30,366 bases of DNA, taken from a virus. The stretch spans positions 1 through 30,366 of IMG/VR virus record IMGVR_UViG_3300025141_016476, one strand, 5' to 3'. The notes below the pieces were generated by a model. That model was not told the origin of the DNA. It was given only the letters and a program-made list of their open reading frames with translations, and ran no database searches. How positions within the stretch are numbered: position 1 is the first letter of the stretch; every line of letters begins with the position of its first letter. Of the stretch, positions 1 to 30,366 are shown piece by piece. A program made the translations under genes and the position numbers.

Positions 1-1
1 C

Positions 2-973
2 TTCTCTGTGTATGGTTTTAATAAGTCTCATGCAGTAGCTTATGCAATCGGTTCTTATTACGCAGCATGGCTTCACACTTATTATGAAACTGATTGGCTT
101 GGGACAATTCTTGAGTCTGAAAATAATAACCCAGCGGCGCTTTCAAAAGCTATTTCTGAAATTAAAGCTATGGGTTACGAGGTTGGCACTCCTGATATTA
201 ACGAGTCAGGCCTATGTTGGTCATGGTCTGAGCAGAAAAAATCTTTTATTCCGCCTCTAACATCCATCAAAGGGCTTGGAAAAAATGCCGTCAAAGAGAT
301 TATGGAAAATAGACCTTATAAGACAGTTGAAGGCTTATTACATAATGATGAAGGAAAGTGGTATCATTCAAAATTAAATAAGACAGGATTTTCTGCATTA
401 TGCAAGGTTGAAGCTTTAGATTGTTTAGAAGAATTGTGGAACGGTACTATCGATCATCATAGACAGCTTCATGATATCATTATAGAAAATTATGATAAAC
501 TTAAAAAGAGTAAGTTTGGAATGACTTTACGTCAGGCAAAAAAGACCGATGCTAAAGAATTTTTACCACAGCTTATAAAAGAAACGCTTAATATTGATGA
601 CTGGACCCGTATTGAAAAATTACAAATGTATCAAGATATGTGTTCTGCTACACGAGATGATTTGGCATTTCCTGAAGAGATTATGGAGAAAATTAAAAGT
701 TCTAATGTAAAATCTGTTCTGAATATGCTACCAAATGAGAAAGGAATTGCATGGTTTTGTGTCGTTGATATGATTAAGAAGACAACAAAGAATAAAAAGA
801 CGTTTTATCGGATTAAAATTACAGACAATGAAAGTAATACAGGCTGGCTTAGGGTTTGGGGTCAGGTTCCAAAAAGTATGCAACCTTTTACAATATGGTT
901 GACACAAGCGCATAATGATCCTAACTGGGGTGCTAGTACTTCAGTTGCCAAGGTAAGACCACTTGTCAAGTAG
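2..973 (+). CDS. DNA polymerase III alpha subunit-like (DnaE family), C-terminal part, 5' truncated by window edge
   Basis: The frame is open from base 2 and the protein begins outside the window. The first residues, FSVYGFNKSHAVAYA and SYYAAWLHTYYETDWLGTILESE, match the conserved end of the DnaE fingers region (YGFNKSHAxAYA...), a hallmark of bacterial C-family polymerases. Next comes a helix-hairpin-helix stretch (SIKGLGKNAVKEIMENRPYKTVEGLL, about 80-110 residues in), and the C-terminal third (FCVVDMIKKTTKNKKTFYRIKITD...) looks like the OB-fold domain. It should be the phage's own replicative polymerase. The tail after the HhH is shorter than in cellular DnaE (about 1160 aa in E. coli), and no tau-binding region is obvious. 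The gene overlaps the next by 11 bp. Family assignment is firm; the PHP, palm and catalytic Asp residues lie upstream and cannot be checked here. Confidence 0.9.
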   Translation, partial: FSVYGFNKSHAVAYAIGSYYAAWLHTYYETDWLGTILESENNNPAALSKAISEIKAMGYEVGTPDINESGLCWSWSEQKKSFIPPLTSIKGLGKNAVKEIMENRPYKTVEGLLHNDEGKWYHSKLNKTGFSALCKVEALDCLEELWNGTIDHHRQLHDIIIENYDKLKKSKFGMTLRQAKKTDAKEFLPQLIKETLNIDDWTRIEKLQMYQDMCSATRDDLAFPEEIMEKIKSSNVKSVLNMLPNEKGIAWFCVVDMIKKTTKNKKTFYRIKITDNESNTGWLRVWGQVPKSMQPFTIWLTQAHNDPNWGASTSVAKVRPLVK

Positions 974-1169
974 AAAAGTAATCAAACCATTGATACCTGG
1001 TTCACTTGTAAAATTTAAAAATAACAAGTATAATGATTTATTAATGTACTTTGGCAAATCAAAAGATAAAAAGCGGTGGCATAGAAAATATTATTTTTTA
1101 TCTAAGGGCAAAGTAATTGCTTATCCACAGGAATTTCTTACCATGTTTGAGGTGATAATTGAGCAATGA
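963..1169 (+). CDS. Hypothetical small basic protein (68 aa)
   Basis: TTG start overlapping the polymerase stop by 11 bp, with an AGGT-like ribosome site in CAAGGTAAGACC just upstream. The product is small, basic and aromatic (KDKKRWHRKYYFLSKGKVIAYPQEFL), with no transmembrane segment. The pattern PGSLVKFKNN ... KVIAYPQEFL suggests a small SH3-like beta barrel, as seen in many phage proteins of unknown role, but I do not recognise the family. It is followed by two further tightly packed small genes, so it is probably co-transcribed with the polymerase. Confidence 0.6.
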   Translation: MSSRKVIKPLIPGSLVKFKNNKYNDLLMYFGKSKDKKRWHRKYYFLSKGKVIAYPQEFLTMFEVIIEQ

Positions 1170-1326
1170 TATTCAAAAAGATTGGTTAAAAATTGATAAA
1201 ATGGTTAGGGATTTAACATGGATAACTTACGATAATTCTTATGACATATATCCAGAATTAAAAGAAGCGTTAAAAAAGCTTAAGAAGGTTAGAGAAGAAA
1301 TAAAGAAAGTGATTGAAGGTGACTAG
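1159..1326 (+). CDS. Hypothetical small protein (55 aa), TTG start
   Basis: A short frame that fills the only gap between two better-supported genes. It starts at TTG 1159, preceded by a good ribosome site (GAGGTGAT, 1149-1156), overlaps the upstream gene by 11 bp and stops at TAG 1324-1326, whose G is the first base of the next GTG start. The product starts MSNDIQKDWLKIDKMVRDL and has a charged helical C-terminus (ELKEALKKLKKVREEIKKVIEGD), probably a short coiled coil. Function unknown. The ribosome site and perfect packing with both neighbours make it more likely real than not. Confidence 0.6.
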   Translation: MSNDIQKDWLKIDKMVRDLTWITYDNSYDIYPELKEALKKLKKVREEIKKVIEGD

Positions 1327-1754
1327 TGAAAAAAGATCTTGAAGATGTTCTTTTTAAAAAATATCCTAATATATTTAAACAAAAAGATAATGATAAAATG
1401 TCGATATCAAGAGGAATTCAATGCAAAGATGGCTGGTATGATTTAATCGATATTTTGTGCGCAAAAATTACGCAGCATATAGAATTTAAAAATAAAAAGT
1501 TAGATGAGCAATTTAAAGCTAGACCAAAGACGTTGATCCCGTCTAGCTATTCTGTTAAATTAATTTTTGAAGCTTCCCAAGTTAAATCAAAATTTGATGG
1601 ATTACGCTTTTACTTCGATGGCGGCGACGATTATACTTTTGGTATAGTTGCCATGGCAGAAGCTATGTCTTTAAGAATTTGTGAATACTGTGGTAATAAA
1701 AAATTTACTACTGAAGAAGTTGAAACTAAATGTGAAAAGTGTAGAAAAAATTAA
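1326..1754 (+). CDS. Hypothetical protein with C-terminal zinc ribbon
   Basis: 142 aa, GTG start overlapping the preceding TAG by 1 bp, with GAAGGTGA as ribosome site. The body (about 1-110) is a soluble alpha/beta domain containing GWYDLIDILCAKITQHIEF and LRFYFDGGDDYTFGIVAMAEAMS. The C-terminus ([24 protein letters not shown]) holds two CxxC pairs 16 residues apart and should bind one zinc ion as a rubredoxin-like ribbon. Similar domain-plus-ribbon proteins recur in large phages near replication genes, but I know of no tested function. Zinc binding is inferred only from the cysteine pattern. Confidence 0.75.
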   Translation: MKKDLEDVLFKKYPNIFKQKDNDKMSISRGIQCKDGWYDLIDILCAKITQHIEFKNKKLDEQFKARPKTLIPSSYSVKLIFEASQVKSKFDGLRFYFDGGDDYTFGIVAMAEAMSLRICEYCGNKKFTTEEVETKCEKCRKN

Positions 1755-1914
1755 AGAAGGTGATCTTGTAAAAAAAGTTTCCGGCGCAGATATACATCAA
1801 ATGGGTATTGTTCTTAAGTATGAGATTAATTCATTACATAATGAAATTATAACTGTAATGACACCTCGAGGAATTATAAAAAACTGGTATGGAAAATTAG
1901 TTAAAAAGGTATAA
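1732..1914 (+). CDS. Hypothetical small SH3/KOW-like protein (60 aa)
   Basis: I place the start at GTG 1732, which overlaps the zinc-ribbon gene by 23 bp. An in-frame GTG at 1681 would need a 74-bp overlap and an unlikely hydrophobic leader. No strong ribosome site is visible at either, so the start is uncertain. The product ([26 protein letters not shown]... [10 protein letters not shown]) has the G-D-L-V / G-I-V / W-x-G rhythm of tiny SH3- or KOW-type beta barrels common in T4-like phages. Function unknown. It is followed after 2 bp by the GMP reductase gene. Confidence 0.6.
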
Positions 1915-1916
1915 AT

Positions 1917-3008
1917 ATGAGAATTGAACAAGAAATCAAATTAGATTACAAAGATGTGCTTATTCGTCCAAAAAGAAGTACGCTTAAGAGTCGAAAGCAA
2001 GTTGATCTAATACGTACATATAAGTTTCGAAACAGCAAGCAAGATTGGCGAGGCGTACCAATCATGGCATCGAACATGGATGGCGTTGGAACTTTTAGAA
2101 TGGCAGATGCCTTAACTAATCATTCTATGTTTACATGTATTACTAAACAAAAAGTTGAAAGGGACTGGGAGGATAATCTAAGTAAATTTGTTCGAGACTA
2201 TACGGCAATTAGTGTTGGAACAAATTTTGATGCTTGGATGAAAGCTCGAGCTATTATTTTAAAATATGATTTAAAATGGATTTGCATTGATATAGCGAAT
2301 GGATATTCAGAGCATTTTACTGATTTTGTTAAAATGGTTAGAAAAGATCTTCCAAAGATAAACATTATTGCGGGTAATGTAGTAACTGCAGATATGACAC
2401 AGGAGCTTATTCTTGCGGGTGCTGACGTAGTCAAGGTAGGTATTGGCCCGGGAAGCGTGTGTACAACAAGAATTCAGACTGGGATTGGTTATCCGCAACT
2501 TTCAGCAGTTATCGAGTGTGCCGATGCAGCTCACGGCTTGGGAGGCCATATTATTGCAGATGGTGGTTGTACATGCCCGGGTGATGTTGCAAAGGCTTTT
2601 GCAGCAGGTGCAGATTTTGTTATGCTTGGTGGAATGTTTTCTGGTCATGATGAAGGCGGCGGCGAGATTATAAGTAAGATGTTTCGAACTCAAGAGTATG
2701 ATTTTCAAGAGATTGATCAAGCACCAATAAAACCTTATTACGAAATAAAAAAATACGTGAAATTTTATGGCATGAGTTCAGATACTGCAATGAATAAACA
2801 CTCAGGTGGTGTTGCAAATTACAGATCATCAGAAGGAAGAACAGTTGAGGTTCCATATAGAGGAAAAGTTGAAGGAACAGTTAAAGATATTCTTGGCGGA
2901 TTAAGATCTACATGCACCTATGTCGGCGCACCAACACTTAAACAGCTTAGTAAATGCACAACTTTTATTAGATGTACACAGCAGTTTAATAATGTTTTTG
3001 TAAAATAG
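1917..3008 (+). CDS. guaC: GMP reductase
   Basis: 363 aa, ATG start with AAAAAGG about 8 nt upstream. GMP reductase converts GMP to IMP and ammonia using NADPH, linking guanine to adenine nucleotides. The protein follows E. coli GuaC (347 aa) almost end to end: [22 protein letters not shown] at the N-terminus, [10 protein letters not shown], the catalytic loop [11 protein letters not shown] with Cys182, the phosphate-binding [30 protein letters not shown], the mobile flap [22 protein letters not shown], and [14 protein letters not shown]. There is no CBS insertion, as expected for GMP reductase rather than IMP dehydrogenase. Neighbouring nucleotide genes indicate a role in pool rebalancing, plausible for an AT-rich genome. 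The gene is intact and its AT content matches its neighbours. Confidence 0.95.
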
Positions 3009-3043
3009 AAAGAATTAATCTAATATTCATATAGGAGGTTATC

Positions 3044-3214
3044 ATGGATAATAAAATTGATCAATTATTACGATCTAAATATCTTAGTTTATTTTGTGCT
3101 TTATTGAATATGTTTTTTGCTATACACTCAGCAGTTTCAGGAAATATATTTTTCTTTGCATTGTGTGGTGTATTTGCAGCTTTGTGTTTTAAAAATTATA
3201 TAAACGCAGCATGA
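3044..3214 (+). CDS. Small two-helix membrane protein (56 aa)
   Basis: A short frame with one of the strongest ribosome sites in the window (AGGAGG at 3033-3038, before ATG 3044). It ends at TGA 3212-3214, overlapping the next ATG as ATGA, so the two genes are translationally coupled. After a charged start (MDNKIDQLLRSKY) the rest is two hydrophobic helices (LSLFCALLNMFFAIHSAV and IFFFALCGVFAALCF) joined by a short SGN turn, then KNYINAA. It should sit in the cytoplasmic membrane. Function is unknown; a host-membrane effector is possible but unsupported. Confidence 0.75.
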   Translation: MDNKIDQLLRSKYLSLFCALLNMFFAIHSAVSGNIFFFALCGVFAALCFKNYINAA

Positions 3215-4155
3215 ATCCAATAAATCAAATAATACTTGAGGGCCCTGATTTATCAGGTAAGACGACATTATATCAGCAAATTCATAATTTAACAGACTAT
3301 AGATGGAATATTCAAGATAGATCTTCTTTATCCATGCTTGTATACGCTAAGCTTTATGGTAGGTCACAATTTACACATATTGAATCGCTTAAGTCTGAGT
3401 TATATAATTTGAATAATTTCATGATATTACTTTTACCAGATTGGGATATTATTGCAAAAAGATTTGAAGTTAGAGGCGATTCAATTCAAAACTTAATATC
3501 TCTTAAAAAATTATATAATGTTTTTTTAGAAGCTGCAAAAGAATTTGAGTCATTTCCCAATGTTTACGTTATTAGAAAAGAAGTTGATGATTTTATTTTA
3601 AATAACTTGATAACAGATATGGTAAAATTTGAGAACAATTCATTTGCTAATATCTCTAAGATGTTTCTTTATCATAATTTGGCAAATAAAGATTTTGAAT
3701 CTGTGGGTTTATCATTAACTAGTTTTGAGTATGGTGAATTTGACGATATAAGCTTAGAAGATTTAAATTATGAAACAGAAAAGAAGTACTATCAAACAAT
3801 AAAAGAATCGCTACTTAAAACTATTGACAATGAATTCAATGGATTGAATGAGTACAGTAGAAAAGAAGATAAAATGTCTAGAAGGTTTATTTACACTTCA
3901 AACACATGCATATCATTAGCACACTTTTTATTTAGAGACAATGTTTTAGATTGTAAATTCTTTATAAGATCATCAAATACTCGAGATATTTTAAAGTATG
4001 ATCTTAATTTTATAAAATATCTTTCCAAATGCGTCAAGGAAAAATTGTCTTTAAAAGAAAATACGCCTGTAAAGTTAAATGTTACTGTAAACTCTGCGCA
4101 TATACCCGTTAATATTAGTGAAGCAAAAGAGGAAGAAATTGAAAGTAAAGATTAA
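3211..4155 (+). CDS. P-loop nucleotide kinase fused to thymidylate synthase/dCMP hydroxymethylase-like domain
   Basis: 314 aa. Residues 1-140 are a compact thymidylate-kinase-like domain with a Walker A motif, GPDLSGKTT (11-19). Residues 220-300 align with the thymidylate synthase (TS) core. SRRFIYTSN (223-231) matches the phosphate-binding double Arg (E. coli R126/R127) segment. Cys233 falls at the nucleophile position, with the same 20-residue spacing to the phosphate Arg (R253-S254) as C146-R166. D264 sits 11 residues after R253, exactly where TS has Asn177. Asp at that position is typical of dCMP-acting relatives such as T4 dCMP hydroxymethylase. His297 may equal H207. The His after the catalytic Cys is Ile here, 11 residues before the Cys are missing, and the folate-binding half is short or absent. 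The fold call is inference from spacing; activity is uncertain. It lies beside dUTPase and other nucleotide genes. Confidence 0.65.
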   Translation: MNPINQIILEGPDLSGKTTLYQQIHNLTDYRWNIQDRSSLSMLVYAKLYGRSQFTHIESLKSELYNLNNFMILLLPDWDIIAKRFEVRGDSIQNLISLKKLYNVFLEAAKEFESFPNVYVIRKEVDDFILNNLITDMVKFENNSFANISKMFLYHNLANKDFESVGLSLTSFEYGEFDDISLEDLNYETEKKYYQTIKESLLKTIDNEFNGLNEYSRKEDKMSRRFIYTSNTCISLAHFLFRDNVLDCKFFIRSSNTRDILKYDLNFIKYLSKCVKEKLSLKENTPVKLNVTVNSAHIPVNISEAKEEEIESKD

Positions 4156-4549
4156 AAAAGTGCATCCGATGGCTGTGATACCAAATTATGCGAAATCTGG
4201 AGATGCTGGAATGGATTTAACAGCCATAATTGTTCGAGAAGAAGATTCACATATTACATATCATACAGGCCTAAGCATGGAAATTCCCTATGGTTATGTA
4301 GGTTTATTATTTCCAAGAAGCTCTGTATACAAAACTGGCCAAATATTGGCAAACTCTGTAGGCGTTATTGATAGCGGTTATAGGGGTGAGATAATGATGA
4401 AGTTCAATAGAGGTTTTGATCGTTATAATGCAGGTGATAGAATAGGTCAAATTATAATTTTACCATATCCGCAAGTTGATTTTGAAGAAGTTGATGAACT
4501 ATCATCTTCAGATAGAAATGCAGGTGGCTTTGGATCAACAGGAGAATAA
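4139..4549 (+). CDS. dut: dUTP diphosphatase (dUTPase)
   Basis: Trimeric-type dUTPase, which hydrolyses dUTP to dUMP and PPi, keeping uracil out of DNA and supplying dUMP. All five family motifs are present in order: I AGMDLTA (23-29), II PRSSV (59-63), III GVIDSGYRGEI (75-85), IV GDRIGQIII (99-107), V RNAGGFGSTGE (126-136). At 136 aa the length is normal. I choose TTG 4139, with AGAGGA 5 nt upstream, giving MKVKIKKVHP as in typical dUTPases. An in-frame GTG at 4118 would add seven basic residues. The gene overlaps the kinase/TS fusion by 17 bp and precedes the epimerase by 1 bp. Confidence 0.95.
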   Translation: MKVKIKKVHPMAVIPNYAKSGDAGMDLTAIIVREEDSHITYHTGLSMEIPYGYVGLLFPRSSVYKTGQILANSVGVIDSGYRGEIMMKFNRGFDRYNAGDRIGQIIILPYPQVDFEEVDELSSSDRNAGGFGSTGE

Positions 4550-4550
4550 A

Positions 4551-5561
4551 ATGAAAAGAGCATTAGTAACAGGTGGCTGCGGCTTTATTGGGTCAAACTT
4601 AACAAAAGAATTGGTTAAGCAAGGGTGGCTAGTAGACGTAGTTGACAATATGTTAAATGGTAAACTAGAACTTTTAGAGGGTGTCAATATGAGAGTACTA
4701 CCCAATGCAAGCTTTTTAAATCATTATTGTAACACACTTAAAGATAATAATGTAAAAAGAAAATCTGATCAAGTTTTGGTAATTCAAGATGATTTTGCCG
4801 CAGAAGGTGTCTTAAAACATATTGAAGATAAGTCATATGACATAGTTTTTCATCAGGCAGCAATACCAAGGGTAAGTTATTCTGTTGATAATCCATGGGT
4901 AACAACAGAGACAAACATTTCAAAGACAGTTAAACTATTCAAAGCATGCGTTGACAATGTAAAAAAAATTATATTTGCATCATCATCGTCTATTTACGGT
5001 GGTTCAGATAATTTACCAACAAAAGAAACTGAACCAAAAAATCCTAAATCACCCTATGCTTGGCAAAAATCTGCAATAGAAGACTTTTCTAAAGTTGCTT
5101 GCGGTTTATACAATATTGATATCATCTGTTTGCGTTATTTTAATGTTTTTGGCCCAGGACAGCTAGGCGATAGTCCATATGCAACTGCAGTTTCAGCTTG
5201 GTGCAATGCAATTAAAAATAATTTAGAATGCAGGTCAGACGGTGATGGTACACAGTCAAGAGACATGAGTTACATTGATAATGTTGTTAACGCGAATATC
5301 CTTGCAGCGGTGGCTGATAAGCAGTTTGGCGGTGAATGCTATAACATAGCATGCGGTGGAAGAGTATCAAATAATGAAATTTTAAATTATCTTAAATCTA
5401 AATTTAGTCTTAAAATTAAACATGCTCCATGGCGTACAGGTGATGTAATGCATTCGAACGCAGATATAAAAAAAGCAGAAAAAGATTTTGGCTATAAACC
5501 ACTAGTAGGGTTTTGGGAAGGAATGGAAAGAACATTGAAATGGTGGCAAATAGATAAGTAA
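4551..5561 (+). CDS. NAD-dependent sugar-nucleotide epimerase (UDP-hexose 4-epimerase-like, extended SDR)
   Basis: 336 aa, starting at ATG 4551 one base after the dUTPase stop, with GGAG 6 nt upstream. The Rossmann motif GGCGFIG (8-14) and early LVDVVDNMLNGK show NAD binding. FHQAAIPRVSYSVDNP (100-115), the catalytic ASSSSIYGG run and Y169-x-x-x-K173 (YAWQK) are the extended-SDR signature, followed by LRYFNVFGPGQ and DGTQSRDMSYIDNVVNA. Order and length match the GalE/WbpP group that interconverts UDP-Glc/Gal or UDP-GlcNAc/GalNAc; substrate cannot be told from sequence. A phosphomannomutase and nucleotidyltransferase encoded about 18 kb downstream suggest a wider sugar-nucleotide programme for DNA, virion or surface glycosylation. 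No glycosyltransferase is in the window. Confidence 0.88.
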   Translation: MKRALVTGGCGFIGSNLTKELVKQGWLVDVVDNMLNGKLELLEGVNMRVLPNASFLNHYCNTLKDNNVKRKSDQVLVIQDDFAAEGVLKHIEDKSYDIVFHQAAIPRVSYSVDNPWVTTETNISKTVKLFKACVDNVKKIIFASSSSIYGGSDNLPTKETEPKNPKSPYAWQKSAIEDFSKVACGLYNIDIICLRYFNVFGPGQLGDSPYATAVSAWCNAIKNNLECRSDGDGTQSRDMSYIDNVVNANILAAVADKQFGGECYNIACGGRVSNNEILNYLKSKFSLKIKHAPWRTGDVMHSNADIKKAEKDFGYKPLVGFWEGMERTLKWWQIDK

Positions 5562-5587
5562 ATCAAGCCCTAACAGGATTAGTATTA

Positions 5588-6160
5588 ATGACAAAAAAAT
5601 TAAAGTTATATGTTGGACCCATGTTTAGTGGAAAGTCAACAAAACTATTGCAACAAATTGATAGGTATAAAATAGCCAAAAAAAATATTTTATGCTTTAA
5701 GCCTGCAATGGACAATAGATACACAGGGGAAGGCTTTATTGTCACACATAATGATATTCATGTACCATGCCATGTTATCAATACCGGGCGTGATATAATC
5801 GAAATATTTGAAAAAGAAAATAATAAAAATAAAATTGATGTTATTGCAGTAGATGAAGCTTTTATGATTGATAACATAGCACAGACTTTAATTGATATAT
5901 TTTATGGTTATAAAATTAATGTTTTAGTATCATCAATTGATATATCAGCATCAAGAATGCCGTTTAAAGATATATCAATGCTTTTAAGTCATGCTACGCA
6001 TGTAAAAAAATGCAAAGCTGTATGTACAACTTGTGGTCATGATGCGTCCTATACGTTAAGAAAATTTTCTATAGACGACAATACAGATCAAATAAGAGTG
6101 GGCGGCGCTGATCTTTATGAACCGCGTTGTTTAAAACATCATTCTGATATTAATTTTTAG
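5588..6160 (+). CDS. tdk: Thymidine kinase (type II)
   Basis: 190 aa. It phosphorylates thymidine or deoxyuridine to the monophosphate. Visible features are the P-loop GPMFSGKST (10-18), the catalytic-base segment VDEAFM with Glu90 (usually DEAQF; the Gln is missing here), and a zinc lasso made by C146-x-x-C149 and C181/H184 (CTTCGHDASYTLRKF ... PRCLKHH). Length and motif order match bacterial Tdk (E. coli 205 aa). The ribosome site is weak (AGGATT before ATG 5588). The gene lies between the epimerase and a DHH phosphoesterase in the nucleotide block. Family call is firm. Confidence 0.93.
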   Translation: MTKKLKLYVGPMFSGKSTKLLQQIDRYKIAKKNILCFKPAMDNRYTGEGFIVTHNDIHVPCHVINTGRDIIEIFEKENNKNKIDVIAVDEAFMIDNIAQTLIDIFYGYKINVLVSSIDISASRMPFKDISMLLSHATHVKKCKAVCTTCGHDASYTLRKFSIDDNTDQIRVGGADLYEPRCLKHHSDINF

Positions 6161-6168
6161 GAGAAATT

Positions 6169-7008
6169 ATGTTAGAACCGTCTAGTGTTAATTGTGTTAT
6201 TTATCATGCTGATTGTACAGATGGTTTCGGTGCTGCGTATTCAGCATGGAAATTACTTGGAAATCGAGCTGAGTATCATGCTTGCAAACACGGTGTTAAG
6301 CCGCCAAATGTCAAAGGAAAGAATGTTGTTATTTTGGATTTCTCATTTGATAATAAAACTGTAAAGAAAATGATTAAAGATGCCAAAGGTTTGCTTGTCA
6401 TTGATCATCATAAATCAGCAATGGTAGAATTGCATGATATATCAAATACTCATTTTGATATGACAAAAAGTGGTGCAATATTAGCATGGGAATGGTTTCA
6501 TCCCGGGAAAGAATCACCAAAATTTATTCAATATATACAAGATAGAGATCTTTGGAAGTGGGAGTTACCATACTCAAAAGAGTTTTCTGCTGCATTTGAC
6601 ATGGTTCCTTTTAATTTTGAAGAATTTGAAAAATTTGAAGATGATTCAGTATTTGATGATGCAGTCAAAAGAGGTTCATTCATACTTGCATATTCAAAAA
6701 CAGTAGTTAAAAAAGTTTGTGACAAAGCAGCATCTAGAAAACTTGATGGAAAGCATGTGATGGTTGTTAATAGTTCTCACTGGATGAGTGAAATTGGTGC
6801 AAGACTAGCTCCTGATTGTGACTTTGCAATGATATGGTTTTATGATCATAACGACAAAGATATCAAAGTAAGTTTAAGATCTTTTCATGACACAGTTGAT
6901 GTTTCTGAGATTTCTAAAAAGTACGGCGGCGGTGGGCACAAAAAAGCTGCAGGTTTTCGTTTACCAGAAGATGCAATTGTTGATGATTTATTTGATAAAG
7001 GAAAATAG
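6169..7008 (+). CDS. DHH/DHHA1 family phosphoesterase
   Basis: 279 aa, with AGGAG just upstream of ATG 6169. N-terminal DHH domain: HADCTDGFGAAY (13-24), LDFSFD (about 56-61) and the signature VIDHH with D79-H80-H81, which together bind two Mn ions. The C-terminal DHHA1 motif GGGGHKKAAGF (about 253-263) binds the substrate phosphate. Family members include RecJ-type nucleases, nanoRNase/pAp phosphatase (NrnA) and cyclic-dinucleotide phosphodiesterases. At 279 aa without PAS or GGDEF parts it is closest in size to NrnA-like enzymes. A role in recycling nanoRNA or pAp, or in removing a cyclic-nucleotide signal, is possible; the sequence alone does not decide. It abuts iscU with no gap. Confidence 0.9.
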   Translation: MLEPSSVNCVIYHADCTDGFGAAYSAWKLLGNRAEYHACKHGVKPPNVKGKNVVILDFSFDNKTVKKMIKDAKGLLVIDHHKSAMVELHDISNTHFDMTKSGAILAWEWFHPGKESPKFIQYIQDRDLWKWELPYSKEFSAAFDMVPFNFEEFEKFEDDSVFDDAVKRGSFILAYSKTVVKKVCDKAASRKLDGKHVMVVNSSHWMSEIGARLAPDCDFAMIWFYDHNDKDIKVSLRSFHDTVDVSEISKKYGGGGHKKAAGFRLPEDAIVDDLFDKGK

Positions 7009-7410
7009 ATGCCATACAGTAAGTCAGTAATTGATCATTTTGAAAATCCAAGAAATGTCGGCACAATGGATAAAAATGATCCGTCTGTAGGTACAGGTCT
7101 TGTCGGTGCTCCAGCATGTGGTGATGTTATGAGATTACAAATAAAGATAAACGATTCCGGCATTATTGAAGATGTTAAATTTAAAACATTTGGTTGCGGT
7201 AGCGCAATCGCATCAAGTTCATTAATAACAACCTTTGTCAAAGGCAAGTCAATTAAAGATGCAGAAAAAATTAAAAATATTGATATTGCAAAAGAATTAA
7301 ACTTGCCACCTGTCAAAATACATTGTTCTGTTCTAGCAGAAGATGCAATTAAATCTGCTATTGCAGACTATAGAAAGAAGAGAAAAAATGAAGAGACCGA
7401 CATGGGATAA
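7009..7410 (+). CDS. iscU: Iron-sulfur cluster scaffold protein IscU
   Basis: 133 aa; the ATG directly follows the previous stop, with AAAGGAAAA as ribosome site. IscU is the scaffold on which 2Fe-2S clusters are built from IscS-derived sulfur. Every functional residue keeps its E. coli number: Cys37 and Asp39 (PACGD), Cys63 (FGCGSAIASSSL), His105-Cys106 (IHCSVLAEDAI) and the HscA-recognition motif LPPVK (99-103). The N-terminus (YSKSVIDHFENPRNVG) also tracks the proteobacterial protein closely. The last ten residues diverge and overlap the next gene. The protein looks fully competent to work with host IscS and HscA. Local AT content matches the phage, so acquisition is not very recent. Confidence 0.95.
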   Translation: MPYSKSVIDHFENPRNVGTMDKNDPSVGTGLVGAPACGDVMRLQIKINDSGIIEDVKFKTFGCGSAIASSSLITTFVKGKSIKDAEKIKNIDIAKELNLPPVKIHCSVLAEDAIKSAIADYRKKRKNEETDMG

Positions 7411-7801
7411 GATATGGATAGACTTTGCGCATAATATAGCAAAAAGATCACCAGACAATAAGCATAAAGTTGGTGCCGTAATTATAAATGAAGAAAATAC
7501 GCAAGTATTGTCAATTGGTTATAACGGTGATCAAAAAGGTGGCCCAAATCAAAGAGAGTCAATGGATGTAGGTTGTAGTGGATTCATACATGCTGAAATT
7601 AATGCGCTTATTAAGTGCGATTACAACTACCCCAAAAAGAAAAAAATGTATCTTACGCTCTCTCCATGTAAAATATGTGCCAAAGCAATAGTTAATGCAG
7701 GTATATCTGAAGTAGTATACGCAAAAGAATATTCAGCATCAAATGGAATAGATATTCTTAAAGAAGCAGGTATATCTGTAAAAGCCTTTAAAGGTGAATA
7801 A
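7388..7801 (+). CDS. dCMP deaminase (ComEB-type zinc deaminase)
   Basis: 137 aa from ATG 7388 (AAGAAGAG upstream), overlapping iscU by 23 bp; an upstream in-frame start at 7343 would add a leader foreign to the family. It deaminates dCMP to dUMP, feeding thymidylate synthesis. The zinc site is visible: H68-A-E70 (IHAEINAL; Glu70 is the catalytic base) and P-C94-x-x-C97 (LSPCKICAKA). The N-terminal HKVGAVIINEENTQVLSIGYNG is the usual first strand pair. Together with dUTPase, Tdk and the TS-like fusion it forms a near-complete pyrimidine route. Related deaminases acting on other substrates cannot be fully excluded. Confidence 0.92.
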   Translation: MKRPTWDKIWIDFAHNIAKRSPDNKHKVGAVIINEENTQVLSIGYNGDQKGGPNQRESMDVGCSGFIHAEINALIKCDYNYPKKKKMYLTLSPCKICAKAIVNAGISEVVYAKEYSASNGIDILKEAGISVKAFKGE

Positions 7802-7825
7802 TTATTTGTTATGTGAGGTATTATT

Positions 7826-8083
7826 TTGTCTAAAAATATTTATATAGAAAGTCTTGTAGCACTAGGTGGTAAAAAAAATAAAGATGCTATAGATTATGTT
7901 GCAGACCAGCTTGTTATAAGAAATAAAGGCACGAAAATAGAGTATACAGTTAAAAAAGTTAGATTAGGAAGAGATGGAAAGCCTGTAGTTGTATGTTATC
8001 GATATTACGGTCCGGATAAAAATAATAAAAAAACTTACATGAGAATTCATCCAAAAGATTTTGATAAATACGAACCGGTATGA
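7826..8083 (+). CDS. Hypothetical basic protein (85 aa)
   Basis: TTG start with GAGG 7 nt upstream (GTGAGGTATTATTTG). The product is strongly basic, without membrane segments: an N-terminal helix (ESLVALGGKKNKDAIDYVADQLVIRNKG) followed by predicted strands (IEYTVKKVRLGRDGKPVVVCYRYY, KKTYMRIHPKDFDKYEPV). It separates the nucleotide block from the virion-like block and stops 7 bp before the SOD-like gene. I do not recognise it; DNA or RNA binding would fit its charge but is not shown. Confidence 0.65.
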   Translation: MSKNIYIESLVALGGKKNKDAIDYVADQLVIRNKGTKIEYTVKKVRLGRDGKPVVVCYRYYGPDKNNKKTYMRIHPKDFDKYEPV

Positions 8084-8090
8084 GATAGTA

Positions 8091-8786
8091 ATGAAATATT
8101 TGATAAATAAAAATATTAAAAATGTAATTAAAGAAACATTAGATTTAAAGAAAGAAAAAATTAACGAAGCTTTGGTAGCACAGCCTAAACAATTTAATAT
8201 TGTTACAGATGCGTTAAGTGCTGATAATAAGGCAAATCATGTTGAGCTATACAAAGATTATGTTGAAAATTTTAATCTTGCGAATGCTAAATTATCTACA
8301 GCAGATAAGGCAGATGCAAATTCTAATCATTCTGACTATAGATCAATAAAGTTAGATGAAACTTTTAATATGAATGGCGCATATTTACATGAATTGTTTT
8401 TCGCAAATATAGGTGGTGCAAATTCCAACATAACGATGGATTCTTTATCATATATGAGATTAAGTAGAGACTTTGGTACTTTTGATGATTGGCAAAGAGA
8501 TTTTATAGCATGTGCAAATAGTTCAAGAAATGGTTGGGCCATTACTTATCTTAATTTGTTTACACAAACTTATATGAATTGTTTTATTGATCTTCATTCT
8601 AAAAACGTTCCCGCGGGAATGTATCCTGTTATAGTCGTTGATATGTGGCAACATTCATTCTATAAAGACTATTTAAAAAATTCACAAAAATACTTGACTG
8701 CAATGATGCGTGAATTAAAATGGAGCATTATTGAAAATAGATTTCAAAAGGCTGATAAAATTTTACAAGTTATTAGGGGGTTATAA
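8091..8786 (+). CDS. Fe/Mn superoxide dismutase-like protein with basic N-terminal extension
   Basis: 231 aa from ATG 8091 (GAGATAG upstream). Residues 45-220 follow the Fe/Mn SOD fold. All four metal ligands are at family spacing: H50 (NHVELYKDYVENFN, like HHxxYVxxLN), H100 (AYLHELFFANIGG, like NHxxFW), D184 and H188 (DMWQHSFYKDYLKN, like DVWEHAYYxDYxN). DFGTFDDWQRDF and NGWA are also conserved. The dimer-bridging Glu of WEH is Gln187. Residue 96, four before H100, is Gly as in MnSOD, and the HSKN at 169 may supply an outer-sphere His as in archaeal Fe-SODs. Residues 1-26 are a basic helix ending I-N-E before Ala27, like T4 internal-protein targeting peptides (FINE/A). It overlaps an acidic core-like gene by 1 bp. 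Enzymatic activity versus structural reuse is unresolved. Confidence 0.75.
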   Translation: MKYLINKNIKNVIKETLDLKKEKINEALVAQPKQFNIVTDALSADNKANHVELYKDYVENFNLANAKLSTADKADANSNHSDYRSIKLDETFNMNGAYLHELFFANIGGANSNITMDSLSYMRLSRDFGTFDDWQRDFIACANSSRNGWAITYLNLFTQTYMNCFIDLHSKNVPAGMYPVIVVDMWQHSFYKDYLKNSQKYLTAMMRELKWSIIENRFQKADKILQVIRGL

Positions 8787-9445
8787 TGAGAAATACAAAC
8801 ATATATGGCTTATTATTTGAACAAGAAAAAGAAAAAAAATCTGCGCCTGAAGATCCTGTATCTATCAAAGAGCCTAGTGTAAAAGCCCGACCTTCTAATG
8901 ATTCTGTTGATGATCAAATAGATTCTTTGCTGCTTAGATACGAAAATTCTTCTATTAGGGAAGAAGATAAGTCATCGTTAAACGAATCATTAAATAGATT
9001 AAATTTGCGCTTTCTTTTTGAGCAAGATGAAGAGTTTGAAGATGAAGAGTTTGAAGATGAAGGCGGGGATGAAGATGAAGGCGGGGATGAAGATACAGGT
9101 GGCGGTGACTCACCAGCAGGAAGTGAAGACATGACTGTGTCAGATCCTGCAAAAAATCAAAATATTCCACCTTTAGATGTTGATGCATTTGCAAATCGAG
9201 TTGTTCGTTTAATAATGAATTACAAAAATCTTCTAAATATAGAGGAAGCAATAGTAAATAGAGCAAAGAACTTTCTTGATGAAAATTACGGTGACGAATT
9301 TGTCAATAAGTATTTAAATATTCTTAGTGAAGAGCATGGAATATCAGCAAAAGAGTTCGGAAATGTAAAATATGCAGAAGATGATAATTTTGCTATTGGG
9401 GCAAACCCAGCCGGATCTGGAATGACAGGCGGCGGAGGAGCTTAA
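8786..9445 (+). CDS. Acidic, probably virion-core protein with L-x-E-Q motifs
   Basis: 219 aa; the ATG overlaps the SOD-like stop (TAATG). Short N-terminus ending in LLFE (9-12) then Q-E-K, a low-complexity Ser/Pro/Asp stretch, a second LFEQDEE at 77-83, and a run of Asp/Glu/Gly repeats (84-107). A folded helical part follows (VDAFANRVVRLIMNYKNLLNIEEAIVNRAKNFL... broken by NYGDEF), ending in a Gly-rich tail. Acidic, repeat-bearing proteins with L/I-x-E sites are typical of T4-type prohead core proteins, so I infer a scaffold or internal virion role. No homologue is recognised. Confidence 0.65.
   Translation: MRNTNIYGLLFEQEKEKKSAPEDPVSIKEPSVKARPSNDSVDDQIDSLLLRYENSSIREEDKSSLNESLNRLNLRFLFEQDEEFEDEEFEDEGGDEDEGGDEDTGGGDSPAGSEDMTVSDPAKNQNIPPLDVDAFANRVVRLIMNYKNLLNIEEAIVNRAKNFLDENYGDEFVNKYLNILSEEHGISAKEFGNVKYAEDDNFAIGANPAGSGMTGGGGA
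9026..9091 (+). repeat. Two adjacent in-frame tandem repeats (2 x 15 bp, 2 x 18 bp) coding acidic residues
   Basis: GATGAAGAGTTTGAA occurs twice in a row (9026-9055), coding DEEFE twice. It is followed by two copies of an 18-bp unit (9056-9091) coding DEGGDE. Copies are identical at the DNA level, pointing to recent slippage or duplication and to likely length variation between relatives. Confidence 0.85.
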
Positions 9446-9446
9446 T

Positions 9447-9728
9447 TTGTCAAAACATGATTTTTTTACAAAAAAATCTGTTCATTTTAATCTTTCAAAA
9501 GATGCACATGGATCATTTAGGATTGCATGCTTCGAAAGAGGCCTATCAATGCAAGAAGTTGTAGAAGAATTTGTTCAAAGAATACTTTCGCAAAACCCAC
9601 ATATTTTAAAATTATTAGATGAAGTTGCTGAAAATAAAAAGAATAAGGCAGAAAAAAAGTTTTCTAAGTCTGACGTTGAATCAATATTTAGCTTATTAGA
9701 GGATGAAGATCCCTTAAAGGAGAAGTAA
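9447..9728 (+). CDS. Ribbon-helix-helix-like small protein
   Basis: 93 aa with a TTG start and a very strong ribosome site (GGAGGAG, 9434-9440). Residues 8-50 (KKSVHFNLSKDAHGSFRIACFERGLSMQEVVEEFVQRIL) have the order of a ribbon-helix-helix domain: a short basic strand V-x-F-N-L, then helix, G-L-S turn, and second helix, as in Arc/MetJ-type proteins. The C-terminal half is charged (NKKNKAEKKFSKSDVESIF...). An RHH dimer would bind DNA and could regulate phage genes, but its place between core-like and membrane genes gives no target. Fold inferred from pattern only. Confidence 0.6.
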   Translation: MSKHDFFTKKSVHFNLSKDAHGSFRIACFERGLSMQEVVEEFVQRILSQNPHILKLLDEVAENKKNKAEKKFSKSDVESIFSLLEDEDPLKEK

Positions 9729-9729
9729 A

Positions 9730-10002
9730 ATGGAAGTAGAAATAAAAGAAGAAATAAAAGAAGAAATAAAAGAAGCAAAAGAAAAAATTGAAAAGTCTCT
9801 TTATTTAAATGATAAAAAGAAAGGCGTTCTAGATGCTGTTCAAGAAAAAATTGTATCTAGAAAACTATTGGTTTTCTTAACAGCAACAGGGCTTCTTGCC
9901 TGGGCCGGCCTTGACCCTGAAACATGGGGGATGATTGCGATGATGTATATTGGGGGTCAGTCAGTAATTGATGCAGCTAAAGCCTGGCGCCATGGATCTT
10001 AA
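9730..10002 (+). CDS. Holin-like membrane protein
   Basis: 90 aa. It begins with a charged Glu/Lys helix containing an EEIK repeat. Two hydrophobic segments follow, LLVFLTATGLLAWAGL and TWGMIAMMYIGGQSVIDAA, separated by DPE, then the short polar tail KAWRHGS. The D-P-E-T-W ... Y-I-G-G-Q-S-x-I-D-A pattern resembles holin-type small membrane proteins of phages. The next two genes are membrane or coiled-coil proteins with spanin-like layouts, which supports a lysis cassette. No endolysin is in the window, so the assignment rests on topology and neighbours. Confidence 0.5.
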   Translation: MEVEIKEEIKEEIKEAKEKIEKSLYLNDKKKGVLDAVQEKIVSRKLLVFLTATGLLAWAGLDPETWGMIAMMYIGGQSVIDAAKAWRHGS

Positions 10003-10004
10003 GA

Positions 10005-10364
10005 ATGTTGTGGATTTGTAAGACTTACAAAAAAGTAAAAGATTTTTGTATTAAATACTGGAAAGCACTAGTTGCTTTAGCACTTGTACTTATAGGTTAT
10101 TTGATTGGTAGGCGGGGTGATTCTTCTAAAATTATAAGGGCTGATGGTGAAGCAAAAGAAAAATCCCTAAAAAATCAACTAGAAGATATTAAAGATCTTC
10201 ATAGTGATCATATAAAAAAAAGAGACGATCTGCTTGAAAACAAAGAAAAAGAAATTAGCGATATTGAAAAGAGAAGAAAAGATAATATTGAAAATTTAAG
10301 TAACAACGAAAAAAAGCTTGATAAAATTCTTAAAGACAAGCATGGCCTTAAGAAAGGAGAGTAA
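10005..10364 (+). CDS. Inner-membrane coiled-coil protein, i-spanin (Rz)-like
   Basis: 119 aa. A single transmembrane helix (YWKALVALALVLIGYLIGR, about 18-36) is followed by some 80 residues of heptad-like charged sequence (LEDIKDLHSDHIKKRDDLLENK..., EISDIEKRRKDNIENLSNNEKK). This N-terminal anchor plus long periplasmic coiled coil is the layout of inner-membrane spanins. It lies 2 bp after the holin-like gene and 2 bp before another membrane-targeted protein. A clear outer-membrane lipoprotein partner is not seen. Function is inferred from topology, not homology. Confidence 0.5.
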   Translation: MLWICKTYKKVKDFCIKYWKALVALALVLIGYLIGRRGDSSKIIRADGEAKEKSLKNQLEDIKDLHSDHIKKRDDLLENKEKEISDIEKRRKDNIENLSNNEKKLDKILKDKHGLKKGE

Positions 10365-10366
10365 CT

Positions 10367-10777
10367 TTGTTTATCTTAATATTTTCTCTAATTAATCTTT
10401 CATATGCAAATGATTCCAGTACTAGTGATTATATAGATGTGAAGTCAGGTGAAGTTGTTCCATTTGATGGCAAGCTATTTACAAGCGAAGCAATTGCAAA
10501 AATATTGGCAAATCATAAAGCAGAAAATGAAAAACTTAAAGTTCAATCTGATTATTTGTTAGAAAAAACAAAAATTGATTTAAATTTAAAATATGATATT
10601 CTAGAATCAAAAACAAAATCAGAAATCGAAATGTATAAATCAATGATATCAGTTAGGGATGAAGAGTTAAAAAAAGCTGCAAAAAAAGATATATTAAAAA
10701 CTTGGGGTGCGTATGGTGCATTTATACTTGGATCAGCAACTTCTATTGCAATATTTTATTCAGTTAATCACAACTAA
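10367..10777 (+). CDS. Exported protein with signal segment and C-terminal membrane anchor, possible lysis partner
   Basis: 136 aa, TTG start with AAGGAGAG 7 nt upstream. Residues 1-14 (MFILIFSLINLSYA) look like a cleavable signal ending S-Y-A. Residues 22-43 (VKSGEVVPFDGKLFTSEAIAKI) carry the G-x-x-x-P-F-D-G-x-L-x-x-x-E-A-A/I pattern that I associate with phage lysis-region proteins. A helical charged middle follows, then a C-terminal hydrophobic segment (WGAYGAFILGSATSIAIFYSV). The mature protein would be anchored by its C-terminus. Adjacent genes suggest a lysis or envelope role; the precise function is unknown. Confidence 0.5.
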   Translation: MFILIFSLINLSYANDSSTSDYIDVKSGEVVPFDGKLFTSEAIAKILANHKAENEKLKVQSDYLLEKTKIDLNLKYDILESKTKSEIEMYKSMISVRDEELKKAAKKDILKTWGAYGAFILGSATSIAIFYSVNHN

Positions 10778-10824
10778 GAATAATCTTTTTACAGATAATA
10801 ATTAGTTTGTAAAGGATCAGTTAA

Positions 10825-13308
10825 ATGAAAGTAAAAGTTAAAAAAAGCGTATTGTTTAATTTATTAAAACGATATATGAATGAAAATAGAACAAATGATA
10901 ACCCAACTGGTAATTTTATTTCACCTTTAAATAAAGATGAAGATCGATTTGGTTTTTGGGATGAAGATGAAGAAACGAATGTTCCAATATCACCTTCACC
11001 GCATATACCGATTATTTCAGTTGAAGCACCTCCTGTTGAAGACCCGGACTATGTACCTGCATCAACACAAGAGTTAGCATCTGCATTAAATGTTATTTCT
11101 AGAGAAGTACCCATTAATCAAATTGAATATTTTTATAGGAAAATACATAAACTATTAGACGACAGTTTAGACAATAATCAAGAAGATATGCTTAGCGAAG
11201 GAATCAATCTATTAAATGAGTCAGAAACTTTTTCAGATAAGTTAATTCAAAGTGCAATAAATAAAATTCAATCAGGCGAAGATAGAGAAGAAGTTGTATA
11301 TAATTTAATACAAAACTATACTGAGTTTGAGGATTTTGATCCATTTGATTTATTAACAATGATAGAAGATAAAATGATAGGTGGTACGCAAGATCAAGAA
11401 TCAAATGTCATAGACGACTTTGGCGGCGCGAGTACACAAAAAACAGGTTCCGGAACAATTCCAATGAAACCTGACGCCCCCCAGCCTCAACACCCAATAG
11501 GCGCAGATAAAAAAAAGCAAGATTCTTTACGATTAGATGTTCCAATGGCAAAAGAGCCAATTTTAAAAAAAGCGCTGCATGAAGATCCTGTTATAGACTT
11601 TATTGCACAAACCCATGATCTTTTATTTGACATATCTAGAAGGGTAGAACGTGAGTATTTTGAGTCTCATTTTACAGAGCAAGGGCAGGAAGCTCAACGT
11701 ATGGGATTATCACTTGATAGGATTAATCAAGCAACAAAAAAGTATGGTATAACAAATGATTTTGTTTTTACGCATCTTAATTTAACAAAGAAAAAAGGCG
11801 GAGCTTATGTTTTTGACAGTAAAAAAGTTCAAAGTGAAATTGAAAAATTTATTAGAAACTATGCAGATCTACCTGAGGGTTCTGATTATAACAACCTCTT
11901 AGATTCAGCTGCTTCTGAAATGAAATTACCTCGCGAGCGTGCAATTCCATTCCTTTCAAGACTTTTAACAAAAAAATACGATCAAGAACGTGACTCATAT
12001 CAAGATATTCCAGCAGATGAATATCTTGTTGGCCGAGAAGGAAAAATTGGTGAAATTGAAAAGTTGTTTTCAATTGTTGTAAAACACCCACCTTATGATT
12101 TTACACAGTTGTCTGGAGATAGATCAGACTTTATGAATAGAGCATCGCAGGATTTAGTTGAACCGATAATTGAAGACATGCTAGCTAAGATTCAGAAAAG
12201 AATGTCCGGCGAAAATTATATATTTAAGATTGGAAAGCACATCCATCAGTACCCAGTAGAGCATGTTAAAAATGAAATTAGCACCTTTGTTCAAGTAAAA
12301 ATTGATGGCGCGCTAGCTTTCCAGGAAGAAAAAAGAGCAAGAAAAGCACAAGACAAAGAAGACTCCAAAGTTGGTAATGCTATAAGTGATGAAGACGCAG
12401 CTGCCGCGGCATTTGCTAAGAAAATTGCAAAATTAAGCAATACAACAAATTTTGATAATCTTGCACCCTTCTTTGGTTTCTCAAGTGCTTCTGGTCTTAG
12501 ACAGTGGTATCTAAAACATGCTATGAGAAAAATAAAAGCGCTAGGTGTAGGAAAAGATACAGGAAAGTCTGCATTTTCCAAGCTTTATAATCAGACGCTA
12601 GAAGCAATTATTCCATACATTGTAGAAGCTATTGAATTAAAAATAAACGAATTTAATGGAAATCCTGGTTTAGGTGAGCAAGATCAACAAAAACTATTAA
12701 TTATGAAACATGCTTTACCTCAGATTAAACAAATAGACGATTTGATGCAAGATGGTCGCTACTTAAGACCAAATGAAGAAGGCACAGTTGAAGGACAAGA
12801 TTTGTTATATTCAGTAGGCGGGTATATTATGAGAACTGTAAATGGTGAAATATACAAACCTATTATGAATTTGATAGACAGGCAATGGACAGATTTTGTT
12901 GCCGGCCTAATTCAAGATAAAGCACAAGTTGATTTAAAAAAGGCAAAAAGCCTGGCAGAGTATTTTACAGGAAAAAAAGAGATACCAAATTACGAGTCAA
13001 TGACAAAAGCGGCAAAAAATCTACTAAATGCAGGCATTGATTTTGAATTGTTTGAAGTACTAATTAGCGCATCAAACGACTGGTTTGACGATACAATAGA
13101 AACAGAATTTTCAAAATTTAATACAGCAGAGGATAAGTTTGCTGGTGAATTTTTACAAGCCGCATTAAAAACTACTGAAAAGCTTGTTAAAAAACCAAAT
13201 GAGATGAAAAAGTATCTAGATAAAGCAGTTAATATGTACATAGAAGATTTAGCACATCAAATTGCATTTAAAAATTTAAGTCAATATGAGACTATAAGCG
13301 GTGATTAA
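10825..13308 (+). CDS. Large hypothetical, probable virion-associated protein (827 aa)
   Basis: The largest gene in the window; ATG preceded by AAAGGATC. The N-terminus is basic and amphipathic (MKVKVKKSVLFNLLKRYMNENR) and contains M-N-E at 18-20. About 30-260 is acidic and low in structure, with Pro-rich parts (PMKPDAPQPQHPIGADKKK). The remainder is long, helical, charged and soluble, with no recognisable catalytic motif, signal or membrane segment. The position among acidic core-like proteins and the CTS-like N-terminus suggest an internal head protein, scaffold or packaged protein. I recognise no family. Confidence 0.6.
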   Translation: MKVKVKKSVLFNLLKRYMNENRTNDNPTGNFISPLNKDEDRFGFWDEDEETNVPISPSPHIPIISVEAPPVEDPDYVPASTQELASALNVISREVPINQIEYFYRKIHKLLDDSLDNNQEDMLSEGINLLNESETFSDKLIQSAINKIQSGEDREEVVYNLIQNYTEFEDFDPFDLLTMIEDKMIGGTQDQESNVIDDFGGASTQKTGSGTIPMKPDAPQPQHPIGADKKKQDSLRLDVPMAKEPILKKALHEDPVIDFIAQTHDLLFDISRRVEREYFESHFTEQGQEAQRMGLSLDRINQATKKYGITNDFVFTHLNLTKKKGGAYVFDSKKVQSEIEKFIRNYADLPEGSDYNNLLDSAASEMKLPRERAIPFLSRLLTKKYDQERDSYQDIPADEYLVGREGKIGEIEKLFSIVVKHPPYDFTQLSGDRSDFMNRASQDLVEPIIEDMLAKIQKRMSGENYIFKIGKHIHQYPVEHVKNEISTFVQVKIDGALAFQEEKRARKAQDKEDSKVGNAISDEDAAAAAFAKKIAKLSNTTNFDNLAPFFGFSSASGLRQWYLKHAMRKIKALGVGKDTGKSAFSKLYNQTLEAIIPYIVEAIELKINEFNGNPGLGEQDQQKLLIMKHALPQIKQIDDLMQDGRYLRPNEEGTVEGQDLLYSVGGYIMRTVNGEIYKPIMNLIDRQWTDFVAGLIQDKAQVDLKKAKSLAEYFTGKKEIPNYESMTKAAKNLLNAGIDFELFEVLISASNDWFDDTIETEFSKFNTAEDKFAGEFLQAALKTTEKLVKKPNEMKKYLDKAVNMYIEDLAHQIAFKNLSQYETISGD

Positions 13309-13727
13309 TGAGTAGACTTTTAGAAATAGCTATTAAAAACAGTATCAATGCTAATCAAGATAGCGGTCCGTTTGATCCAGGTTCTGCATTTAAAAGAAAC
13401 AATATGGGAATGATTGGGACAAGTAACGTAGAGGATGTTCCAATACAACCAAAAGAATCTTCTTGGGAAAGAATTGATGATTATAATGCTTCTTATCTTT
13501 CAAAGATATTTAATTTTAAAACTGAAAAACATTTAGTTTATTTTTTAAATGAAGTAATATTGCATAGTGGTAAACTTAATCATAGCCCTAAAATTATAAT
13601 TGAAGATTTGAAAGTTATTATTGAAACATACACGCATGATTTAAATGATATAACAGAACTTGATTTAGAATTGACTGGATTTATTGATGAAGTATATGGT
13701 GATATAGTTTACATAAATAGAGTATAA
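13308..13727 (+). CDS. Pterin-4a-carbinolamine dehydratase-like protein with N-terminal extension
   Basis: 139 aa; ATG overlaps the previous stop (TAATG). Residues 52-130 match the PCD/DCoH fold: SSWERIDDYNASYLSKIFNF, FLNEVILHSGKLNHSPKIII and TYTHDLNDITELDLELTGFIDEV correspond to the L-x-R-x-F-x-F, A-E-x-x-x-H-H-P and T-H-x-x-x-G-x-T-x-x-D blocks. H92 and P94 of the HHP motif and H110 of the TH motif are kept, but the second His is Ser93. Residues 1-50 are an extra, poorly structured stretch starting MSRLLEIAIKNSINAN. The known enzyme recycles tetrahydrobiopterin. With one active-site His lost and virion-like neighbours, a non-enzymatic role is quite possible. Confidence 0.65.
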   Translation: MSRLLEIAIKNSINANQDSGPFDPGSAFKRNNMGMIGTSNVEDVPIQPKESSWERIDDYNASYLSKIFNFKTEKHLVYFLNEVILHSGKLNHSPKIIIEDLKVIIETYTHDLNDITELDLELTGFIDEVYGDIVYINRV

Positions 13728-13728
13728 A

Positions 13729-14112
13729 ATGACTTTTTATGTAAGTGATGTATTAAAAAATACAGTTACTAAGGATGATTTAATTGACAATCAATCTAAA
13801 GAAAAGATTAGCTTGCCATGTATTTATGCAGATATTAAAATAGATAAAAAAAATATTTATTTAGATGTTGAAAAATTAGAATTTAAAAAAACAAAAGTAA
13901 TTTTAAAATTAATAACACCTTCAAATTTAATTAATCTTGCTTTAAGAGTAGAAAATTGGGATATCTTAAGTATAAAAACAAATGACAATCTTGAGAATAC
14001 TAACTATCCTTCGTTTTTAATATCAAAAAATCATAACATTAGAATAAAAAAAATACAAAAATCTTTGTCGGGATATAACTATACCATTACGATAATTATA
14101 GATAAAGATTAA
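13729..14112 (+). CDS. Hypothetical protein, beta-rich (127 aa)
   Basis: ATG 1 bp after the PCD-like stop. The sequence is Lys/Ile/Asn-rich and appears mostly beta strand (SLPCIYADIKIDKKNIYLDVEKLEFKKTK split by charged turns; NYTITIIIDKD at the end), with no Cys cluster, signal or membrane helix. It has no motif I recognise. Tight packing between two virion-block genes suggests a structural or assembly role, by context only. Confidence 0.6.
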   Translation: MTFYVSDVLKNTVTKDDLIDNQSKEKISLPCIYADIKIDKKNIYLDVEKLEFKKTKVILKLITPSNLINLALRVENWDILSIKTNDNLENTNYPSFLISKNHNIRIKKIQKSLSGYNYTITIIIDKD

Positions 14113-14128
14113 TTTTTTGGAGAATATA

Positions 14129-14866
14129 ATGATCAATGCCAGAAGCGAAAAAGAATTACTTAAAATATTAAAAATGATATCTGAAGAATCTGTCAGCTTA
14201 TCAAGAAAAAGCTTGTATGAAACAATAGACCCATATGAAGAAGAATATAAATCAAAATATAAAATGGATCAAAAGCTTTATGGTTCTTTAAGTGAGCAAG
14301 AAGACGAAGAAGACGAAGAAGTAGAAGAAGAGGAAGAGGAAGAAGAGGAAGAAGTAGAAGAGGAAGAAGTAGAAGAGGAAGAAGTAGAAGAGGAAGAAGA
14401 GGAAGAAGAACATGAAGATGCATCAGAAGCTTTTGGTGTTTCGTTTGATTCTGTTATAACAGCAATTAATGCTCTTCGTGCAGGTAGGTCATTAAAAGAT
14501 GCATCAATCAAACAACAAGCTTCTGCTTATTATGACAAGCTTGACGATAATGAAAGAAAAATTTTACTTTTATTTTTAAAAGAACTTTCTAAGATCTTGT
14601 CCGGTTCATTAAAGGGTGCTGAGGCTGCAGAACCAAGCGATGATCCATACGAGTTTTCAATATCGTCTGGTGATGATGATATTGATGTTGGTGAAGATGA
14701 AGAGGAAGAAGACATCGATCTTGGCGACGAAGAGGAAGATTTAGAAGTAGAAGAAGAAGAAGAAGATGAAGAGGAAGAAGAAATATCCCCGCCGATTCAA
14801 GTTAGTGAATCAAAAACTACGTCATTGATGAGAAAAAAAATTAGAAAAATGATGTTAAGAGGTTAA
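14129..14866 (+). CDS. Highly acidic, probable prohead core/scaffold protein
   Basis: 245 aa from ATG 14129 with TTGGAG 6 nt upstream; an in-frame TTG at 14117 overlaps that site and is rejected. The N-terminus is a helix (SEKELLKILKMISEES) with possible sites I-S-E, L-Y-E (29-31) and L-S-E-Q-E-D (54-59). About 45 residues of almost pure Glu/Asp/Val follow, then a helical domain (SFDSVITAINALRAG... DDNERKILLLFLKELSKIL), a second acidic tract, and a basic tail (TTSLMRKKIRKMMLRG). Charge pattern and cleavage-like motifs recall T4 prohead core proteins such as gp22, gp67 and gp68. No direct homology is claimed. Confidence 0.65.
   Translation: MINARSEKELLKILKMISEESVSLSRKSLYETIDPYEEEYKSKYKMDQKLYGSLSEQEDEEDEEVEEEEEEEEEEVEEEEVEEEEVEEEEEEEEHEDASEAFGVSFDSVITAINALRAGRSLKDASIKQQASAYYDKLDDNERKILLLFLKELSKILSGSLKGAEAAEPSDDPYEFSISSGDDDIDVGEDEEEEDIDLGDEEEDLEVEEEEEDEEEEEISPPIQVSESKTTSLMRKKIRKMMLRG
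14297..14412 (+). repeat. Purine-only GAA/GAG/GTA low-complexity tract with a 15-bp tandem unit
   Basis: The tract codes nearly pure Glu with regularly placed Val. In its second half a 15-bp unit coding EEVEE repeats about three times in register (roughly 14343-14395). The opposite strand is open over this tract only because it reads as Ser/Leu repeats. Copy number is likely to vary between relatives. Confidence 0.85.
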
Positions 14867-14869
14867 AAA

Positions 14870-15943
14870 ATGTCAGTAAAGATTAGAAAGAATATTAGAA
14901 AGGCCATTTTTGAAAATGCGCTCAAAAAGTCTGATCTTTTATCTGAGGCTATAGCAGTTGATTATGCTAATCCTGCAAAAAGCATGATGAAGTGGGAAAT
15001 GGAAAGACAAAAATGTAACATAACAGAAGCTACACTTCCTGATGATTTTTTGGCAATATTTTTTGGAGATCAACTTTTATCACCTGCTGGATTTGAAATT
15101 CGTGAAAAAGGAATTCTTGACGATATGGCCAGTCAAGATGTCTTATTATCAAAAATACAGGTTGCAAAAACTAAAAAAATGAATATAAATAGAATATCTC
15201 CTATGCTTGGTAATATTGTAAGAAAAACAATATCAAAAGCAATAGATCTATTTTTTCCGGGCCCTTTTGCAAAATTCTTTTGCAATCAATTGGCAACTAC
15301 TGCAACGTGGTTTAAGAAAAATATGGCTATTTGGGCTGTTATTTTTGGTGACGCAGATACAATAGAAGATGCAGAAAAAGCCCAAAAGGAAAAAACAGGA
15401 CTTGCAGATCCGCAACAGTCAGTAGATTTAACAAAAATTATCGATTCATGTTATAAGAAAGTATCGAAACATGAATATGTGCCATATGCAAGATTAAATG
15501 TAGCAGATAAACACAGTGACGTACTCATGCTTTTTCAATTAACATGTCAGACTTTGCAAGGAAGTGATACGCAAAAAGATGTTACTGATCTTTATGAAAA
15601 AGAAACAAAACTAGCGTATGCAAAGGGAAATAATAGCTTAATGTCAAGAAGCACATTTTTTCAAAATGAATTTTTAAAAATAGCATTTAAAAATACAACA
15701 ACAAACACAGCAAATAATGCAATAAGGTTATGCAAAGTTGAAATTGGACAAGTAAATTCCATACTCGATGGTTTAGATGCAATAACACTGGTTGAAGTTA
15801 ATATGGAAATAATTCAGAATTTTGTTGCAAGGGTTAAAAATGCAAAATATTATCTTGAAAAGATATATGCTAGAAGTACCCCAGATGGGGGAGCTATTAT
15901 TAGCGCAATAAAATCCCCCACAGGTAAACTAATCGGTATTTAA
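14870..15943 (+). CDS. Hypothetical virion/internal-type protein (357 aa)
   Basis: ATG 3 bp after the acidic core-like gene. A very basic N-terminal helix (MSVKIRKNIRKAIFENALKK) is followed by DLLSEAIAV, so the L-S-E before Ala27 fits the L/I-x-E processing pattern and layout of capsid-targeting peptides. The rest is helical with several hydrophobic patches (IDLFFPGPFAKFFCNQLATTATWF; MAIWAVIFGDADTI). These are too short and too polar to call membrane spans confidently. No domain is recognised. Context suggests an internal head or assembly protein. The last gene before an 87-bp AT-rich gap, so a transcription unit may end here. Confidence 0.6.
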   Translation: MSVKIRKNIRKAIFENALKKSDLLSEAIAVDYANPAKSMMKWEMERQKCNITEATLPDDFLAIFFGDQLLSPAGFEIREKGILDDMASQDVLLSKIQVAKTKKMNINRISPMLGNIVRKTISKAIDLFFPGPFAKFFCNQLATTATWFKKNMAIWAVIFGDADTIEDAEKAQKEKTGLADPQQSVDLTKIIDSCYKKVSKHEYVPYARLNVADKHSDVLMLFQLTCQTLQGSDTQKDVTDLYEKETKLAYAKGNNSLMSRSTFFQNEFLKIAFKNTTTNTANNAIRLCKVEIGQVNSILDGLDAITLVEVNMEIIQNFVARVKNAKYYLEKIYARSTPDGGAIISAIKSPTGKLIGI

Positions 15944-16030
15944 TATTAGTAACTAATTTTACTGTTGTAATTTAAAATAAAATTAATTTGTGTATTATAC
16001 TAATGTATTAAAAATAGGAGATATTTTATT

Positions 16031-16405
16031 ATGACAACACATAATGCTCAAAGCTGGTATCCAGAAATAATGTATGAAGAACAAGAAGATGGTCTTAGTT
16101 CAAAAATACCTTTTATTATGGTTCCAAAAGATCAAAGTATGCCTTCTCTTTTATATGTTTTTGAAACAAGAGACACAGGTGAGTTTGAACCTGGCCCTGA
16201 AGGCGAAATGTTACCAATTCAAGAAATGGATTTGCATCAGTACGCTGACATGGCTATACTAAAATCAAAGCTATCACTTTTAGAATATGACAAAGTAAGA
16301 TCTGTATTGGGACTTAGCTCAATGACAGAAGCAACATCAGCAGGTCAAAAGATTACTGAGAATATTAGACAAAATTTAAAGGAAAAAACACCTGAATCAT
16401 CATAA
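16031..16405 (+). CDS. Hypothetical protein (124 aa)
   Basis: ATG with ATAGGAG upstream, after an 87-bp AT-rich intergenic stretch (15944-16030) with candidate -10-like runs (TATTATACT) but no convincing -35, so a promoter is possible but unproven. The product is acidic and soluble: an extended N-terminus (SWYPEIMYEEQEDG), a strand-rich middle (IPFIMVPKD, SLLYVFETRDTGEFEPGP) and a helical C-terminus (MDLHQYADMAILKSKL, EYDKVRSVLGLSSM). I do not recognise a family. It may be another assembly-region protein. Confidence 0.65.
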   Translation: MTTHNAQSWYPEIMYEEQEDGLSSKIPFIMVPKDQSMPSLLYVFETRDTGEFEPGPEGEMLPIQEMDLHQYADMAILKSKLSLLEYDKVRSVLGLSSMTEATSAGQKITENIRQNLKEKTPESS

Positions 16406-16429
16406 TTAGTTGAGTGGAGGTTTATTAAT

Positions 16430-16957
16430 ATGAAAATTAATATCAATAGAATGTGTAAATTAGCAGGGGTTGGTACTAGCCAGTCTAGAAGATCTAATGG
16501 TTTGCTTAGAGAGGGATCTAATAGTTCTTTTAGGGATGATCCTAGCTATAGAGATGAAGCTGAGTTTCGATTTGGCAGAGGACAATTAAATGAACAAGAT
16601 GATGACTTTGTTGATGATTCAGAAATGGATGATTTACCTCTTGATGAAGAAGTCGTCATGGATGACGAAATGGCCGAAGGCGAAGACGAGCTCGAGGTTG
16701 ACGAAGCAATGCTTGTTCAAGAACTCAGAAGGGCCAAGAGAATTGTAAATGAGTCTAGAAAGCACAGGCGCAGACAACTTTCTGAAAATGCAAAATTACA
16801 AAGAATCATTGAAGAAGAAGTTGCAAATGTAATGCATGACTATAACTATAATTCACAATGGCTTTACGGAAAAAGAAAGCCAAGAAGAAGTAGAAACGGC
16901 TATACTGCACAAGGTTCATATATTCCAGGTATTGGCTTTAAAAATCCTTGGGAATAA
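16430..16957 (+). CDS. Acidic/basic two-part probable virion-core protein
   Basis: 175 aa with GTGGAGG upstream of ATG 16430. The N-terminus (MKININRMCKLAGVGTSQSR) leads to L-L-R-E-G (25-29), then a polar Arg/Ser/Asp stretch and L-N-E-Q-D-D-D at 53-59, the same L-x-E-Q-acid signature as in the proteins at 8786 and 14129. Residues 57-95 are very acidic. The C-terminal half is basic and helical (LRRAKRIVNESRKHRRRQL), ending in a Tyr/Gly/Pro-rich tail (YTAQGSYIPGIGFKNPWE). It looks like a scaffold or core protein whose acidic part may be released by proteolysis; this is inference from motif and composition. Confidence 0.65.
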   Translation: MKININRMCKLAGVGTSQSRRSNGLLREGSNSSFRDDPSYRDEAEFRFGRGQLNEQDDDFVDDSEMDDLPLDEEVVMDDEMAEGEDELEVDEAMLVQELRRAKRIVNESRKHRRRQLSENAKLQRIIEEEVANVMHDYNYNSQWLYGKRKPRRSRNGYTAQGSYIPGIGFKNPWE

Positions 16958-17035
16958 TAAAAAAATAAAAAAATAAATAATTTTAAAAATTTGCTCATTT
17001 TGTATTACAATTGATTAGGCCTATTGGAGGAATCA

Positions 17036-17506
17036 ATGAAAGAATACAAGGTTGGGCAAGTTCTTTTTTTAATTGGTGAAAAAACAACTAAAGTCATGCC
17101 AATACAAATTGTTGAAGAAGTTATAAGAACAACATTGGCAGGAAAGGAAAAAACTTATACTGTTTTAATGCCAGATCAAAAAAAGACAAAAGTCGATATT
17201 AATGAAGTAAATGGAAGAATATTCAATTCTTACAGTGATGTTAGAAACTTTATGATAAAAAATGCTTCAGCAGCAATAGATAAAATGATATCAAACGCTA
17301 GAAAAATTGCTACTATTGCATTTCAAGTAGAAGAAGTAGAGGAAGTAGAGGAAGTAGAAGAAACTATTAACAGCATTGCTAACAATGTTGAAAGCGTGCA
17401 AAAAAATAAAGAACAAAGTATAATAAAGATTGATCTAGGCGGAGGCCAATTGGCTAATGTCTCTACAAATGATTTAGATAAACTAACTAATGTGAGTGCA
17501 AAATGA
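17036..17506 (+). CDS. Hypothetical phage protein with N-terminal SH3-like part and acidic Val-Glu repeat
   Basis: 156 aa. ATG 17036 is 7 nt after TTGGAGG; the TTG inside that ribosome site (17024) is not the start. The N-terminal half (YKVGQVLFLIGEKTTKVMPIQIVEEV, KTYTVLMPDQKKTKVDINEVNGRIF, YSDVRNFMIKNASAAIDKMI) has the look of a small beta barrel plus helix that recurs in T4-like phages without a known role. VEEVEEVEEVEE (17330-17363) is a 9-bp-type tandem repeat. The C-terminus is polar. Its stop overlaps the start of the FEN nuclease (ATGA), so the two are coupled. Confidence 0.65.
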   Translation: MKEYKVGQVLFLIGEKTTKVMPIQIVEEVIRTTLAGKEKTYTVLMPDQKKTKVDINEVNGRIFNSYSDVRNFMIKNASAAIDKMISNARKIATIAFQVEEVEEVEEVEETINSIANNVESVQKNKEQSIIKIDLGGGQLANVSTNDLDKLTNVSAK

Positions 17507-18303
17507 AAGTTCTGTTTTTAGATGCATATAATCTTATTTATCGTGCGTTATCAGGTTTTAGCAAGGGTGATAACTATGTTGTTTATAATTTTTTTAGAGG
17601 AATACGCCCTATTATAGAAAAACATAATCCTGACAAGGTTTATTTTGTTCTTGAGGGTAATCCAAAATTTAGAACAGAGCTAAGTGAGGGATTATATAAG
17701 TCAAATAGAAAGAGCAAGGGAGATAATTTTCATAGACAAAAAGCATCAATTATTAATATTGTTAAATCTTGTTTTCCTTTTGACATTGTCAAACATCCAG
17801 ATTTAGAATGTGACGATACAATTGCAACACTATCAGTTCTTCATGCAAGAAAAGGTGATAACTGTACAATAGTATCATCTGATAGTGACTTTATTCAAAT
17901 GCTAGCTTTTAAAGATTATAATATAAAACTATACCATCCAATCAAAAAATGCTTTATTGATAAACCTCAGTATGATTATGTTACATGGAAGGCGCTAAGA
18001 GGCGACAAGACAGACAATATTAACGGTATCAGAGGCGTTGGTGACAAAACAGCAGAAAAATTAGCTTTAAATTCTGAAAAATTAGTTGAATTTCTTTCTG
18101 ATAATAAAAAAAGAGAAATATTTGAAAAAAACATTAATCTTATAAGGTTGGTTGATTTTTCAAACGATCTTTCCTCTTTAGAAAAATATTCAGGAAAAAG
18201 TGACTTTAATAGTTTAAAAAATATATTTTCTGATTTAGAATTCACAACGATGTTAAAAGAAGAAACATGGAAAAAGTATATAAAAACATTTGAGAGGTTA
18301 TAA
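17503..18303 (+). CDS. 5'-3' exonuclease, FEN/T4 RNase H-like
   Basis: 266 aa, ATGA overlap with the upstream gene. FEN-family nucleases remove RNA primers and flaps on lagging strands. The acidic metal ligands appear in order: D7 (LFLDAYN), the E102-x-D104-D105 cluster (ECDDTIATL), D127 and D129 (SSDSDFIQML), D168 and D171 (RGDKTDNINGIRGVG). A helix-hairpin-helix, GIRGVGDKTAEKL (175-187), follows. The basic helical-clamp region (FRTELSEGLYKSNRKSKGDN) is also present. There is no polymerase domain, matching stand-alone phage enzymes. It should act with the DnaE-like polymerase encoded at the left end. Confidence 0.92.
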   Translation: MKVLFLDAYNLIYRALSGFSKGDNYVVYNFFRGIRPIIEKHNPDKVYFVLEGNPKFRTELSEGLYKSNRKSKGDNFHRQKASIINIVKSCFPFDIVKHPDLECDDTIATLSVLHARKGDNCTIVSSDSDFIQMLAFKDYNIKLYHPIKKCFIDKPQYDYVTWKALRGDKTDNINGIRGVGDKTAEKLALNSEKLVEFLSDNKKREIFEKNINLIRLVDFSNDLSSLEKYSGKSDFNSLKNIFSDLEFTTMLKEETWKKYIKTFERL

Positions 18304-18304
18304 A

Positions 18305-18508
18305 ATGTATTTAGAAGATTCAGTTCAACAAAAACTCAGAAGCATGGGTAAAATAAAAAATGATGAAATTATCTTAAAGGAGGGCGATTTATACGTAGTT
18401 GAAAATGTTGTATCAAAAGAGCGAAGAATTGTCAATGGTGATCATTCGCTTCTTGAGGCAATTAATACTAATATTAAAGAGTCTTCACGGCAAATATTAA
18501 AAGGTTAA
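18305..18508 (+). CDS. Hypothetical small protein (67 aa)
   Basis: ATG 18305 is 1 bp after the FEN stop, with GAGAGG 8 nt upstream. The product is polar and soluble (MYLEDSVQQKLRSMGKIKND, EGDLYVVENVVSKERRIV), with a strand-rich middle that might form a small barrel and a helical end. It stops 2 bp before groEL and is probably co-transcribed with it. No family recognised; it lacks the mobile-loop pattern of a GroES. Confidence 0.6.
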   Translation: MYLEDSVQQKLRSMGKIKNDEIILKEGDLYVVENVVSKERRIVNGDHSLLEAINTNIKESSRQILKG

Positions 18509-18510
18509 AA

Positions 18511-20106
18511 ATGTCATTGACAAAAAGAATAATAGTAGATGGTGATGAACTTACTAGTAAGCTTAAGCGCGGCATAGACAAGTTAGCAAACACTGTTAAA
18601 ACTACAATGGGACCAAAAGGAAAACTAGTATTAATTCAAAGACCTGGTAATCATCCAATTGTTACAAAAGATGGAGTTACAGTTGCAAATGCAATTAATC
18701 TTCAAGATGAGGTTGAAAACTTAGCAGCACAAATTATTAAAGAAGCGGCTGCTAGAACAGCAGACGAGGCAGGCGATGGAACAACCACAGCAACAGTTTT
18801 GGCACAATCAATTTATACTGAAGGTCTAAAGATGATTGCTGCTGGATTTGACATTGTAGGCATAAAAAAAGGAATTAATATTGCAGTTTCTACTGTAATT
18901 GATAAAATTAATAATTCAGCTCGCAAAGTTAAAAGTAGTAATGATTTAATGAAAGTTGCATTAATTTCAGCAAATGGCGAAAACGATATTGCAAAACTTA
19001 TTGTTGATGCAATTGATACCGCCGGCGTCGATGGAAATATTATAGTTGAAGAAGCAAAAGGTTTTAAAAGTAGTTTAACTATTGTTGAAGGCTATCAAGT
19101 TGATCGTGGGTTTCTGTCTCCGTATTTTGTAACAGATAAAAATAAAATGACTTGTAATTTTAAAAATCCTTTAATCTTGCTTGCAGATAGAAGTTTTAAT
19201 TCTATTCATGAACTTATGAAACCTTTGGAAATTGCACTCGAGTCTAGTAGGCCTATTTTAGTAGTTGGCAACGATATTGACGGTGATGCTATGCAAGGTT
19301 TAGTTTTAAACAGGGTAAAAGGATCTTTGCAGGTTTGTGCAATAAAGTCACCAGGTTTTGGAGATGCTAGGCATGATTTACTAAACGATTTACAAGCAGT
19401 CGTTGGTGGAAAAGTAATTACAAATTCGTTTGATATGCAGTCATATGACATAGAAATGTTTGGAACTTGTAAAAATGCAATGATTGGTAAGTCATCTACA
19501 CTGTTTATAAATGATTCAAAAATTGATGAAAAGAAAGCGCCTGATGAAAGAATTAATATAATCAAAGAATTCTTAAAAAGTCCAGGATTGTCACCAAATG
19601 AAAAAGAATTATTAACTTATAGAATGAACCAGCTTTCAGGCGGTATTGCAATTCTTAGAGTGGGTGCAGCAACAGAGTCTGAGCTAATAGAACGATACGA
19701 TAGAGTTGATGATGCGCTTAATGCTACAAAAGCTGCAATTCAAGAAGGTATACTACCTGGCGGAGGTGTTGCATTGGCAAAAATTTCCAAGGATTTAGAA
19801 AAACTATTAGAATCATATGACTCTGATGTTTCTGCAGGTATAAGAATTATATCAAAAGCGTGCGTATCACCTTTTAATCAGATAGTTTTAAATGGAGGAA
19901 AAAGCCCAGAGCTTTTACTTGATACTGTATTAAATTCAAAACCAGATACAGGTTATGATTCTAGAGAAAATAAAACAGGTAATATGTTTGAATTGGGCAT
20001 TGTTGATCCTAAAAAAGTTGTTAGATGTGCAATTGAAAATGCAGCATCAGCATCAAGTATGCTTTTGTCAGCAGGTGCTTCAATGATTGAAATAAGTAAA
20101 AATTAA
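18511..20106 (+). CDS. groEL: Phage-encoded chaperonin GroEL
   Basis: 531 aa, AAAGG before ATG. Group I chaperonin: the nucleotide site is intact, with MGPKGKLVLI (33-42), DGVTVANAI, AGDGTTTATVL (D89 equals E. coli D87), the hinge and stem motif RVDDALNATKAAIQEGILPGGG (with the catalytic Asp equivalent to D398) and NAASASSMLLSAGASMIE at the end. The apical domain (GYQVDRGFLSPYFVTD, DRSFNSIHELMKPLEIA) is complete but diverged. The GGM-repeat tail is absent and the protein ends at the equatorial domain. No GroES-like gene is in the window; it may use host GroES, act alone like some jumbo-phage chaperonins, or pair with a co-chaperonin elsewhere. A role in folding virion proteins is inferred. 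Confidence 0.96.
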   Translation: MSLTKRIIVDGDELTSKLKRGIDKLANTVKTTMGPKGKLVLIQRPGNHPIVTKDGVTVANAINLQDEVENLAAQIIKEAAARTADEAGDGTTTATVLAQSIYTEGLKMIAAGFDIVGIKKGINIAVSTVIDKINNSARKVKSSNDLMKVALISANGENDIAKLIVDAIDTAGVDGNIIVEEAKGFKSSLTIVEGYQVDRGFLSPYFVTDKNKMTCNFKNPLILLADRSFNSIHELMKPLEIALESSRPILVVGNDIDGDAMQGLVLNRVKGSLQVCAIKSPGFGDARHDLLNDLQAVVGGKVITNSFDMQSYDIEMFGTCKNAMIGKSSTLFINDSKIDEKKAPDERINIIKEFLKSPGLSPNEKELLTYRMNQLSGGIAILRVGAATESELIERYDRVDDALNATKAAIQEGILPGGGVALAKISKDLEKLLESYDSDVSAGIRIISKACVSPFNQIVLNGGKSPELLLDTVLNSKPDTGYDSRENKTGNMFELGIVDPKKVVRCAIENAASASSMLLSAGASMIEISKN

Positions 20107-20145
20107 CTCATCAATATATTTATATTTAAATATAAAGAGAGTAAT

Positions 20146-20514
20146 ATGAAAAACGTTACAAATAATGAAATTAAGTTAGTTTTAGAATCTATTTATAAGT
20201 TAAAAAAACAAATTGCAACAGCAGTATTAGATTTAAAACTAGAAACAGAAACACACGTTCCTGATTTGATGACACGAATTCGTGTTTTACCTAGCGTTGC
20301 TGTTGTAGGACAAAAAGAAAAAGTTGAGAGATACATGGACGGCGATTCAATGTTAAAAGTAAGCGTTAAATACCTTCCAAGGACAAGTGAAATATACGGC
20401 GGTTTAAGATCAATATGCACAATGATTAAAAGACTGCCAGGTGTCAAAACAATCGTTGTTGAATCTTATAATAAAAAAATAATTACATTAAAAGGTCAAA
20501 AAATTATATTTTAA
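20146..20514 (+). CDS. Hypothetical alpha/beta protein (122 aa)
   Basis: ATG with AAAGAGAG 7 nt upstream, 39 bp after groEL. The N-terminal helix (NNEIKLVLESIYKLKKQIATAV) is followed by alternating strands and helices: TRIRVLPSVAVVGQ, SMLKVSVKYLP, GGLRSICTMIKRLPGVKTIVVE, KKIITLKGQKIIF. Helix-then-L-P-G-V-x-x-V/I-x-V-E resembles a ferredoxin-like (ACT or BON type) beta-alpha-beta unit. I cannot name a family; the order suggests a conserved phage protein, not junk. Confidence 0.6.
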   Translation: MKNVTNNEIKLVLESIYKLKKQIATAVLDLKLETETHVPDLMTRIRVLPSVAVVGQKEKVERYMDGDSMLKVSVKYLPRTSEIYGGLRSICTMIKRLPGVKTIVVESYNKKIITLKGQKIIF

Positions 20515-20544
20515 GGGTGTAAACTTCTGATATCGTGTTTATAA

Positions 20545-20552
20545 TATAAATA
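20545..20552 (+). promoter_or_regulatory. T4-late-like promoter box TATAAATA
   Basis: An exact copy of the T4 late -10 octamer in the 65-bp gap 20515-20579, 28 nt before ATG 20580, inside TTATAATATAAATAACATTAAAG. The same extended string TTATAATATAAATA recurs at 20774-20787 before the sigma gene. No -35-like hexamer is obvious. Assignment is by motif and position only. Confidence 0.45.
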
Positions 20553-20579
20553 ACATTAAAGTATTTTATTGGAAGGCAA

Positions 20580-20762
20580 ATGAAAATTTATAGCTCTGAA
20601 GATTTGACAAAATTAAATGATTCTGAACTTAAGCAAATTTGTATGTCTGTGAGATCAGAAATCAATAAAAACAATAGAATAAAAAAAGATACAAGGGAAT
20701 TGGAAATATACTTTTGTTATATTCTTAGAGAATTAGAAATTAGAGGAAGTCGTGTAACTTAA
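20580..20762 (+). CDS. Hypothetical small helical protein (60 aa)
   Basis: ATG 20580 with GGAAGG 4 nt upstream, in a unit of its own flanked by gaps that both carry TATAAATA boxes. The product is charged and helical (SSEDLTKLNDSELKQICMSV, NRIKKDTRELEIYFCYILRELEIR) with no membrane segment. Small size and its own promoter-like box hint at a regulatory or late accessory protein, but no function can be assigned. Confidence 0.6.
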   Translation: MKIYSSEDLTKLNDSELKQICMSVRSEINKNNRIKKDTRELEIYFCYILRELEIRGSRVT

Positions 20763-20779
20763 TTAAAAACAGATTATAA

Positions 20780-20787
20780 TATAAATA
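20780..20787 (+). promoter_or_regulatory. T4-late-like promoter box TATAAATA upstream of the sigma gene
   Basis: Exact TATAAATA in the 63-bp gap 20763-20825, 38 nt before the sigma-factor ATG. The upstream context TTATAA is shared with the box at 20545. If the sigma recognises this box it would regulate its own gene. Inference from motif, position and shared context. Confidence 0.45.
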
Positions 20788-20788
20788 C

Positions 20789-20809
20789 TAAACATTAAAC
20801 ATTAAACAT
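20789..20809 (+). repeat. Three tandem copies of TAAACAT in the sigma-gene leader
   Basis: TAAACAT is repeated three times without a break between the TATAAATA box and the ribosome site CGGAGA. It could be an operator, an unstructured leader, or simple slippage. It lies just where the transcript would begin. Confidence 0.6.
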
Positions 20810-20825
20810 TACATACGGAGAAAAA

Positions 20826-21560
20826 ATGAAATCAAATCTTGAAGTTTACTTTAAAGATGTGGGTGCACATCCTCTTTTAACAAGAGATGAAGAAGTATAT
20901 TTAGCAAAAAGAATCGAACAGGGTGATTCTGAAGCTAGAGAAAAAATGATATCATCTAATCTAAGATTAGCAGTATCAATTGCAAGAAAATATGCACAAT
21001 ATGGATCAAATCTTGAAGACTTAATTCAAGAATCTAATATTGGATTAATTAAGGCTGTTGAAAAGTTTGACTGGCGAAAAGGCTTTAAGTTTTCAACATA
21101 TGCATGTTGGTGGATAAAGCAGTCAGTAATTAGACACTTGACAAATTCAAGTTCAATATTGAAAATACCAGCGCATACATTGTCAAATGCTAGAAAAATA
21201 TACCAGGTTGTAAAAGAATATAATGAAGAATTCCAGCAAGATCCTACAAATGAAGAAGTTGCTGATATTCTTAATATGCCTATTTCAGCAGTTAAACAAG
21301 CAATAGAATCTTTGAAAGCTAAAAACGTAGGAAGAATTGATGAGCCTATTGGCAAGGAAGGCAATAGAACTTACGCAGAGATTATTCCAGATAAAAATGC
21401 AGAAGATATTGATAAGATTATAGACAATAAAGCAATAAGAAAACTAATTGTCAAATCTTTAGGTTCTTTAAGCAAAAGAGAAGAAATGGTGCTTCGATTA
21501 CGATTTGGAATTGATGATATTTCAGAGGACGATACTAACATTTATAACGTACAACAATAA
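20826..21560 (+). CDS. Sigma70-family RNA polymerase sigma factor lacking region 4.2
   Basis: 244 aa, ATG with CGGAGA upstream. Region 1.2 (VYFKDVGAHPLLTRDEEVYLAKRIEQGD, split around residue 20), region 2 (SSNLRLAVSIARKYAQYG, then LIQESNIGLIKAVEKFDWRK and GFKFSTYACWWIKQSVIRHL, the core-binding and -10-reading helices) and region 3 (KIPAHTLSNARKIYQVV) are well conserved with RpoD/RpoS. Region 4.1 begins (SLGSLSKREEMVLRLRFGID), but the protein stops after DISEDDTNIYNVQQ. The region 4.2 helix-turn-helix that reads the -35 box is missing. I saw no frameshifted remnant after the stop; an unrelated-frame HTH gene follows. This architecture predicts -35-independent promoters, like T4 gp55. Confidence 0.92.
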   Translation: MKSNLEVYFKDVGAHPLLTRDEEVYLAKRIEQGDSEAREKMISSNLRLAVSIARKYAQYGSNLEDLIQESNIGLIKAVEKFDWRKGFKFSTYACWWIKQSVIRHLTNSSSILKIPAHTLSNARKIYQVVKEYNEEFQQDPTNEEVADILNMPISAVKQAIESLKAKNVGRIDEPIGKEGNRTYAEIIPDKNAEDIDKIIDNKAIRKLIVKSLGSLSKREEMVLRLRFGIDDISEDDTNIYNVQQ

Positions 21561-21580
21561 TTAAAGGATAGGAATAGATT

Positions 21581-21871
21581 ATGTCAATGCCAAAAGGTTT
21601 TAAGTCTGAAAACGGATATGCAACTTCAAAGTCACTTGGAGGTAAAACATATCATGAGATATCAAGCGTTATGGTCGATAGCGGCTATAAAATGAATCAT
21701 TCAACTGCAAGAAATGTTTTTGTTTCATCATTAATAAAGATTGCACATGAAGTAACAAAACTATATAATTTAAGTCTAAATGAAAAAGAATTAAAAAGAA
21801 TAGCTATTGATCCAAGATTTCAAGAAGCTGTTAGGGAGTACATGAGTGAAAAAAGATATACAGGGATCTGA
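21581..21871 (+). CDS. Small helix-turn-helix protein, possible detached sigma region 4-like partner
   Basis: 96 aa, starting 20 bp after the truncated sigma, with AAAGGATAGGA upstream (distant, so moderate support). Residues 20-60 (GGKTYHEISSVMVDSGYKMN, then HSTARNVFVSSLIKIAHEV) have the order of a sigma-4.2-type HTH: a helix with T-Y-H-E-I, a turn, and a recognition-like helix H-S-T-A-R-N-V, followed by L-x-K-I as in A-L-R-K-L-R. The N-terminus is short and polar, the C-terminus helical and charged. I infer a DNA- or polymerase-binding transcription protein working with the sigma. It may instead be an unrelated repressor. Confidence 0.6.
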   Translation: MSMPKGFKSENGYATSKSLGGKTYHEISSVMVDSGYKMNHSTARNVFVSSLIKIAHEVTKLYNLSLNEKELKRIAIDPRFQEAVREYMSEKRYTGI

Positions 21872-22121
21872 AGAATTTAAAAATTTAATATATCAAACAC
21901 AACTTTTAGAGAGCTTAGGTTGGGATGAAACTCAACTTGAAGCTCTCTATGAGTATGTTGATACAGCATTTAATGCCGATATCATAATTCATCCAAATGA
22001 AATACTTAAGACAATAGAAGAACATTTTGGAGAAAGTACAAAAGAGTGTTTTAAAAATATATTAAATACAGTAATGTTATCATATAATTTACACATGGTG
22101 AATCCAAATAATGAGCATTAA
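21846..22121 (+). CDS. Hypothetical acidic helical protein (91 aa)
   Basis: GTG start overlapping the HTH gene by 26 bp, with TTAGGGAG upstream. The product is acidic and all-helical (SEEFKNLIYQTQLLESLGWDE, TQLEALYEYVDTAF, LKTIEEHFGESTKECFKNIL). It has no known motif. Close coupling to the sigma and HTH genes suggests it belongs to the same regulatory unit, perhaps as a polymerase-binding partner such as a gp33-like coactivator, but no homology supports this. Confidence 0.6.
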   Translation: MKKDIQGSEEFKNLIYQTQLLESLGWDETQLEALYEYVDTAFNADIIIHPNEILKTIEEHFGESTKECFKNILNTVMLSYNLHMVNPNNEH

Positions 22122-22398
22122 TTTAAAATATATTTTAAAAAGAAACAAAATTGATATGGAAGCTTTTTTCTTAAAGAATCAAATAGAAAACTATGAACAA
22201 CTATGCGAGCATTGCAAGAATGTTGACATTATACCGATAACAAAGGTAGAATATGATCTTCTTGTTAAAAAAGAAGAAAAGCCTAAGGAAGTAAAAATTG
22301 AAAAGCCAAAACAGAGAAAAAAATCTACTAGGGCGTCTAGTAAAACACAAACAAGACAAAAGCGTAGGTCTAGTTCTAAAAAAGTCAATAACACATAA
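22111..22398 (+). CDS. Small protein with CxxC and long Lys/Arg-rich tail
   Basis: 95 aa; ATG overlaps the upstream gene by 11 bp. The N-terminal half is an ordinary helical piece containing C32-x-x-C35 (QLCEHCKNVD). From about residue 52 the protein is an H1-like tail (KKEEKPKEVKIEKPKQRKKS, then RASSKTQTRQKRRSSSKKV), very basic and unstructured. Such tails bind nucleic acid non-specifically or mark packaged proteins. Function unknown. Confidence 0.6.
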   Translation: MSINLKYILKRNKIDMEAFFLKNQIENYEQLCEHCKNVDIIPITKVEYDLLVKKEEKPKEVKIEKPKQRKKSTRASSKTQTRQKRRSSSKKVNNT

Positions 22399-22532
22399 CG
22401 ACTATTATTTTGTATTAAAAGGCGGTCATACAGAAGAATGGCATATAAGTAACATAAAGGTATAACACGTAATCTAAAAATAGCTGAAAGTATGAAGATA
22501 GCTATATATTTATATGTAAACGGAGAATTAAG
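22399..22532. other. 134-bp intergenic region, AT-rich, no gene seen
   Basis: The longest gap between intact genes. No open frame of note and no tRNA cloverleaf found by eye. It ends with TATATATTTATATGTAAACGGAG, so a promoter for the virion-like gene at 22533 is possible, although no exact TATAAATA lies on the + strand. Confidence 0.4.
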
Positions 22533-23057
22533 ATGAGCAATAAATGGCAAACAGCAGGACCAAACCACGTACCTTCATATCAAATGTCAGGTATACCTTT
22601 TGTTACTAGCTCTGCAGCCAGTGAAGTTTCTGGCCCTGACGGCAACAGTGTATCTTTACCTATAAAGGTTTCTTTTCCTTATGTTACAAAGTTTTTAACT
22701 ATAAGAAATACTGGAATAAATGAATTAAGAGTAGGTTTTTCTCAAAATGGTGTTGTAAAGCAAGGTGAAAGACTAGCTTCTGATAACGCAGATAAAACAT
22801 CAGGAGGGTCAAACTTCTTTTTAATCCCAACAGGCTCGGGCGGTGAAAATGCAGCATCTGCACAGTCAATACAAACATTTGATTTACGATGTAAAGAAGT
22901 TTATTTCTTATCAAATGCAACAAAAAGCAATACTCCTGGTGCTGCACAAGCAACTAGCTTTTCATTGATTGCTGGGCTTACAACAATTCCAGCAAAAGCA
23001 TTCCCAATTCTTACAGGTAGTATTAACGCAACCGGTTCATTTGAAGGTGTCGGATAG
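22533..23057 (+). CDS. Probable virion structural (decoration or fibre-like) protein
   Basis: 174 aa with CGGAGA upstream. The sequence is beta-rich, Ser/Thr/Gly/Ala-rich and nearly free of charge clusters: GPNHVPSYQMSGIPFVTSSA, SLPIKVSFPYVTKFLTIRNT, GSNFFLIPTGSGGENAASAQ, FSLIAGLTTIPAKAFPILTG. The Ser/Gly-rich short-strand style is typical of exposed virion proteins of marine myoviruses, such as head decoration proteins. The FLTIRNTGINELRVGFSQNG segment suggests an Ig-like or jelly-roll sheet. No signal peptide. Function inferred from composition; no specific family recognised. Confidence 0.5.
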   Translation: MSNKWQTAGPNHVPSYQMSGIPFVTSSAASEVSGPDGNSVSLPIKVSFPYVTKFLTIRNTGINELRVGFSQNGVVKQGERLASDNADKTSGGSNFFLIPTGSGGENAASAQSIQTFDLRCKEVYFLSNATKSNTPGAAQATSFSLIAGLTTIPAKAFPILTGSINATGSFEGVG

Positions 23058-23328
23058 TAGTACTTGGGATACGTTTAATAAACACTTGCATTTTCTTAAA
23101 GAAGGCGACTTAGTTATAGTTGATGCAAATGTTTTAAAAAAGTATAATCTAAGCCCAGCTAGTAAATTAACAATCGGTATTTTAGTATCTGATAAATTAA
23201 ATACTTTACCTGGGTGGGATTCTCCTGAAATTAATAGAAATATTATATACGATAAGTTGTATAAAGTTATGATACTGAATAAGGTTATTACTATAGGTCA
23301 TTCAGACATAAAGGAGCTAATCGAATGA
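23047..23328 (+). CDS. Hypothetical protein (93 aa)
   Basis: The frame is open further upstream, but upstream codons overlap the virion-like gene and read as its shadow. I choose GTG 23047 (MSDSSTWDTFNKHLHF), which overlaps the previous stop by 11 bp. No strong ribosome site is visible, so translation probably depends on coupling and the start is uncertain. The product has a strand-rich KEGDLVIVDANVLKKYNLSP, then LTIGILVSD and a helical end. Its stop overlaps the next ATG (ATGA). Function unknown. Confidence 0.55.
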   Translation: MSDSSTWDTFNKHLHFLKEGDLVIVDANVLKKYNLSPASKLTIGILVSDKLNTLPGWDSPEINRNIIYDKLYKVMILNKVITIGHSDIKELIE

Positions 23329-23807
23329 AAAAAAAGAAAAGAAAAGTTGTTGCTGTTTCTGGCGGCTTTGATCCTGTTCATGTTGGTCATGTAAAAATGA
23401 TTCAAGAAGCTGCAAGATTAGGAGACGTCATTATAATTACAAATTCAGATGCGTGGCTTAAGAGAAAGAAAGGTTACATATTCATGCCTTTTGAAGAAAG
23501 GCAAGAAGTGCTTTATGCGTTTAAGGGCGTGATAGACGTACTTGAAGCTTGGGATGAAGATGGCACAGTTTGTAAAACACTTGAGAAAGTAAAGCCAGAT
23601 ATATTTGCAAATGGTGGCGATAGAAAAGGAGACAATACACCAGAAGTTGATCTGTGCAATAAGCTTGGAATTGAATTAGTATGGAATGTGGGTGGTGAAA
23701 AAATTCAAAGTTCATCAAAGTTAGTAGAAAACGCCACAGATCTAGAAGCACTTGAAGTTTTAGGTTATGCTCAAGGCTATTCTGATGCTATAAAGGATAC
23801 TAAATAA
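23325..23807 (+). CDS. Cytidylyltransferase-fold nucleotidyltransferase (RfaE-C / TagD-like)
   Basis: 160 aa, ATGA overlap upstream. It has the HxGH nucleotidyltransferase signature, SGGFDPVHVGH with H19-V-G-H22, then IIITNSDAWLKRKKGYIFMPFEERQEVLYAF, NGGDRKGDNTPEVDLC and the S-S-S-K-L phosphate-binding motif (equivalent to ISSTxL). This is the family of heptose-1-P adenylyltransferase (RfaE/HldE C-domain) and glycerol-3-P cytidylyltransferase (TagD). It joins an NTP to a phosphorylated sugar or polyol. The phosphomannomutase gene follows after 1 bp, so the pair probably makes an activated sugar. NTP and sugar cannot be told by eye. Confidence 0.85.
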   Translation: MKKKKRKVVAVSGGFDPVHVGHVKMIQEAARLGDVIIITNSDAWLKRKKGYIFMPFEERQEVLYAFKGVIDVLEAWDEDGTVCKTLEKVKPDIFANGGDRKGDNTPEVDLCNKLGIELVWNVGGEKIQSSSKLVENATDLEALEVLGYAQGYSDAIKDTK

Positions 23808-23808
23808 A

Positions 23809-24606
23809 GTGAAGCTATTTCTTTTCGACATGGATGGAACAATTACACCTGCAAGAAAGCCAATGAAAAAAGATATGATGCTAGCACTAAGAGATCTTCA
23901 GTGGGCAGATTATGAAATCGGAATTGTAACCGGTTCTGATATGAATTATCTTATTGATCAATGTGATATTTTATTTGGTTTAAACGGGTATCAGTTTCAT
24001 AAAACGCATTACCTCCCGTGCAATGGAACTAAATATTATAAGTACAATGAATCAGGAAGTCTTTCTACAGTATACGAAAATGATATGATTGAAGCTATTG
24101 GTAAGCAAACATATAGGGCAGTTATTCAAAGTTGCATTGATATACAAAAACACATTATAGATACAACAAATTGTCCACTAACAGGCAACTTTTTTGACTA
24201 TAGGGGCTCAACTTTAAACTGGTGTCCCATAGGAAGATTAGCAAAAAAAGATGAACGAGATGCCTGGCTAAAAATTGATATTAATAATAAATTTCGATTA
24301 AAATGGATTAACCACTTAAAGGAAGAGCTTAAGAAAAAAGGCGTTAATAACATAGAGATAAAGTTGGGTGGTGAAACAAGTTTTGACATACATCCTAAGG
24401 GTTGGGACAAAACTTATTGCTTAAAAAACTTTAAAGAATATAATGAAATAATTTTTATTGGCGATAGATGTTTTGATAATGGAAACGACAAAGAATTATA
24501 CGATACAATTATTAAACATAGTATTGGTAAAGCATATCAAACTAAAGATCCCGAAAATACAATAGAAATTATAAAGGAGTATATAAATGAAGCAAGACGA
24601 CGTTAA
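23809..24606 (+). CDS. Eukaryotic-type (HAD-IIB) phosphomannomutase
   Basis: 265 aa, GTG start 1 bp after the nucleotidyltransferase. The HAD motif I is LFDMDGTITPARKPM (nucleophiles D7 and D9). The cap and core then follow human PMM2 closely: GIVTGSD, FDYRGSTLNWCPIGR, LGGETSFDIHPKGWDKTYCL and FIGDRCFDNGNDKEL. Length (PMM2 246 aa) and motif order agree. The enzyme interconverts mannose-6-P and mannose-1-P and may accept glucose. Bacteria normally use the unrelated ManB/AlgC fold, so this class is unusual in a phage of bacteria. Its job with the neighbouring nucleotidyltransferase is inferred to be sugar activation, perhaps towards a GDP- or other NDP-sugar. Confidence 0.88.
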   Translation: MKLFLFDMDGTITPARKPMKKDMMLALRDLQWADYEIGIVTGSDMNYLIDQCDILFGLNGYQFHKTHYLPCNGTKYYKYNESGSLSTVYENDMIEAIGKQTYRAVIQSCIDIQKHIIDTTNCPLTGNFFDYRGSTLNWCPIGRLAKKDERDAWLKIDINNKFRLKWINHLKEELKKKGVNNIEIKLGGETSFDIHPKGWDKTYCLKNFKEYNEIIFIGDRCFDNGNDKELYDTIIKHSIGKAYQTKDPENTIEIIKEYINEARRR

Positions 24607-24772
24607 TTCTCTTGTTGCAATTAGAGATTTTCTTATAGAAAAATTTAATAGATGCAAAGACTATAAGTCAAATAAAAATGCAATAATGAGAGAAATAGAT
24701 CATGCTGAAATTGTTCACAAGACAATTGTAGAAATTGACAAAGTTTTATCAGAGTACGTTGAATTTAAATAA
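24587..24772 (+). CDS. Hypothetical small helical protein (61 aa)
   Basis: ATG with a strong AAGGAG 8 nt upstream, overlapping the phosphomannomutase by 20 bp. The product is all-helical and charged (LVAIRDFLIEKFNRCKDYKS, IMREIDHAEIVHKTIVEIDK), without membrane segments. The ribosome site and clean length make it a real gene. No function is recognised; last in the sugar unit before the 64-bp gap 24773-24836. Confidence 0.65.
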   Translation: MKQDDVNSLVAIRDFLIEKFNRCKDYKSNKNAIMREIDHAEIVHKTIVEIDKVLSEYVEFK

Positions 24773-24836
24773 AAATTAATATTACATATTTGAAACATTT
24801 GATATCTCGTAATACTTACTTTTATGAGGTATTAAT

Positions 24837-26414
24837 ATGCAATATTGTTTTTTGTTCTTTTTATGTTTAGTTTTTGGATGTTCAGATAACACACTAGTTA
24901 AGATGCAAAACAGAGAACCTGACATCTTAGTTCATCCTGAAATTATTAATTTTGGAAACTTAGAATCAGGATTTGAATCAGGACATAAGACATTTGCAAT
25001 AATTAATGTGGGGGATGAGGATTTATATGTCTCACCCCCAGTTTTGTATGATGGTTCTAGCAGGTTTGCAATAAGCGAAATCAATGAGGATATCCTCATT
25101 CCCGCGGGCGAGCTTGTTGACATTGATGTACGATATATTCCCGAAACATATGAGCATAACGGTGCATATGTTGAAGTTAGATCTAACGATGAAGATCAAC
25201 CGGTCATTAAAGTTCTACTTGAAGGCTTAGGCGATGCCCCAGTCTTATCTTTGAATCCTGAGGGTCATGACTTTGGTACAATATCTATTGGATGTGATAA
25301 TGAACTTAGGCTTACAATCGGAAATATTGGTAATTTACCACTAACCATAGATAGCGTTCAACAAATGGTAACACAGCCGATAGACATTAATATGTTTTTT
25401 GGAACTTTACCAGACCTTCCATGGATTATCGATCCAGGTTTTGAGCTTGATATTATTACTTCATACACGCCCAGTGATGTAGGTAGTGATTCTAGCTTAA
25501 TAACAATAACAAGTAATGACCCGCTTAATCCAATTGTAGATTTTGAAGAAGAGGGTGATGGTCAAGTTGAACAGTGGATAGTAGATCAACATGAACAAGA
25601 AGAAATACCTCTGCTTGATGTTCTTTGGGTAATAGATAATAGCGGATCAATGAACCCATTTCAACAGGCATTAGCTGATAATATGGTTGATTTTATGAAT
25701 ATATTTTTAGCTGCTAGTCCTGATTTTCATATGGCTTTTATAACAACAGACTCATATGGTTTCCAAGGTGGTGGCTATATAAATAATAACACTAGTCAAC
25801 CTGCATCATCAGCATCATCAATACTTGCATCTATTGGAATTCATGGCTCTGGACATGAAAAAGGAATTCAGTATTCGAAACAATCAACGGATATTGGTCC
25901 TGCTGCTCCTGGCTCTATGTTTTTTAGAGAGGATGCAACATTAGTTATAATATACGTTAGCGATGAACCCGATTTCAGTACGGGTGGATGGAGTAATTAT
26001 GTGAATCACTTTACTAACTTAAAAGATTCAGACAAACTCCACATGGTATCAATTGTAGGTGATGATCCTTCCGGATGCACATTTGCATATGGGAACGTTA
26101 CAAGAACAATAGGGTATGGCTCAGGCTATATTGATATTACAAATTATTTTAATGGCTCTATATACTCTATTTGTTCAACAGACTGGGGATTGCAAATGGA
26201 AGATTTAGCAAATACAGTTTCAAAGAGGCGAAGATTTGAATTAACAGAACCAGATCCCATGGAAAATACAATAGAAGTTTATGTTAATGGGCAACAAGCA
26301 ATAGCTGGCTGGACATACGATCCTATTGAAAATTGGGTTGAATTCGACTCTGGCGCCGAACCTTCTCCGGGCGATACAATCGAAATTAAGTATGCAACTT
26401 GGGGATGTGAGTGA
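24837..26414 (+). CDS. Secreted lipoprotein with Ig-like repeats and von Willebrand A domain
   Basis: 525 aa, GAGGT before ATG. The N-terminus is a lipoprotein signal with lipobox LVFGC (Cys15). Residues 28-130 and 135-240 are two ASPM/SPD-2/Hydin-type (choice-of-anchor D) beta domains, each with the I-N-F-G-N-L or H-D-F-G-T-I start and a Y-x-P end. The VWA domain begins about 258: VLWVIDNSGSMN gives the MIDAS D267-x-S269-x-S271. VIIYVSDEPDFSTGG supplies a later metal loop, and many short Gly/Ser/Asn loops follow to about 460. A final small beta domain ends in Cys524. Such proteins bind surfaces or partners extracellularly in bacteria. It overlaps the metzincin gene (GTGA). Carriage by a phage suggests a surface-exposed infection function, unproven. 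Confidence 0.85.
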   Translation: MQYCFLFFLCLVFGCSDNTLVKMQNREPDILVHPEIINFGNLESGFESGHKTFAIINVGDEDLYVSPPVLYDGSSRFAISEINEDILIPAGELVDIDVRYIPETYEHNGAYVEVRSNDEDQPVIKVLLEGLGDAPVLSLNPEGHDFGTISIGCDNELRLTIGNIGNLPLTIDSVQQMVTQPIDINMFFGTLPDLPWIIDPGFELDIITSYTPSDVGSDSSLITITSNDPLNPIVDFEEEGDGQVEQWIVDQHEQEEIPLLDVLWVIDNSGSMNPFQQALADNMVDFMNIFLAASPDFHMAFITTDSYGFQGGGYINNNTSQPASSASSILASIGIHGSGHEKGIQYSKQSTDIGPAAPGSMFFREDATLVIIYVSDEPDFSTGGWSNYVNHFTNLKDSDKLHMVSIVGDDPSGCTFAYGNVTRTIGYGSGYIDITNYFNGSIYSICSTDWGLQMEDLANTVSKRRRFELTEPDPMENTIEVYVNGQQAIAGWTYDPIENWVEFDSGAEPSPGDTIEIKYATWGCE

Positions 26415-26926
26415 AGCTATTTAAAAAAATAGCTAGATTGCTCTTTGGTATTTCGCTAGGATTAGCAATTGGAACTTCCATAACAATTATTTTTTATGTT
26501 AAAAGTTATCAACCATATAAATGGAAATCACCCCCAATAGTTGCAAATTGTTATGGTGAAGATTTTTATGAAATGAGACTTCAAACTGCAACAAAATACT
26601 GGCGTGACAAAGATGAACATATATCATTCATTATAATCGATCCGCCTAAGTCTGTTTGCGATAAAGAATTTTTAGATGGTTTTATTATTATAAAAAAGGC
26701 ACCACCTGGTTCTTTGGGTGATGGAACTCTTGCAAGAACAAATACAAAAATTAAATATTTGGAATTGCGTGCTGCTGTTATATACTTTGAGCCAGGCACA
26801 CAAAACTTAACATTTATAGTTGAGCATGAAATTGGTCACGCACTTGGATGGAAGCATATTAATGCAATTGGCCATATAATGAATCCAACATATGAGTATA
26901 TGGGTGAAAAATTTTGGATACCGTAG
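26411..26926 (+). CDS. Membrane-anchored metzincin-type zinc metalloprotease
   Basis: 171 aa, GTG start overlapping the VWA lipoprotein stop by 4 bp. A single N-terminal hydrophobic anchor (LLFGISLGLAIGTSITIIFY, about 10-29) puts the rest outside the cytoplasm. The zinc motif is complete: H139-E140-x-x-H143-x-x-G-x-x-H149 (EHEIGHALGWKHI), followed after eight residues by the Met-turn IMNP (M157). Both are diagnostic of metzincins (matrixin-like). The catalytic domain is small, about 125 residues, below the size of most matrixins. A Cys pair (C47, C83) might form a disulfide. Tight coupling with two other exported genes suggests one envelope-directed function. Confidence 0.82.
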   Translation: MKLFKKIARLLFGISLGLAIGTSITIIFYVKSYQPYKWKSPPIVANCYGEDFYEMRLQTATKYWRDKDEHISFIIIDPPKSVCDKEFLDGFIIIKKAPPGSLGDGTLARTNTKIKYLELRAAVIYFEPGTQNLTFIVEHEIGHALGWKHINAIGHIMNPTYEYMGEKFWIP

Positions 26927-26939
26927 GAGGGTAGTTATT

Positions 26940-27491
26940 ATGTTTATATTATTATTTTTATTTACTGCATGTTTATTTAGTGCAAATGTTGTTGATCAAA
27001 CAGAACAATCAAATATAGTTTGCGCATCAATTATTGATCAGACACCGTGTAATTTTTCTGCAACTAACGGAGCAGGAGAAGAGGTCCAACTACATGACTT
27101 AGTAGGTCAACCTATTGTCCTAGATATAAGTGCAATGTGGTGTGGCCCATGTCAATTAGCAGCATCTGACGTACAAAAAGTACAAGATAGATATCTAGAA
27201 GATGAATTAATTTATTTGACACTGCTTGTTGACAATTTAGCAGGTGAAGAACCTACAGTCGAAGATATTATTAGATGGGAAGAACAATTTGGAATTGAAA
27301 GTGCGCCAGTATGGTCAATAAGTAGGGATGTGATTACTAGTGATCCGACAAAAACAGGTGAGTTTCTTTACATGGATAGCTTACCAACTTTTTACTTTAT
27401 TGATTCTGACATGAAAATTAAAAGTTTTCAGCGTGGATACTCTGAAGAATCAATTGAGTCTAAAATTATTGATCTATTGATGAAAGATTAG
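26940..27491 (+). CDS. Exported thioredoxin-fold (TlpA-like) protein, probable lipoprotein
   Basis: 183 aa from ATG 26940, with AGGAGG 9 nt upstream; an ATG at 26892 would overlap the metzincin gene and place the signal internally. The signal MFILLFLFTAC has an acceptable lipobox (F-T-A-C, Cys11). The mature part is TlpA/ResA-like: LVGQPIVLDISAMWCGPCQLA with the active W-C68-G-P-C71, then LLVDNLAGEEPTVEDIIRWEEQFG, and the cis-Pro segment SLPTFYFID. WCGPC is the reducing-type thioredoxin active site. It may keep the cysteines of the neighbouring exported proteins reduced or help fold them. Its stop lies 2 bp from the convergent - strand module. Confidence 0.85.
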   Translation: MFILLFLFTACLFSANVVDQTEQSNIVCASIIDQTPCNFSATNGAGEEVQLHDLVGQPIVLDISAMWCGPCQLAASDVQKVQDRYLEDELIYLTLLVDNLAGEEPTVEDIIRWEEQFGIESAPVWSISRDVITSDPTKTGEFLYMDSLPTFYFIDSDMKIKSFQRGYSEESIESKIIDLLMKD

Positions 27492-27493
27492 AT

Positions 27494-27835
27494 TTAACTA
27501 ACAAAGTCAAATTCCCAAACTGATGTTATAATTGTATCGCCGGGGGTTGTTGACGGTGTCATTGACAAGCCTAGTATATCACCAATATCAAACGTAGCTA
27601 CATCAAAATTAACTACATATGAAGTATGACCTGCTGCTATATTAATTGTAATAGTTTCAGTTGCTGTGGTGCCATGAGCTAACACCTCTCCATTCAAATA
27701 AACTTTTACACCAGTTCCATTTGCATCTCTTGTAAAAGCAAGATGATTCCATTGAGCATTTTGTCTAACTTGCGTATCGGCTGTAATACTATGATAAGTG
27801 GTTCCATTTTGATGGGCGTAATTTATTCTATAAGC
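27494..27835 (-). pseudogene. Decapitated LamG/concanavalin-like fragment
   Basis: The frame is open for 113 codons on the - strand. It has no ATG or GTG start and no ribosome site, and it begins immediately after the amber stop (27836-27838) of the tail-chaperone gene, in the same frame. Its sequence is LamG-like: AQWNHLAFTRDANGTGVKVYLN followed by GEVLAHGTT matches the W-H-H-V-A-x-T-R-D-G ... V-K-x-Y-x-N-G pattern of LamG/ConA jelly-roll domains, and the tail WEFDFVS ends at TAA 27494-27496. The nearest start-like codon (TTG 27697) falls in mid-domain. It is best read as the C-terminal remnant of a fibre or adhesin gene. Amber readthrough would make it a C-terminal extension of the chaperone, which I consider less likely. 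Confidence 0.65.
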
Positions 27836-28081
27836 CTAAGATGGTTCTTGTGGCCAGCTAAACGTAATTGTTTTATCAGGATTTAGACTAATTATCGTCG
27901 ATGGTAAATCTCTTAAGAGCTGCCTATATAATACCCATTCTGCTTTCTTTGATTCTGAAAGTGGTGAATCACTAAGCTGCGTATAGTCACTCTGTTGGAG
28001 CTTTTTATTTCTCTGTCTTCTTACGACATCTTTTCTATTTTCTAGATGTTGAGTATCCGATAGCGTTAATTTATAATTCAT
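27836..28081 (-). CDS. Phage tail assembly chaperone-like protein (Phage_tail_APC type)
   Basis: 81 aa from ATG 28081, whose ATGA overlaps the tail-fibre stop, so the two genes are coupled; a TTG four codons earlier is less likely. The central motif RNKKLQQSDYTQLSDSPLSE followed by KKAEWVLYRQLLRDLP matches the family pattern R-N-x-L-L-x-x-S-D-W/Y-T-Q-L-x-D-x-P-L ... W-x-x-Y-R-Q-x-L-R-D-L-P. These proteins are encoded next to tail fibres and help their assembly. It ends with FSWPQEPS at an amber stop. The placement directly downstream of the fibre is typical. Confidence 0.85.
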   Translation of the reverse strand: MNYKLTLSDTQHLENRKDVVRRQRNKKLQQSDYTQLSDSPLSESKKAEWVLYRQLLRDLPSTIISLNPDKTITFSWPQEPS

Positions 28082-29658
28082 GTTACATCCCAATAGATAT
28101 TATCTCCCTCGTTACCGGCACCTCTGGTAAAATGAATCACAATATATGCCATTCCTTGAAAGCCCTGTGCGCTCCCATTATCTAAGTTATATTGCAATGT
28201 AGTCGTCCAACCTGAAAGATTTACTCTAAAATTTGGGACGGCGGTAGCGTCTCTTGCCTGATCATTATTATAGCCATCAGCCGAACTCGCGGAAGAGCCC
28301 ATATAAAAAACAACCCCCTCCATTCTTCTGTGGGAATTGCCAACTCCGTTATAATGTCCAGTCAAATTGATTTCAAAACTTACTGCTGCCCAAAACTCAT
28401 CAGCGCCCGGATTGGAGGTTCCTCCGACAACTTTTGGTTGCCATGAAATTATATCTATCCATGAATTTGTTGTCGTTGTACTTATCTGAATATGTTTTCT
28501 CAATGTAAAAGATCTCTCTCTTTCGGCGTTGGTAGAGAATTCTGTTGATGTTATTCTTTCTTCGCCCCTCAAGTGAAGCGAGCCACTTATCATAGCGGTT
28601 TGCGACACAGCATCAAAAGTGAAATTGGATTCAACAGTAGCCTCGTCAGAGTCTTTATAAGTTAAGATTCCATCGGCTGTTGAGCCATCAAATGAAATTC
28701 CACTACCTCCTCCACCACCGCCGGCGGTTAAATCTGTTTCAGCAACATCCGCGGATTGCCAATAGATTTTTCCGTCTGTTTTTGTGTATAACCACCCTTT
28801 CCCATCAGCAGGTGCTGTAGGTGTTGATACCTCCGAAGTAATTGCAAGCTTGCCGGCTACATCTAATTCTGATATTGGACTACTTGTCCCAACTCCAATT
28901 TTATTATCACCGGAATCAACGAAAAACATGTGGGTCTGACTATCGGACTCAATTCTAAAATCAATATCAGCATGCCCATCATCATTAAAAACAGCACCGG
29001 CATCTGTTACTGTTAATACTTCATCGTTTGTATTATGGATTTTTGTTCGAAAACTAGACTGACCATGATTTATGTGAAGAACTTCATTACCGGCATTGAG
29101 ATATATCGCTGTGCTTTCGTTTGGCGATTCTACTATAAAGTCAACATCGGCGCCGGCATTATTAAAGACGACCTTATCTTGTGAATCATCTTCTATTAGC
29201 TCAATAAGATTTACATTTCCAGCTTTAAAAGTGATATTATCATCAGAAAAACTCATTAAAGTATCAGTATCGTCAATATGATAAATTTGTCCACTGACAC
29301 CTATCTTGCCATCGTTGTTAATTCGCATTCTTTCTAGATAAGATCCATCGCTAGTTTCCCTTGTGTAGAATATTGTATCTTTATCTACTTCAGCAAATAT
29401 TGCAAGATTCTCAGCATTTGTAAGCTGAATAATTGCACCATCGTCACCATCAGTTTCAAAAACAATTTGTCTATAGTCAGACGAACCCTTGTTAATTCGA
29501 ATCCCTTCTTGCTGTGACCCACTAATAAGTAGTGTTCCGATGATTACAGCAGAGCCTGATGCTATTAGTGTGTTATCATTTTCAATAGTTCCGCTTACAA
29601 TTATTCCTTCGTTAAATTTAACAGTACTACCACCAAAATTTTTTGTTCTAGCTGCCAT
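28078..29658 (-). CDS. Tail fibre protein
   Basis: 526 aa from the second ATG (29658; MAARTKNFGG), which lies 8 nt after AAGGG; the first ATG (29664) is too close to that site. The sequence is a series of short beta repeats rich in Gly/Asp/Ser/Thr (VKFNEGIIVSG, LIASGSAVIIGTLLISG, TDTLMSFSDDNITFKAGNVN). The module GVGTSSPISELDVAGKLAIT followed by PADGKGWLYTKTDGKIYWQS is typical of fibres from marine phages. A Gly run follows, then a C-terminal globular region (about 370-526: HIQISTTTTNSWIDIISWQP ... NIYWDVT) that probably binds the receptor. It is followed by its chaperone. The G+C content is visibly higher than elsewhere, consistent with exchange as a module. Confidence 0.85.
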   Translation of the reverse strand: MAARTKNFGGSTVKFNEGIIVSGTIENDNTLIASGSAVIIGTLLISGSQQEGIRINKGSSDYRQIVFETDGDDGAIIQLTNAENLAIFAEVDKDTIFYTRETSDGSYLERMRINNDGKIGVSGQIYHIDDTDTLMSFSDDNITFKAGNVNLIELIEDDSQDKVVFNNAGADVDFIVESPNESTAIYLNAGNEVLHINHGQSSFRTKIHNTNDEVLTVTDAGAVFNDDGHADIDFRIESDSQTHMFFVDSGDNKIGVGTSSPISELDVAGKLAITSEVSTPTAPADGKGWLYTKTDGKIYWQSADVAETDLTAGGGGGGSGISFDGSTADGILTYKDSDEATVESNFTFDAVSQTAMISGSLHLRGEERITSTEFSTNAERERSFTLRKHIQISTTTTNSWIDIISWQPKVVGGTSNPGADEFWAAVSFEINLTGHYNGVGNSHRRMEGVVFYMGSSASSADGYNNDQARDATAVPNFRVNLSGWTTTLQYNLDNGSAQGFQGMAYIVIHFTRGAGNEGDNIYWDVT

Positions 29659-29679
29659 ATACATTACCCTTGTTATATG

Positions 29680-29687
29680 TATAAATA
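29680..29687 (+). promoter_or_regulatory. T4-late-like promoter box TATAAATA in the divergent intergenic region
   Basis: Exact TATAAATA in the 62-bp gap between the - strand fibre and the + strand thioesterase, 33 nt before ATG 29721, followed by AAAGGA as ribosome site. The fibre gene must have its own promoter in or beyond the same gap; no exact box is seen on the - strand there. Confidence 0.4.
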
Positions 29688-29720
29688 TCGTGTAAACTAC
29701 AAAAGGATCGTATACTTATT

Positions 29721-30146
29721 ATGAAAATAAAGTGGAATGAAATGCAACTCATATCAACGCATATATGCAAGACAAGAGACGTAGGAAATCATGGCAATTT
29801 ATTTGGCGGCGTAATGCTTGCTTGGTTAGATGAAGCAGGTGCAGCTTTTGCAGCAGAATTCGCAGAAACAGGGAAAATTGTGACAAAGCATATTTCAGCT
29901 TTAGATTTTCAAAGAGCAGTTCGACCAGGGCAACTTATAAAGATATATGGGAAAATTGCGCATCTTGGGCGATCTTCTTTAAAAATTGATATTGAAGCAC
30001 GACGACATAGTGTATATAATGGAACACAAAAAAATGTATGCAAGTGTCAAATGGTTTTTGTCAGGATTGATGGTGATGGAGAGCCTGTTCCAATAGCCCC
30101 ACATATACGAAAAAAAATAATAAAGGAGACCAATAATGAGACTTGA
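29721..30146 (+). CDS. Acyl-CoA thioesterase, hotdog fold (YciA/BFIT-like)
   Basis: 141 aa, AAAGGA about 14 nt before ATG. Hotdog-fold thioesterases hydrolyse acyl-CoA to the free acid and CoA. The active-site block NHGNLFGGVMLAWLDEAGAA has the family pattern N-x-x-G-G-x-x-M-x-W-x-D with the catalytic Asp. ALDFQRAVRPGQLIKIYGKIAHLGRSSLKIDIEARRHS is the central strand segment that follows it (quoted here as two adjoining parts of fewer than twenty residues: ALDFQRAVRPGQLIKIYG and KIAHLGRSSLKIDIEARR). Length is close to E. coli YciA (132 aa). It overlaps the VOC-fold gene by 11 bp. Cargo is unknown. The gene is unusual in a phage; interference with host lipid or CoA metabolism is a guess. Confidence 0.88.
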   Translation: MKIKWNEMQLISTHICKTRDVGNHGNLFGGVMLAWLDEAGAAFAAEFAETGKIVTKHISALDFQRAVRPGQLIKIYGKIAHLGRSSLKIDIEARRHSVYNGTQKNVCKCQMVFVRIDGDGEPVPIAPHIRKKIIKETNNET

Positions 30147-30366
30147 TCATATTGCATATAGGGTGAGAAATAGAGAAAAAGCTGTACAATTTTTTAAAAA
30201 ATGTTTAGGTTATGATATATCACCTGATCTAAAAGAAGGATTTGATATACAGTTTGAAGATGGGACAATGGCAAAATGTTTTGCATTAGTTCCGCCTGAA
30301 TCAAAGAGCACATGCAGGGAGCGAATATTTACAGGAATATTTGGAATAGAAGCTCATGCTGCTCCT
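30136..30366 (+). CDS. VOC-superfamily (glyoxalase-like) protein, 3' truncated by window edge
   Basis: The frame is open from ATG 30136 (AAAGGAGA upstream) to the window end, giving 77 residues. It starts MRLDHIAYRVRNREKAVQFF, then KKCLGYDISPDLKEGFDIQF, the beta-alpha-beta-beta-beta start of a VOC module with the first metal-ligand His (H5) in L-D-H-I-A. The continuation (MAKCFALVPPESKS ... GIEAHAAP) includes a further His. VOC members include glyoxalase I, methylmalonyl-CoA epimerase, dioxygenases and fosfomycin-type resistance enzymes. The coupling to an acyl-CoA thioesterase could point to CoA metabolism, but the class cannot be decided from half a protein. Confidence 0.75.
   Translation, partial: MRLDHIAYRVRNREKAVQFFKKCLGYDISPDLKEGFDIQFEDGTMAKCFALVPPESKSTCRERIFTGIFGIEAHAAP

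Follow-up and report, generated by a model that had tools for sequence, protein, structure and literature searches.

The stretch of DNA analysed here, which we call the window, is a viral record of 30,366 bases. Longer viral records, G001 (141 kb) and G004 (202 kb) included, are colinear with it. At positions 8091–8786 of the + strand it carries an intact open reading frame for the precursor of an Fe/Mn superoxide dismutase (SOD) of 231 amino acids, an assignment that draws on the ATG start, Pfam, a match to the solved structure 1coj, fold searches and 73 distinct viral homologues. The precursor divides into a predicted propeptide of residues 1–26 (MKYLINKNIKNVIKETLDLKKEKINE; 8091–8168, + strand) and a predicted mature SOD of residues 27–231 (8169–8783, + strand).

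The dismutase fold and the metal site

The first-pass annotation of this DNA had described a complete Fe/Mn SOD-like protein, and the searches bear this out. Pfam Sod_Fe_C matches the open reading frame with an E value of 6e-15 and 55.6 bits (gathering cut-off 20.9), and Sod_Fe_N is placed correctly at 18.7 bits, below its gathering cut-off of 27. The top solved relative by sequence is 1coj, the FeSOD of Aquifex pyrophilus (E 1e-29). An AlphaFold2 model of the precursor has a mean pLDDT of 84.6, with low values in the leader region, and in a fold search 1coj was again closest (Z 26.8, r.m.s.d. 1.7 Å over 203 residues). VIA-align pairs residues 27–231 of the model with residues 2–210 of 1coj. 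Since this alignment opens at residue 27 of the viral protein and at residue 2 of 1coj, what follows Glu26 is a complete SOD and what precedes it is extra.

A search of viral contigs with the single SOD protein gave 27 relatives; a search from the alignment gave at least 129, of which 80 were kept. Residue and leader counts are based on 73 distinct viral homologues, with 48 cellular relatives for comparison, and all members of the window's SOD group are metagenomic. One branch of a quick tree, with a support of 100, splits 54 viral from 46 cellular sequences; the tree has several long end branches and the sister group of the viral clade is unsettled. PHROGs holds no family for the SOD or for its acidic partner described below, and the annotated phage collection contains no close relative of the window SOD. 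Some matches in that collection were set aside where the record was short or lacked annotation, or where the surrounding genes were of a bacterial kind.

The four metal ligands named in the first-pass annotation, His50 (8238–8240), His100 (8388–8390), Asp184 (8640–8642) and His188 (8652–8654; all on the + strand), are as claimed and are each invariant in 73/73 distinct viral homologues. Trp149 and Trp186 are likewise kept in 73/73, the second-shell residue His169 (8595–8597, + strand) in 71/73 and Tyr57 in 70/73. His169 sits at what we take to be the position of Gln146 in E. coli MnSOD and of His145 in M. tuberculosis FeSOD, a placement which suggests that the phage protein is an Fe or cambialistic enzyme. 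We infer from sequence both the activity and the identity of the metal: the SOD is very probably active, and would be of Fe type or cambialistic. The most divergent viral SOD (L028:9962–10657) is without His169 and the gate residue Tyr57 and keeps the four ligands together with an IKE↓S motif (here and below the arrow marks the site of the predicted cut). One residue fewer separates the first ligand His from the gate Tyr (spacing 7). This deletion was considered as a phage-specific feature and rejected, as it was found in 18 of 45 cellular relatives.

Gln187 (8649–8651, + strand) occupies the position at which the WEH motif has its dimer-bridging Glu. The substitution pointed out by the first-pass annotation is real (WQH), but the argument drawn from it, that assembly or metal choice is altered, is a weak one: the residue is Gln in 40 viral sequences, Glu in 32 and Asp in one, against Glu in 47/47 cellular sequences, and it has changed at least four times on the tree. 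By this distribution the Glu-to-Gln replacement is a recurrent variant and not a family signature, and we dropped it as a family-defining change. The bridging Glu is usual in Fe/Mn SODs without being strictly defining. As close relatives with the same site retain Glu, the Gln does not exclude membership of the Fe/Mn SOD family.

The leader and the prohead protease

The gp21 protease of bacteriophage T4 cleaves head proteins after L/I-X-E, T4 internal proteins carry short N-terminal targeting sequences that are removed by gp21, and an N-terminal capsid-targeting sequence is enough for foreign proteins to be packaged in T4 (PMC9026906). The predicted propeptide of the window SOD is a variable leader, absent from cellular relatives and low in pLDDT, which ends in a predicted prohead-protease site, INE↓A (8160–8171, + strand), with the cut between 8168 and 8169. 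The predicted cut, between Glu26 and Ala27, coincides with the start of known SOD chains. The motif [LIVM]xE↓[ASG] stands at the end of the leader in 72/73 viral SODs, against about 2.6 expected from shuffles, a count made on related, not independent, sequences and with a short motif; a version restricted to L/I is present in 67/73. In 71/73 the P1 Glu precedes the first ligand His by exactly 24 residues.

The leader itself drifts. Its length is between 21 and 42 residues in all but one of the viral SODs, the exception being a probable misplaced start, and mean pairwise identity among the 73 sequences is 25% in the leader versus 58% in the mature part. A cleaved propeptide should produce just this pattern, a leader of drifting length before a site that stays put. 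The 48 cellular relatives lack the leader and either start at the SOD domain or bear unrelated N-termini. Earlier, the extra residues had been read as a basic helix ending in I-N-E before Ala. The 26 residues and INE↓A are real; the basic character is confined to the window, whose leader has a net charge of +3 (−7 to +3 across the family, mode 0), and the predicted helix spans residues 7–16 only, with low confidence throughout the leader. A basic leader as the targeting signal was dropped in view of this range of charge. Scored against an N-terminal tag of the MKITRRQLRKLIxE type, a candidate targeting sequence of the same phage group, the leaders have a median of 3.0 compared with −3.3 for shuffled sequences, and the match is good in some leaders only.

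The same start recurs elsewhere. Dozens of unrelated proteins in G001 and G004 (for example at L068, L042, L043 and L037) and in L070 begin with MKITRRQLRKLIxE or near variants, and related records such as G006 instead use MK(I/L)TxxQLRRIIxEE. The former is likely to be a shared capsid-targeting tag. Counted over whole records, N-terminal motifs number 25 versus 8.9 expected in G001, 31 versus 13.1 in G004 and 9 versus 2.2 in the window; in G006 the motif is not enriched genome-wide (19 versus 17.9).

A protease of the gp21 family (Peptidase_S77) is encoded in every one of the 20 SOD-bearing records that reach 137 kb. The window, a 30-kb fragment, ends short of the protease region, and the enzyme is seen in the longer relatives. 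Pfam identifies gp20, gp21 and gp23; in G004 the protease gene lies with those for the gp20 portal and gp23, and the SOD gene is about 79 kb from this cluster. The gp23 proteins have LxE at residue 61 in 61/61 distinct sequences of the group, followed in nearly all by A, Q, S or V. The gp22-like scaffold of G004 has ten motifs where 2.6 are expected.

Genomic neighbourhood and distant phage dismutases

The gene that follows (8786–9445, + strand) encodes an acidic protein. The first-pass annotation had the SOD gene coupled to acidic core-like proteins and proposed a search for the same neighbours in related phages; the two genes do overlap, by one base at 8786, and the acidic partner is found directly 3′ of the SOD gene in most relatives. 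Its N-terminus is often tag-like among relatives, as in MRITAKEIRKIIFE↓Q of L016, and reads GLLFE↓Q in the window. In most relatives the partner is followed by a ribbon-helix-helix (ParG-like) protein, at 9447–9728 in the window, which completes a three-gene block.

Four further genes downstream on the + strand encode proteins with comparable N-termini. The relatives of an 827-residue candidate head protein (10825–13308) have a basic N-terminus that closes with [LM]xE, followed by N or S, and a very acidic core-like protein (14129–14866) has an [LI]xE near residue 30 that is conserved in most relatives. A 357-residue candidate head protein (14870–15943) has LSE↓A at residue 26, and a 175-residue protein (16430–16957) has LRE↓G at residue 28, where [LIVM]xE↓[ASG] is present in 11/13 homologues. 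An N-terminal [LIM]xE is conserved in the relatives of the proteins that start at 10825, 14129 and 16430; for the 357-residue protein the fetched loci gave no homologue.

Upstream of the SOD gene lie nucleotide-metabolism genes, IscU and dCMP deaminase. The IscU-like gene (7009–7410) is a complete Fe-S scaffold gene that scores above the cut-off of the NCBIfam iscU model; it lies directly upstream of the deaminase gene and is found in G004 too. A phage GroEL is encoded at 18511–20106, with homologues in G001, G004 and G006; the T4 head protein requires GroEL. Between 24837 and 27491 are three proteins with hydrophobic N-termini: one lipoprotein-like, one with an HExxHxxGxxH metalloprotease motif and one resembling the thiol-disulfide oxidoreductase ResA. 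The T4 late-promoter-like sequence TATAAATA occurs ten times in the window, with 5.7 expected, and none of these precedes the SOD gene on its strand.

Two distant relatives resemble the window family in being phage-encoded Fe/Mn SODs that keep the metal ligands, in phages that encode an S77 protease. They differ in being only about 23% identical to it. One, EST35_0261 of the cultured jumbo phage PA5oct (L206:4818–5366), is annotated as a 'hypothetical protein', matches Pfam Sod_Fe_C at 1e-21, has IAE↓A at residue 13 and carries the record note ESI-MS/MS. We read this note as a marker of virion proteins since it is borne mainly by structural genes: it stands on the entries for portal, sheath and baseplate and on those named 'structural protein', also on a small number of enzymes (GTP cyclohydrolase and DNA ligase among them), and not on the primase or the homing endonucleases. 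N-terminal motifs occur in 9/54 of the flagged PA5oct proteins versus 4/65 of the others, a difference that is not significant (p = 0.06). The second, from Vibrio phage 2.275.O, has no leader. As this phage also encodes an S77 protease, its SOD indicates that packaging is not a necessary fate of phage SODs.

Proposed role and comparison with known systems

We consider, with a probability of about two in three, that the SOD precursor is a metal-binding and very probably active internal head protein of a widespread T4-like group of large phages, targeted by its leader and trimmed by the prohead protease. What we infer in this is that the SOD is packaged, cleaved and active, together with its metal and its biological role. 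Counting against the reading are the shortness of the motif, the variable and not consistently basic leader, which matches the tag well in some sequences only, the distance of about 79 kb to the gp20–gp23 cluster in G004, the lack of genome-wide enrichment in G006, the non-significant difference in PA5oct and the leaderless SOD of 2.275.O. Residues 1–26 would act as a capsid-targeting propeptide that brings the SOD into the prohead core, where a gp21-type (S77) protease would cut after Glu26 and free the leader, and an SOD of normal length, from Ala27 onward, would stay within the mature head. There it could shield the packaged genome from superoxide, pass into the host together with the DNA as infection begins, or do both. 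Of the earlier suggestion that an SOD-fold protein is packaged in, or built into, the particle, capsid targeting is strongly supported by the comparisons, and the built-in form is the less likely with the ligands and second shell kept.

The gene may instead encode a conventional auxiliary metabolic enzyme: the SOD would act in free form against oxidative stress during infection, and its N-terminal extension would be incidental or have a regulatory function. This seems to us unlikely, yet it is the alternative that survives best. Every active-site residue is conserved, the gene comes after those for nucleotide metabolism, IscU and dCMP deaminase, and other phage SODs, such as that of 2.275.O, are leaderless. 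An incidental extension, however, would not hold [LIVM]xE↓[ASG] at a constant spacing to the active site in 71–72 of 73 sequences while its own length and sequence drift, and the site in the leader matches that of gp23, the major head protein of the same phages. Nor is the gene distributed like a sporadic accessory gene, as it is in every long record. Records selected by gp23 only carry it in 4/4 cases of at least 137 kb, two of which had previously been met through the SOD search, and in 6/12 overall, the shorter records without it probably being fragments. On the strength of those four long records, the SOD looks nearer to a core gene of the T4-like group than to a sporadic auxiliary one.

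Three features would also suit a non-enzymatic head protein of SOD fold with a structural or core role: the predicted processing, which resembles that of head proteins, the conserved association with an acidic core-like protein and the replacement of the bridging Glu by Gln in over half of the sequences. Such a protein we regard as distinctly improbable, given that a purely structural role needs neither the ligands, kept in 73/73, nor His169, Trp149, Trp186 and Tyr57. Least probable of all is that the prohead protease cuts the SOD for some other reason, such as activation or release from an assembly complex, and that the SOD leaves the finished particle: T4 core proteins such as gp22 are indeed cleaved and mostly exit the head (PMC9026906), but scaffold-type proteins have many sites, ten in the gp22-like protein of G004, and the SOD has one, at the exact domain border, which leaves the folded enzyme whole as in T4 internal proteins.

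A broader view can be entertained, although we hold it only tentatively and at somewhat less than even odds: that the T4-like group systematically loads SOD and proteins with related tags into its heads and injects the SOD to disarm superoxide at the onset of infection, the head being an enzyme-delivery capsid with SOD as core cargo. The known internal head proteins of phages are mostly of unknown function or act against the host. A well-understood metabolic enzyme as core processed cargo would clearly exemplify the delivery, by a phage, of ready-made redox chemistry together with the DNA, and the long-open question of what the heads of large phages contain would become testable. It would also imply that superoxide is a routine threat to the T4-like group, either to the packaged DNA or through the response of the host. 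We found no report of an SOD-packaging phage in the open-licence literature.

The SODs that resemble the Aquifex pyrophilus enzyme (1coj) and those of the His145 class, from M. tuberculosis, P. shermanii and archaea, share with the viral family the fold, the ligands and the second-shell His, Trp and Tyr, the window SOD being 30% identical to 1coj. The viral family differs in its added leader of 21–42 residues with a protease site, in forming its own clade (support 100 in the quick tree) and in a bridging Glu that is often Gln.

The chlorovirus PBCV-1 packages an active Cu/Zn SOD, A245R, in its virion (PMC7019647). A virus-encoded, particle-borne SOD is common to both systems, packaging being predicted in the present one. 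A245R differs in belonging to the unrelated Cu/Zn family and to a eukaryotic virus. We know of no prohead-protease leader in A245R.

The T4 internal head proteins IPI, IPII, IPIII and Alt share with the viral SODs a leader that closes with L/I-x-E and is followed by a small residue, and the context is shared as well: a cognate S77 protease and a gp23 with LxE at the matching site. The SOD leaders are longer than that of IPIII (21–42 versus 10 residues). The cargo differs too, being in the viral SODs a recognizable metabolic enzyme, the packaging of which is predicted here from its sequence.

Follow-up and report, generated by a model that had tools for sequence, protein, structure and literature searches.

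A truncated phage sigma factor and an adjacent helix-turn-helix protein as a candidate two-subunit sigma of large marine phages

The sigma-70-type factor encoded in a 30.4-kb virus record (the window, by which we mean the whole of this stretch of DNA) ends just after region 4.1 and is followed by the gene of a small helix-turn-helix (HTH) protein. Based on comparison of sequences, we propose with a probability of roughly 0.6 that the pair is one two-subunit sigma factor that is cut inside domain 4 and in which the small protein would complete region 4 in trans. In a large family of marine giant phages, two proteins seem to divide promoter recognition between them. We infer a physical assembly in which the large subunit, comprising regions 1.2, 2, 3 and 4.1, would bind the core RNA polymerase of the host, recognise the -10 element and bring its region 4.1 close to the beta flap, while the two HTH helices of the small subunit, plus a C-terminal helix pair of its own, would take the place of region 4.2. 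The small subunit and region 4.1 would then make up domain 4 in trans and read or hold the DNA near -35 of the promoters that such a pair might serve.

The gene content of the window is of the large-phage type and includes genes for GroEL, a DNA polymerase III-like protein, thymidine kinase, IMPDH and a 5'-3' exonuclease; the coordinates of the relevant features are given in Table 1. A GroEL gene is also found near the sigma gene of Vibrio phage VAP7, where it stands beside a full-length sigma. VAP7, in which GroEL, the sigma and an annotated XRE regulator occur in the same order, was rejected as an equivalent of the window, as its sigma has region 4.2 in cis and its XRE product is by eye unlike the small protein. 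The third conserved gene of the window and its relatives have no significant family match; when aligned with gp33 of T4 at the place of a noted resemblance, the probability is only 0.30%, and we do not claim it as a gp33 homologue.

Table 1. Features of the window and of related contigs (positions are those of the window unless another locus is named).
Feature	Position	Strand	Basis or remark
Phage GroEL	18511-20106		PHROG 5725, E 2.7e-138; near the sigma region, on its upstream side
Second promoter-like site, TGTAA-N17-TATAAT, upstream of the 60-aa ORF	20518-20545	+	Motif
60-aa ORF	20580-20762		Promoter-like site upstream
Promoter-like site, TGTAA-N17-TATAAT, upstream of the sigma gene	20753-20780	+	Same kind in eight split-sigma genomes
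Truncated sigma-70-type factor, regions 1.2-2-3-4.1, 244 aa	20826-21560	+	ORF, Pfam, PHROG 351 (E 2.2e-60)
Region 4.1, about residues 205-230, LxxREExxLRLRFG	21438-21515	+	Most 3' conserved part of the sigma
Small HTH protein, 96 aa, candidate second half of sigma domain 4 in trans	21581-21871	+	IMG/VR relatives, invariant residues
Predicted HTH helices 24-33 and 40-61 of the small protein	21650-21763	+	AlphaFold2, block mean pLDDT 91-96
Conserved C-terminal helix pair of the small protein, residues 68-91, motif DPRFQ	21782-21853	+	Alignment and AlphaFold2
Third conserved gene, 95 aa, Lys/Arg-rich tail	22111-22398	+	Family follows the small gene at 184 of the 202 loci searched
ASH/HYDIN-type Ig-like protein gene	24837-26414
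Matrixin-type metallopeptidase gene	26411-26926
Thioredoxin-like protein gene	26892-27491
Cys-rich region 4.2 proteins	L244-L255 (12 contigs)		Pfam and profile
Cys-rich region 4.2 protein	L415, 7190-7498		Pfam and profile

In the window sigma, Pfam recovers region 1.2 (E 3.5e-13), region 2 (E 7.8e-22) and region 3 (E 8.9e-11), but only fragmentary matches to region 4. Regions 2 and 3, with their core- and -10-binding motifs, are those of the sigma-70 family, whereas a complete region 4 in one chain is found neither in the window sigma nor in any of 47 aligned relatives, all of which end after region 4.1. The profile of the 47 relatives aligns with the cellular sigmas SigA, RpoD and RpoS up to the end of region 4.1 and then stops, and the window sigma has its C-terminus 16 residues past the LRLRFG of that region. 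Within region 4.1, residues L215, E219, R224, R226, F227 and G228 are invariant across the 47 relatives, and this invariance of a region whose cis partner is gone favours a split sigma. No fewer than 107 distinct sigmas, including a fusion described below, share this break, which rules out a sequencing error or a pseudogene as its cause. Programmed frameshifting or read-through as the normal route to a full sigma is ruled out for the window, since the small ORF opens only after the sigma stop; at other loci the gaps and overlaps between the two genes are of many sizes.

The small gene starts 20 bp after the sigma gene (gap 21561-21580). The first-pass annotation of this DNA had given exactly these coordinates, and its reading of the sigma as retaining regions 1.2 to 4.1 and stopping before the HTH of region 4.2 is borne out by Pfam and by the profile of 47 relatives. 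It had also read residues 20-60 of the small protein as a sigma-4.2-type HTH. AlphaFold2 does predict two HTH helices there, but homology to region 4.2 is not recovered: the hhalign probability against the region 4.2 profile is 0.3%, and Pfam Sigma70_r4_2 matches 4 of 47 members with a best E of 0.02, neither of which is significant. Seven residues, M31, G35, H40, R44, K53, F80 and Q81, are invariant in the 47 rows, and three of them in the HTH (H40, R44 and K53) suggest contact with DNA. The C-terminal helices, predicted with high confidence at residues 68-75 and 78-91, have no counterpart known to us in an ordinary region 4.2. No significant match to any Pfam family or to a sensible solved chain was found for the small protein, nor any match by tblastn in the annotated phage collection at E up to 10. 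Its model alone has no convincing match in the PDB (best Z 3.8), which together with the lack of significant 4.2 similarity counts against a split sigma. Searches of the PDB and of viral folds with this model returned nothing at E <=0.001, a result still compatible with a relation, and the best viral match was A0A6J7X3V2 (72 aa, E 0.053, TM 0.80 by its length). The lack of a match for the model suits half a domain and equally a new fold. The gene order dsbA-33 of T4 gave the idea that the small protein might be DsbA, which was rejected at an hhalign probability of 0.25% against nine DsbA sequences.

First scans of IMG/VR yielded 27 loci through the small protein as a single sequence and 41 through the sigma, while alignment-based scans yielded 271 relatives of the small protein, overlapping with the 27, and at least 575 of the sigma, 80 of each being kept. 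With few exceptions in both first lists, the sigma gene is followed by the small gene on the same strand. The gap in 52 unique pairs ranges from -23 to +44 nt, and overlapping reading frames in 28 of them, with starts as picked, point to coupled translation. Profiles were used to classify 286 loci, leaving out the window itself (L001), L342 and L343. The small frame opens less than 60 nt from the sigma stop in 192 of these, at 60-600 nt in 11 and farther away in one; the rest comprise one fusion, 74 loci at which the sigma is full-length and the small gene missing, and seven others. At several at least of the 11 loci, another gene lies in between. A short protein with a hydrophobic N-terminus is interposed between sigma and small protein in L147 (3290-3517), L214, L215 and L225, and a protein of about 155 aa, phosphatase-like by eye, in L144 (3515-3979) and L186 (4774-5244).

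A truncated sigma is present at every one of the 110 loci reached through the small protein, upstream of the small gene in 109 and fused to it in one, and none of the 74 full-length loci has the small gene, a mutual exclusion that favours a split sigma. Among 119 loci found through the sigma, 91 have a truncated sigma with the small gene, 23 a full-length sigma without it and five neither; among 53 found through the fused protein, 51 have a full-length sigma and no small gene and two are other; the remaining four (L338-L341) were found through a Cys-rich protein considered below. The small gene thus accompanies 91 of the 95 truncated sigmas found through the sigma (a denominator that excludes L069, a fragment, from the five other loci) and 0 of the 23 full-length ones. 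As many loci are the same contigs reached by different scans, distinct sigma sequences were also counted, and there are 107 split or fused and 60 full-length. The small gene is therefore tied to the loss of region 4.2. The seven loci with neither region 4.2 in cis by HMM nor a small gene comprise L069 and L366, which are cut by the locus end, L344, which by eye has a variant region 4.2 in cis, and L193, L195, L196 and L197, which are truly truncated. The sigma of these last four ends exactly after region 4.1. Homologous sigmas without the small protein, named by the first-pass annotation as grounds for refusing a split, do therefore occur and count against it, yet they are weak evidence because the four contigs in which no small gene was seen are only 12-37 kb long. 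In L193 and L196 the truncated sigma is preceded by an ORF of TLHxL-type repeats.

Each of 22 large split-sigma contigs has one sigma and one small protein, and none has a match to the RNA polymerase beta subunit (PF00562), which again favours a split sigma; a gp23-type capsid is found in 20 of the 22. The sigma and the small gene are an old, conserved two-gene module that is widespread in large marine phages. Among open-licence PMC papers, we found none that reports an HTH partner next to a sigma ending before region 4.2.

A natural fusion is found in contig VFKM01000012.1 from a Flavobacteriales MAG, where a 357-aa ORF (L230) has the order sigma to region 4.1, short linker, small HTH; it scores 111.7 bits with the sigma profile at residues 46-267 and 49.9 bits with the small-protein profile at residues 261-329. 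This joining of both proteins in one chain, seen once only and on a contig that may be phage or chromosomal, favours a split sigma. Three further observations point the same way. In the hhalign register, which is itself not significant, the invariant R44 and K53 of the small protein fall on the conserved R and K of the region 4.2 recognition helix. In L344, the variant region 4.2 of a full-length sigma matches the small-protein profile at that place, weakly, with 5.1 bits. The sigma and the small protein of L029 were joined by reading the stop as Q, and the model of this read-through chain, built with 79 rows (pLDDT 86.3, pTM 0.54), can be aligned with solved sigmas from its first residue to 312-316, across the linker and the small HTH up to the end of sigma 4.2 (against 5ipl_F, Z 18.9 with 262 aligned residues and a whole-chain rmsd of 17.1). 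Because the rmsd is about 17 A, the alignment is a match of order and helices and not of the packing of the HTH on region 4.1, and this together with the pTM counts against a split sigma. A physically split sigma, as suggested by the first-pass annotation, is well supported by genetics: the two genes are strictly linked, full-length sigmas and the small gene exclude each other, the one natural fusion has the order expected, and region 4.1 on the large piece is strongly conserved.

Promoter-like sites of one kind precede both the sigma gene and the 60-aa ORF of the window. Such a site lies upstream of the sigma at N17 or N18 in 29 of 103 distinct split loci, and eight split-sigma genomes have the motif TGYAA-N17-19-TATAAT with few TTGAC-type sites. 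In the upstream regions of G008, whose sigma (L030) is 61% identical to that of the window, GTGYAA and TATAMT stand 23 nt apart in 15 of 17 pairs, and 200 kb of this genome contain TG[TC]AA-N17-TATA[AC]T 28 times, against 0-4 times at any of 14 other spacings. Parts of the remaining seven genomes (160-200 kb each) were searched, and TG[TC]AA sites were found at N17 in G016 (15), G022 (16), G006 (13) and G012 (10), at N17 and N18 in G014 (11 and 9) and G004 (9 and 9) and at N19 in G011 (12); the window has four at N17. TTGAC at N17-19 from TATA[AC]T is rare in these genomes (G008 4, G016 1, G022 1, G014 6, G011 0, G004 1, G006 2, G012 2). Two phages with full-length sigmas have TTGAC-N17-19-TATAAT commonly (57 in G052, 38 in G053) and TGYAA at N17 four and zero times, respectively, in a comparison of two genomes that does not separate sigma type from lineage and host. 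T4 has GTTTAC-N18 eight times in 120 kb, and 60 kb of G051, the genome of L344, have neither the TGYAA nor the TTGAC motif. A second enriched dyad, TTGATTT about 23 nt upstream of TATAATA, is found in G052 (L497-L505) beside TTGAC-N18-TATAAT. The sequence TATAAATA occurs 10 times in the window against 5.7 expected, a weak excess in that 4 of 100 shuffles reach 10.

The sites of G008 are unevenly placed: 19 of the 28 lie within 175-200 kb among short, early-looking genes and others at replication-type genes, while none is at the capsid gene. No TGYAA-type site stands before the capsid gene in any of the 20 places where its upstream region was searched. A de novo motif search of non-early upstream regions for a late promoter gave a score of 57.7 in G008, not clearly above shuffles (40.6-54.9), and no motif common to the eight genomes. 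Phage early genes are normally read by the host polymerase. Since the TGYAA sites are mostly at early-looking genes, the motif may be read by a host sigma, which counts against a split sigma. Early promoters of T4 are host-read (PMC2988021).

The small protein could instead be a gp33-like coactivator that binds the beta flap at the sigma 4 site and reads no sequence, with the sigma serving -10-only late promoters, perhaps coupled to replication. We consider this rather unlikely. T4 gp55 is without regions 1.2, 3 and 4.1, all of which are kept by the large piece here, and hhalign detects no similarity between gp33 and the small protein (probability 0.27% against nine gp33 sequences), so the T4 parallel drawn by the first-pass annotation is no more than an analogy. 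In the 22 large contigs the gp33 family gives nothing but one 27-position, stop-containing match (E 0.006), and the gp45-type clamp family (PF02916), detected in the T4 control, is in none of these contigs, which are possibly incomplete. DNA contact, as suggested by the invariant H40, R44 and K53 of the HTH, would not fit a protein that reads no sequence. The T4-type gp23 capsid genes of 20 of the 22 contigs and the conserved C-terminal helix pair outside the normal region 4.2 are, on the other hand, what a coactivator would suit, and in T4 itself gp33 binds the flap without reading sequence and is, with gp55, called a split sigma (PMC2988020).

A second candidate for region 4.2, unlinked to the sigma gene, was not foreseen in the first-pass scheme. 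A search of the 22 large contigs and T4 with Pfam Sigma70_r4 gave weak matches at the truncated sigma in part of them, mostly to profile positions 1-18. Twelve of the 22 have an ORF away from the sigma gene that matches positions of about 18-50, one from position 6; these ORFs are 65-131 aa long by the starts called, which are uncertain. Eleven of the 12 proteins have an N-terminal Cys-rich segment that is probably zinc-binding, and their consensus, TLQEIGDxFGVTRMRICQIEK, is that of a canonical region 4.2. A profile confirms the protein in 12 of the 22 contigs, namely 12 of the 15 of >=200 kb and none of the seven shorter ones; the three longer contigs in which it does not turn up are G017 (236 kb), G008 and G009 (about 202 kb). 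The protein is also found in the MAG contig of L228 and in G038, which was picked through it, and has 254 relatives in IMG/VR, but no match by tblastn in the annotated phage collection. The Cys-rich protein might be the true region 4.2 in trans, with the adjacent small protein regulating the sigma. Its occurrence in most of the longer contigs, its profile positions, which take over where those of the truncated sigma end, and its canonical consensus argue for that, and this far better region 4.2 in many of these genomes counts against a split sigma made of the adjacent pair. The Cys-rich gene is, however, unlinked and not seen in three of the longer contigs, the 21 records found through it have a split sigma in only four cases (one has a different sigma and 16 have none, though most are fragments), and in the natural fusion it is the small HTH that is joined to the sigma; we regard this explanation as improbable. 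It is very improbable that the small gene encodes an ordinary regulator, DNA-binding or anti-sigma-like, that just travels with the sigma gene. Small regulators are common beside sigma genes, and in some relatives one or two other genes lie in between, but restriction to truncated sigmas, absence from all 74 full-length loci and a fusion at precisely the place of the missing part are not what one would expect of such a protein.

The two-subunit sigma could tentatively be extended to a modular one, in which a single large subunit would take exchangeable -35 modules in trans, the small HTH protein or the Cys-rich 4.2 protein, and so serve different promoter classes during infection; the break in domain 4 and the lineage-specific TGYAA would be parts of such a scheme. 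We hold the extension to be possible rather than probable.

Two forms of split sigma are known to us, T4 gp55/gp33 and SigO-RsoA, and in both the cut falls between domains. The pair described here offers a near-cellular sigma cut inside domain 4 with its partner adjacent, together with a fused form and full-length relatives for comparison, and the small protein may provide a separable -35 reader for synthetic use. Geiduschek and Kassavetis (2010) asked why no fused late sigma had been found (PMC2988020). L230 is a natural fusion of a related kind, and what splitting buys therefore becomes testable.

Compared with the group 1 and 2 sigma-70 factors (SigA, RpoD and RpoS), the phage chain aligns along regions 1.2, 2, 3 and 4.1 and lacks region 4.2. 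The phages resemble the group 2 jumbo phages of Iyer et al. (2021), which are also of the gp23 type and without an RNA polymerase of their own, and for which a 'minimal sigma with a single HTH' is mentioned (PMC7824862); the Cys-rich 4.2 protein could be that minimal sigma. The passages of that account considered here describe no sigma truncated before region 4.2 with an adjacent HTH gene. As in T4, where the arrangement is called a split sigma, the work of a sigma would be divided between two small phage proteins on the host polymerase (PMC2988020). The gp55 and gp33 genes are, however, far apart, whereas those of the window are adjacent; gp55 is without region 4, and gp33 has no structural relationship to region 4 of sigma and does not recognise a DNA sequence (PMC7892883, PMC2988020). 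In SigO-RsoA of Bacillus subtilis, one sigma function is likewise split over two cooperating proteins (PMC8103513). By description rather than by sequence, the break there lies between whole domains, with sigma 2 in RsoA and sigma 4 in SigO, whereas here it lies inside domain 4 and leaves regions 1.2 to 4.1 together.
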